From positions 124,001 to 188,000 of the forward strand of contig NW_025408668.1 in the NCBI RefSeq assembly GCF_020360975.1: a stretch of DNA of 64,000 nt. The letters run 5' to 3'. Below the pieces are notes generated by a model, which was not told the origin of the DNA, did not search any database, and saw only the letters and a program-made list of their open reading frames with translations. Source of the DNA: Hirsutella rhossiliensis. Its lineage: Eukaryota; Ascomycota; Sordariomycetes; Hypocreales; Ophiocordycipitaceae. Position 1 is the stretch's first letter. Every line of letters starts with the position of its first letter. The position numbers and the translations under genes were made by a program. Positions 1 through 64,000 of this stretch are shown one piece after another.

Positions 1-3000
1 CGAGCGAGGAAATCGGGAAAAGGAAGGCTAACGGCCGCTACTTACGTTACGGCGCGTTTATATACTTTATATTAAAATGCCCCTTCCTTTTAGCTAAGCG
101 GCTTATAGTAGTTTAAGTAGCGAAGATAGAACCGCTCCTTACCTTAGACGATAAAGAGGACTCCGCTCCCTTAAGCCCGGAGGAAAAAGAGTAGCTCTAG
201 AGTAAAGATAGGCTCTAGAGCCCTAATTACTAGTACTAGTAAAGGAGAAAGAGGAATTATCCGCCTATATAAAAGAGGAGCTTACTTTAATATAGGTTAT
301 AGTTAATAACTCCTTACTTATCGCCGCCCTTATAGACGAGGGCTATTAGTACTACGCTATAGTTAACGAGGCGCTTATATAAGAGATATAAGTACCGGTA
401 AAAAAGATCGCCCTAAGGTAAGTAAAGGGCGCCTTAAGCGCGATAGAGGGTATAGTAATTAAGGGCATTATATAGCTAGCTATAGAGGTCAACGGTTACT
501 ATAAGCTTATTATAGCCTATATAATCCCTTAACTAGAGTTTCCCCTAATCCTTAGGAAACCCTAGTTATTATATATAGAGTTATACTTAGTTCTATACTA
601 AAAGAAGCTATAGTTTAGGCCTATATAACGGTAGGTCCGCTATAACGACGGTTCTATAAGTATAGGACTAAGCGTATAAGCTTTATACTTAGTATAAGAA
701 GTCCTTGCCTTTATTTTTATAGGAACTATATAATAGTTAGAGTAGGAGGAAGGCTAGGTAGCGGCTAACGTAGCGGTCTACGTAGTTAGCCTAGCGGATA
801 TCGATAAGGCCTTCTAAGTAAAGAAGCTAAAGTCGCCCTCTAAGCTATAGTAGTAGATACCGGAGCGCTTTTACGACCTCCTACCGCTATTTAAGTCCTA
901 GGAAGTAGATAAGCTTAACTTATATAAGCTAAGGGTAGACTATAAGATCGTACTCCGTACTAATAAGAAGGGGTAGGAACTGCCCGTACTATTTAAACCG
1001 CTATATAGTATATTATACGCGGAGCTACTAGTATTAAAAAAGACGCTAAGGGACCTCTTAAATAAGGGTTTTATTTAAGTAAGTAGCTCTAAAGTAGGAG
1101 CGCCGGTCTTATTTATATATAAACTAAGGGGCGGGATATAGTTCTATTACGACTATAGGGCTCTAAACGTAATTACGAGGCTAGACTACTACCCCTTACC
1201 CTTAATCTTAGATACGCTCTATAACCTTTTAAAGGTAAAGTAGTTTATAAAGCTAGATATAAAATAAGCGTTTTATAAGGTATAGATCTTAGAAGGTAAC
1301 GAGTAAAAGATAGCGTTCTATATACGCTATAGCTTATTCGAGTAGCTTATAACGCCCTTTAGCCTCTTAAGAGCGCCTACTACCTTCTAGTATTATATTA
1401 ATAATATACTTTAGGACTTCCTCGATAAGTTCGCCTTTATATATATAAATAATATCCTTATCTATATAAGCGGCTCTTATAAGGACTATATATAGAAAGT
1501 ATAGAGGGTCCTAGAGCGCCTCTAACTTTATAGGCTTTACCTCGACCTAGATAAGTACGAATTTAGGGTTAAGAGGGTTAAGTACCTAGGCTTTATTATC
1601 TACGCTAGCGTAGGTATATAGGCGGATCCCGTAAAGATCTAAGCGATTTAGGACTAAGCTGCCCTAACTACGTAAATAAGCGTATAGAGCTTCCTTAGGT
1701 TCGCGAACTATTATAGGATATTTATTAAGGGCTTCTCTTATATTATAATGCCCTTAAACGAGATTACTAGGAAGCGGACCGCCTTTCGCTAGGGGCCTAT
1801 ATAGAAAGGAGCGTTCTATATGCTTAAGGACCTATTCTCTTAAGCCCTAGTACTACTTTAGTAGGACTTTAACCGGTCTACGTTAGTTAAAGCGGACTAT
1901 AGCGGCTAGGCACTTAAAGGAACGCTCTCTTAGGAGGTAGATAGGCGGAAGTAACCGATAGCGTTCTACTCCTATAAGCTAACCCTAGTAGAGCGGAATT
2001 ACGCTATTTATAATAAGGAGATACTAGCGATTATTAGCTACCTTAAGTAATAGTAAGCGGAGCTCTAGAGCTATAAGAGCTTTAAGGTTCTTATAGACTA
2101 TAAGAACCTTAAGTATTTTATAACTTACTAGTACCTCTTAGAGCGGTAAGCCTATTAGGTAAAGTATCTCTTATACTTTAACTTCTTAATTAAGTACTAG
2201 CTAAGGCGGGACTCCGTAGTCCTAGATACGCTTTCTTAGAAGGATTAGGACCGGCTAATAAGAGCGGATATTAAGGCCTAGGATCTATAGCTTATCTTAT
2301 AAGAAGCGCTATTAACTTATATAGGAGCTTCCCTAGTAGAGGAAGGCGCGGCGCTAACGGATAAGCCTTCCCTTATACCTTTACCTTAGCCCGGCGAGGA
2401 GGGATAGACCGGCCTAGGGGCGCGTATAGCGCGGGTGTTCTAAGATAAGGTCCTTTAGCGCTTATAGGATAGGATATCGTCTCTAGACTATACCTACGAG
2501 AGCGTACGCCGCGCCGTTAAGTCCGGCGCTTAACGCCTTAATCTAAAGCTAAAGCTAAAAGTATAAGTAGCCGACTATTATATTAACCTATAGGGGCACC
2601 TACGTTAGCGGGGGAGACTATAGGTGCCGGGCGCGCTATATACTATAGAAGCTAAGGAGAAAGATAGACCGCTAAAGCTAAACGAACGGAACGAGCTCTA
2701 AGGGAAGCTAGTTTAGCTCGTCTATAACTCTAGTATCGTAGGCTACCTAGGTAGGCAGGGCATAGTAGTAGGCCTCGCGAGGGATTTCTACTAGCCCCTC
2801 CTATAGTACTACGTTCGCCGCTTCCTTTATAACTACGATATCTATAGCTATACTAAGATTTAAAGGGCGTAGCTTAAGGGGCTACTTAAGTAGCTTCTAG
2901 TACCTAACTAGTTTTATATATATATATAGATAGACTTTATAACGGACCTCCTACTTATAGAGGGCAGTAACCGCTATATATAAGTAATTAAGGACCGACT

Positions 3001-4060
3001 TAGTAAGTTTATAGTATTAAAGCTAATACTATTTATAGATATAGAGTCTTACGTAGAGCGCTTCTTATAGTACTAGGCCTACTTATATAGCTAGCTAGCC
3101 TTTATTATAAGCGATAAGGGATTAAATTAAACTAGCCGCTTTTAATAGTACCTATACTAGCTACTTTAGATTATATAGCTACTTAGCACGGTATATTACC
3201 TATAGACTAATAGAGGGCCTAAGAGGGTTAACTAAGAGGTATAGGCTTACCTATAGGCTATCGTAGCCCGTAACTAAGTAAACTAAGACTATTAGCTCCC
3301 CGCGGCCTAACTTACGTTAAATAGTAGACTATATACTTCTATTAAAATAGCCCCTTTCTTTATAATATATAGCTTTAAACTACCCTTATTAGTTCCTTTT
3401 ACTATAGATATAGTAGCGGAGTAGTATAGTAATTTATTACTAAAGGGCTACGCTTCCGCGTTTATATAAAAGCTATAAGAGACTATAGATTATTACTAAT
3501 CCGCGATAGCCGCCGCGGCGTAAGATTAAGAGCAGCACGCTAATAAGACTAAGGCCCTAGTAGATAGGTTTATAGTAGGAGATAAGGTATAGCTAGACCT
3601 CTATAACTATAGGTCGGCATAGCTAAAGAAAAAGCTTAACTAGCTATATATAAAGTTTATAGTATAGAGGGTTATTAGCCTATAGGTTATAGAGCTTAAT
3701 AGTCTCTTAATAAGGGTCTATAATAAGATTAATATAGACCTCTTTTATAGAGCCTCCTTTAACCCGCTGCCTAGATAAGAAGTAGCGGACGCTTAACCGC
3801 TTATAATTAAGGTAAAGGGAGAGGATAAGTTTAAGGTTAAAGAGATATAAGCCGCGCGCTAGAAAAAGGTTAGTAGGGGGAAACGCTAGGAGGTCCTCGT
3901 TAAGTAGCGCGGGTATCTCGACCTTATATAAGAACCTATATATAAGTTTATAGGAACTATAGCCCTCGATAAGTTTAAAGCTTTATTCGGAATAGTAAAT
4001 AAGAATAATAAACTAGCGGACTACTAATAGTAGCTTAGGCTAAGACTATAAAGTAAGTAT
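1..4060 (+). mobile_element. Ty3/gypsy chromovirus pol, RIP-degraded, left end outside window
   Basis: Decayed polyprotein of an LTR retrotransposon, readable on the plus strand through many TAG/TAA stops that stand for CAG, CAA or TGG. Visible blocks in order: a protease-like ALIDEG motif near 330-345; reverse transcriptase from about 1,000 with RALNVI near 1,160 and YINNIL near 1,441-1,458 (the YxDD box with Asp to Asn changes from G-to-A mutation); RNase H at about 1,880-2,130; integrase zinc-binding and core region at about 2,690-3,480; and a chromodomain near 3,820-3,960 containing VLVK-RGY. The C-terminal chromodomain marks the chromovirus branch. Gag is mostly missing to the left. The copy cannot be functional. 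Family identity is clear; domain borders are approximate. Confidence 0.88.
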
Positions 4061-4149
4061 AGCGGAGGGGGTAGTTATAATAATATAGGTAATATAAGTA
4101 TAATAGTATAAGCGGAAATAAAAATAGCGTTTATTATAAAGCAGAGCCC

Positions 4150-4760
4150 TTAAACTACCTAGGCTTATTCTTTATTATTATTATTATTATTATCCTCGTT
4201 ATTATTATCCTTATCGGCCTCCTCCTTCTTATTAGCGGCAGCGGCGGTCTTTAAGGCGCTAAGGTGGCCCTCTAAGCTTATAAGCTAGTTAGCGGCGGCG
4301 GCGGCTCTAGGGGTAGAGGGGCGGCGGCTAGCGGCGGCGGTAGGGGCAGCGGCGGTAGTAGAGGCGGGCACGGCTAAGGGGACCGCCGATAGGGCGATAA
4401 AGGCAGTATCCCTAGCGCCGGGTGCGTTAGAGGCGGAAATAGGGGAGTAGAGGAGTAGGACTTACTTAGGTATAAGGCCCTATCGCTTAAGAGCGCGGAG
4501 GTTACGGTAGGCGGCGGCGGCGGCGGTAAGGCGCTTCTTAGTAGCCCCCCGCGCTTACCTATACGAGCCGGCCTTCTAAGCCGACGCTATAGCGAGTAGG
4601 ATAGGAGGCGCCGCCTTATAGGCGCGGCCGGCTCGCGCGCACTAGTAGTAGCTGCCGCCGCGGCGGCGCCTAGCTTAGTCGGAGTAGTCGAGCTCCTACG
4701 ACGTATAACGTATATAAAGGGCCGAGCGAGCGGCGCCGGCCTATACTTAGCGCTTATACT
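4150..4760 (-). pseudogene. Antisense frame with Zn(II)2Cys6-like cysteine spacing in the chromovirus
   Basis: Minus-strand frame lying between the pol end and the polypurine tract, so opposite to pol. In the frame running down from 4,716, TGY or RIP-type TAY codons sit at 4714-4716, 4705-4707, 4684-4686, 4648-4650, 4639-4641 and 4618-4620. This gives C-x2-C-x6-C-x11-C-x2-C-x6-C, the fungal binuclear zinc cluster spacing. Only one of the six codons is still TGC; the others read TAC or TAT. Downstream follow Ala-rich stretches encoded by GCC repeats, a charged LEGHLSALK-type segment, and an Asn/Asp/Glu-rich tail from the TTA microsatellite. The N-terminus is unresolved and may extend to about 5,215. 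Function is unknown. Cysteine identity is inferred from the RIP mutation rule. Confidence 0.55.
4172..4193. repeat. (TTA)n microsatellite
   Basis: A run of TTA/TAT trinucleotides, continued imperfectly to about 4,210. On the minus strand it would encode an Asn-rich tail of the antisense frame. A second trinucleotide run lies at 5,140-5,185. Confidence 0.8.
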
Positions 4761-4990
4761 ATAAGAGGTTAGCGGATAACGTCTATTATACTTACTTAAC
4801 TACGGACTTATAGGGGTAGCGGAGATAGAGGCGGGGGCCGAGGGGCCGGGCGTTATAGGTAGCGGCGGGGACGGCGTCGTTACCCTAAGGGGCGATATAA
4901 GAGCGAATAGCGTAGTAGAGGCGGCGGCGGCGGCGGTAGGAGCGGTGGTAGCGGCGCGGGTAGGAGCGGCGGTAGCGGCGGAGTCGTCGT
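4230..4990. repeat. GCG/GCC-rich low-complexity stretch
   Basis: Repeated GGC/GCG triplets with many CpG but few CpA or TpG. It is the most GC-rich part of the left repeat block and lies inside the antisense frame, coding Ala and Arg runs on the minus strand. CpG survives here, so the mutation process favoured CpA over CpG. Confidence 0.7.
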
Positions 4991-5280
4991 TAGCCGCGGC
5001 TAGTATAGCGTCGACGAACGACTCTATATACTCCGAGAAAGAGGAGGTAGGAAAGGGAGAGGCGGATATATCTATCGCGGAAGTTAGTACGATAGAATAC
5101 GGCCTCCTACTTTATAGGGCGCGGAACTTATTAATTAAAGTTATTATTATTATTAAGGCTATTATTACTACTACTACTATTACTATAAGTATATATTAAT
5201 AAAGCGGCCTATATAGCTAGGAATAGACTAATGCCTTAAGTAAAGCGGAACTTACCTATTAATACTACTACTATAGTTAA

Positions 5281-5317
5281 AGAAAGGAGAGAAGGAAGGG
5301 AAGGGGGAAAGGGGGGA
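5281..5317 (+). other. Polypurine tract, probable start of chromovirus 3' LTR at about 5,318
   Basis: An almost pure A/G run ending in GGGGGGA, directly followed by TACCGCC (TG to TA at the expected LTR start). Its orientation fits the plus-strand pol upstream. It places the antisense frame between pol and the 3' LTR. The right end of this LTR could not be fixed, because no second copy is in the window. Confidence 0.55.
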
Positions 5318-5576
5318 TACCGCCTTATATACCCCTAGGTAGAGGATACTACCTAAGGTAGAGGGGACGGGTAACCTAAGGCTTACGTAGGTCCGGACTA
5401 GCCGCCGGCTACCTAGGGGCGTATATAATAGGTTACGCCCTTATTTAAACGGCTAGCCGGCGGACGAGTATAGAGCTAGGTCCCGGCTACTTAGGCTAAC
5501 GGGCGCGGGGATAATAGGGCTAGTAGGGCCGGCCTTATTAACGGGAAAGGATAGGGAAGAGCCCGTAGTATAGGCC

Positions 5577-5820
5577 TAATTATATAAGAGCCGTTAATAG
5601 GGCAGCGCTGCGCCGCGCTTAAGGGAGGGCATTATATAAGAGTCTTTAACTATTATAAGTAATAGGCTTAGGCCGCGGCCTAAGCCGCGTAGTTATATAT
5701 AAAGGGCCGGATCCTATAAGTATAAGGGCGGGCTAGCCGCGTATAGAAGAGCTCTATATAGCTTATTAATATTATCTTATAGACGGTACCTATATATACG
5801 CCTCTACCTACTCTATAATA
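5577..5820 (-). repeat. Candidate LTR (about 244 bp), left copy
   Basis: Direct repeat of 17,122-17,365, with the same order of blocks and C-to-T/G-to-A type differences. Read on the minus strand it starts TATTATAGAG and ends ATAATTA, which fits a TG...CA LTR after RIP. Similarity continues a little further left through an indel (AGCCCGTA in both), so the outer edge is uncertain. No matching target duplication is visible. Confidence 0.55.
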
Positions 5821-8782
5821 GCGGGATAGTATATTAAGTACTACTACTAGCCTTCTTAGCCGAAACTTTAGTATAAAGTTATTGGATATAAGCTCTATCG
5901 CTTATTAGCTTTATCTCTTATTTAACTTCTTCTTTATTATAAAGTACCTTAGGTTATTATAGTCGGTTAATACTATAAAGGTAAGTATATTTTAGAGTTT
6001 TACTCCTTAAAAGTTTAAGTACTATATAATTATAAGTATCTCTTTATTATAGATTAAGTAGTTATACTCCCTTAAGTTTAGTCTCTTTAAAAAGAATCCT
6101 ATTAAGTATTATATACTATCTAGCCCTACTTATATTAGCGCCCCCCTTATTATATATCTAAAATAGTCTACCTCTAAGTATATTTCTCTTTTTAGGTTAT
6201 AGAGTTATAATACTAGGGCGTTATAAAAGGCGTTCTAGATAAACTTAAACGCTACTTAGTACTTATCTATTTACTTAAAGATCGCGCCTTTTTTATAAAG
6301 GCCGTCTAAGTATACTAATACCTTCATATAGAATAGTATAAAGGCTTAGTAGTAGTTTATAAAGCTAAGGAAGCTCTAGACTCCTTTTACGTTCTAGGGT
6401 ACCTACTATATCTATATTACCTAGATCTTCTCTAAGTTATATTAAACCTTACCCCTTCCTATATAATAAAGCCTAGGTACTTAACCTCCTTAATTATAAA
6501 GTTATACTTCCTTAAGTTTAATATTAGGCCTGCCTTTTATAGCTTTTAAAGTACCCTTACTACCTTTTCTTAGTAGTCTTAAAGAGACCTTAATAAGTAA
6601 ATTAAGACGTTATCTATATACGCTATAATAAACTTATATAGGTATTCCCTTAGTACCTTATTAATATATTATTAAAAGGTAGCTAGCGTCCTTATTAAGC
6701 TAAATAAGTATACCTACTACTTAAATAATCTAAACCTTATTTAAAAAGCTATCTTAAACTTATAGCCCTTAACTATCTAAATCTTATAGAACGCCGCTAT
6801 AATATCGAGCTTTATAAACTACTTTACCTTTATAAGTATCTATAGTATCTTTATAATTAAGGGTAGCGTATACCTATCCCTTTTTATAACCGCGTTTAAG
6901 GCTTAGTAGTTATAGTAAAATTATAAGCGACTATCTAACTTTAAAGTAAAGAGTACTAAGGCTATAGCTAAGGAGCTACTTAAGCGGATTAAGTTTACCT
7001 TTATTAGCTTACTTAGGGTCTTCCTTAGTACTAAGAGTTCCTTCCTTAATATATTATAGAGGGGTCCTTATAATAGAGGGGGCTCTACCTTATCTTTATT
7101 TAGTATTAGGTTAATCTTATAGTTTACCCCTAGCTTATATAAGGGTATCTTTAAAGCCTTTTTTAGTATAAAGAGGTCTAGGTATATATCTAGCGCTTAC
7201 TTTAGGATATAGTTTACTAAGTCTACCGCTATCTTTAGTTAAAGTGCTTTCTTTATATCCTTTATTATAATTACCTAGATATTAACTATCCTTTGCTTTC
7301 TTTTATTATCCCTTACCGCTCTCTCCCTTTAATATTCCGCTATAAATACTACTACGCTAACGATCTTTACCCCTTAGATTTATTCTACCCTCTTTATTAC
7401 TTCCGATCCTTATAAGCCTATTTAAATCTTAGCCTTACTATACTAAATCTAATCCCTTACTATATTATATATTACTTAGTTCTTCTTTATTTATAGCCTT
7501 CCTAGGAATATATTATAGCTTAGCCTAAGGACTATATATATAAAGGTTTACTTTATATAGCCGTTAATATTTATCTTAAATACTATAATTCCTTTTATTT
7601 ATAGGGCTAAAGTATCTTTAAAGAATAGCCTTAGTTATCTTCTCCTCCTATTAGCGAGAGGCATCTATAGCTTCTTTACTACCCTCTCGCTTACTATAGT
7701 ATAGTAATTATAGCTGGCTTTTATAAGCGTATTAAGTCCCTTCTTTTTATTAATACTTACCCTTAGCGTTACTAAGCCTAGCGTAAGATAGTCCCTCGTT
7801 AACTTCTAAGCTTCTTACTATTTCTCTTTTACCCTTAGCGCCTAACTTTATACTAAGGTTCCCTTTTTTCTAAGTCGTTATTATCCTTAGTATCCCTCTC
7901 TTTTTTTATTACGCCCGCCCTCTAAGGTTCCTATCTCCTCTTTTTATAATAAAGCGCGATATATCCTTTAACTCTATAGTTAAAGTACGTTTAGTTCTCT
8001 AGCTAGCTTTACCCCTTCTTTTATCTATCTAAGGTATTAATATTAATTATTAAGGTATCCCTATCTTTATCTTTCCTTTCCTAGGGGTATATATCTATTA
8101 GTCTCCTTTAGTTTAAGGGGGGTTATCTTATTTACTAGACCTTCTTTAACTTAGCCGCTATTTACGCTACCTAATTAATATAGGCGGCGAAGCTTAATAT
8201 AGGGAGGTCGACTATAGCTAACGCCTCGTAGAGCTAGATTCTTAAAGCCCCCTTTAAGAAGACGATCTAAACGTTATATAGCTAGGACCCGCCTCTAGCC
8301 TTAAAGAGTCTCTACTTAAACTTTAGGAGGAACGCTATAAACGTTTAACTTTCCCCTTATTTTATTATCTAAATCGCCGCCGCCGCGTATAACTAGATAT
8401 CTATATTAAGGTAGATTAAGTTAAGGTACTTTAGGAATTCCTTTTTAAAATTATAGCCCTTCTCTGCCTTTATTCTATAGTATATAGCGACCGTTTATTA
8501 TAGCCTAGCGTTTAAGTAGTTATAGATAAAGTAAAAGATTTCCCTTAAGCTTAAGAAGAATTCTTTATTAATCTTATACTTCTCCTATATATATTATGCC
8601 TATAAGGTATAGTGCCGTTATTATCTATTAAATTTTCCTAGGCTTAGAAGAGGCTTCCTATAGCTATTCTTCCTTTACTACCTCCCCCTTAGTTATAGGC
8701 GTCGCTGCCCCCCCCGTTGCCCCTAAGGGCGGTATTAAACTACCTACTCTACCCCTAGCCCCCTTTTATATACCCGTCTATA
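5821..8782 (-). mobile_element. Second Ty3/gypsy relic (minus strand), integrase missing
   Basis: Minus-strand polyprotein remnants. RNase H lies next to the left repeat (a TDYNNLRYF-like block near 5,960, ending in an LSR-like motif near 5,830). Reverse transcriptase is at about 6,500-7,000 with an AYIDNVLIY box near 6,610. Protease and gag-like sequence run towards 8,780. RNase H ends almost directly at the 5,577-5,820 repeat, so the integrase region is absent, probably deleted. The relic appears to be interrupted by element A and to continue at 16,636. Confidence 0.7.
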
Positions 8783-9252
8783 TATAACGACTAGTATTAT
8801 TCCTAAGGGATAAACCTATCGATAGGTTTATATTAGTAGATATAATAAGGCGTAGTCTAAGTAATAATAAGTATATTACGTTAGTAATAAGTTAGAGGTT
8901 ATAGACTATAAACTATAACTAAGTAATTAGAATTAAAGATAGAATTATAATAAAGATCTATAATATATTAAAAGCTATTAAGCTATCTATTTAAAGGAGT
9001 ATTCCGTTCCTTCCTTATATATCTTAAGAGCTTCCTTAGATTGCCGAGAGCACTAGGTAATCCCGTCGCCTAGGAGCGCTAGGGCGCTAGAGCAATCCTA
9101 TAATCCTAGCTATAAAGCGTTAGAGCGCTAGAGTAACCTATCGCTTTAAACTTAATTAGCCCGTCGGTCCGTTTAATATTCCTTGCTCCCAATATTATAT
9201 ATCCTCGTAATATATACTAGTCCCCGCGGTTTACTAGACTATAGTTATAATA
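8783..9252 (-). repeat. Element A LTR, left (3' LTR)
   Basis: About 470 bp, starting TATAACGA (TG to TA) and ending TAATA, directly followed by a polypurine tract on the minus strand. It shares its first roughly 215 bp with the LTRs at 16,167, 45,215 and 56,797. Beyond that its middle part matches the 56,797 copy but not the 16,167 or 45,215 copies. Confidence 0.75.
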
Positions 9253-9275
9253 GGGTGCCTCCCCTCCTTTTAGTC
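9253..9275 (-). other. Polypurine tract of element A
   Basis: On the minus strand this reads as an A/G-rich run (AAAAGGAGGGGAGG) immediately upstream of the 3' LTR. It fixes the element orientation as minus. The same 23-bp interval occurs at 57,277-57,299 and 45,683-45,705. Confidence 0.7.
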
Positions 9276-9487
9276 TTACCCTTAAGACCTACTACCTTAG
9301 CCGCCGTATATAAATATACCCTTATTGCGTTATACGTAAGTATATTATTCCTTATTCCTTTATCCTTTTAAGATATACTACTAATAGTATATTTAGTTAT
9401 ATTTAAAAATCCCGTTCTTATAATTCTAATAAATCGCGTTAACGATCGGAGCTAGTATCCTAGACCGAGATCTATAGTATTAAAATT

Positions 9488-10037
9488 ATACCTTACTCCT
9501 ATTATTTTCGGTTAGGCCTAACTTATAAGGTTAGGGAGCGTTTTAATTAGTATTCTAAATATACCTTTATAGGCCGTTCTTATAATAGGTATAATATAGC
9601 GTCCGCTTATTTATTTTATCCCTTTCCTTCCTTATTATTCTTTTTCGCTAATATTCCTTCTTTTTCTAGTTCGTTATATTATAAATTAATAGTAAAAGAT
9701 TAATTTAGACGAACGGAAAGTAAAAGAAGCGTTAAAAGAAGTAATAGCTCGCTTAGCTCGGATTAGGAAATAGAAGCGTTTCTTAAAGGACCGAGGTAGT
9801 AAGTTATTTTAGTAGGGTATATAAGCTATTAATAAAGAAGATAGTATAACGCGTTCTTCTTAAGATAAATCGGTTTATTTATTAAATAAGGAAACTATTA
9901 CTATTAGCGAGGTTTAATCGTTTAATACCTTAGACGTATTAAACTAAGATATTATTCTTAGTAACCTTATATTTCTAAGTAAGGGTTCGCTTAGTAAAAC
10001 TATTAAAGTAGAGAACTATAGTAGGTTAAGTACTTAA
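9488..10037 (+). pseudogene. Antisense zinc-cluster-like ORF of Ty3 element A
   Basis: Plus-strand frame opposite to pol, between the 3' LTR/polypurine tract and the pol 3' end. The start codon is now ATA, while copy B still has ATG. All six expected cysteine codons (residues 3, 6, 13, 22, 25, 32) read TAT or TAC, with spacing C-x2-C-x6-C-x8-C-x2-C-x6-C. A charged, Leu/Ala-rich stretch follows (DERKVKEALKEV, then ARLARIRK), interrupted by TAG/TAA from Gln or Trp codons. There is a one-base length difference from copy B. Function is unknown. Confidence 0.6.
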
Positions 10038-13000
10038 GTAGTTCCTAGGTATTTTCCTCTAGTCTATATCCCTTTTACTTAATAAGGTATTCTTATTACT
10101 AACTTTATTTTCTTATATCTAGTATTTATTTTACTTTATATTCTTAATCGTCGTTAACTTCGATTTTTTCCTATAGTTTAGCGTTTTATAGCGCTAGTTT
10201 TAATAATAAGATATAAAATATTAGGTATATCCGTATTATTATTAGTAGCGAAAGTTTATAGTTAACTTTTAAAATAGTTTTCTTAACTTTAAACGGTCTA
10301 AGTTTCTTAAAATCTAATTTATTACTTAGTTATTTTATTTTAATATTTCGTTTTATAAGGTAGACTATATCTCCCTCTTAAAAGATTAGTCCCTATAATC
10401 TTTTCCGATTATAGTAAGTAGATATTCGTTCTCTAATAAATTAAAGTTCTTATTATATTTCTTTATATAATTTTTATAGCTAATCTACTTATAATATCGC
10501 TTATTCTACTTATAATCCTTATCGAGTAACCTTAAATACTTCTAGGTTATATCTATAATTAGTATATACTAGTAAGAGCTTAGTTATTTTTATAACTAAG
10601 CTATTATAAGCTAGTTATACTATTAGTAGCTATTTAACTTAATCGTTTTATTTATAGCTAATATAGTATTATAAATATTATTTAAGCGTTTAATTAAGTT
10701 ATTTTATTTATCTATTTATTTATAGGTAATAAGCTATACTAAGCTTATATTTCGTCCCTAATTATACTATAAGAGCTTACTAAAACTTAGCTATAAATAT
10801 ACTCCCTCTATTAAAGATAATCTTATTTAGTAGTCTATAATTACTAATAATTATTTATAAGAATATATATACTAGCTCTTTTATATTACTTACTTCTTTA
10901 TACGGTAAAAAGTATCTATACTTTATTAATCTATTAGTAATAATAAATATACTATTATACTTAATATTAGTTATAGGTTCTTTTAATAGTAGTAGCTTTA
11001 TAATATAGTTAAAAGCTATCGAATCCTATAGTTTCTCTAGTACTAGTAGCGGTTATAATTCTTTATATAGTTTATATCGTTTAGCTTTACTTTATATATA
11101 AAGTTTATATTCTTTAATAACTTATTATATTACTTCTTTAAGCTATAAGAAGTTATATTATTATTTAATCTATTTTATTATTCTTTAGATTCCCTAGTAT
11201 CTATATATTAGATATTTATATATATCTTATATAACTTTATCTTATAATTCTAGTAGTATCTAGATTTTATTTTTATATATTAGAACTTCTAAATATTATA
11301 TATTATATCCGTTTAGTACTTTATATTCTTTTATCTATTTTAAGATCTTTTAGTAAGTTAAGTTATTAGGTTATACTTTAAATATTATATTTAGCTATCG
11401 TTACTAGTAGTTCTTATTTTAGTTAATTTCTAAGAGCTATCCTTTTACTATAGGTGCCCTTATATCGTAGTTATTTCGTCGACTAAAGGTATTAGCTCGA
11501 CTATTTTTTATTCCTTTTTTATAGATTATTTTATAGTTAAATTCTAATAAATATTTAGCTTATTAGATTTATTGTCTATTTAACTATTATATTATTATAA
11601 AGTATAAGATATTCTTATAATCTATATAGACCTTAACTTTATACTTACTTTTAAGAAGGTAGTATCGAAATTCTTTAAAAGCTTAAATAATTATAGGGAA
11701 TTCTTTATCGTAGATAGGGTAATTAAGTTCTATAGTATATAGCTTCTTTAAGTAGAATATAATTAGTTATAGTCTTCCTTTATTATCCTTTTATCCGATT
11801 TATACTCTTAAAGTAAAGTTTAATATATCGGTTTTAAGTTTAATTTATTGTTTTAGATTAAAGGTAGTTAAGACTAGTTCTTATATAATTATAGTTTTAA
11901 TATATTTAAAAGCTTCGTTAGCTTTATCGTCTTATATAAATTCTTTTTCTTTCTTTATTAAGTTATATAATAGTACTATAATCTTTTTAAAATCTTTAAT
12001 AAATCGTTAGTAGTAATTTATAAATCCTAGGAAACTTTATATATCCTTAACGTTCTTTAGCGTTAGCTATTCTTTAACTAAGTTAATCTTATCTTATTAT
12101 ATTTATATCTCTCTTAGTAAGACTATATATCTAAGGAAGTTTACTTCTTATATATAGAACTTACTTTTCTTTAGTTTAACTAATAACTTTATATTTTAAA
12201 GTACGCGGAGTACCTTATAAATATATTCCTTATATTCTTCTAGGGTATTTAAGAAGATTAGGATATTATCTAGGTATACTACTATAAAGATATTTAAGTA
12301 TTCGTATAGGATATTATTAATTATCTATTAAAAGGTAGCTAGTATATTTATAAGTCTAAATAGTATTACTAGATATTTAAATAGTCTAAATTTCGTTCTA
12401 AAGGCTATTATTTATTTATACCCCTTTTTTATACGTATTAAGTTATAAGCGCCTTTAAGGTTAAGGGCTATAAACTACTTTTTACTATATAGTTAATCTT
12501 ATAGTTCTAATATAAGCGGTAATAGTATTTAGTCCTTTATTATAATATTATTTAAGCGTTTATAGTTAATAACTAATTATAGCTTACTAATTTTCTTTAA
12601 AATAAATATAACTAAATAGCTTACTTTAGATATTAATATTTATATATATCTTTTTCGTAGATTCTTATTAAAGTAGTTATATAGCGTTTATAGTTATTTT
12701 TTATTTAAGTTATAGATCTTATAGAACGTCGGCGTTATTCTATCCTTAAGATAAATTTTATAGTCCTATTAGCTATATTTAAGTAACCCTATCTTAAGTT
12801 CTTTCTTAAAGAGTTTATTATATTTCTAGTATTCTTAGGGGATATTCTTTATTCTATCTTATAGGCTTTATTCTTTTTTTAAGAGCTAGTTTCTCTTAAC
12901 TTAAGCTCTTTATTAATTTATTTAAGGTCTTTCCTTAAAGTAGTAATAACTCTTTAGATCTTTATATTATATCCTTTATTTTATTTATATTAAATACTAG

Positions 13001-16000
13001 GTTATATAGCTATATTAGTTAGTATATAGGTCTTATTAGTCGATTTTATTATATCCGCCGGTTTAGTTACTATTTTTATTTATATTGCTAAAGCCTATAA
13101 TAATTTACTTAAACGGTTATCACTTTCATCTTATTTAGTAGCTAAATTATTATAAAATTTTACTTTCTCTTAAATCTACTAGTCTTAGAAACTTATATCT
13201 TTATTCTAATATAGCTAGCTAGTTTTCTAGTTAATTAGTAGGTTACTCTCCTATAGCTATAGAAGTCTTAATATAAGGTCGTATTCTTTAATATCTATAA
13301 TATTAAAGTTAACTTATTTATTATAGCCCTAGATATTAATATTAAGGTAATTAATCTCTATATTAATAATTCCGTTATTATAGTTAAAGGCCTCTCCTTT
13401 AATATTCGTAAGTTTATATAAATCTTTCTTATATCTCTATATAAGTCGGTAATAATTAATAACTTTAGGTAAAACGTAATTACCTATCGCGCTATAGTTT
13501 AAAAGTATATATACGTAATATCCTACGATTTAAATATTTAATACTATTTAGTCGCTATAGCTTACTATTACTATATATAAGGTCCTTAGATCTTATTATA
13601 TCGTGCTAGTCTATAGCCCTTTTATAGATAGTATACCTTGTTTTTTACTTAGTCCTTATTTATTTTATTTAGGTATTCTTCTTTAATTTATTATTAATAT
13701 TATTTCTTTATATTTTCGTTATATAGTATTATATCGGGGCTTAGGAGACTAATTTCTTATAGCTAATTAAAGATTTCTTATTTCTTAATACTATATCGTT
13801 TATATTATACTACTTTATAGTTAATTATATACTATACTTTATAATTCTATTTATTTTCGTACTAAAGGTTAAGTTTTTATTTAGCGTCTTTCTATTTTTT
13901 ATATAGTACTTTTATATCGATTCTTCCTTAGTTAAATATAGCTTATAGCCTTTATATATATTACTAATAATCTTTTAATATACTATTATATTATTTATAC
14001 TATACTTATACTTTTTTATATTTATAAACTCTATAGTTTAAGTATACGTATTTATTATAATCTTCTTTATTATATTTTATTTATTATATAAGTCTTTAAA
14101 AGATTAATAGTTTAGATACCTTAAAGCGAGTAGCGTTATACTATTCCTTTATTTTAGCGTATTTATAGATTTTATATATCTTTAAAAGATATCTCGTTAA
14201 TAAACTATAATTATCGTAGTATTTAAGTAGCGTACTATAATTAGGTTCTAATAATATAACTTAGTCGTTTAAGTAGCGTTAATTAATTTTCTAGTAGTTT
14301 AGTTCTATATTTAAGTAAGGTTTCGAAAGTACTTATCCTTTAAACCTAACTAAGAAGGCGTTATATTATATCTTTATCTAAAAGTATATTATATAATCTA
14401 GGTAAACGTATAATATCTATAAGATATACTTATAGTACTTATAAGTAAGTAGTATTTATAAATTATCTTTAAATTCTCCTTATAGTTACTATTCTTATTA
14501 TAGAGCTATAAGGGTATCGACTATAGTAATAGCTATAGTATAGTCTCCTTTATATAATACCGGTTAATATCGAATTAATATAGCTTATTAGTTTTCTATA
14601 AGAATTTAAGGTATTTATTAGGTTCTAATTTTAAGTATTTCTTTAAATTCTTTAAAGTATAAAGCGTGTTCTCTAATCGTAGTATTTTCCCTTAGTAGCA
14701 AGGGTAGTAGTATAAGTTCGTTCTTATCTTTTATTTCTCTAGGTATTTCTTATTCTTTAAAGCTTATATCGTCGATACTTCGTTATTCCTCTTTAAGTTA
14801 TTATCTAAGTTTTATAAGTATAAGGGCTATATTTATATCTTCTTTATTATATTATTTATAGACTACCTATTATTATTATCGATTTTTATTTTATATATCC
14901 TCTTAGAATCGTTTACTATTCTTCTTAATCTAGTCTTAAGAGACTCCTTTAAGATAGGGGTATTTTAATTTTATAAACTTAACTTATTTTTATATTTTAG
15001 GATCCCTTTATTATATTATTATAAGGGTCTTCTTTAATAGCTTTAAGAACTATTTAATATTATTCTTATCGCTTAAGTATATTATATATTTATCGTTATA
15101 GTATATAGTCTAACTAAGGAGTTTATACTTTAGTTCCTATCTATTAATATCGTTTAAGTATTTCTTACCTTCTAAGGCTAGTACTTAGTAAGTTTTCTTC
15201 TCCTTATAAGGTTATCTATATTCTTTAAAGTAATATCTAAGTTTCCTATAGTTAAAATACTTTCTTTTACTTTTCTATATTATATCTAAATCTATCTTAC
15301 TTAGGTTAGTTATATAGGTATAAGTAATAGGAGTTTCGCGCTTTTTTTTATAGTTAGCGCGTTAATTAAAGTTATTTTTATAAAAAGGGTTCTAGTTTCC
15401 TCTTCCTTATTTCTTTTCTTAGTATTACGTATACTACTTATCGTCGATTTATACTACTATAGTAATATAGTCTAAGAGGTTATTAGGTCGATTTTCCTTA
15501 TAGAGCTCGTCCTTAACTTCTTCTTTAAGCCTATTATAGAATCGTAATATAAAAGGTTTATTATCCTAATTAAGCTTTAAGGTAACTTAATAGAACTTTA
15601 TAGTATAATCTAATACTAAGATCCTTTATTAAAGTTCTTAAAGTTTCTATTTAGCTTCTTATTCCTCGTTAGTTATTCTAAATACCTTTATAATAGCTTC
15701 TTTAAATCCTTAGAAACTAATAAAGACTTTATCTATCTTATTATCTTATCGCGCTAGTTAGTTATTAAGAAAATCCCTTATAATAGGTCTAAACTAAGCG
15801 AGTACCGTTCTAGATAAATAATTTCCTATATAAAGTACCTTTTTAACTAGGTCTAAGAGTTTAATAAGGTAAAACCGATAGTAGGCCTTAAGTTAAGTAA
15901 GAAAGTCTCGAAGTATACTATAAGTACTATTAAATAGTCCTAGCTATTTTAGTTTAATTACTTTTCTAAGGTCCCTAACTTATTTATTACCTCTTTTATT

Positions 16001-16166
16001 CCTAAGTAACTATACCTTATATCGAAGGGTAATAATCTCGCGTATTATATCCTAAGGCGATATAGTAGCTCTAGAGTTAGTTAATCTAGCTTACTATATA
16101 AGTATATTAATAGTTACGATATTACTTAAAGTAACGTAGTATTATACTAAATAAGAGCTTTTAACG
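10038..16166 (-). mobile_element. Element A gag-pol, Ty3/gypsy, heavily RIPed
   Basis: Minus-strand order from right to left. Gag has a CCHC zinc-knuckle relic near 15,230-15,275. Protease is at about 13,000-13,700. Reverse transcriptase is at about 12,060-12,760, with FRLFKYLV and a VVYLDNIL box near 12,280. RNase H is at about 11,550-11,900 and integrase at about 10,450-11,450. Near 10,100-10,200 there is a possible chromodomain start (YEVEKILD-like). Stops are frequent in every frame. The organisation is that of a complete 7.85-kb element between LTRs at 8,783 and 16,167, so it was inserted whole and mutated in place. Its sequence is closely matched by copy B. Confidence 0.85.
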
Positions 16167-16635
16167 TATAACGACTAGTATTATTCTTAAGGGATAAACC
16201 TATCGAGGGGTTTATATTAATAGATATAATAGGGCGTAGTCTAAGTAATAATAAGTATATTATATTAGTAATAAGTTAAAGGTTATAGACTATAGACTAT
16301 AACTAAGTAATTAGAATTAAAGATAGAATCGTAATAAAGATCTATATTAAAAGCTAAAGAGCTATCTATCTAAAGGAGTAAAAGTAGGTAGCTATATATA
16401 CCTATAGAGACTATCCTTAGATTATAGTCCTAGCCGTAATCCCCTTTATAGCTTACTATAGCTTACTTATAAGCTATACTCCTAAGTAGTAATCTATCTA
16501 TATAAGGCTTACTTAGCTTATATACGCTCTAGGTAAGCTAAGCCTAAGTAACTTCTCGTCCTAACTATTATTCCGAGCCGCCTTATTATATAAACGTAGC
16601 TGGCTCTCCTATAGCCCGCTAACCGTAGTCGTAAT
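16167..16635 (-). repeat. Element A LTR, right (5' LTR), different subtype
   Basis: 469 bp, nearly the same length as the left LTR. It shares the first about 215 bp and the last few bases, but carries a different middle segment (AAAAGTAGGTAGCTATATA and onward) that matches the LTR at 45,215. Two LTRs of one element should be identical at insertion, so this mismatch needs recombination or two different source elements. Confidence 0.7.
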
Positions 16636-17121
16636 ATATATCTATAGTTAGCTTTATATTACTTAATACCTATCTCTACCTCTCTTACCTATAGCGAGAG
16701 TATCGCTTACTCTATTATTAGCTAGGTATCTAGCCCTCCTATTACTGCTCCCTACTATCCTTAGGCCTATTCTCCCTCCTCTAGGTTATCGGGATATCTA
16801 TATTATATCCTTTTAGTCTAATCTCTCTCTAGGCTTTATAGCCTTATCTAAAAAGAGCTTTATATATATTAAGGGCCGGTATATACTTCGTATAGTAGTA
16901 TAGGGCTAAATAATTATTTATCTAAAGCTAAGGAGAAAGAAGGAAAACTCTATCTTAGTCGCGACGGTTATCTATCTTCCTTAGTCCCTAGCTCGACCTA
17001 TATTCGGGTGCTATTCGGCCTAAGTTCGGGTCGAGCTCTGCCTATACGTAGGTCTACTTCGGCCCGACTTCGGTGCGGTCGCTATAGTATAACCTTAGCC
17101 TTCTACGGGCGTAGCCCGTAA
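16636..17121 (-). mobile_element. Probable gag-side remainder of the second Ty3 relic
   Basis: RIP-type sequence between the element A LTR and the right candidate LTR. Read together with 5,821-8,782 it fits one minus-strand relic split by element A. No domain is recognisable here. The assignment is by position. Confidence 0.4.
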
Positions 17122-17365
17122 TAATTATATAAAAGCCGTTAATAAAGTAGCGCTACGCCGTACTAAAGGGAGGGTATTATATAAGAGTTTTTAACTATTA
17201 TAGGTTATAGGCTTAGGCTATAGCTTAAGCTATATAGTTATATATAAAGGGCCGGATCCTATATATATATATATAGGCTAGCCGCGTATAAAAGAGCTCT
17301 ATATAGCTTATTAATATTATCTTATAGACGGTACCTATATATATACCTCTACTTACTCTATAATA
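17122..17365 (-). repeat. Candidate LTR (about 244 bp), right copy
   Basis: Direct repeat of 5,577-5,820, same orientation and length. More sites are TA here, so this copy is more mutated. It lies next to the left edge of the gene island. Confidence 0.55.
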
Positions 17366-17530
17366 AAGAGCTCTTAAAGATATAAAGCTACTATAAAAAG
17401 GAAGCTATATATATAGGCCCCCCTTAGCTAAGGGGTCTAGTCTTATAGCCTATATAGCTGACCCCTATAAATAAGGGCTAGGGCTGCGCCTAGGGTTTAC
17501 GTAGTAAATTAGCTGCGCACCCCTAGCGTC
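17366..17530. other. Border between RIPed repeats and gene island
   Basis: CpA/TpG-free sequence gives way to normal sequence within about 100 bp. The border contains GCTGCGC twice (near 17,483 and 17,512) around TTTACGTAGTAAA. It may be the end of a further small element, but no partner end was found. Confidence 0.5.
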
Positions 17531-17855
17531 GGTCCTGCCCTCTGTTTGCAATAAATAGGCGGGACGGGCTGGCTTTTATGCTATTATATAAATAGCAATA
17601 CTCTATTAATAACTTAAGACACACCTCCGTTAAGATGGCTCCAGTCTTTATAGAGAGGCCGGGCCCCAATAGACTGCTCTCTCTTTCTGAGCCATGGCAC
17701 TCCGAGCAGAGTACTAAGCTCAAAAGCAAACTAGCAGCAATAAGGGTTCGAGCAAAGACGCCATGCATCCAGTATGTTCATCTCGGTATCATCTTTTTGA
17801 CACTATGTGTAATCAGTAATCCCTTTGACACACCCCGTTTCCAGCCATCACTTTT

Positions 17856-19808
17856 TCAGCTTGACTTGTGTCCTTCCACCTTGACCACCGGGCCCTCGTA
17901 AACGTGCCTTGCCTGACAAAAGTACAGGACTGCCGACAGGCTCATCAACCCGAGGAACAGCACGCACGCCCAATTAAAGTTCTCCGCCGTAATGTTGTGG
18001 CTGTTTGGCCAGAAGCTCCAGAAGAATGACCAGCAAGAGTACAGCAGGGCCAGGATGTTAATGCCAAGGCCGTAGCGGCCGAGGCTCCAGCGAGAGTACG
18101 GGAGCTGCTCTCCGCGAATGCGCTTCAGAGTAATGCACCCGATGGTAATTACATACGTGGCCATGAGCGCCACCGTCGACAGGGAAAGCATGGCATTAAA
18201 GGCAACGTTGGAGCCAATGTTGATGAGGGCGAGCGCCATGGAGAAGACGCAGGTGAAGAGAACCGCGTTGACAGGAACGTGCCATGTGGGATGGACCTGG
18301 CCCACGAGTTAGAGCCGGCTGCCGTGCCCATCAACATGGGGCAACTCACCGCCCCAAGCCAGTTGGAAAAGGGGAGTCCGTTGTCTCGGGCAAAGGCAAA
18401 GGTCTGGCGCGACGTGGAGGCGAGGGAGCTGATTGTAATCATGATGAGCAGTGCCAGCACCACAATTGTGAGGCCCGTCGCTGCCCGGACAGAGCCAGTG
18501 GCATTTAGAAAGACGTAGATGAACGGATAGCCCGTGGGAGAGGCCAGGGCCTCGGCAACGTCTCCGATGCAGAACAGATAAGTGAGCAGAAGACCGAACG
18601 AAAAGGGCAGGTTGATGAGAAAGGACCAGATCATGCTCTTGGGAACAATGATGCTGGCGTCCTTGATCTCCTCGGACATGTGCGCAACCGAATCAGAGCC
18701 TGTGCCAAGAGTCAGCCACCACACGAGCCCTCAGTCAAGGGCGCATACCGAGAACGACAAACATGCTCGAGACCTGGCCCACCATGACGGTCAAGGCAAT
18801 CGAGGGCCATCCCGCCCCGTTATCCGTAAACTGCGTAAATACGGCACTTGCCGACTGCTTCGGGGCGAGCACCAGTAACGTGATGATGACGGGGAAGAAG
18901 GCGAAGATGTGGATCGTCACAAAGATTCCCTCGGCTAGCGGGAGATGCTTGGCGGCAAAGACGTTGAAAAGCGAGATGCCAATGACTGAGGCAAAGACGA
19001 GTAGCGTTCCTTGCCACCTTTCGGGAGTATACGAGACGTCATTGAGCGTAATGAGACCCTGGATGATGTTGCCGATGAGGAACGCATCGAGCGCGACGAT
19101 GCTCTGCCAGGATACAGCCGACAACCAGCCTGAGGCTCAGTCAGAAGTCAATCGAGAAATGAACTATCTATACGCATGCGACATACCGGAAAGGTAGCTT
19201 AGGATCTTTTGGTATTGAGGCGGTGCAAACTCCGAGACCCAGTGGTACTGCCCCCCCGCCGTAGGAGCCATTGAGGCCATGTCGGCCAGCGAGAGGACGA
19301 TGAAGAATTGGCCCGTGTAGGACCAGCATAGTGACCAGAACAGGCCCGACAGGCCACCGGCGGTGAGGCCTTGTGTATTGGATCTGCGTCGTCATGGGTG
19401 TGGTGAGCAAGTGCGTGTTGATAGTCAAACGACAAAGAGGCATAGTGACCACTCACGCAAGTAAGATCTCCCAAGTCCCCATAACACACGTCGTGAAGCC
19501 AATCGTCGAGATGAGACGAAAGTTTCTCTGGGGTGCCGTCAGTCAAGAGCTGGCGCGGCAAATGTGAGTACTGGTAGGTAGATGCGCACTCGGAATTCTT
19601 GCTTCTTGCCCATGCGCTGCATGTCGCGCCGGTCGTTGGCCGTGTAGCCGTCGCGGAGGTCTTCAGCCAAGTCTCCCGAGCCGCGGGGCGAGAGCTCCCA
19701 TGCCGGGCCCGTCTCGACCTCGCCCGTTGAGTCTTGGGCGAGCTTCTCCGGCCGGTTCCGGCCCATGCTGGTCATCTCAAGGCCGTCGAAAGCCTTGGGG
19801 GCCGCCAT
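17856..19808 (-). CDS. APC-family amino acid/GABA permease
   Basis: Predicted plasma-membrane amino acid, GABA or choline-type permease of the fungal amino acid/choline transporter group, about 552 residues, near the family's usual length. Exons on the minus strand: 19808-19590, 19527-19457, 19383-19187, 19129-18749, 18699-18350, 18296-17856; introns are 49-73 bp. The cytosolic N-terminus carries the family signature DRRDMQRMGKKQEFRRNF before TM1. Other family blocks are GGQYHWVSEFAP, DSVAHMSEEIKDAS and FARDNGLPFSNW, with about 12 hydrophobic segments. The C-terminus is hydrophilic, with YEGPVV. The start is the first ATG before the conserved block. It is divergent from the rhodopsin-domain gene with 583 bp between starts. 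Substrate cannot be told from sequence alone. Confidence 0.9.
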
Positions 19809-20391
19809 ATCGACACGGAGGAGCAGCCAAGTTGGCGAGGGAGAGAGAGACGACGAGCGGATGGGGAGGGAAATACAGGGCGACGCAACCTTAAACCAAA
19901 GCAGCCGTTTGAAGATTGTCCAGCAGCGAAGAGAGGGGATATTGTAATGTACATTGGAAATAGGGCCTTGAGCAAACTCTATCTAGCATGCAAAATGAGG
20001 CCAAGAGCCTGGGCCGGAGCGGGGCCATGAGAAGGAGCCCGAGGGAAAACCGGGGCTTGCATACATGCAGCGGGACCCTTGGCCGGCGCGATGAAACGCT
20101 GGCCGTTTGGTCTGCTTTTCTCGGTGAAGCTTAAATCCTGTTGCCCCAGCCCGGAGCTGGTTGCCGCGTTGAGTGGAAACTGACGATGCAAGCTCAGGAG
20201 CGTTTCAACCTTGGGTCGTGTCGTCGTCACATTACAGTCCCGACAATGATATACCCCATAGCGGCCCGCCAATTTGTATGCTTCCTCTCGTTTTCCTGTC
20301 CCCCTTGATTTCCCACCGAGCCGGGTTTCCTTTGACAGCGTGCCCCGACCGTCCTGGAGAGCCGGCCAGCCCACAGTGCTCCTCTAACGCC
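19809..20391. promoter_or_regulatory. Divergent intergenic region, permease and membrane-protein genes
   Basis: 583 bp shared upstream region of two divergent membrane-protein genes, with no other gene. Co-regulation is possible but not shown by any motif recognised here. Confidence 0.45.
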
Positions 20392-21705
20392 ATGTCCTTC
20401 ACTCCCATCTCGGCCGGCAACATGGTGGTCACCACCAGCGACCATGGAGCATACATTGTCATTGCCGCCGTCCTGGGCGTCACATGGTCCGTCCTCGTCT
20501 TGGCTATCAGGCTATACATCAGGCTCCATCTCAACGGCCCCTTTGGACCAGACGACGCGGCGGCCTCTTTCGGAACCGTAAGTATGTGCAAGCAGGCGTT
20601 TGGGGACGACAGTCACGTTGACTGACCGCTCATGATCCATCTGTCTCAGGTCGCCGGCATCTGTCAAACGTCTTTGACACTGACTGCGGTACACTACGGC
20701 CTGGGCAAGCGGCAAGAGTTGCTGTCCCCTGACCAGCTCGACACGGCCATGAAGGTGCCTCCATCCCCACGCGCCACGGTGCAAGTGTCGTCGTGCTGAA
20801 CGGGACCCTCAGTACAACTACACAGCCAACCTCGTCTACATCATCGCCATATGCAGCGCAAAGTGCTCCATGTCCCTGCTCATGGCGCGCCTCACCCGCT
20901 ACACGCACTCGCGCATCGCCAGCCACGCCATCAGCTGCCTCGCCATTGCGTGGGCCATCACGGCCCTCTTCGTCCTGGGCTTCCAATGCCCCGGGCCCCG
21001 ACCGTGGAACACGCAGGACCTCTCGCGTTGTCCGTCCTTTGTACGACTCCTCGTCCGCCGTGCTCGCGGGCAAGCATGCTGACTCGTCCGCAGTTCACTC
21101 GATGGGTCGCCATCGAAGCCTTTAGCGTCCTCATCGAGGTTCTCATCTCCAGCATGGCCGTCGTCCTGGTCTGGAACCTCTCCATGGCCACCAAGACAAA
21201 GGTCATGGTCGTCTGCGCTTTTTCCGCTCAGCTCCTCATCGTCATCCCGATTGCCTTTCGCCTTGACTTTCTCCGCGCCCGCGTATCCGGGAGCGACGCG
21301 ACATTCGACACGACCAACGCGGCCATCAGCACCCAGGTCGTTGTGCACCTCTCCATCATGGCCGCCACATTCCCCTGCTTCAGGCAGTTCTTGCAGGCCT
21401 TTGACAGTGGCCTCGGCGCCACGACCAAGATCCCGACAGAGCTCGGGACTGGCAGCCAGTCCCACAGTGGATACGTGCTGCAATCTCTAAGCGGAACATG
21501 TGACGAGGGACGGTCCGTCAACAAGCAACATGCACCTACAAAGCTACGGCCGGATCCCACGGCCGAAATCACCAGCGAGGCGACGGCCGACGGCCAAGAT
21601 CCCTCTCCTAGCGAGACGCGGAGGAGCACCGACAGCTTTGGCAGCGACAAGGCCATCATATGGAAGACACAAAAGTGGGAAATCCGATACGAGTCACGCG
21701 AGTAA
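20392..21705 (+). CDS. Fungal rhodopsin-domain (Pth11-like) integral membrane protein
   Basis: Predicted seven-helix membrane protein of 376 residues with the fungal rhodopsin-type domain. Exons 20392-20577, 20650-20754, 20813-21040 and 21094-21705 join in frame; introns are 72, 58 and 53 bp. The N-terminus is outside, TM1 lies near residues 20-40, and FGPDDAAASFGTVAGI follows (this GPDD-type block is typical of the family). A YGLG segment precedes an NYTANLVYIIAICSAKCSM helix, followed by further helices and a hydrophilic, Ser/Thr-rich C-terminal tail of about 110 residues. Some relatives are surface sensors or GPCR-like, but most have no known ligand. No CFEM domain is present. Function here is unknown. 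Confidence 0.8.
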
Positions 21706-23334
21706 AGGGAGCCGTGCTGGACCGGCGAGAAGATCATGTAGCATACATACTGGGCTCGGTATTTCTCTCCGGCACTCCAAAATAACATAATAATAGGCCT
21801 TGGCTGCATCTAGGCTATCCGTACTCGAGTACCTATCCTATGGCTCCATTGATGGCTGGTCACCAAGTCGGGCAGCAAAAAAACTTGGCGCCTCGGCCCC
21901 GTTCGACCTAATGCCATGCACATCTCTCCAACCAGTTCTGCTCAGAAGCGGCCTTTTGGCTACCAGTTCCCGGCCGATTCTCTTGCGGCAGAATCCCGTT
22001 GGCTCGACTGACACAGCACTAAGTGCAAGCCACCTTGTGAACCGTCGCAACTTTTTGGACAAAGTCTGGACATTCGCTGGGCTCCATAGTGGACCAAGGC
22101 AGGCAGTTCTTTGCATCTCGTGTGGAGCCTGGACTGGCAGTCTGGATACCGAGAAAAAGCAAATGGCCGCAGCCTAGGTGGACCTTGACGAGAGTATATT
22201 GCGCTGAGGAGCATATGTATGGTAGTTGTAGAAGTAGAAGTTGATTGCCACCCCCGTGCCCCCCTCACACTTCAACTACGATTGAGATATATATTTGTAC
22301 ACACGTCTCATTGCTTCATCTTGATCCAGAGTCACAAAAGCCAGTCCGCACATCGTCAGCAAATTTGCGTTTGCAGGGGCACATTAGCACTCGGGCAACG
22401 TACTGGCTCTCGCTTTCCGAGGCTGGCGCTCTTATGGGAGGCATTTCCATGCATACAGTACATAAGTGAGAATCTATCGGCACGGCCGACCCGTTCAAAT
22501 TAAAGTTTGTCTTTAGAGTTTCTGTCTCCGTGTAAGATGCGAGTCGATCTGTTGCACTCAACCGGCTTACCGGCTTTCCTTAACCCGTTGTAGTCTCTCG
22601 GCTGACTCTCGGCGAACATTGTCCCGTAGCCGGAGCACGTCTTGACTCAAACTGCCCGGTGCTGTTCTATACCGAGTTACGCGGGTTCCGCCCTCCCGAT
22701 CCTTCTTCCCGTGTTTAGTAGCAGCAAGGCCCGGTGGTCCCACCGACTGATTAACTGAATCCCCAACACACCATCCTTGCATCCTGACGCTGTTGGTCAA
22801 GAGGGGCAAGGGGAGGGCGGGATATGCTGCACCAAGCAGAGAACGATATTACGTTTCGCTTTGCATGCTTTCAAGGAAGAGGTGGCCAATGCGAGTACGT
22901 CGTATGTACATACAGGCCGGATATTAGACAACTCTACAGATAACAGGGAGGTAAGTTAGAGCAAGGCACAGAGAGGGGCGTTTTTACGGAGTAGTAAGAA
23001 CGAGGATCCCCTGTAAGCCGTCATGCGTGATTTGCAGGAGCTAGTTCTGATTCCGCCTAGCTGGGTGGATGATCCTTTATCTGTCGGCCACACAATTCCT
23101 GGGTTCATCCCTATTGTCCCCGTTTCAGGCGGGCCTGCGCGGCGACGCGGCCAAGGAACTCTGCTCAGGAGTAAAGACAGCACTATGAGGTATTTTGCAA
23201 AATTATCCGAGGCGACTCTTGAATCTTCCTGCAGTGTGGATAGATGCTGCAAACAAAAACAAGCGGCTCCCTCGAAAAAAAGGGCGAAAATCGTCGGGGA
23301 AGAGAAGGGGGGGGGTCCAATCGGGGAGCCATCA
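21706..23334. other. Intergenic, convergent 3' ends
   Basis: 1.6 kb between the convergent rhodopsin-domain and SDR genes. No coding region, tRNA or repeat was recognised. Base use is normal, with no RIP signature. Confidence 0.6.
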
Positions 23335-24192
23335 TCAGGTATCGCCGACCCAGCCTCCGTCAACTACATAGCTGCCACCCGTGATTGCGCTGGCATCGTC
23401 TGAGGCGAGGAACAGCATCAACCTCGCCACCTCGACGGGCATCAGGACCCGCTTGAGCGCCTGCGCAGCCAAGCACTGGGCCCTGTACTCGTCGGTCAGC
23501 ACCGTGTCGATCTGCCTCTGCGTGGCAATGGCGCCGGGCATGATGCTATTGACCCGGACGCCGCGTTGGCCAAACTCCCTGGCATGCGTGCGGGTGAGAC
23601 CCACGACGGCGGCCTTGGCCGTGGTGTAGATGGGCAGGCCCGTCGCGGGAATCCGCCAAGTGATGGAGCCCATGTTGATGATGGAGCCTGCGCCCCGGCT
23701 CTGCATTGACGGTGCAATCGCCTGAGTCAGGAAGACTTGGTGCCTCAGGTTGACGTTGATGTCGGCCTCGAACGACTCGGGCGTCACTTGAGACGTTGGT
23801 ACCCGCGACTCGGACCCGGCCGCCCCGGCGTTGTTGATGAGCACGTCGACGCGTCCAAATAGCTCCAGCGTGCTTTGGGCGCACTGCCTGAGCTGGTCGA
23901 TGTTGGTTACGTCGCAGTACATAAAGGTCGGCTGCGTGGCGCCGTCGACGCGGGTCATCTTGTCGCACAGCTGTCCGGCCGGGCCGGCGGCGTAGTCGAG
24001 GAAGACGACGCTGGAGCCCTGTCTGCAGAAGAGCTCCACGGCTGAGGCGCCGATGCCCTCGGCGCCACCCGAGATCAAGACTGTCTTGCCACGGAGGCTT
24101 GGGTAGATGGCCGACTGATCCATGCCGGCCACGGGTAGACTCTGCCCGGGCCCTGTTTCTAGCTGCTGGTCAGGGGACATGGACCCTGTCAT
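23335..24192 (-). CDS. Short-chain dehydrogenase/reductase (classical SDR)
   Basis: Intronless, 285 residues, NAD(P)-dependent oxidoreductase with a complete classical SDR set: cofactor motif GGAEGIG (42-48), Asp67 at the end of beta-2 (favours NAD over NADP), NNAG (120-123), catalytic Ser176, Tyr189 and Lys193 (YTTAK), and PG at 219-220. The C-terminal SxxxxGxxxxVDGG block (SAITGGSYVVDGG) is as in 3-oxoacyl-ACP-reductase-like and sugar dehydrogenase-like members. Start: ATG at 24,192; Met5 or Met24 are possible alternatives, since the domain begins near residue 34. The substrate cannot be told. Neighbours give no pathway hint. Confidence 0.9.
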   Translation of the reverse strand: MTGSMSPDQQLETGPGQSLPVAGMDQSAIYPSLRGKTVLISGGAEGIGASAVELFCRQGSSVVFLDYAAGPAGQLCDKMTRVDGATQPTFMYCDVTNIDQLRQCAQSTLELFGRVDVLINNAGAAGSESRVPTSQVTPESFEADINVNLRHQVFLTQAIAPSMQSRGAGSIINMGSITWRIPATGLPIYTTAKAAVVGLTRTHAREFGQRGVRVNSIMPGAIATQRQIDTVLTDEYRAQCLAAQALKRVLMPVEVARLMLFLASDDASAITGGSYVVDGGWVGDT

Positions 24193-26227
24193 TCGTCCAG
24201 GGCCTTGATATGGTAAAAATAGAGGATGCCTTGAGTCTCAAGGTTGACGCTGCTCGTCTTCCCGTACACGTATCAGGAGATCGGCATTTAGTCACAAGAA
24301 AAACAGACAGCGAGGAGCAGGCCAAAAGGCGTAGATCCCAACCATCTTCCAAGGAACCGGGCCCATTCCAAGATCGATGCCCCCGCTCCCCCTCAATCCC
24401 GATTATCCGTGCCGGTGCAAAGAAACCTGGTACGCCGAACACGCAGCCATTCATCCGTCGCATGTGACGTGCCGCGCCCACTGACTAAAAGAGGGGGGAG
24501 AGCAGGTGACGGAGGGACAACTAGTTGACAACCAGTCGTAAGCAGTCAGTGAGAGTGAAAGAATGAAGGAGCCAAAGTCGGAAAATTCAGGGAGCTGCTT
24601 GCTCGTGCAGGGTGTTTCCTGGTGGCTGCCCAGCAACCGTCTGCCAGCCGAAAGGCCATTCATTGATGCCTCAGGCCGCCCCGCTCCGCTGCAACATCAC
24701 AGGCGTCTCCACGATGGCCTCGAGGATTGTATTAGCTGCAGCACTGGTTCTCCACCAGTGCAAAGACGACCATTTCTCGGCACAACTAGCTTTAGTGTGT
24801 CCTCGTAGAAGTTTAGCTACTGATGCAGTGCCGTCTAAGTTCCTCAATCAAAATAATGCCCTGCCCACGTAGCGCTGGACATAGAACAGTCCCCTGACTC
24901 CCCTCCTGTAATTGTCTTCTTGCACAGCAACACCAGCTCCCCTGGCTGGAAGCTGGCCGTGGCTCTCAGTTCATGGCGAGCCTCTCAGGCCATTGCCTTT
25001 AAAGTAGCCTCTCCCTACTGGATCTCCTGGTCTTCCGACAACATCGCTATTCGAAGAATCACCAGATCTACATGCTGCGCTCCTAATGGGCATACACAAG
25101 ATCACGTCGAAAGTGCGGCCATCTTGAACAGTCACGTCCAATAACCCTAACACTATCTGCAATGGTGCAAGCGGTTCCATGCTACGGAGTATAGAGAATC
25201 TAGGTAGGTAGGCGAGTATTCCACACATCTCAGCAATCGGTTGCTCATGGATCTCACGGTGGAAGGCATATGTTGCACCTAATCCCTACCTCTGGCTCTA
25301 GCACGCTTCACCACAGTCCAAGAGATGTGGTTCGTCACCTCGACCAGCAAGTCATAGCCATGGAGTAAAACTCTCACGGAGAACTGCTTGTCTTACGTCT
25401 AAATAACCGAGGGCGAGAGAGGGGGCTAGGGAAAGAGAGAAAGCTTGTACAGAGCCATGATGCTGAGTACGTGGACAAGCCGACCTCCCCAATGTAGTCG
25501 ATGATGCTATTCACGACGCTGGCCAGTTGGAGAGCGACAGAAGTGCAACCCAGTCTAATACTAGCCTGTTCTTCGGCTCCGAGCGGATGAGCTTCCTGTG
25601 GCCGTGATGGCTGGGAACATTGACGGTCAAGCTGACAGCCAGGCTCCAGCAGCCATCCGTAAAAGATGGGAAAGGTGCCGGCGTCGGGGGGCCGCGTACG
25701 TTAAACTCCCCCGCTTGCATCTTCTCTTGAATGACTCTTCGGCTTTCAAATCTAGAGACCAAGGTCGTGCGAGACTTGAGCTCTTTCAAACCTGTGCAAG
25801 GAAGCGAGCCGGGGTTGCATAAAAGGCTACATGCGACCTGCTGCAAATGGCCGGGAAAGCATTGTTCAAGGGCCGGAAATCTTACTTTCCTCGGTATCGC
25901 ATTTTTTGCTGTCTACGGCACGCCATTTCACCACCTTGGGGCATTGTTCTAAATGACAGTCGCGTACGGCAGGTCGCGGAGGCCGTCTTTCCGCCGATCG
26001 GGCGCCGGCCAAGGCGGAGGTGGTGATCCAGAGCACTCGGCACTTACCCTGAACCACGTGCACACGCCGTGATTGACGATTCCGTCCACGCCTTGTTCAA
26101 TCTTGCCCCTCCTTATTGTCTCCCATTCTCTCCCAAGACGACTTGGCCACTCAGCTCGCCTTCGTCCCTGTGGCCTAGACACCCAATACCGCGGTATTCA
26201 GTCTGCGAACCGTCGCTCGCGCACGCC
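24193..26227. other. Long divergent intergenic region
   Basis: 2.0 kb between the SDR and Atl1-like starts. Only short frames without family resemblance occur, and no tRNA or repeat was recognised. CTAGGTAGGTAGG near 25,200 is a short TAGGTA-type repeat. Confidence 0.55.
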
Positions 26228-26721
26228 ATGCCCCGCTCCGACGAGGCCGAGGCCTTTTTCCACGCCGTCTACGCGGCCGTGCAGGAGATTCCCTACGGAA
26301 AGGTGTCGTCTTACGGACACATTGCCATGCTCGTCGGTACCCGTAAGCCCCCTTCCTCGGACAGGGGATTCACAAACAAACAGGGGAAGAAGGAGAGAGA
26401 ATCTAACACCGAGTCAAAGCCCGGCGCCCTCGTCAGGTCGGCCTCTGCATGAAGCATCTCCCCTCGGACCCGGCCGTCCGCTTCAACAGCCAAAACGTAC
26501 CTTGGCAGCGCGTCATCAACTCCAAGGGCATCATCTCCCCGAGGTCCCAACCGTCGGGCGCTCAGAACCAGGCCGCCGCCCTGCGCGAAGAGGGCGTCGA
26601 CGTCGCCACGAGTGCCCTGGGAGAGCTCATCGTCGACCTAGCCCGCCACGGCTGGTTCCCCAGGCTTTTGCCGTCCGAAGCCCAAGATGACCAAGACGAG
26701 CAAGGTCCTGACGAGAATTAA
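26228..26721 (+). CDS. atl1: Alkyltransferase-like protein (Atl1-type DNA lesion-binding protein)
   Basis: 138 residues from exons 26228-26342 and 26420-26721 (77-bp intron). The fold is the DNA-binding domain of O6-alkylguanine transferases: EIPYGKVSSYGHIA, then RPRQVGLCMKHLP, then PWQRVIN. In true methyltransferases the last motif is PCHRV with the alkyl-accepting Cys. Here Trp67 (TGG) replaces it, the mark of Atl proteins, which flip and bind O6-alkylguanine and recruit nucleotide excision repair without repairing themselves. The length matches Atl1 (108 residues in fission yeast) plus an acidic tail (DDQDEQGPDEN). The acceptor at 26,419 was chosen because it restores the conserved PR-Q-V-G block. 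Expected in the nucleus. Confidence 0.88.
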
Positions 26722-27519
26722 ACGCAATCTACGACCAAACAAGTGTCGTCTCGACACATGTACGGATACAAAATGCCACAATGACTGGAACGCGAATGCC
26801 CGCTGCACGCTCTCAACTCATACTTCATACACTATATACAGCCTACACACGCCTCGCCCTACCGTCTCGCGCACAGCTCCATCACGACGCAGCCGGGCCC
26901 GACCAACAAGCCTCGCCATTCAAGTCGAGGCCAAGCAATCTTCCGCCCCATCAGGCTCGCCAGTCGCTGGCGCTTTGTGCCGTCCGCAGGGTCTCACGAC
27001 ACTCGTTCCACGCCAAATAACAAAACGCACGCACGCACCCAAGACTGCCCTTTCAAGTCTGCTAAGAAGCAAATAGAGTTCCGGTTCCTGTCAAGCAGTC
27101 CTCTCCAGGTGGCCCGGCCTTGTCGCGGAGGGTGCATATAAAGTGGTATTGTCCAGTTTGAGGGAGAAAAGGCTCAAGTAATGAAACCATCATCCCGCGG
27201 ATCCTTGACGCCCAGACGCCCAGACTCCCAGCGGGCGCTTTGAATATCAACTTCGTCAGGGCTTTGGTTTACAGACCTCGACCCGAATTCGAAACATGCT
27301 TTCGGCCGTGGCAACATGCAGGCAACCACCCCCCTTCCACCGAACGTCCCAAGCAACAGGGCACAAACAAGCCATTCAAACACCCAAGGCCGTCTTCGAA
27401 TGCGAGGCGCCATTGCGCCGTGAACCTCGCGTCGCACCCTCCAGCCCAGCTGACGTACATCGCGAGTTGGTTCCCCGAGGGCTCCGCCATGTCTTCTAGA
27501 TGCCGCTCATCCTCCCCCT
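26722..27519. other. Convergent 3' intergenic region
   Basis: About 800 bp between the convergent Atl1-like and kinesin genes, probably both 3' UTRs. No gene was recognised. Confidence 0.6.
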
Positions 27520-30500
27520 CTAGAAGCAGTTGAGACTGCCTTTCTTCTTCTTCCCCTTGTTGATGGCATTCATTCTTTCCTCCAGCTGCTTGCGCGCTGC
27601 CTCCGCCGCCTGTCGCTTCTTGCGCTCCTCTTCCACCGCGTGCAAGCTCCAGCGGTTGTCCTGCGGCGCCTCCATGGGTCGCTCCTTCAACTCCTTGACT
27701 TCGCCCTCGAGCTCGTGAGCGCGCTTCTTCCAGGCGTCGCAGTCGGCCTTGGATCTTTTCGACTGTCTCTCCAAGTCCGTCAGGGCTTCTTCCAACGTCT
27801 GCGTCAGCTGCCGTTCTGCGTAGAGATGCTTCTCGATCGTCCGAATGCGCGCCTCTTGATCTTCGGTGATTTGAGCAATGCTGATGCCCTCCTTGCTGGG
27901 AGTCCGACCCGATGTCGGCGACGTGGGGACGCCGCTGGTCGGGGAACCGCTCCTGGCGGCGCTGGGCAGCGGTGGTAGAGGGATGGCTGGCGGCGGCGAG
28001 GGCAGAGCGGCGTGAGACGCGCTCTTGCGGATTGTCGAGTTGGAGTTTGATCGGTTGACGTCTCCAGACCCAATGGCCTCGTGGTACTTTGCCTGTACAT
28101 GGGTGTCAGCTTTATTCGCACCACCTCTCGTGGTCTTGGAGAAAGCTGGGTTCACGGGGCCTTCGACTCACCTGGAGAGAATTGTACTCGTCTCGGACAG
28201 AGTCCAATTCCGCCTGAAGTTTTGCACGCGCTGCCGTCACCTCCTCTAGCTGCACGTTGCGTTCCGTCTGAAGTGTGCTCAGGCGATTGTTGGTGATTTG
28301 CACCTCATCGAAGTTGTTTTGCAGCTGTTCCTCGAGCTCCTCGACCAGGCGGCTGTTCTTCTTATTCTTGAACTCAAGGTCGGACATTCTACCCTTGACA
28401 GCAGACAACTGATCTGCAATGGACGAGGCTGCGCCAGAGTCCTCTTCGGCAAGCATGTCGCTCAGAACCGTCTTGGCCGTCTCGAGGTCGCGCACAGTAC
28501 TCTCGTTGGCATGCGTCAGTCGTGCCACTCGCTCTTGAACCTCGCCGGCTTTGCGCTGCTCGTCAGCGTCGGCCTTATGGGCTGCAACAAGAAGCTCGAT
28601 CTGGTCCGTCAACGTGTCGACACTGACTCCAAGTCCCAGAGCGACAGCAACCTTTGTGGCGATTTGCATGAGCTCCTCCCTGGCCCCGGAGAGTTCAGAC
28701 TCCAGTTTATGGACAGATTCGGCGTGCTCCGACATGAGGACTTCCACTTGCTCCTCGTACCCCTTTTGCTCGCGAGACTGGAGCTCGGCCAGTTCCTTGG
28801 CGTGGCCGGACTTGAGCTGCTCCAAGGCCTCGTGGTGAGCTCTTGTCGCTTCGCCATGGGAGGCAACTTTGGCTTCGAGTTCAGCCACTAGCTCCCGATA
28901 CCGGGAAGCCTCCTTGGCGGCTTCACTGTGAGCCTTCGTCATCTCCTCCACCTCGCCCCGGGCAGTTGCGTGGGAGCTTTCGAGCTCGGTAACCTTGGTT
29001 GCATTGCTGCTCATGACGGCCTTGTACTCGTCGATTTCGGTGCGCAGGAAGTTGACCAGGTTGCGATGTTTCTGTTCGGCTTCCTTCGCCGCCTCGCTGC
29101 CGTCCACGCTGGCCCTGGCCTGCGAATCGACGAGATTGGCGTTCAACGTCACAACCTGCGCCTCGAGCTGTTGTACGGTATGGCGGAGTTCCATCTCCGT
29201 CGCCTGCATCAAGTTGAGAATCGTCCTGTGCTTGTTCTCCCAGCCTGTCAGTTCGGACTGAAGCTTGCCAATCTTGCCCTCGTATTTCAGCCCGGATTCC
29301 TCGTCAGCTCGAGCAGACGCCTTGTCTCTTTTCTTGCTTGTCGAAGCTTCCTCCAAAGAACCGCGCAGCTTCTCCAGCTCCGCGGCAAGCTCCTTTTCTC
29401 GAGCGGCATGTGCTTCCCGCATCTCGTGCAGCTGCATTTCGTTCTTCTCTAGCTTCTCTCGCAGAGTTGCAACAATGGACATGTCCATTGGGGTGGCTTT
29501 CAGGCTGGAGCGCTCACGTGTGAGCCCCGAAATGATGGTCATCTTAGTCTCCATCTCCTTCTTAGCCGACGCGACGTTTGCCTCGAGCTCCTGGATTCGT
29601 TCGCTGCGCGAGTGAAGCTCGTGAATCGCGGCGTTGAGATTCAGCTCAAAGTTTTGCATGACTTCGGGCTGACCCTCGAAGTTTTCCGTCGCAATGTTGC
29701 GCAGAGACGCAAAGGATCGGTGAGCGCGGTCGATGATCATGACGTTTTGGCTCGACTTGCGGCGGATGACGGGCGTCGACTGCCTCGGCGAAGTTGCCTC
29801 AACGGCCCTGGCCTTGGATACCTCCGTCTTGAGCTCTTCGACCATGTCCAGGGTCTCGTTGTGCTGCGACTCGAGCTGAGCGTACTTGGTCGCCAGCTCC
29901 TTCTCTGCCGCCTCCTTCTCCCCAGCCAATGACCGCAGCCGTTGAAGCTCTGCCTTGAGCGCGTCGTCTTGTGGCTGCTGCGTCAAATCTTCGGTTGATA
30001 CCGCAGGCTTGGCCGTGGCCGTGTCGTCCTCCGACGTCGCATCCGTATCGGCTGAGGCGGAGGACTCTACGGCCGAGGACAGTTCCGAAGACAGGGACCG
30101 CGAGGCCGAGGATCGGGGTCCATCCGGCCCGCTAAGAGATTTTTGAGGGGAGGCCAGTGACCCGGCCTGGACATGCGCTTCGGAGCCGGCCGAAAGGACC
30201 GAATCTCGAACGCGGGGAGGGTGGCGAGCCTCGTCCGCGGCGTCCTGCTGAAGATCTGCAAGGCTCCGCATCGCCTCCTCGTACTTGGCATGCAGCTCAT
30301 GAAGGTCATTCATGGTCGTCTCGTGCTCGACCCGAAGGCCGATGAGCTCCTGAGTAACGCTCTCCAGCTTGTCCGCGACCAACCTCGACTGGGCGGGGCT
30401 CTGCGCGGCATCGTCGCCATCGACTTGGCCGCCAGGGGCGGCTCTGTCGTTGGCCAGACTATCCCCGTCGGTGGCCTCCCCAATGGTCAAGCTGGACTTG

Positions 30501-32858
30501 GCCTCGGCGCCATCGCCTCCGCGTTCATCGTCCTCGGGAATCGGGCTACCCACTTGACCCTGGTGGCTGCCGTGCGACTGATCTTGCAGGGGGGGGTCGA
30601 CCTGTCGAGTAGCGAGCGAGAAACCGTCTGTGCTGCCTAGCTTTGGCTTTCCTGCGCCGTCGACATGGTCAAGCTCATGAAGAAGCGCATCGAGCTTCCC
30701 CAGGCTTCGTTGGCGCTCAATCACTTGCTCCAGTCGATCGATTTCGCGTTGCATGAGCTCTGCATCCTGGTCTGCCTCGGCCAAGCGCTCCTCCAGGGTG
30801 GAAATGTAGTCCTCACATGAGGCCTCGCTTTCGCGTACTCGGGCAATCTCTTTCCGGAGCTCCATGATGATTGTCGCGTTCTTCTCCTCCCCACTGGTGT
30901 GCCCGTCCAGCTTGGCCTCGAGGTCGTGAAGGTAGTTTTCGGTGCTTGCCTCGCGGTCCATGAGTTTCTGCAGGCGAGACTGGAGCTGATTGTTGATGGT
31001 CTCGACATAGGCGCATTTTGTCTCCTTCTCGAGTAGACTCGTCTCCGTGTTTGAAAGCGTGGCACGCGTGTTGGACAGGGATTGCTCCAGAGACTGAATC
31101 GTCTTTTCGTACTCCAGAACAACCTGCTCCACGGCTTGAGCAAAGTAATTGGAGCGGTTGAGACGGTCCGTGGCACTGTCGCCGTGGAAATCTCCAGATT
31201 TGCCGCCAGTCTCTTCCGACTCGTGTTCCCTGGCCTTAGCCATTTCCGTGATGAGCATGGCGTGGCGCTGGCTCAGGGCATTATAGTTTTCTTGCACGTC
31301 AAGGAGTTGGTTCTGCAGCTCGACCTCGCGCTCATTCTGTCGGTCCGATCGGTCGTTCGTGGCTCCAGATACGCGGCGAGGACTGCTGCCGCCGCCAACA
31401 GAGGCGCTTCGTATTTGTTCGCGGAGAAAGGAGACCTCGGCTCGCAGTCGATCGATGACGGCCTGCTTGTCGCCTTCTTCTACTTGCTGGATGCGTGGCT
31501 TGGACTGGATTGCGCGGGCCCGTTGCGCATACTGGACCGTGTTGAGCGTCTCGCTCAAGTGAAACTCGGCGGGGGTGACACAGGCAATCATGTAGGTGAT
31601 GGCGTTGCCTCCGAGAGAATCCTGGAGAAGTCGGGTGAGCTTGGAGTCACGATACGAGACATGCGACCCAGGCTGCCGTGACGAAAGCTGGCTGATGACC
31701 TTGCCCAACGAGGCCAGGCCGGCGTTGATGGATATTCCCTCCTTGGCACGCTCGCCCTGGGCACCGGTGTTTTTGAGCCGCTCGCTGCCCGCCAGGTCGA
31801 CAAAGTGCAGCTTGCTGTCCGTGGTCACAGACACGTCCTGGCCCGTCATTGTTTCCCAGGGCACCGAGAAGCGCTTCTCGGCGCTGTTTGACGTATGAAG
31901 CTGGCTCCTGCGCTGGACCAGGTTGAGGGAGAAGACGGCGTGGGAGCGAGATGACTTGGCGTTGATCGCGGTGGCGTCAGTCTGCCGGATGGTGGAACCG
32001 AAATTGAGGGCGTTCATCAAGTCGTCTACCGAGTCGATGTCGACCTGGTGCAGGCCGGTGAGGATAATGTTTCCCTTGGCGTCCTCACGTATCGCGACAT
32101 TACCACGCTCGTAAGCCACCGAGGTATCGGGAACGAGGAGGTCGCGCAGCTGCTCGTTATAGATTTCGACGTAGGTAGCCTTTAAGGACCAATTGCGGTC
32201 GCCCAGCATATTCTGATGGCCGTATCCACGTGGCGCGCGGAGCTGAGACATGGAAACTGATGCTCTGTTAGGGTTTGTTCCGCTGCGAGACATGTTGAGC
32301 TTGTCGAAGAGGGCAGCGGCGGCTCGAGGGATGACGCCTGCGAGTGTTAGCGCCCGAGCAAGGGAGCATGCCCCCGGAGGGGACAGGCAAAGGGGTGCAT
32401 ACCCATCATTTCGGCATCCTGCTGCTCGCTGGGCCCCGACGTGCCCATGGTATACGACTTGCCGGCGCCCGACTGGCCATAGGCGAGGAGAGAGACATTG
32501 TAGCCCTGGGTGAAGGCACTGACAGAGTCGGCGAGGTAGTCCCAGATACCATTCTGCATGACATCGGGGCTGAAAACGCGGTCGAAGACGAAGAGCTTTC
32601 GACCCTGGGGAGACTCGATGGACAGGCTCGTGTTGGACATGGTCTGGACCATGGAGCGTTGGAATCGCTGGGGGATCAGGTCGTAGCCGGGGTCGGAGGG
32701 GTTGAGGGGCGGGCGTATGCGGACAGCTGGACGGAGCAAGCAGTTAGTCGAGCGTTGAGGAGAGAGGGCAAATGGTGGCGCGTACCAACTTTGACAGCGG
32801 TGCGACTGTCGTCGTCTGAAGCGCGACTGCCGCTGCCGGGCTTGCTGCTGATGCTCAT
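27520..32858 (-). CDS. Kinesin, probably kinesin-4 (KIF4/KIF21-like) with long coiled coil
   Basis: Plus-end type microtubule motor, 1,711 residues. Exons on the minus strand: 32858-32786, 32726-32403, 32337-28172 and 28092-27520; introns are 59, 65 and 79 bp. N-terminal motor: KVAVRIRPPL at residues 23-32, P-loop GQSGAGKS at 108-115, switch I NAKSSRSH at 258-265, switch II DLAGSE at 313-318, and neck near 410-420. The rest is mostly long heptad-like coiled coil with acidic and Ser-rich breaks. The tail has a Pro/Ser-rich stretch (PSPPPAIPLPPLP), a final coiled coil, a KGKKKK basic patch and the end -LNCF. Start ATG 32,858 gives an N-terminus typical of the group. The frame is open up to an ATG at 33,257, which would add a Pro/Arg-rich extension. 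Subfamily assignment rests on the whole-length pattern and is less sure than kinesin itself. Confidence 0.88.
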
Positions 32859-35508
32859 CCTGCTGGGACACCTGGGCGGAGGTCTGGCGATGGCGCTCAG
32901 GGGCCGTTGAGGCAGGTGTATTGGGGAGGCCGGCGGCGAGTGAGCCATGGCCGAAAGATGAGGCGGCCAAGGCCAAGGCGGGTGAGGTTGTCGAGGCGAA
33001 GGGGGTTGGGACGCCCAAATTGCGAGCCGCCTCGGAGGCCGGGAAAGCCTGATGGCACGACGGAGATTATGCTGGCGAGATTGGGTAGCAGGCGAGTAGG
33101 CGATGGGGGCTTGGGGATGCTGCGTCGTGCCGCTACGGTGGCGCCTGGGTTTGGTCAAAAATGTCTCGCGCACTTGCCCGGCGGGAGAAAAGAATCTTTG
33201 TTCCAAGGGCGACAAGGGTGAGCGAGGCTGGAGATGAGCAGGCGAGTAATCAAACAAGAGGCGCCTAGCCCAGGGTCCCGGTCACCGTCTGGCAAGCCTG
33301 CGCCTGCGGCCAACAAGGACAAGTCGGCGCGGCCACCAAATGAAGAGGCCTAGGCAATGGAATCCTCATGGAAGAAGATGGCCAAGAAGAAGAAAAAGGA
33401 ATGGGGGTGTGCGTGGACGAAAGATAATGGGCGGCGAGGGGGACGTAGGGAAAGGGGGAGGAAATGAAGGCGGGCACGGATTGGACTCTGATGGTTCCTG
33501 TCGTGGCGTGTAGTCATCAAAGGTCTAGCAGGGCTTTCCAGTGCACCCCAGCGGCTACTTAGGTGGGCATGGTGGGCAAGGAGCTCCCACAGCGGCCTAC
33601 TAATACTGGCTGCCAGCTATCCGTACAGCAGCCCCCTTTGCCCCTCTCCCGAAAGCAACGAAGAAAAAAGCAACGAAGGGAGAAAGCTGCAAACAAAAAA
33701 GGAAGAGGAAAGGGAAAAAAGAAAGGCAGACGCCCGTAAGTGCCCGCAGCTGAAGGGGCGAGCGAGGACGGAGAAGAGCGGGCGCTGGCAAGCAAGTCAC
33801 AGAGGAGCAGAATAAGAAAGAGAGACGGTTGACCCATCCAACACCGAAGATGCAGATTAAGACACCAAGACACCTCGCCCAAGATGTATTACACGCATGT
33901 TTTGAATGAATGCAAGCGACCGGCTCCCCTACACCCTCACTTGGCAGAATGAAGACGCACTCGCGCCGGGACTGGCGAGCCGGGTCAGCGCCATGGTGAT
34001 GGAGCGCTAGGGCCTCGTCAGGCTAAATCCACGTCCCGCGCGGGAAGCCAGGTGGCCCTGCTGTCACCAAGTTTTGAGGAGGGTGGGTATCATTCATCAT
34101 CACTCGGGAGTGGTGGTGCAGATGCATGCACCGACCTTGATCAATCAACATGCAAAAGGGGCAACTGCCAACTCTTTCCTGCATGTCCAATGCCTGTCAA
34201 GCGTGTGTGCAGTCTGTTGCCCAGGAAATTGTCGTCATCTGCTTCTTTGGCCTCTGGATATAGGGTACAGTGCCCTGTCAACTGTTCAGCTTGTGCCCGC
34301 TGCTTGGCCCATTGCTTACCTACCTTAGGCCTTAGGTATGTACTTAGGTAGGTAGGTACTGTACCAACTAAGTTAGTGGTAAAAGGACTCACCAGGGTGG
34401 GTATGTCAATGTGTACAGTATGCACCAGGTAGGTAAACAACAGCACCCTTGCCGTAATGCGTTCGTGGCGCGCTGATGAGCAAGCAGCATCTGCCAATCA
34501 ACAGGACAAGCCTGCGAGGTGTTCATGGCCGTGGCGTTGGCTTGGACCCCCCCCCGGGAGTGGGAGCCAGCTGAGCTGTGCCTCTCACAGTGTGTCTCGC
34601 CAGCCAATGACGACACGCTGCCTGCCTTCTGTACATACTGGTACTGCGTACCGTTACGTCCGCTCGGTACGGAGCCCGAGCCAAGTTGCTCTGGGCATCG
34701 CGTGGCAGCCACCTGTCTCACCGGAAAGAAGCGTGGGGAAGACGGGCCTCGCAAGCCACTCCAGCAAAGGAGCCGGATTGCCCGTTGACGGATCCTTAGA
34801 GCACGAGGGCAGGGAACCCCTGGCCTACGAGTGCGATACACTCCGGTAAGAAGAGACCTTTCAAGAAGCAAAATCTGAATCAAAAGCTGCTGGCACTCCC
34901 TGCTGACTGTGCATGCCTGGTGGGCTAGAACTGTAGTAACCTTGTCCTTCATCCTCGCCCTGTGACCTGCGATACGTCGCGGTAGCCATCCCATGTGCCG
35001 CCCTCTGGCCGCCCCTCCCTGCGTCGATCTAACGCGGCCGTCTCAAGTGGTCGAAATGCTTGCCACCCATGTCACCCCTAGTCCAGGCCACCTCCGCCCA
35101 GCAGACTGCAAAGTGGCTTCATCTTCATCTTGTCACGCACACACAAACCTCTCTGCCCCCGGTCGCCTTCCACGAAGTGGTGGGCATCAGTCTTTCCGGC
35201 GCGTCCACTTGCTACTTCGGCATAGACAATGCAAACCTTGTTTGTCTCCAGAATCAAGGTGCATGGTGCAGTTCCGGGTTCCTCGAGCCGCTAGCTTAGG
35301 TAAGCCAGCGATTCCTGGTTCCCGGAACTCGCCCCCAAGCGAGTGCCCCATCTCACGTGATTCCTGCATTCGCTCGTCCGACACCAAGTATTCGTAGACG
35401 CGCCTCGTCTGAAGCTCGCGTCGTCACCACCGACCGAAGTGACTTGCCGACGACCCCATCAGCACAACACAGCCTGCTCGCAAGGGGCAGCTCCGTCACC
35501 GAGTTCCC
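32859..35508. other. Divergent upstream region of kinesin and Eme1 genes
   Basis: 2.65 kb. The kinesin-side 400 bp is an open but Pro/Arg-rich frame, probably 5' UTR. A G/A-rich stretch occurs at about 33,650-33,730. TAGGTA-type repeats lie at 34,316-34,366. No further gene was recognised. Confidence 0.55.
34316..34366. repeat. TAGGTA-type short repeats
   Basis: Repeated TACCTA/TAGGTA units, partly palindromic around TTAGGCCTTAGG. Similar short runs sit near 25,200 and 40,728. These could be spacer low complexity or binding sites; nothing decides. Confidence 0.5.
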
Positions 35509-37485
35509 ATGTCGCTCAATGTCATCGACCTTGTCTCCTCCAGCCCGTCTCCTCTCTCGCACCACCTCAAGCGTGCAGCCGAGGCAAGCAACTCGAGCCA
35601 TCATGCAGAGCCAACGGCCCAGGCACTTCTCAGCGCCGACTCCGACCTGCTCTCTCTTTCCGACCAAGACTTTGACGAACTTCTCTTCGACTTGGGCGAG
35701 TCCTGCAGAAAACGACGGAGAACGAGCCCCGCGTCGCGGCCCGTGACTGTGGCCCCGAGTCTCGCATCTCGACCACCGCTGGTGCTTAGTCGCAATGCCC
35801 CGCTTCGCCCAAGGGCCCCTGACCCCATTGAGGTCTCCAGCTCGATGGAGCTGGCGTCGCCCAAGGACCGACCGCACGCTGCTTCCGAGGACATGGTTGC
35901 TGCGCCCTCCAGAGTCGCAGCAGCGTACGTTGACTCCGACCCTTTTGCCAGCTCGCCCGATCCGGCCCGTCACAAAAACAGTCGCATGGGACCGCCTGTC
36001 CGACGCGCCGTGTCTCTCGACCCCTTCGTCGGCTCCAGCTCCCCGATGGGCGTCATCAGCTTGTCACCCAGGCGTTTCCCAGCCCGGAAACAGGTCTCGT
36101 CCATCGCCGACTCGTCTCCCGCCGCGCAGTGTCTGTCCGAACTCGACCATGACCAGCGTCATCGTGCGGCATCAACGTCCTCCCGACTTGCGAGAAGAAG
36201 CAAACAGCCTGATGTAATCAGCATCGACTCAAGCTCATCAGACGGTACCAACGACAGCGACTTCCCCGACATCCGTGACATGGACATCCCCCGCCACCCC
36301 TTCAGGCCCCGCTCCCCTCTCCGCCGATCTCGAAGCGACATTACTAGCGCAGCCATTCGCTCGAACCGCGATCCCTCCCGGCTCGACGGTAAGCACACTG
36401 CCGACCAGAAACAGAAGCGCGCGACCGAAAGCGCGGCCGGAAAGGAGCGAAAGCGTTACGAGCGGGAGCAAGCCAAGGAAGCCAGGGCTAGAGAAAAGGA
36501 ACACGCTGCTGCGTTGGCCGAAGCAAACAAGCTCCGCACGGATAAGAAGGTGTCCACCCCCGAAATGATTGTCAATCTTGCCTCAAGCCTTGGCTTTGAG
36601 CACACGGAGCAAGTGCAGACACTCCTCTCGGAGCTGGGGGTCGACCACGTGACGTGGGAGAGTCCGGTCCACGGCATCGTCAAGTGGCGACGAAAAGTCA
36701 CATGTCACTTCGACCTCGACTTGGGTCGCTGGGAACCCATTCCCCCGCACATCCAAGAGGAAAAGCATGTCCTGGCGATTTTCACCGCCGAGGAATTTGT
36801 CGGCTCAGTCTTAAACAATGAATTAGAGGCCCATGCTCGCAAGGTCAGGGAGCACTTTTCCGGTCATCAAGTCATCTATATCCTACAGGGCATCACACCG
36901 TGGATGCGCAAGAACCGCAAAGTTCGCAACCGCCAATTCGCCTCTGGCGTTCGCGTAAATCAAGCGCCCAAACCGATCCAAGGCCGTCAACGGCGACGCG
37001 ATGCGACCGAGTACATCCCGGAGGACCAGGTTGAGGACGCCATGCTTCGTCTGCAGATGGGGCATGGTGTTTTTATCCATCATACCGCGACCTCAATAGA
37101 GACGGCTAAGTGGGTGGTTACGTTCACGCAGTACATCTCGACAATACCATACAGGAAGCAAAAGGACCACGCAACGTCATCGGTTGGCTTCTGCATGGAA
37201 AGCGGGCAGGTCAGGACAGGCGATGGGCCCAAGGATACATATGTCAGAATGCTCCAAGAGATTGTGAGGATCACGGCCCCGATCGCCTACGGTGTGGCCA
37301 ACGAGTTTGCCAGCTTGAGCCAGCTGGTGCGGGGTCTAGAGAACGGCGGTCCCGAGAGGCTCGAAAGTGTCAAAAAGAGCGCAAACAAGGACGGTCAGCT
37401 TTCGGACCGTGTCATCGGGCAGGCCGTCAGCCGCAGGTTGTACAAGGTCTTCACCGGATGTGATGAACTGAGCACAGATATTTGA
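35509..37485 (+). CDS. EME1: Eme1-type subunit of the Mus81 structure-specific endonuclease
   Basis: Single exon, 658 residues, predicted non-catalytic partner of Mus81, which cuts branched DNA (stalled forks, D-loops, Holliday junctions) in the nucleus. Residues 1-300 are Ser/Pro-rich and disordered. They begin with VIDLV (5-9) and contain VISID followed by a Ser/Asp run (236-250); both look like SUMO-interacting motifs. A basic/acidic helical stretch covers 300-345. The ERCC4-like domain spans about 350-545 (LGFEHTEQVQTLLSELGVDHVTWE, then IYILQGITPWMRKNRKVRNRQF), followed by a helical C-terminus ending near a basic RRLYKVF. The ERK-type nuclease motif of Mus81 is absent, as expected for Eme1/Mms4. 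It is convergent with the phosphatase gene, 332 bp apart. Confidence 0.85.
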   Translation: MSLNVIDLVSSSPSPLSHHLKRAAEASNSSHHAEPTAQALLSADSDLLSLSDQDFDELLFDLGESCRKRRRTSPASRPVTVAPSLASRPPLVLSRNAPLRPRAPDPIEVSSSMELASPKDRPHAASEDMVAAPSRVAAAYVDSDPFASSPDPARHKNSRMGPPVRRAVSLDPFVGSSSPMGVISLSPRRFPARKQVSSIADSSPAAQCLSELDHDQRHRAASTSSRLARRSKQPDVISIDSSSSDGTNDSDFPDIRDMDIPRHPFRPRSPLRRSRSDITSAAIRSNRDPSRLDGKHTADQKQKRATESAAGKERKRYEREQAKEARAREKEHAAALAEANKLRTDKKVSTPEMIVNLASSLGFEHTEQVQTLLSELGVDHVTWESPVHGIVKWRRKVTCHFDLDLGRWEPIPPHIQEEKHVLAIFTAEEFVGSVLNNELEAHARKVREHFSGHQVIYILQGITPWMRKNRKVRNRQFASGVRVNQAPKPIQGRQRRRDATEYIPEDQVEDAMLRLQMGHGVFIHHTATSIETAKWVVTFTQYISTIPYRKQKDHATSSVGFCMESGQVRTGDGPKDTYVRMLQEIVRITAPIAYGVANEFASLSQLVRGLENGGPERLESVKKSANKDGQLSDRVIGQAVSRRLYKVFTGCDELSTDI

Positions 37486-37817
37486 CGATAAAGGCGTCTG
37501 TCCGGTGATGGTAGGGGTGAATGACGGCATGGTTGAACCGAACTATTGGAGAACGAACTCAACAAGAATTGATATCTGTGACAAATTGTGGTGTCAAGTT
37601 GATCACTGGGTGCCACGCAAGTTAGCATCCACGTTTTGAACAGAGTACAAAACAGTTGATAAGGGACAACGGGGAGATGTCAGATAGCGGTTGAACATTA
37701 TTTCCACATGATAGTTCGGAACAGGTCTGTGAAAAGTGTTTTCTCATCACATTGAGATGTAGAGCTAGAAGCAGAGGGTCCAGACTCACCATGTCTGTCG
37801 AAAGCCCCGATGGCCAT
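37486..37817. other. Short convergent 3' region
   Basis: 332 bp between the stops of Eme1 and the histidine phosphatase gene. Nothing else seen. Confidence 0.6.
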
Positions 37818-38639
37818 TCAGCTGCCATTGGTTCGAGGCTTCGGCTCCGAAGAAAAAAAGCGTTCAATCGTTCGCTGGCTATCGTCAAAGGGTGCACTAC
37901 CGATGCCGCCGCGCGTCTTCTTCAGGTTGTCGAGGTGCGACACGCAGTTGACGCGCTCGATGCGCAGGTGCCACAAGGTAAGACGCACGTCACAATGCGA
38001 CGAGGCAGACCCAGAGGGTGCTGACGGCCTCTTGGACATGTAGACCTCGAGATAGCCTGTATTTGACCAGGAGAGGAACTCAGAGTTAGGGCTGTCCGCG
38101 GCCAAGCCGTTGCGCTCGGGCCCCGGTGGGAAGGCCGTGTTGGTAGAGAGATTTTCACACAGAAGCGATGCGAGGGCACGGAGAAGGATGCCGTGAGCCA
38201 CGACTGCGCACTTTGTGTCGGTCTTGGTCCCGGCCTCGTCGTGTAACAGCGGCAACATGTGCTCGTCCCAAAAGCGACATACGCGCTCCCTTACGCACTG
38301 CGCCGTCTCGGCGTCAGGACAATTGGGTTTCCCGTGCCGAAAACTGACGCCTTCCAAGCTCCCAAAATCCTTTTCTCGTAGCTCCGGGACAAGGGTGACG
38401 GTCAGGCCGGTAGCCCCGTGCACCTGGTTCTGTGCATCGCAAACAGCCCCTGCCGTCTTGGCCGCCCGCTGAAGCGGAGACGACAAGATGTGCGTGATAG
38501 CACAGGATTGCGCGAGGCTAGAGGCCAGACGACGGGTCTGGAGAGCTCCATGGGCTGTCAGGCCAGAGTCGCGAGAGCCGGCGTAGACGCCGGCGGCGTT
38601 GTCCACGCTCTCGCCGTGGCGAATGAGAAAGAGACGCAT
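37818..38639 (-). CDS. Histidine phosphatase (phosphoglycerate mutase-like) family protein
   Basis: 273 residues, no intron. Begins MRLFLIRHGES, the family signature with the phospho-accepting His8. It also has SSPLQRA with Arg58, the PELREKDFGSLEG acidic motif (86-97) and the second catalytic His in VAHG (His149). This is the cofactor-independent branch of small phosphatases, related to fungal Tdh-like or fructose-bisphosphatase-like members. Start: ATG 38,639, because the family always begins with the RHG strand; an upstream in-frame ATG at 38,843 would add an unrelated 68 residues. The C-terminal 60 residues after DVRLTLWHLRIERVN are fungal-specific. The substrate is unknown. Confidence 0.85.
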   Translation of the reverse strand: MRLFLIRHGESVDNAAGVYAGSRDSGLTAHGALQTRRLASSLAQSCAITHILSSPLQRAAKTAGAVCDAQNQVHGATGLTVTLVPELREKDFGSLEGVSFRHGKPNCPDAETAQCVRERVCRFWDEHMLPLLHDEAGTKTDTKCAVVAHGILLRALASLLCENLSTNTAFPPGPERNGLAADSPNSEFLSWSNTGYLEVYMSKRPSAPSGSASSHCDVRLTLWHLRIERVNCVSHLDNLKKTRGGIGSAPFDDSQRTIERFFSSEPKPRTNGS

Positions 38640-40290
38640 TGTGCGTGTCAGATAGGTAAGGAAGGATAGGGACAATGGGCAAAGGTGTTTCACGGAGGAC
38701 GCGGTGGTGGCAGAGCAGCCACCGTCGCTGCGCGCATCCTGAATCGGGCAGAGGACAAAGAAGGAAATTCTTGTGCTTGGAGCAAAAAGTCTGCCGAAAT
38801 TGCCCTTGGCTTTGTAGCTGCTTGGTGAGCTGCCTAAATGCATATTGCATAAGGCGGTGCAAGGACTGACCGAGGTGTAGCTCCGGTACTCGGCCCGTAA
38901 CTACAGTACCTCGGTCCGTGTCCGCCGAAGGATAACGCCCGGGTTCTTATGCGCCGCGAATGATGGCCAACTTTGTCGTCGCCCTGTCCCCTGTCTACGC
39001 TTGCTCAGTCGCTCTCGGGGAATTCTTTCTAGATGGTGTCATTCCTGGGCTTCCACAAGGAAGCTCTCACTTACTGTCACCTGCTTTGAGGGTCCTGGCG
39101 TCCCGGCGCTCTGTTCAATGCCCTTCGAGAAATTCAGAATAATCCCACGTTGGGCAGCCAGCATGAGGTGATTTCATCTCCAAGTACTGATGGCGCTCGT
39201 GTCGTTGTCTACTATAGATGGCCCAACGATGCACGCATGTTGGTAGGCAAACCCGTTGCAATAAAGACTTCCAGAGCTCTACTACAAACTCAGACAGTTT
39301 GCAGCAGATTGCCTCTCCTCTTACTACGACTACTGGCCAAGCTCCCCACAAGGCCATTCCCGTCGCCGAAATAACAACCTTAATTTCATGTACACTTATC
39401 GACCGTTCGTGCTGAACATTGATGACCTCACCGGGAAGGTCCTCCAAAGTTACTAAACGTGAATAATTGGGCATTTGACGGTAACATATCGCCAGCCTCA
39501 TGACGAACATCGATGGGAGGATTAGGCATATGCTCCGGGCGCCATCACCTCGGCGTCATGTTTGGACCCACACTCACCAGCAGTTGGACGCCCCAAAGCG
39601 TCCTATCGTATCGGCCGGTGGGAACGTAAGGGGCAACTAGTGATTGTGGCTCATGTGGTGGCAGGACTCGCTTCACTTTCCCCGGGAGCCATTTGTGGTG
39701 CTGTATCTGGGCTTGCGTAATGCACTCCACACGCAAGCCAAGATTGAGGCGCGAACGCCTCGGTTCTTCGGTATAATTCCAAGCCGGACTCCAGGCGCGT
39801 ACTAGTAATGCGGGCCACGCGAGATGGCCACTAGTCCAATAAGTGCAGATGCACGTCGGCCGCCGATATTATGCCGTGTAGCTTCTCCCCCTCTCGACAG
39901 GTGCCAAGTCGTCTTCGCGGTTGACGTGTAATGAATTGCTTCAAAGTGTGATTACTCTACTAGCTGGTCGTTGCTCACACCAAAGAGCATCGGCGCGGTC
40001 AAGACAAGTCAAAGGCTCAAGGATCAGCGTACCAAAGTCCTGCCCGTCATGAGAGCCGAAAAGAAAGGAAACCAGGAAGCTTCTAGGTGTGTTTCTATTT
40101 GGATCCTGTTACGGACACGAGTAAGGGAATACCGTGCATGCGTCTGATTACGTATGTGCATTCAATCCAACTTCTACTTAGGGTGTTGCTCGCGCCCGCC
40201 GGCGCGGAGGCGCAGCCAAGGGTGCGAACAGGCACGATAGGGGGGTTCAAACGATGTATGTATGTATGACTTGTCTGTCTTGTTGCTAGC

Positions 40291-40350
40291 TAGGGGAAAG
40301 GGCTTTTGGGCGCCCCTTGTGTCTTTGCCTTTATAGCTACCCTTTCCCTA
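40291..40350. repeat. Inverted repeat TAGGGGAAAGGG / CCCTTTCCCTA
   Basis: Left arm 40,291-40,302, right arm 40,340-40,350, with a loop of about 37 bases. It lies close to the 28-bp palindrome at 40,391. Together they resemble the ends or stem of a small non-autonomous element, but no target duplication was found. Confidence 0.5.
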
Positions 40351-40390
40351 ATTGGTTGTAAGCCCCTGGGCTCTATAGCTAGCTAGGACT

Positions 40391-40418
40391 GCTAATAGGG
40401 GCCTAGGCCCTTATTAGC
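40391..40418. repeat. 28-bp near-perfect palindrome
   Basis: GCTAATAGGGGCC|TAGGCCCTTATTAGC: 13 of 14 base pairs match and the odd one is a G/T pair. It would form a strong hairpin or bind a dimeric factor. Confidence 0.75.
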
Positions 40419-41428
40419 CTCGCCATGGCCCTAGAGGCTGCATGCGAGTAATGAAAAAAAAAATTAAAAAAATTAGGTGCCCAAGAGGCCACGGTGACTT
40501 ACACACTTAGGGGGCCGGGGCCCCTCGCACTAATATGGGTCTGCTGTGATCTCTTACGATTCCACTCGGAGCCCGCTTGGAGTGCTTGACAGTTGACACG
40601 TGACTGGGCCTCGAGCGTAGACTGTGTAGACCGCGGCCCTATTCTTACGGTCATCCCAACTTGCTGAGAAATACAGCGACTAATTCGTGCCTGAACCCAG
40701 CTCGAGCGATTCGAGTATCATATGCGTACCTACTACCTAGGCGATGCAGCACTGCACTCGAGAGGGCGTACTTTGTGCGTTGGCGTCCATCCCCTTTCAA
40801 TGTTCTCAGTCTACGCCCTGCGTCAAACAATGGCAAGCGCTTCTGATCTGCTCGCATAAGTCTTTGACAAGGCAGTCTGTTGATGGAGTTTCCATAATGA
40901 GGGCCTAGGAACAGCCGTGGTATTCTCATACATGCTCTTGTTCCTTTTTTGGTACTGCATAGTCGTTCACTCATTTGTTTCAGCCCTCTTGACAGATACG
41001 ACGAGTAAAAGGCCCTGGTGGTTTTGGCATGAGCCTCACACATCGGCATCCTGGCGTGGTGTTGGTATCTGATCTCCAGTTTACGTCTGGCTGACTGACT
41101 GCTACCTGTCCATGTAATCTCATGATGGGATGAATGAGAGCACCCGAGGCCGAGACTGACACATGCACAGACAAGGAGTGGGCGCAGAGCACACAGGCCG
41201 GCCCCGGTGGGATAAGCCCGCCTTTACGGTGCACACCGAGCTCGGGAGTAAGGGGTCGCAGGCCGGGTTGAACATCTGCCGGCTTATTAAGGTTGATTTC
41301 AGGCCACGGTTCATGCAGACCAAATGGATACACACTTGGCAAGGTGTCGTCATGCGCAGCATCGGGTGCCCACTGCTTACACGGCGCTCATCCCGTGTTG
41401 CCCATGTCGCATAGGAACTGCGCCTAAC

Positions 41429-41579
41429 ATATAAGCCGTGACCAGCTCCTCTCTTGGACACATCACCAGAGTCATCACTCAACCGTCATTCACTCATCCA
41501 TCCACTCTCTCACCCCATCTCCCTCACTCACTCATTCACACATTCATTTCTAACAATATTGCCTGACCTTTCCGCCGTC
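41429..41579 (+). promoter_or_regulatory. TATA-like box and TC-rich leader of the secreted-protein gene
   Basis: ATATAAG at 41,429-41,435, then a TCA/CTC-rich leader with repeated CACTCA/CATTCA units up to the ATG at 41,580. This is a common layout of strongly expressed filamentous-fungal genes. The transcription start cannot be placed. Confidence 0.5.
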
Positions 41580-42808
41580 ATGTTGACCACTAAGGTGTTG
41601 CTGCTGGCGCTCATGTCGGCTACGTCCGGATCAGCTGCGGCTACTCAAGACCGCAGGGCGCCACAAGTCGAAGCTGGAGCGCCAATTGAATCGTCGACTA
41701 GTGCGTCAGAGCAAGAGACGGCAGGCGGAGACGTTGCGACATGCGGCGGCAGCAGCACTTACTCACAGAAAAAAGGCGACTTCAACATCACAGCTTTCCA
41801 ACTGTACCCGGAGCAGGCCGATCACGATCCCAGGACATGCCGCACATACTTTAGGTTAGCCCCTCATCTCTACAGCCGACGACAGACATGGCTAACACAT
41901 CTCGAAGCGTGTTGTACAACGCCTCGGTTGCAGTGTGGGACTCAAAAACACAGAGCCTTCTCGAACCCATCACCGTCGAAAACATGACTGGCAACAAGGC
42001 CCTCCACGCCAGTGGTGTTCAGGTCAACCCGCAAGACGACACGCTGGCCTTCATGCTCAACGCAGGTGCTGCCTTTGACACCCAGGGCCAAAACGTCACT
42101 GGCGATAACAATCTTGTTGTCTGGGACTTGAAAGCAAATAAAATGAAGTTCACAATTAACCTTTCGGACCATGCGGACAAGGACCACAGAGGTTTTCAAG
42201 ATATGGAACATGATAAAGATGGAAACATCTTCGTCATGTCTACATTCGGGGGCAGTCTGTTCCGCGTCAACGCCAATGGTACAGCGGTTGAGAAGTGGTG
42301 GCTTAGCGACAAGAACTCTTCCACGGCCGGTCTTACTGGACTAGCCAGGCTCGGCGAAGACAGCCTTATTGCCGCCGACCAGAGTGAGGGGCAACTCTTT
42401 CGCTACAGCATGAACGAGGATGGCAAAGATAAGCGAACGCCGGTCGAGCTTAAGCCCACAGCAAACCTGACCTCGTCAATGGACGGCGTCTACTTCCCTC
42501 CCAAGCACAATCAAACGTGCCTCCTCGTGTCAGATAACGAGAAGGGAACGCTCGTTCTTCACTCAGATGACAAATGGAAAATCGCCCAGCTCCGCGGTAT
42601 CATTCCTAACAAATTCAGCAGCCAGCAGGGATTCACTGTCGCCACGGTCCAGATCGTTCACCGGATATTTGCCGTTATTGAGTGGTTCCTGGATGGTGGC
42701 GAGGATGATCAGAACAACGCCCTTCCCGGAAACAGGACTGAGTTCCCCATGGTTGACATTACCGACGACGTTGACAAACTCTGTCAAGGCAAAAAGCCAG
42801 AGGCTTAA
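41580..42808 (+). CDS. Secreted beta-propeller-like protein, resembles Tri14-type family
   Basis: 391 residues from exons 41580-41854 and 41908-42808 (53-bp intron; the join restores YFSVLYNASVAVWD). A signal peptide covers about residues 1-21. Then comes a Ser/Thr/Glu-rich linker and repeated four-strand-like blocks containing VAVWD, NNLVVWDLKANK, GNIFVMSTFGGSLFRV, LIAADQSEGQLFRY and MDGVYFPP. These suggest a six-bladed propeller of the SMP-30/TolB type. Several N-x-S/T glycosylation sites are present. FNITAFQLYPE followed by the DNLVVWDL-like pattern recalls Tri14 (core trichothecene cluster protein 14) and its many homologues outside toxin clusters; that link is from memory and only moderate. 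No terpene synthase, P450 or acyltransferase gene lies nearby. It is the gene nearest the right repeat block. Confidence 0.7.
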
Positions 42809-43429
42809 CTTGTTTTTGGAGTACAGCTAGGAGTCTCACATACCAAAGACCATCTGCGTACAGAATATTGTCAAGAAAGCGTTTCATGCACAAGTGCAAA
42901 TTTCACACAGGCGAAAATGACGTCCGCCCCGATACTGGGTGCGGTTTTGTGACCGGCTGCATCTCGATTGGTGGCCGTCCAGCGCGCCGGTTCCTGCGAG
43001 CGTGAAATCCAAGGAATCCGCGAACCTATTGGCTCCCCAGGACCACGATAGTTTTACTTAGGAGGGCGGCTCGGCTTCATATGGCACACTTTATACGCAC
43101 TTATATATGACCTTGTCTTATTGCTCGGCATCTCATAGAATGCGTGAAATGCGCCGGATTGCACATGCGGCATACGTCCCTTTAGAGGCCCGAAGGCTGC
43201 AACGAGATATCTATCAGAGGTCTTGGCCACTTATAGGCAGTAGCCGACCTGTATATTTGATTGCCATCCAATCTAGCAACAGTAGAAATCCTTTGATCTT
43301 GACTACTCATATAGCTGTACTGTTAAGGAGAGTGGGCATAAGAGGCCACAGTCATGCCCAGTGGACCCAATAGTCATGCACAAGGAAGCCTGCCTAACCA
43401 ACATAACTCCCCTAGCCCAAGGACATTAT
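42809..43429. other. Island edge, no gene
   Basis: 620 bp after the last gene. The sequence turns to TpA-rich, CpA-free repeat at about 43,430. An 88-codon plus frame at 43,107 has no recognisable content. Confidence 0.55.
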
Positions 43430-45214
43430 ATAGGCCTGACTTAGGTATAGGAATATCTCAATGCCCTCTTTTAGCTAGCTATATATAGTTACTATACCTA
43501 TATAAGCCCCTCCCTTATCCTAATAGATAGACGATAATATATATTACTAAATTTACCTTTCTATACCCCTATTTCTTTTACTATACTTTTAAGCCCTTGC
43601 TTAAGAGTTATAAGCCGGGCCTATATAGCTAGATTATCTTTTGCCCGCTAATATTACCTTTAAAGCTATTTATAAGCTATTAACGCTATTATAACGCTTA
43701 AATCGTAGTATTAAGGTAAGGAACCTAGCTATACTAAGGGGTACTACTAGAAATATACGAATTATACGAATTATATATCCTTTAAAGAAAGATATTACTT
43801 ATTAAGCTAGAACCCTTAATTTTCCTAAGATAACGTTAAAGGAAGTAAGAGGGGATAATTATATTATAAGACTAAGGGAAAGCCTTAATTAGACCTTATA
43901 AATTAAGGGGATAAAATTATAAGCCTAGACTTATAAGATTTAGGAATATACTAACCTAAACGGTATAAAGTAGCTTAAATAGCCCTAATAGCTAGACTAA
44001 GAGTGATTTATTATTAATCTTAGAGGAAGACCTTCTTAATAAGAAGATAAAACTAAGGATATATTCTTTATAAGGCGAATAGGCTATAATAAATAGTACT
44101 AAGATATTAAGGACTCCTTTTATAACCTTAAGAGAAGGTTCTAGCTATAATTCGATCGCTATAAGGTCTAATAAAAAGCCCTAATTATACTTAAAGAATT
44201 AATTAAGAAAATAATTAGTAAAGGGCTTTAAGGGGCAACCTTAATATATAATAGCTTAAGAGAGAAAATTAAGGAATTAAAAAGGTAAGCCCTACCCTTA
44301 GGGGTAAAGGAGAAAAAGCTAATTTATAAGAGATATATAACCTCTATTAATAAAAGAGGCATATAAAACTAAAAAGCGTAGGTAGAATAGCTCGATTAAA
44401 TTATTATAGATTTATAAGACCTTAAGGTTAATATACTTAATAATATAAAAATTAGATAGGATTTTCTTATAGCGGTAGATAAGTAAGACCTATATTAGTC
44501 TATAATAATAAGGGCTCTTAACCTTTATAATAAAATATATAGTAAAGATTAACTTCCTTTAAGGAACTTAGTCGCTAACTTTAAATAAGAATATACTTAT
44601 AAAAAGAAGTTATAACTACTTATAAAAAGGGGAAGCGCTAGTAAAATCTCTAGGAAAATAGATACCTAAGCTAAATATATTAGCTATAAGTAGTATATTA
44701 ATAGCTTAATAAACTAATAGAAAGATTACTACTTACTATAGGTAATATATAATAAGAAGCCCCTATTAAGCTAGAGATATAGTAATTTAGCTAAATAGAA
44801 TATCGAAAAACGGCTAAAGGACTATTTAAACGAGAAAATAAAATACTTAGCCTAGACCCTTAATTTATACCTTAAAGGAAGAGAACTAATAGATACTATT
44901 ATTAGTAATAATAAGCTAGGAAAGACTATTAATACGGTTACTTTATCTAAGGTAAATATAGCTACTAAGGGAACGCTATTACTTACTAATAAATTAATCT
45001 ATAACTTAAGGGCTAATATTAACCTTTTTAATAACCTAGGATAGTTTTAAGAAGGAACCTTTAAGTAGGATTTTAATAATAAAGTCTAGGTTAAAGACTA
45101 AGCTTTTAAGGTATAAGGAATAAGAATAGTAGTTATCCCTATAATTAATAGTAAAAAGATAACTTTACTAGATACTTACTTTATCTTAGAAATACTAATA
45201 AGTATCTTCTTAGC
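43430..45214 (+). mobile_element. Unassigned RIPed relic, possibly copia gag/protease
   Basis: AT-rich, CpA-poor sequence that is not similar to elements A-C. The plus frame near 44,950-45,050 (LIYNLRANINLFNNL) recalls the segment after the copia protease. No reverse transcriptase is present. It is cut at 45,214 by the LTR of copy C. Assignment is weak. Confidence 0.35.
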
Positions 45215-45682
45215 TATAACGACCGGTATTATTCCTAAGGGATAAACCTATTAAGGGGTTTATATTAGTAGATATAATAGGGCGTGGTCTAAGCAATAAT
45301 ATATATATTACGTTAGTAATAAGTTAGAGGTTATAGACCGTCGACTATAACTAAGTAATTAGAATTAAAGATAGAATTATAATAAAGATCTATATTAAAA
45401 GCTAGAGAGCTATCTATTTAAAGGAGTAAAAGTAGGTAGCTATATATACCTATAGAGGCTATCCTTAGATTATAGTCCTAGCCGTAATCCCCTTTATAGC
45501 TTACTATAGCTTACTTATAAGCTATACTCTTAAGTAGTAACCTATCTATATAAGGCTTACTTAGCTTATATACGCTCTAGGTAAGCTAAGCTTAAGTAAC
45601 TTCTTATCCTAACTATTATTCTAAGCTACATTATTATATAAACGTAGCTAGCTCTCTTATAGCCCGCTAACTAGCTATAATA
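45215..45682 (-). repeat. LTR of Ty3 copy C
   Basis: 468 bp, starts TATAACGACC. Its middle segment matches the 16,167 LTR (subtype II) and not the 8,783 LTR. A polypurine tract on the minus strand follows at 45,683-45,705. Confidence 0.72.
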
Positions 45683-45907
45683 TAATATCTCCCTTCCTTT
45701 TAGTCTTATTTATAAGACCTACTACTACCTTAGCCGCTATATATAAATATACCCTTATCGCGTATATATATATTCCCCGTTCGTCCTTTCTATCCCTTAG
45801 GATATACTACTAATAGTATATCTAGTCGCGTATTAAAGGATCGTTCTTATAAGACCCTTAAGCGTATTTATTTAGCTAAGTCTATTAATCGTCTTAGTTT
45901 TAATATT

Positions 45908-46444
45908 ATATTATATTCTTTTTATTTATCGCGCGGCTTCTACTATAAAATACTAGAGAAATCTTCTAAGTATACTAAATATATATAGTAGGGTCGTTCC
46001 TACGATACGTTAAGTATAGCGATTAGCTCCTATAGGTAACTTTATTATCCTACTTATTATTTATAGCTAATATGTTTCTTAGTATCCTAAATAAATCTAG
46101 AGTCCGATCGATTAAATAAAGAAGAAGAAATTACTAAGGAGCGAATATTAAAAGCTTAAGCTAACCTAAATAAAGCCTTAGCTCGTTTAGCGCGGCTTCG
46201 CTATTAAAAGCGCTAGCTAAAAACAAAGGGTACTAAGATAGTCCGTTAGGGCCTTTATTCCTTAGATAACCTTAACGAGGCTAAGCGCTAAGAATCTAAA
46301 GCGGTAGTCGATATTTAGTCTATAGGTAGATTTAATATAATTAATTAAAATGCTATTAGTTTATTAGGTAATTTTAAGATACCTAAGGTAGATTTTACTA
46401 GTAGAACTATTAAAGTAAAGAACTATAGTAAGTTAAGTACTTAA
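45908..46444 (+). pseudogene. Antisense zinc-cluster-like ORF of copy C, divergent
   Basis: Plus-strand frame in the same position as those at 9,488 and 57,512, but clearly diverged in DNA. The first 33 codons align to copy B without a gap, and codons 3, 6, 13, 22, 25 and 32 are all TAT/TAC, giving C-x2-C-x6-C-x8-C-x2-C-x6-C. Shared residues include RG/LG at 9-10, K14, E17, S19 and GRS at 29-31. Downstream, NLNKALARLARLR and KTKGTKIVR correspond to the helical region of A and B. From about 46,380 on the DNA is nearly identical to A again. Confidence 0.62.
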
Positions 46445-47395
46445 GTAGTTCTTAGGTATTTTCTTTTAGTTTATATCCCTTTTACTTAAAAAGGTATTCC
46501 TATTACTAACCTTATTTTCTTATATTTAGTATTTATTTAGCTTTATATTCTTAATTATTATTAAATTTAATTTTATCCTATAGTTTAGCGTTTTATAGTA
46601 CTAGTTCTAATAATAAGATATAAAATATTATATATATCTATATTATTAATAGTAGCGAAAGTTTATAGTTAACTTTTAAAATAGCTTTCTTAACTTTAAA
46701 CGGTCTAAGTTTCTTAAAATCTAATTTATTACTTAGTCGTTTTATTTTAATATTTCGTTATATAAGGTAGACTATATCTCCCTCTTAAAAGATTAGTCCC
46801 TATAATCTTTTCCGATTATAATAAGTAGATATTCGTTCTCTAATAAATTAAAGTTCTTATTATATTTCTTTATATAATTTTTATAGCTAATTTACTTATA
46901 GTATCGCTCGTTCTACTTATAGTCCTTATTAAGTAACCTTAAATACTTCTAGGTTATATCTATAATTAGTATATACTAGTAAGAGCTTAGTTATTTCTAT
47001 AACTAAGCTATTATAAGCTAGTTACGCTATTAGTAGCTATTTAACTTAATCGTTTTATTCGTAGCTAATATAGTATTATAAATATTATTTAAGTATTTAG
47101 TTAAGTCGTTTTATTTATCCATTTATTTATAAGTAATAAGCTATACTAAGCTTATATTTCGTCCTTAATTATACTATAAGAGCTTACTAAAACTTAGCTA
47201 TAAATATATTTCCTTTATTAAAGATAATCTTATTCGGTAGTTTATAACTACTAATAATAGTTCGTAGGAATATATATACTAGCTCTTCTATATTACTTAC
47301 TTCTTTATATAGTAAGAAGTACCTATACTTTATTAGTCTATTAGTAATAACGAATATACTATTATACTTAACGTTAGTTATAGGTTCTTTTAATA
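46445..47395 (-). mobile_element. Ty3 copy C, 3' part of pol (left of the copia insertion)
   Basis: Close match of about 10,040-10,990 in element A (integrase C-terminal region), minus strand. It is interrupted by the copia element at 47,401 and resumes at 53,753. Confidence 0.75.
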
Positions 47396-47400
47396 GTAAT

Positions 47401-47877
47401 TATCGCGAAGCGTGGCCTGATTTTATAGTTCTCGGAGATATCCCTTAGCACGAGGGACCTAGGAAGCTAAAAAACAGGTTTTAAGGAAGGAGCTAAAAGG
47501 AGGTGCAGAGAGGAGGGTAGGGGTAAGAGGGGAAGCAGAAGTAGCGATAGCTTCCTATAGAGGTAGCGAGAGATAAGACGGATATGCCGGCAACGGCTAG
47601 AAAGGAGGGGAAAAAACTAGTAAAAAGCTCGGTAGTCGAAAGGATATTAGTAGCTTCTTTAAGTAGGATCTTCTTTATTAATTAAGATGCTAGATAGGTA
47701 TAAAGAGGGGCGTTAGATAGAGGAAAGAAGGATAATTAAGGAAATATAATAATTACTCCCTTGCCGTAATTGCTGCTCCCGTAAGAATTAAATCTCTCTA
47801 CCTTGCCTATCCGACCCCTTACTTCTAATTTTACCTTTATATATTTTTATGCACTTCTCGTATCTCTCTACGCGAGA
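47401..47877 (+). repeat. Copia 5' LTR (477 bp)
   Basis: Starts TATCGCGAAG (TG to TA). It pairs with 53,271-53,747 at identical length. It keeps more TG and CG sites than the 3' LTR in its second half. Confidence 0.88.
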
Positions 47878-47891
47878 GTTATAAGCCCGGG
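47878..47891 (+). other. Copia primer binding site, matches initiator-Met half-tRNA
   Basis: GTTATAAGCCCGGG directly after the 5' LTR. With one RIP change undone (TG to TA), its first 11 bases, GTTATGAGCCC, pair with GGGCUCAUAAC of the initiator tRNA-Met anticodon arm. Half-tRNA priming of this kind is known for Drosophila copia and yeast Ty5. Confidence 0.6.
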
Positions 47892-48049
47892 AGGAATAGT
47901 ATTCCTATACCTTCCGGCTACTATAAAAGGCACCCTTCTTATATCCCTCGTAGCTCCCTTTTACCCCTCTTACTAGAAAAGCCGATTTTTAACTAACTTT
48001 TCTGCCCCCTTTCTCCGTAACGATATCGAAAAACGACTCCTCTACTATC

Positions 48050-51000
48050 CCTATAGTCCGTAGGACGATTCTTATAGAGCCCTAAGATTAGGATAAGTAG
48101 GTAAAGGAGCTACGGGCTCGTATAGATAGAACTATCTATAATTTGGTCTTCTCTAATAAGCAGGACCCTCTCGAGCCCCCTCTTCGTCCTAGGGCAACGG
48201 ACTTTATAGAGGGAGCTACCCTCTTCTCCGAGCTAACCTCTATATAATAGAGAGCTTTTTCTACTGCCTTAGGTAACTACGAGAGTTACCGTAAGGAATA
48301 CCTTTACGAGATAAAGCTACTAACTGCTATACGCACGGCGATAACGGAATCCGTTAGTACCGTAAAGCTAATCTCTCTTCGAGAGGAAGAGACTCCTAGG
48401 CAGTAGCTTTTAAAGCTCGAGACCTTAATAGCTCCCTCGAGAGGTTATATAACTAACTATATTAGGAAGACCTATACGGCCTACCTAAGAGCTTTTTCTA
48501 CTAGGAACCTACTAGCTTCTTCGTAGCTAGCTAAGTAGGAAGAAATCCTCGAGGAAGCTAACTAATACTTCCTTATAGAAGCTCTTTCCGGCTAGTGGCT
48601 ATAGGATATATCTCTGCTAATAAAGCCTATTAGTAACGGTTACTTAACTATCTTTCGAGAAGCTAGCCGGGAACTAGATAAAGAGGCTGCTAGAGTATAA
48701 TAGCAAGCAGTCTTATTCCTTTATAGCTAGCACTCGACCTAGACGGCTCGACCTGCTGCCCCTGCAGCTGCTGCAGCCCCTATTGCTGCGGTTCCCGCTG
48801 CTGCTGCTGCGGCTGTTACCCCTCCGGCTCTACCTCCCTCGAGAGCCTTAACACCGTCTTTAACGGCTGCCCCGGTCCCGGGCCCGGCTTCGTATCTTAC
48901 TCCGGGCCCGGCTTTGCATCTTGCTCCGGGCCCGGCCCCGGCCCCGTTAGTTAGACCGGCCCGACTAGTCCCCTAATAGACCTTTTAGTCCGTTAGTCGA
49001 AAAATCAAGGAACTAGTCGAAATCGAACCTCTTCGTTAAAATTAGCAATAAGGGGTAAAAAGGGGGGGTTTTTAAGTAGACCTTCTAGATCGGGACAAGG
49101 ATTCCTCGAAGAAATAACGTACGAGGAGGAATCGACCTACCTACTAAGCATATAAAAAGCCCTATCGGCTAGAAGACTATTAGTAGGTCTTCGAGGAAAA
49201 CCGACCTAAAGGAATTAACCCTTTAAAGAGGCTACGAGAAATAGTATAATAGTCTCTTAAGGAGGACCCCTCGTTATAGAAGAAGATAGACGAGATTCGG
49301 GTTGCTAAGAAATAGCAACTAACGCCGCTGCCCTTATTCGAGCTATAAATTTAAGGAAAAATCGTTAGTATAGTAAATCCAGCATTCGTCTTCCCTATAG
49401 ATTAGCAAAACCAACCGTTAGAGCCCTTTAATTATCCCCTAAGAAAATCAGCTATCCTTAACTCTAGTGCTTCCCTCGATATTTATAATATACTCTTACG
49501 ATTCCGGTCCTTTAAGAAGGCATAGAGGGAATATCTTATTGCCGGGGAATTAACCGTATAGATAGAGGGATACGGAAGGGTGAATTTTACGATAAAATTA
49601 CCTAATAGGTCTTTACGAATTCTTCGACGAAAAAGGGTAGCTTTTTGCCCTCGATTTTTAATAAGCCTAATTTCCTTCCGCCTTCTTTAAGAGGAAGGAA
49701 TCTTCTAGGGTACGACGTCTAAACCTATAAGGCTAGTCTAGAAGAATTAGACTATTAGGCTTATCGAGGAGAAATTCGGTTAATTTATTCTCGAATTCCG
49801 ACCTATCCTTAGGAAGGAATCTCTCGAGAAGTTAGCTTTCCCTACTAAGAGGAATAGGTCTACTATAAAGGACCCTCTTCTAGCAGCCTAAGGAGACGGC
49901 ATTCTTTAGCACGCACGACTTAGTTACCCGGGCCCCCTAGCTTTATATAAGCTAGGTTAATAATAGGGCGTACGAATAAGGGGACTAAAGACCGTTGAAT
50001 GCGAATAATGCGGCTAAGGAAAGACTAAGAGACGAATTTCTAGACGAACGCCTTTATAGCCGGACCAGCCGTATAAGGAAATTTAGGTCGACTAGACCAA
50101 CGTCTCTAGGGATTAGGAAAGCTTCGTTAGGGTAATGTTTTTTATAGACGCTTTTTTAGGGATAGTTTTCCCCTATTTCTTACGGACCTACCTAAGTAAG
50201 TATAACTAGTCTACCCTCCGGGACTTTATTAACTAGATAAAATCCTACTTTAGCTACGAGGTAAAAAAGATATAGTCTAACGGAGAGCTATTTACGAAGG
50301 ATATCTTAAATTAGCTTCGAAAAAGGGGCATTTTACCCCTCCTATTAGCACTAAATACCTAGGCCTAGAACGGAGGGGCAAAAAGATTAGGGGGTGCTAT
50401 AATAGAAAGGGCCCGTATAATAAGACTTACTATAAGGCTTCTATACGACCTTTAGAGGGAAGTCGTTAAGACTGCCTATTACCTTCGGAACTAGACCCTA
50501 AGGGACCCTAGGGGACTAAGGGACTATAGGGACCTAGAGACCCTTTTTAAGACCTAAGGAATAGACTAGAAATCCCCCCTCGAGCTCTTTATAAAGAAGA
50601 GGGCCTCGCTAGCCTACCTTCGTGCCTATAGCTATAAGGCATACGTAATAACTACCGATATATAGCTAAAAAGAAAGAAGAAAAGAAAGCTTAATCTAAG
50701 AGCCTTTATTAGTTACCTCGTTAGTTATAATTCTATGAATATCTTCCGGATCTAGATTCCTCTTCTATAGAAGGTTATTTTAACTAAGGATATAATTTTC
50801 GACGAATCTAGCTTCTTCGATAGAAAGAGGGATTAATAACCCCTCTTACTCTCTTAACGTTAGCTAATTTAGAAGATTTAAATCCCCCCTTCCTAATAGT
50901 CTTAAGAAGAGGTCCTAGATAAAGAAACGGAAGAAGAAACCGACGTCGAAGTAGTTAAGGATAACGCCGACTTCGAAGAGGAAGCTGCTAGATTAGATGA

Positions 51001-53200
51001 TCTAGACGAAGAAGGAGACTATAGGAAAGCGGTAGAGCTAGAATACGCCTACCTACCTACGCCTCCTCCTACGTAAGAAGAAGATCTAGAAGCAGTTTTT
51101 TTAGTTAGTCTTCCTATCTCGACCCTTAAGGGGGTAGGAAAGGCACCTCTCTCGAAGGATTACCCGGCTGCCTTTTTATCCTTACTTCGAGAAGCAAAGG
51201 AAGGTATAGGGCCCGATATAAAAGAAGACTAACCTCTCCCTTATTTCGATCGTTTTTCCGACTTCTACCTAACGCTAATAGAAGACGGTTCCTATAGAGC
51301 GTTTATAGCAGGCCGGCTTTTTAAGCCTCTATTAGCAAGGAAGGTATATAAAAGAGACCTCCCGGACCTACTAGTAAACTAGAAGTAGCTAGAAAAACAC
51401 CCCTTTAGAGACTAGTTTTTCTAGGCCTAGAAAGACCACCTAGCCTTATACGAGGAGATAGGGTCTTTTAAAGAGGTCCTTAAGGAAAAGGTAAGAGGAA
51501 AATAGGTCCTTAGCTATAAGTAGGTCTTTATCTATAAGACTAATAAACACGGCTTCCTTTAAAAGTATAAAGCCCGGCTAGTTATCTATAGGAACTAGTA
51601 GGAAAAAGGGGATCTACCTACTAAGGCAACTACCTTAGTAGGGATGTCTTTTCGGACCCTTATAGCTATAGCAGCAGAATTCGATCTCGAACTTAATTAG
51701 ATAGATATAGTTAACGCCTTTATTAACTGCCTACTTAAGGAAGAAGAAGTTATCTATATACGCCTTCTACTAAGCTTCTAATAGCTAGGAAAGGTTCTAT
51801 AGCTTAGGAAAGCTCTATATAGATTATAAAGATCACCCCTTCTTTAGCAATAGCATTTAATAGGTTCCCTTAAAGCCCTAGGCTTTAAGAAAGTCCCTTA
51901 GGAACCGTGTATAATATAGAAGGGTAAAATCACGGTCTTTTTCTACGTCGACGATATTATCTAGGCGTACCTAAAAGAGGAAGAAGTTACTACTAGGGAG
52001 GCTATATAAGGCCTATAATAAAGGTATAAGATAACTAGGCTAGGGGAGCTAAAGTAGTTCCTAGGGATACGAATCCTTTAGAATAGGTCCTAATAAACTA
52101 TCTAGCTTACCTAGGACGCCTATATCGATAAGGTCGCTTATAAATTCCTCCTTAATTCCCTCGATAAGAAGCTTCCCTCTACGCCTATATTAGATAAAGA
52201 GCTTTTACCTAATCCGTCGTTTTAAGCTAGGGAGCAAGAGAAACACTAATATTAATAGAAGGTAGGCTCCCTGCTTTTTTTAGCTATTTCTACTAGACCG
52301 GATATCTCTTTTACGGTCTCCTAGCTAGCTAGGCATAACTAGAATCCTAGCCCTAGGCATTAAGAAGTAGTAGATAGACCTATCCTTTATCTCTATTTAA
52401 CGAGATTATATAGTCTGCGCCTAGGAGGGTAGGAAAGGAAGAAATTAGCTACCGAAATCTTCCTTTATTCGAGCGATTCGTCCTTTACGGATAATTCCTT
52501 AGATAGAAAGAGCTTATAAGGGTATATTATATCCCTTTTTAGAGGAACTATTACTTAGAGAGCTTCGAAGTAAGCTACCGTTACGACTTCTAGTATAGAG
52601 GTAGAGCTACTAGCTCTCTTAGAAGCGTTAAAAGAAGCGATTTTCCTTAGCCGGCTACTAATATCTCTACGACTATAAATTCCGACCCTATTAGCTATAG
52701 AATACGATAATATATAGACTATATAAATTCTTACGGAAAACAGTAAGTTATTAACCTAGCTATAGTATATCGATATTTACTAGTATTAGTTACGCTAAGA
52801 GGTCTAAAGGGGACTTATTTCCGTCTATTAGGTTCTAACAGTATTAATAAAAGCCGACGGTCTTACGAAGCCCCTACTAAAGTAGAAGCTAGCTGTCTTT
52901 TTATAGTAAATAAGGCTAGAAGACGTTTAAGAGAAGCTATCCTTAAAGGCCCGCCTTAAGAGTCTATAAGAGGAGCTAATAGCCCGTACGAGAAGGTAAC
53001 GTCTATAGCTAAAGAAAAGGAAGAGGTTTTTCCCTTTAGAGGGCCCCCTATTTTAATTAGGGTTTTCCCTTCTAAGAAGGCCCCCTTTCTTATAGGAATT
53101 TCCTTTTTAGGCCCCTTTTCCTAAGTAGGTCTAAAGAGCCTAGGGACCTAAAAGGCCCCTGCTTTCTCGAGTAAAGGGAGAAGTATAGAGCTAAGAACCT
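48050..53200 (+). pseudogene. Copia gag-pol, RIP-degraded
   Basis: Readable blocks: an Ala/Pro-rich gag segment at 48,755-48,965; protease ILNSSASLDIY (D-S-G region, G/A-shifted) near 49,450-49,485; GAG-pre-integrase HARLSHPGPLALYKLG near 49,908-49,955; integrase zinc region near 50,000-50,045; reverse transcriptase at about 51,430-52,130 with FIYKTNKHGF, DIVNAFIN and FYVDDI near 51,943; RNase H at about 52,370-52,960 with LATEIFLYSSDSSFTDN and a TSSIEVELLALLEALKEA block. Gln and Trp codons are largely TAG/TAA. Confidence 0.85.
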
Positions 53201-53260
53201 CCTCATACGCTTACTAGCCCGAAGCCGTATTAGCTATGCCCTTAAGGGGTAGGCTATAGC

Positions 53261-53270
53261 TAAGGGGGTG
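53261..53270 (+). other. Copia polypurine tract
   Basis: TAAGGGGGTG immediately before the 3' LTR TGTCGCG; short purine-rich primer site. Confidence 0.6.
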
Positions 53271-53747
53271 TGTCGCGAAGCGTAGCCTAATTTCGTAGTT
53301 CTTAGAGATATCCCTTAGCACGAGGGACCTAGGAAGCTAAAAAACAGGTTTTAAGGAAGGAGCTAAAAGGAGGTATAGAGAGGAGGGTAGGGGTAAGAGG
53401 GGAAGTAAAAGTAGCGATAGCTTCCTATAGAGGTAGCGAGAGATAAGACGGATATGCCGGCAATAGCTAGAAAGGAAGGGAAAAAACTAGTAAAAAGCTC
53501 GGTAGTCGAAAGGATATTAGTAGCTTCTTTAAGTAGGATCTTCTTTATTAATTAAGATACTAGATAGGTATAAAGAGGGGCGTTAGATAAAGGAAAGAAG
53601 GATAATTAAGGAAATATAATAATTACTCCCCTACTATAATTGCTGCTCCTATAAGAATTAAATCTCTCTGCCCTACCTATCTAACCCCTTACTTTTAATT
53701 TTACCTTTATATATTTTTATATACTTCTTATATCTCTCTATATAAGA
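53271..53747 (+). repeat. Copia 3' LTR (477 bp)
   Basis: Starts with intact TGTCGCGAAG. Compared with the 5' LTR it has many extra TG-to-TA and CG-to-TA changes (for example CTATATAAGA for CTACGCGAGA at its end). The differences read are transitions. Confidence 0.88.
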
Positions 53748-53752
53748 GTAAT

Positions 53753-54073
53753 ACCTTTATAATATAATTAAAAGCTATTAAATCCTATAGTTTCTTTAGT
53801 ACTAGTAGCGGTTATAATTCTCTATATAGTTTATATCGCTTAGCTTTACTTTATATATAAAGTTTATATACTTTAATAACTTATTATATTACTTTTTTAA
53901 GCTATAAGAAGTTATATTATTATTTAATCCGCTTTATTAATCTTTAGATTCCTTAGTATCTATATATTAGATATTTATATATATCTTATATAACTTTATC
54001 TTATAATTCTAGCAGTATTTAGATTTTATTTTTATATATTAAAACTTTTAAATATTTTATATTATATCCGTTA
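53753..54073 (-). mobile_element. Ty3 copy C, pol fragment right of the copia insertion
   Basis: Match of about 10,996-11,310 in element A. It ends abruptly where the LINE begins, so the rest of copy C is missing. Confidence 0.7.
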
Positions 54074-56796
54074 TATAACGAATAATAAGTAAAACTTCTC
54101 GCGAAACCGATATACGCTTATAGCGGGTGCGCATCGCGACTAAAACACTAACTAATACTAGGAATTAATTTAGCAGTATTAATTACCCTTAGTAACGATA
54201 CTACGCTAAGGCCGAGGGGTAGGTAGACGTAGTGGCGGCCCTTAACGCACCGGGCTCGATTAGAGCGCGTGGCGCGAAGAGACGCTACCCGAATTTATAC
54301 ACCCCGATAGAGCGAGTTAATAAACCCGAAGCAGCGATGCGATACCGGCCCAGGCGCCGAGCGACCCCGTAGAAAAAGCAGCATACGACGAACTCGCGGG
54401 CTTTATCCTAAGCGCATAGTTCGGCAGGGTATAGGCAGTAGTCGAACGGCTCTCTAGGGCGAAGAGCCGCGCCGGCAGCGCGTCGTCGGCGGTGCTCCGC
54501 GCGAACGAGAGCTTTAAGACGATAATCCGGGATATAATTAAGGAGGCAGTTAAGGAAGAACTCCGCCTAGGCATCGCTTTAGGCCTAGGGGGCCCTAAGC
54601 GAACCTAGGCCGCGGTCGTAGCCGAGACTAAGGGACCGACCTAATACGAAGCTATAGTAAAATAGGTCCTACCGCGCTATAAACGCGAGATTATCGTGGT
54701 CCCTACTAGGGCACCGCCCGAAATCCTAAGCCGCGAACCGAAGGATATAGTAAAGGCGGTAAACACGGCCCTAAAAGCCACGAGCGCTATAGCGGCGAGG
54801 CGCCTCTAAAGCGGAGATATCGCGGTTATATTTAATACCGCGGCGAGAGCCTATTAAAGGGACTAAGGCTAGGTTAAGGCCGTGTTCGGACCGGAGGCTA
54901 CGATCTCCCGCCGCGCGTATACGGTAGTCGCAAAGAACGTCCCCTTAGAGGTAGCGATAGTAGATAGGGAGCGATTGCTCTATAAGATTATAGAGGCGAA
55001 TAAAGTCGAGGTCCTCTAGGCCTAGGCGCTACGCCCCCGATCTAAGATATCGACGGCGACGACTATACTTATTAGGGTCGGTAGCCTAGAAGAGGCTAAT
55101 AGGCTCTACGACCTAGGCCTAGTCCTCGAAGTATAGATCTTCCGATATAAACCTTACGACGAGTCGGTCTAACTATAGAGGTGCTATAACTACTATAGAT
55201 ATAGCTATATCGCTAGGCGATATATATCGATATAACTCTATGGCCGATATAGGAGCACGGTATATAACGGAGGCAAGGATAAATATAGGGCTAAGAAGGG
55301 CGAAATCCCCTATAACTATATCTTATACTAAGGGGACTACCTATCGTAGACCCGGACCTACCCCGTAGCGAATAAAGCCTAGGAAAAGGCGAGGGAAAAC
55401 TACCTACGTTAACCCTAACGGTTCGCGAATACCTAGACGTACGCCGAGTAATAGGTGCTCCCTACCGTCGAAACCTAGGGCGTTCCTAAATCGACTATAG
55501 TCCGGAAGCAGGGACTAGGTAGACCGCGCTAGGATAAGAGGTCGAGCTCGAGACACCCGCTAGCTAGCAGGGCTAGGGAGGCCGAACTAAGTACGAACGA
55601 TATTTATAGGTATAGTAGATAGAGAAGCGCTAGGAGATAGAGCGCCTCCCTCCCTATATAGACGACCCCTTTTACCCTAACCTTACCTATATATAACTAA
55701 AAGTACTATTCTAGAATATATAGAAGAGATATAAGCTAGCTCGGTTAGCGCTTTACTACTAGGCCGGCTTCGACCTAATAGTACTATAGGAAGTAGAAGC
55801 TATACCGGGAGGCGGCCCCCCCCCCCTTAGAGCGGCGCCTTATAGCCTAGTCTATAGGGAGGGGAGGTACGCGCTATATATATATAAAAGGCTCGGGCCG
55901 GGGACTTAGTCGCCCCGGTCTAGACTAGACTAAAGCGAGGTAATTTTCGGGGATAGCACTAAACTACGGGCGATTTACTTACTACTAGGGGCCGCGAGGG
56001 TAGGAGCGCTACGCGACCTAAGCGTAATCGAACCGGAGCACCCTATAGTAATAGTAAGGGACTTTAATATCTATTACCCGCTCTAGGACGGATACGATAG
56101 AACCTTAGATAGCGCGATATAACTTATATAGGAGGCGATAAGGCTACGACTTAAACTCGCTACCCTAAGAGGGGAGTATATAAGATTCTTCTATAGCTAA
56201 AGGGATAGTACTATCGACCTAGCTTAGGCAATGCCGGAGACCGGAACACGGTATACCGGGCCCGACCTAGACCTAACCGGGTTAGACTATATCCCTTAAA
56301 CTATTATACTATAGGTCGATACCTAGGCCTAGGCACCTAAACCGGCCCTAAGGTAGAAAGAAGCGGAAGTAAAGCTAGTCGAAGCCGAGACCACGTCCTA
56401 GCTAGGACTATACTAGCTAATACTCTAGACGCCTAAGGATATCGATAAGGACCTAGACTACGTCTTCGCTACTCTAGCGTAGATCGCGATAGCTATAGTT
56501 CCGCGCTAAGGGCGAGCATTACCTAAGGGCAACGTATAGTTTACCCCGGAGGTAGGGAGGGCGACGAGGGAGGCTAAGAGGGCGAGGAGGAAGTATAGGC
56601 GGAAAAGGAATAAGGCGAACTAGGAAGACCTATATAAGGCGTCTATAGCTTAAAAGCGGACCGTTTATAAGGCGAGGAGGGCCTACTAGCGCGAGTTCCT
56701 AGAGGAATTTAGCGCCGATAATACTAAGCTCTAGAATATAGAGAGGTAGGTAAGACTCCGTAGTAGGCTACTACCGGAACCGACCTATATCCTACC
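54074..56796 (+). mobile_element. Tad-like non-LTR retrotransposon (LINE), 3' part missing
   Basis: Plus-strand ORF1-like region with a CCHC zinc-knuckle relic near 55,172-55,235 (RCYNYYRYSYIARR, with Cys/His changed to Tyr). An APE-type endonuclease then runs at about 55,900-56,500 with VRDFNIYYPLWDGYDR and RDSTIDLA. A TPEVGRATREAKRARRK segment follows. Reverse transcriptase is absent because the element is cut at 56,797 by the LTR of copy B. It is RIP-altered, but many CpG remain. Confidence 0.8.
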
Positions 56797-57276
56797 TATA
56801 ATAACCGGTGTTATTCTTAAGGGATAAACCTATCGAGGGGTTTATATTAGCAGATATAATAGGGCGTAGTCTAAGCAATAATATATACGTTACGTTAGTA
56901 ATAAGTCGGAGGTTATAGACCGTAGACTATAACTAGGTAATTAAGTAATCGGAATTAGAGATAAGATTATAATAGAGATCGTAATAATTATATTAAAAGC
57001 TATCGAGCTATCTATCTAAAGGAGTGTTCCGTTCCTTCCTTATATATCTCGAGAGCTTCCCTAGATCGCCGAGAGCACTAGGTGATCCCGTCGCCTAGGA
57101 GCGCTAGGGCGCTAGGGCGATCCTACGATCCTAGCCGTAGAGCGTTAGAGCGCTAGAGTAACCCGTCGCTCTAAACTTAATTAGCCCGTCGGTCTATCTA
57201 ATATTCCTTGCTCCTTACGTTACGTGTCCTCGTAATATATGCTAGTCCCGCGGTTCGCTAGACCGTAGTCGTAATA
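56797..57276 (-). repeat. Ty3 copy B LTR (3' LTR)
   Basis: About 480 bp, starts TATAATAACC. It has the same middle segment as the 8,783 LTR (subtype I) but more CG/TG preserved, for example CTCGAGAG at 57,048 where copy A reads CTTAAGAG at 9,023. Confidence 0.75.
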
Positions 57277-57299
57277 GGATGCCTCCCCTCCTTTTAGTC
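57277..57299 (-). other. Polypurine tract of copy B
   Basis: Minus-strand A/G run directly upstream of the 3' LTR, same position and length as at 9,253 and 45,683. Confidence 0.68.
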
Positions 57300-57511
57300 T
57301 TGCCCTTAAGACCTGCTGCCTTAGCCGCCGTGTATAAATATACCCTTATCGCGTCGTGCGTAAGTATGCTGTTCCTTATTCCTTTATCCTTTCGGGATAT
57401 GCTGCTAATAGTATGTCTAGTCGTGTTTAAAAATCCCGTTCTTATAATTCCGATAAATCGCGTTAACGATTAGAGCTAGCATCCTAGACCGAGATCTACG
57501 GTATTAAAATT

Positions 57512-58060
57512 ATGCCTTGCTCCTATTGTTTTCGGTTAGGCCTAACTTATAAGGTCGGCGAGCGTTCTAATCGGTGTTCCGAATATGCCTCTATAGGCCG
57601 TTCTTATAATAGGTGCAATATAGCGTCCGCCCGTTCGTTTTATCCTTTCCTTCCCTATTATTCCTTTTCGCTAATATTCCTTCTTTTTCTAGTTCGTCGT
57701 ATTATAAATTAATAGCAAAAGATTAATTCGGACGAACGGAAAGTAGAAGAAGCGTTAGAGGAAGCGATAGCTCGCCTAGCTTAGATTAGGAAATAGAAGC
57801 GTTTCCTAAAGGACCGAGGTAGTAAGTTGTTTTAGCGGGGTATATAAGCTATTAATAAAGAAGATAGTATAACGCGTTCTTCTCGAGACGAATTAGTTCG
57901 TTTATTAAATAAGGAAACTATTGCTATTAGCGAGGTTTAATCGTTTAGTGCCTTAGACGTATTAGACTAGGATGCTATTCTTAGTAACCTTATATTTCCG
58001 AGTAAGGGTTCGCTTAGTAGAACTATCGAAGTAGAGAACCGTAGTAGGTTAAGTGCTTAA
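57512..58060 (+). pseudogene. Antisense zinc-cluster-like ORF of copy B, best preserved
   Basis: 183 codons on the plus strand, opposite to pol, with an intact ATG (MPCSYCFRLGLTYKVG). Cys codons at residues 3, 6 and 22 survive; residues 13, 25 and 32 are TAT, the RIP product of TGT. Spacing is C-x2-C-x6-C-x8-C-x2-C-x6-C, as in fungal Zn(II)2Cys6 factors (57,518-57,607). The first stops, TAA TAG at 57,710, fit former CAA CAG. In the same frame a helical charged region follows (ERKVEEALEEAIARLA, then KRFLKDRGSKLF), and the end is near RLSA. A former DNA-binding or nucleic-acid-binding product is plausible. Its function is unknown. Confidence 0.65.
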
Positions 58061-61000
58061 GTGGTTCCTAGGTATTTTCCTCTAGTCCGTATCCCTTTTA
58101 CTTAATAAGGTATTCTTATTGCTAACCTTGTTTTCTTATGTCTAGTATTTATTCTGCTTTATATTCTTAATTGTCGTCGACTTCGATTTTTTCCTATAGT
58201 TTAGCGTTTCGTAGCGCTAGTTCTAATAATATGATATAAAATATCGGGTATATCCGTATTATTATTAGTAGCGAAAGTTCGTAGTTAACTTTTAAAATAG
58301 TTTTCTTAACCTTAAACGGTCTAAGTTTCTTAAAATCTAATTTATTGCTTAGTCGTTTTATTTTAATGTTTCGTCGTACGAGGTAGACTATATCTCCCTC
58401 TCGAAAGATTAGTCCCTATAATCTTTTCCGATTATAGTAAGTAGACATTCGTTCTCTAACGAATTAAAGTTCTTATTATATTTCTTTATATAATTTTTAT
58501 AGCTAATCTGCTTATAGTATCGCTCGTTCCGCTTATAGTCCTTATTAAGTGACCTTAAATGCTTCTAGGTTATATCTATAATTAGCATATGCTAGTAAGA
58601 GCTTAGTTATTTCCGTGACTAAGCTATTATAAGCTAGTTACGCTATTAGTAGCTATTTAACCTAATCGTTTTATTCGTAGCTAATATAGCATCGTAAATA
58701 TTATTTAAGCGTTTAGTTAAGTCGTTCTATTTATCTATCTATTTATAGGTAATAAGCTATACTAAGCTTATGTTTCGTTCCTAATTATACTATAAGAGCT
58801 TGCTAAAATTTAGCTATAAACGTGCTTCCTTTATTAGAGACAATCTTATTCGGTAGTCCGTAATTACTAATAATTGTTTATAGGAATATATATACTAGCT
58901 CTTCCGTATTGCTTACTTCTTTATATAGTAAAAAGTACCTATACTTCGTTAGTCTATTAGTAATAATAAATATACTATCGTACTTAACGTTAGTTATAGG
59001 TTCTTTTAATAGTAGTAGCTTTATAATATAGTCGAAAGCTATCGAATCCTATAGTTTTTCTAGTATTAGTAGCGGTTGCAATTCTCTATATAGTTTATAT
59101 CGTTTAGCCTTACTTCGTGCGTAAAGTTTATATTCTTTAATAACTTATCGTACTACTTCTTTAAGCTATAGGAAGTTATATTATCGTTTAATCCGTTTTA
59201 TTATTCTTCGGATTCCTTAGTATCTATATATTAGATATTCGTATATATCTTATATAACTTTGTCTCGTAATTCTAGTAGTATCTAGATTTTGTTTTTATA
59301 TATTAGAACTTCTAAATATTCTATATCGTATCCGTTTAGTACTTTATATTCTTTTATCTATTTTAGGATCTTCTAGTAAGTCGAGTCGTTAGGTTATACT
59401 TTAAATATTATATTTAGCTGTCGTTGCTAGTAGTTCCCGTTTTCGTTGATTTCTAGGAGCTGTCCTTCCGCTATAGGTGCTCCTATATCGTAGTTACTTC
59501 GTCGACTAAGGGCATTAGCTCGACCGTTTTCTATTCCTTTTCTATAGATTATTTCGTAGTCGAATTCTAATAAGTATTCGGCCTATCGGATCTATTATCC
59601 GTTTAACTATTGCGTTATTATAAAATATAAGATATTCTTATAGTTTATATAGACCTTAACTTTATATTTACTTCTAAGAAGGTAGTATCGAAATTCCTTA
59701 AAAGCTTAAATAATTACGAGGAATTCTTTATCGTAGATAGGGTAATTAAGTTCTACGCTATATAGCTTTTTCGAGTAAAATACAATTAGTCGTAGTCTTC
59801 CTTCCTTATCTTTTTATCCGATTTATACTCCTAGAGTAAAGTCTAATATATCGGTTTCGAGTTCGATTTATCGTTTTAGATCGAAGGTAGTTAAGACTAG
59901 TTCTTACGTAATCGTAGTCTTAATATATTTAAAAGCTTCGTTAGCTTTATCGTCCTATATAAATTCTTTTTCCTTCTTCGTTAAGTCATATAGTAGTACT
60001 ATAATCTTTCTAAAATCTTTAATAAATCGTCGGTAGTAATTTATAAATCCTAGGAAACTTTATACGTCCTTAACGTTCTTTAGCGTTAGCTATTCTTTAA
60101 CTAAGTTAATCTTATCTTATTATATCCGTATCTCTCTTAGTAAGATCGTATATCCGAGGAAGTCTACTTCCTATATATAGAACTTACTTTTCTTTAGTTT
60201 AACTAGTAACTTCGCATTCTAAAGTACGCGGAGTACCTTATAGACGTGTTCCTTATATTCTTCTAGGGTGTCCGAGAAGATTAGGATATTATCTAGGTAT
60301 ACTACTATAAAGATATCTAAGTATTCGCATAGGATATTGTTAATTATCTATTAGAAGGTAGCTAGTGCATTTATAAGTCTAAATAGCATTACTAGATATT
60401 TAAATAGTCCGAATTTCGTTCTAAAGGCTATTATCTATTCGCGTCCCTTTTTTATACGTATTAAGTTATAGGCGCCTTTAAGGTCGAGGGCTATAAACTA
60501 TTTTTTGCTATATAGTCGATCTTATAGTTCCGATATAAGCAGTAATAGTATTCGGTCCTTTATTATAATATTATTTAGGCGTCTATAGTCGATAACTAGT
60601 CGTAGCTTGCCGTTTTTCTTTAAAATAAATATAACTAGATAGCTTACTTCGGATATTAATATTCGTATATATCCTTTTCGTAGATTCTCGTTAAGGTAGT
60701 CGCGTAGCGTTTATAGTTGCTTTTCGTTTAGGTTATAGATTTTATAAAACGTCGGCGTTATTCTATCCTTAAGATAAATTTCGTGGTCCTATTAGCTATA
60801 TTTAGGTAACCCTATCTCGAGTTCTTCCTTAAAGAGTTTATTGTATTTTCGGTATTCCTAGGGGATATTCTTTATTCTATCTTATAGGCTTTATTCTTTC
60901 TTTTAAGAGCTGGTTTCTCTTAACTCGAGCTCTTTATTAATTTATCTAAGGTCTTTCCTTAGAGTAGTAATAACTCTTCGGATCTTTATATTATATCCTT

Positions 61001-64000
61001 TGTTCTATTTATATCGGATGCTAGGTTATATAGCCGTGTTAGTTAGTACGTAGGTCTTATTAGTCGATTTTATTATATCCGACGGTTCGGTTGCTGTTTT
61101 TATTTATATCGCTAAAGCCCGTAATAATTTACTTAAATGGTTATCCCTTTTATCCTATTTAGTAGCTAAATTATCGTAAAATTTTACTTTCTCCTAAATC
61201 TACTAGTCCTAGAAACTTACGTCTTCGTTCTAACATAGCTAGCTAGTTTTCTAGTTAATTAGTAGGTTGCTCTCCTATAGCTATAGAAGCCCTAATATAA
61301 GGTTATGTTCTCTAATATCTATAATATCGAAGTTAACTTATTCGTCGTAGCCCTAGATATTAATATCGAGGTGATTAATCTCTATATTAATAATTCCGTT
61401 ATTATAGTTAAAGGCCTCTCCTTCGATATTCGTAAGTTTATATAGATCTATCTTATATCTCTATATAAGTCGGTAACGATTAACGACTCTAGGTAAAACG
61501 TAATTGCCTATCGCGCCGTAGTCTAAAAGTATACGTACGTAATATCCCGCGATTTAGATATCTAATACTATTTAGTCGCTATAGCTTGCCGTTGCTATAT
61601 ATAGGGTCCTTAGATCTTATTATATCGTGCTAGTCTATAGCCCTTTTATAGATAGCGTACCTCGTTTTTTACCTAGTCCTTATTCGTTTTATTTAGGTAT
61701 TCTTCTTCGATTTATTATTAATATCGTTTCTTTACGTTTTTATTACGTAGTATTATATTAGAGCTTAAGAGACTGATTTCTTATAGCTAATCGAAGATTT
61801 CTTATTTCTCGACGCTATATCGTTTATATTATACTGCTTCGCAGTTAATTGCGTACTATACTTCGCAATTCTATTCGTTTTCGTACTAAAGGTTAAGTTT
61901 TCGTTCTATGTCTTTTTGTTTTTTACGTAGTGTTTCCGTGTTAATTCTTCCTTAGTCGAATACGGCTTATAGCCTTCGTACGTATTGCTAATAATCTTTT
62001 AGTATACCGTTATATCGTTTATACTATGCTTATACTTTTTCGTATTTATAAACTCTATAGTTCGGGTATATATATTTATTATAATCTTCTTCGTCGCATT
62101 TAACTCGTTACGTAAGTCTTTAGAAGATTAAGGGTTTAGATATCTTAGAGCGAGTAGCGTTATACTATTCTTCTATTTTAGCGTGTTTATAGATTTCGTA
62201 TATCTCCGAAAGATATCTCGTTAATAAACCGTAATTATCGCGGTATTTAAGTAGCGTGCCGTAATCGGGTTCTAATAATATAACTTAGTCGTTCGGGTAG
62301 CGTTAATCGATTTTCTAGTAGTCTAGTTCTATACTTAAGTAGGGTTTCGAAAGTACTTATCCCTCGAACCTAACCGGGAAGGCGTCGTGTCGTGCCTTTA
62401 TCTAGAAGTATATTATATAATCTAGGTAAACGTATAATATCTATAAAATATACTTATAGTGCTTATAAGTAAGTAGTATTTATAGATCGTCTCTAAATTC
62501 TCCTCGTAGTTACTATTCTCGTTATAGAGCTATAAAGGTATCGACTACGGCGATAGCTATAGCGTAGTCTCCTCTACGTAGTGCCGGTTAATATCGAATT
62601 AGTATAGCTTATTAGTTTTCCGTGAGAATTTAAGGTGTTTATTAGGTTCTAATTTTAAGCATTTCTTTAAATTCTTCGAAGTATAGAGCGTGTTCTCTAA
62701 TCGTAGCATTCTCCCTTAGTAGCGAGGGTAGTAGTATAAGTTCGTTCTCGTCTTCCGTTTCTCTAGGTATTTCTTATTCTTTAGAGCTTATATCGTCGAC
62801 ACTTCGTTGTCCCTCTTTAGGTTATTATCTAAGTTTCGTAAGTATAAGGGCTACGTCTATATCTTCTTTATTATATTGTTTATAGACTGCCTATCGTTAT
62901 TATCGATTTTTATTTCGTATGTCTTCCTAGAATCGTTTACCGTTCTTCTTAATCTAGTCTTAGGAGACTCCTTTAAGATAGGGGTGTTCCGGTTCTGCGA
63001 ATTTAACTTATTTCTATATTTTAGGATCCCTTCGTTATATTATTATAAGGGTTTTCTTTAGTAGCTTTAGGAACTATCCGGTACCGTTTTTATCGCTTAA
63101 GTATACCGTATATTCGTCGTCGTAGTATATAGTCTAACTAAGGAGTTTATACTTTAGTTCTTATCTATTAGTAGCGTTTAGGTGTTTCTTACCTTCTAGG
63201 GCTAGTGCCTAGTAGGTTTTCTTCTCCTTACGAGGTTGTCTATATTCTTTAGAGTAATATCTAAGTTTCCCGTAGTTAAAATACTTTCCTTTGCTTTTCT
63301 ATATTATATCTAGATCTATCTTACCTAGGTTAGTTATATAGGCGTAGGTAATAGGAGTTTCGCGCTTCTTTTTATAGTTAGCGCGTCGGTTAAAGTTATT
63401 CCTATAGGAAGGGTTCTAGTTTCCTCTTCCTTATTTCTTTTCTTAGCGTCGCGCGTACTATCTATCGTCGATTCGTACTACTATAGTAATATAGTCCGAG
63501 AGGTTATTAGGTCGATTTTCCTTATAAAGCTCGTCCTTAACTTCTTCTTTAAGCCCGTCGTAGAATCGTGATATAAGAGGTTCGTCGTCCTAATTAAGCT
63601 TTAAGGTAACTTATCGGAACTTAGTAGTATAATCCGATACTAAGATCCTTTATCGGAGTTCTCGAAGTTTCTATTTAGCTTCTCGTTCCTCGTCGGTTGT
63701 TCTAAATACCTTCGTAATAGCTTCCTTAAATCCTTAGAAACTAGCAAAGACTTCGTCTATCTCGTTATCTTATCGCGCTAGTTAGTTATCGAGAAAGTCC
63801 CTTATAATAGGTCTAAACTAAGCGAGTGCCGTTCTAGATAAACAATTTCCTATATAGAGTACCTTTTCGACTAGGTCTAAGAGTTTAGTAGGATAAAACT
63901 AGTAGTAGGCCTTAAGTTAGGTAAGAAAGTCTTAAAGCGTGCCGTAAGTACCGTCGAATAGTCCTAGCTGTTTTAGTTTAACTGCTTCTCCGAGGTCCCT
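58061..64000 (-). mobile_element. Ty3 copy B gag-pol, less mutated, continues beyond window
   Basis: Near-collinear with element A at an offset of about 48,024. Integrase is at about 58,450-59,500, RNase H at about 59,600-59,900 and RT at about 60,080-60,780. A gag CCHC relic lies near 63,255-63,300. Many more TGC, CGT and TCG triplets survive than in copy A, yet frames are still broken. The 5' LTR lies outside the window. Confidence 0.85.

What the first reader, a model, noticed from the sequence alone, without database searches (positions are those of the whole stretch)
57512..58060. Antisense Zn(II)2Cys6-like gene carried by a Ty3/gypsy family
Seen: a plus-strand frame opposite to pol, between the 3' LTR/polypurine tract and pol, with Cys (or TGY-to-TAY Tyr) at residues 3, 6, 13, 22, 25 and 32. 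That is C-x2-C-x6-C-x8-C-x2-C-x6-C, the binuclear zinc cluster spacing of fungal transcription factors, followed by a helical charged region. Known: Zn2Cys6 domains are fungal DNA-binding modules, usually followed by a coiled-coil dimer region. Inferred: the element carries a small regulator or nucleic-acid-binding protein in antisense. I do not know of a described role for such a gene, but similar small Cys-rich hypothetical proteins exist in fungal genomes.
Basis: partly seen in the sequence, partly recalled or inferred. Interest (0 to 1): 0.9.

Follow-up and report, generated by a model that had tools for sequence, protein, structure and literature searches.

The report
Swappable regulator gene in fungal retrotransposon
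A fungal jumping gene carries, on the strand opposite its own genes, a small extra gene (broken by mutation in this window, open elsewhere in the same genome) for a six-cysteine protein that is predicted to bind DNA; this gene and the promoter stretch beside it come in five matched versions on elements that are nearly identical in the other parts compared, so the protein likely controls its own element's promoter.

Summary
In detail: the six positions are Cys or Tyr in all 41 type-1 copies aligned, and one copy keeps all six Cys. The gene starts at 57413 and likely has a short intron; in this window it is dead. Un-RIPed copies elsewhere in the genome hold the frame open, opposite and convergent to an integrase/chromodomain pol (95 of 95 stretches with pol in view); between two types dN/dS is 0.16-0.25. 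The protein is homologous to Botrytis 'Putative BRTN', product of an antisense gene of Boty elements published in 2011, so the gene is of a known kind. Apparently new (paper searches): five element types that agree in R/U5 and the 3' end of pol (at most 2.2% transversions) differ strongly in U3 and antisense gene (18-36%), and the two match in 27 of 27 protein-selected stretches; four of five U3 types have their own repeated words upstream of the TATA box; the first Cys module matches the canonical second Zn2Cys6 module. Most likely a self-encoded U3 regulator; DNA binding and regulation are inferred, and Pfam Zn_clus is not passed.

The parts
57413..58060 (+). RIP-broken antisense gene of copy C, BRTN family, cassette type 1
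   Evidence: N-terminal extension resembles P0005 and P0116
57512..57607 (+). six-cysteine module (Cys or RIP-derived Tyr at residues 3, 6, 13, 22, 25, 32 counted from 57512)
57633..57692 (+). predicted intron (60 nt here; 59-62 nt in other copies)
   Evidence: the one length-variable stretch of the gene in 41 copies; joined exons align without a relative gap to P0001 and, by eye, to P0108; P0101 has an extra in-frame stretch there. Not shown by RNA
57693..58057 (+). second exon: coiled-coil region and tail, 8 in-frame stops
   Evidence: helix prediction on homologue P0010
56797..57025 (.). R/U5 part of the 3' LTR of copy C (conserved between types)
57026..57276 (.). U3 part of the 3' LTR of copy C, type 1; a less mutated type-1 U3 (L008) has repeated GAGCGCTA words
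57277..57412 (+). polypurine tract region and leader of the antisense gene
   Evidence: length 136 in 41 of 41 copies
58061..64000 (-). Ty3/gypsy pol of copy C (integrase end first), convergent with the antisense gene, runs off the window; only the integrase end was tested
   Evidence: tblastn of an intact integrase region; Pfam domains on un-RIPed relatives
9389..10037 (+). same antisense gene in copy A, type 1, more heavily RIPed (all six positions Tyr)
8783..9252 (.). 3' LTR of copy A (U3 type 1)
16160..16637 (.). 5' LTR of copy A (U3 type B, unlike its 3' LTR)
45818..46446 (+). diverged antisense gene of copy B, cassette type B
45215..45688 (.). 3' LTR of copy B (U3 type B)

Best explanation
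Positions 57413-58060 hold a RIP-broken copy of a BRTN-family antisense gene, which in intact copies of the same genome encodes a small six-cysteine protein that is predicted to bind DNA through a Zn2Cys6-like module and to pair through a coiled coil, and likely regulates the element's own U3 promoter. SHOWN: antisense position convergent with pol, open frame in un-RIPed copies, homology to Botrytis BRTN, purifying selection, and matching of antisense-gene type with U3 type on a backbone that agrees in the parts compared. INFERRED: the protein is made from a promoter in or beside the 3' LTR, enters the nucleus (basic N-terminus), dimerises, binds the type-specific repeated words 43-179 nt upstream of the U3/R marker (TATA at about -21) in both LTRs, and through its acidic, hydrophobic tail most likely activates gag-pol transcription, much as DNA-binding transactivators of complex retroviruses do. 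A template switch in pol during reverse transcription would bring in the regulator and its target together, which would explain the matched types. Repression or copy control by the same contacts is the main alternative.
For: Antisense and convergent with pol in 95 of 95 stretches with pol in view, 82 distinct by DNA; 6 of 101 stretches showed no pol hit (first tally). Open frames with all six Cys in un-RIPed copies, e.g. L074 and L072. dN/dS 0.335/2.05 (NG86) and 0.361/1.44 (YN00) over 178 codons; differences by codon position 0.30/0.25/0.56. Homologues in many filamentous fungi, including Botrytis 'Putative BRTN' P0126, 47% over 118 aa to a Hirsutella protein. Transversions between types: pol 3' end 0.4-1.2%, R/U5 0.4-2.2%, antisense ORF 18-34%, U3 21-36%. 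U3 and ORF types agree in 27 of 27 protein-selected stretches with at least 100 nt of U3. Repeated words in U3 exceed every one of 200 dinucleotide shuffles in types 1 (L008), B, 3 and 4; they lie upstream of a TATATA at -21. The last 60 residues have net charge -2 or lower in 106 of 113 proteins that pass a length and motif filter, of 166 held, with a mean of 10.8 F/W/Y/L/M/I (no control set was run). Model of P0010 with pLDDT 87, long helix 77-120.
Against: No experiment shows DNA binding, expression or regulation. Pfam Zn_clus is not passed; no meaningful match to a solved structure. U3 type 5 has no excess of repeated words (k=8 2, shuffle mean 1.7, maximum 7) or inverted pairs (1; 154 of 200 shuffles reach it). 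In the RIPed window U3 itself k=6 barely exceeds the shuffles (57, maximum 54) and k=8 does not (10, maximum 11). The words were picked from the same U3s in which they were then counted. One of five control stretches (type-3 pol) also exceeded its shuffles for inverted pairs (17 against a mean of 5.2, 0 of 200). U3 and the antisense gene are neighbours, so their matching could be hitchhiking; the leader between them stays alike in 3 v 4 and 1 v B (1.7% and 5.6% transversions; 10.9-18.5% in the other four pairs), so the exchanged block is not uniform. In the broad tally one copy (L097) was discordant, on a 77-nt U3 match. The backbone was compared only in R/U5, 0.5-1 kb of pol and, for one pair, 656 nt on the gag side. 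Activator against repressor is undecided.
Confidence: 0.6

Rival explanations
1. The protein is a repressor that limits the element's own transcription or excludes related elements (copy control, like a phage immunity repressor with its operators).
For: Matched U3/antisense types on one backbone, repeated words around the promoter, and two types coexisting un-RIPed in one genome: type 3 with presumed 5' and 3' LTR mates 99.2-99.4% identical in 2 of 3 pieces fetched, type 4 copies 98-100% alike in the antisense ORF.
Against: Tails are acidic and hydrophobic, as in activation domains; canonical fungal Zn2Cys6 proteins are mostly activators (recalled). Nothing here measures the sign of regulation.
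Confidence: 0.22
2. It is a nuclear accessory or nucleic-acid chaperone factor (pre-integration complex import, integration targeting) and not a promoter regulator; U3 matching is a by-product of adjacency.
For: Small Cys-rich protein with a basic N-terminus and coiled coil; some plant antisense aORF proteins localise to the nucleus and have been proposed to act like retroviral accessory factors (PMC7264820, passages read).
Against: It does not explain type-specific repeats at promoter position or why protein and U3 both differ while R/U5, pol end and gag side hardly do.
Confidence: 0.12
3. The antisense transcript acts as RNA (dsRNA, silencing), the frame being incidental.
For: Convergent with pol; antisense transcripts of retroelements may feed dsRNA silencing (proposed in PMC7264820).
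Against: dN/dS 0.16-0.25 and six conserved Cys show selection on the protein.
Confidence: 0.04
4. Chance frame or RIP artefact in AT-rich DNA.
For: The window frame has stops and half its Cys positions are Tyr.
Against: Open un-RIPed copies and homologues with E of about 1e-65.
Confidence: 0.01

Closest known systems
brtn / BRTN, antisense gene of Boty-like retrotransposons (Zhao et al. 2011, Virology 417:248; title and citing passages seen, paper not held)
   Same: antisense, between pol and 3' LTR of a chromodomain Ty3/gypsy element; protein homologous (P0126)
   Different: here homologues across many genera, several alternative types in one genome matched to U3, un-RIPed and RIPed copies side by side, and a predicted intron in type 1; whether the 2011 paper noted any of this is unknown to me
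Plant antisense aORFs (Grande gene23, RIRE2, Retand; review PMC7264820, passages read)
   Same: same place and orientation in Ty3/gypsy elements, proposed regulatory role
   Different: no sequence relation tested here; no six-Cys module mentioned in the passages read
Fungal Zn(II)2Cys6 (Gal4-type) transcription factors, Pfam PF00172
   Same: two C-x2-C-x6/7-C modules, then a coiled coil; acidic tail
   Different: below the Pfam cut-off; first module matches the canonical second module; proteins mostly of about 160-240 aa; carried by a retroelement
DNA-binding transactivators of complex retroviruses (foamy virus Tas, HTLV antisense HBZ; recalled)
   Same: element-encoded protein predicted to act on its own U3; antisense position for HBZ
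   Different: unrelated proteins; function here untested
Phage immunity regions (repressor plus operators; recalled)
   Same: regulator and likely target sites exchanged together on a common backbone
   Different: different biology; sign of regulation unknown here

Membership tests
BRTN antisense gene family | sequence homology to Botrytis BRTN | tested here: met
   P0126 'Putative BRTN' found at E 2.6e-45 by profile A5; 47% identity over 118 aa to P0010, 38% over 182 aa to P0051
BRTN antisense gene family | antisense between pol and 3' LTR of a Ty3/gypsy element | tested here: met
   95 of 95 stretches with pol in view, of 101 tested; LTR, PPT, leader, ATG order read in L071, L072, L074
Pfam Zn_clus PF00172 | profile score above the curated cut-off of 21 bits | tested here: not met
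   12 of 87 members at E<=1, best 0.092; P0126 13.7 bits; P0001, P0003, P0004 12.9-13.3 bits. The genome has 100 Zn_clus matches over the cut-off among 150 scored, none at the places listed
Zn(II)2Cys6 cluster in the wider sense | six Cys with binuclear-cluster spacing | tested here: met
   72 of 87 aligned proteins; 120 of 166 proteins held; the rest are fragments or have Tyr or gaps at a site
Zn(II)2Cys6 cluster in the wider sense | modules in canonical order | tested here: not met
   first module against canonical second: score 22.2, 0 of 200 Cys-fixed shuffles reach it; against canonical first 13.7, 7 of 200. Second module undecided: canonical first 14.8 (13 of 200), canonical second 16.0 (4 of 200)
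Zn(II)2Cys6 cluster in the wider sense | binds two zinc ions and DNA | not testable with these tools
   needs protein
Zn(II)2Cys6 cluster in the wider sense | same fold as solved Zn2Cys6 domains | tested here: inconclusive
   Foldseek and VIA-align gave no such match for the whole model; the small domain alone was not modelled
Ty3/gypsy chromovirus | integrase followed by a chromodomain in pol | tested here: met
   L079 frame: Integrase_H2C2, SH3_Tf2-1, rve over cut-off; L078 frame: SH3_Tf2-1 then Chromo, E 1.3e-17

The most novel reading that the evidence does not exclude
A fungal retrotransposon family carries an exchangeable control cassette: a U3 with type-specific operator arrays together with its own antisense-encoded, dimeric transcription factor whose zinc cluster has its two modules in swapped (circularly permuted) order. 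Elements with the same gag-pol backbone would thus belong to different regulatory or immunity groups, as lambdoid phages do, and change group by one template switch in pol.
Probability: 0.3. Interest if true: 0.88.

Novelty: new variant of a known kind. Interest (0 to 1): 0.64.

Why it matters
Antisense genes between pol and the 3' LTR are described in plant and fungal Ty3/gypsy elements without a determined role (PMC7264820, passages). Here the alternative types within one genome give a direct handle: gene and U3 vary together on a backbone that stays constant where compared, so a matched-versus-mismatched binding or reporter test would settle whether these proteins are regulators. If true, retrotransposons have interchangeable regulator-promoter modules, a new layer in how elements compete, and a zinc-cluster transcription factor family with an altered module order.

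Full report
What is there. It is one of many copies: a DNA search of the whole genome scored 40 of 821 candidates, which match at 90-100% identity. With window copy A, 41 distinct copies were aligned. At the six positions every copy has Cys or Tyr, 246 of 246 cells, and one copy (L024) has all six Cys. Cys to Tyr (TGY to TAY) is what RIP, which turns CpA/TpG into TpA, produces (established knowledge). The window gene is dead: 8 stops in the second exon alone.

Gene model. Homologues P0005 and P0116 begin with a basic MSGR-type N-terminus ahead of the MPC motif; the window shows a like extension from 57413, 33 codons upstream. In 41 copies the neighbouring stretches are constant in length (136, 99, 121, 368, 120 nt), while 57633-57692 comes in four lengths (59, 60, 61, 62 nt in 11, 1, 27 and 2 copies). 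In the window it starts GTTCGT, holds GCTAAT and ends CTAG; in some copies the GT is mutated. Joining its flanks aligns without a relative gap to P0001 and, by eye, to P0108, and P0101 has an extra in-frame stretch at the same spot. I predict an intron; no RNA was seen. Non-coding flanks are also constant in length, so the length argument alone is modest.

Intact relatives. Searching the same genome with a homologue from Annulohypoxylon found 36 matches, 10 cut out as L071-L080. These are far less RIPed and hold an open or nearly open antisense frame opposite an integrase and chromodomain pol (Pfam domains). Many copies have single-base frameshifts in G/C runs (by eye), so not every copy is open; L074 is open throughout (202 aa), and L072 is open (187 aa) though its last few residues suggest a frameshift. 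Of 101 stretches tested (98 loci and three window copies), 95 had pol in view, and in all 95 pol is on the other strand and convergent; these are 82 distinct by DNA, as some loci repeat one place; 6 stretches of about 0.9-1.2 kb showed no pol hit (one search gave 90 of 90 and the same six on 96). Between L072 and L074, over 178 codons, dN/dS is 0.16 (NG86) or 0.25 (YN00), with third positions differing about twice as often as first and second; in the core alone NG86 dS is saturated.

Family. Profile searches gave 5, 148 and 141 proteins (the last two list 120 each and scored only the best 7994 and 7991 candidates); 166 are held. Named sources include Pyricularia, Colletotrichum, Fusarium, Cordyceps, Beauveria, Metarhizium, Hirsutella, Botrytis and Monilinia; most names are 'hypothetical protein', a few are machine names such as seryl-tRNA synthetase, and many have none. 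One is named Putative BRTN of Botryotinia (P0126). An antisense gene brtn in Boty elements was reported by Zhao et al. 2011, known to me only from passages and reference lists of PMC7264820, PMC4227169 and PMC8365987. So the kind of gene is known; the review passages say that the function of these antisense ORFs is not known.

The six-Cys module. In 87 proteins aligned (of 123 then held; I left out 36, mainly near-duplicates and fragments), Cys is kept at 80/81, 79/81, 76/81, 77/82, 79/82 and 81/83, and all exceptions but one are Tyr. These proteins were found by similarity to Cys-bearing queries, which favours Cys. The Pfam Zn_clus model does not accept them. Against 18 Zn_clus segments of the host genome, the family's first module matches the canonical second module (score 22.2, none of 200 Cys-fixed shuffles reaches it) much better than the canonical first (13.7, 7 of 200). 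The second module is undecided (14.8, 13 of 200; 16.0, 4 of 200). The weak Pfam hits of P0001, P0004 and P0126 show the same shift (profile 16-38 against our first module), while P0003's runs in order (profile 2-27). A host template with its halves swapped aligns over both modules (score 25.6; shuffles at most 21.2 in 150) where the native one aligns over half (20.8; shuffles at most 20.3). This fits a circularly permuted, or second-module-duplicated, zinc cluster. AlphaFold2 on P0010 gives a confident small domain and helices 77-120 and 126-147 (pLDDT 87.2, pTM 0.55), with a low-confidence tail. The last 60 residues have net charge -2 or lower in 106 of 113 proteins with the motif and at least 170 aa; no control set was run for this.

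The cassette. RIP makes only transitions, so transversions compare types fairly. Five types (1: winC; B: winB; 3: L072; 4: L074; 5: L095) differ by 0.4-1.2% in the 3' end of pol and 0.4-2.2% in R/U5, but by 18-34% in the antisense gene and 21-36% in U3; one shuffle per pair of ORF and U3 gave 25-35%. Types 3 and 4 are the closest antisense pair (61% protein identity). On the gag side a type-3 copy and window copy A differ by 2.0% over 656 nt. A 60-column scan of type 3 against 4 shows the change at the U3/R marker and again near the end of the antisense gene, with a conserved island at the PPT and leader. In stretches chosen by protein match alone and showing at least 100 nt of U3, U3 and antisense types agree in 27 of 27, 11 further stretches of the 38 having less U3 or, for L097, a weak match; two of the 27 are the same place and three are the reference copies. 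In the broader, not independent tally 95 of 96 agree; the exception is L097. Copy A of the window is a hybrid: 3' LTR type 1, 5' LTR type B.

U3. Repeated words exceed all 200 shuffles in L008 (type 1), L094 (B), L072 (3) and L074 (4), with a different word each (GAGCGCTA, GTGAGC, GGATCA, GTGATC), but not in type 5; in the RIPed window U3 only just at k=6 and not at k=8. In sense orientation they lie 43-179 nt upstream of the U3/R marker, with TATATA at -21 (-26 in type 5), that is, at activator or operator position for gag-pol. Each word occurs 4-9 times in its own U3 and 0-3 times in the others. The inverted-pair test was also positive in one of five control stretches (pol of type 3), so it is weak.

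Mechanism. The anatomy is that of a small transcription factor (basic N-terminus, zinc-cluster-like module, coiled coil, acidic tail) next to a U3 that changes with it. I infer that it binds its U3 and, most likely, activates it; repression remains open. Matching would be kept because a template switch in pol during reverse transcription carries gene and U3 over together; this also means that matching alone does not prove a functional link.

Noticed in passing
window 45215-54094: Copy B is split: its pol stops near 47399 and seems to resume at 53743, with about 300 bp direct repeats (95%) at 47403 and 53273, as if a second LTR element (copia-like reading frames at 49-53 kb, judged by eye) had inserted into it.
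   Followed up: no
window 8783-9252 and 16160-16637: The two LTRs of copy A agree in R/U5 (94%) but not in U3 (about 50%): 3' U3 type 1, 5' U3 type B, so copy A looks like a recombinant.
   Followed up: partly
L073-L089, L093 (same genome): Un-RIPed copies differ by single-base insertions or deletions in G/C runs of both pol and the antisense gene; they may be assembly errors or early decay.
   Followed up: no
L097 (G000:C3:738800-740800): A strongly RIPed copy whose antisense gene resembles type 4 (82%) but whose U3 only weakly matches type 3; possibly a sixth type.
   Followed up: partly
window 18000-43000: Block of GC 0.50-0.61 between AT-rich RIPed flanks, probably the gene-bearing part of the window.
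   Followed up: no
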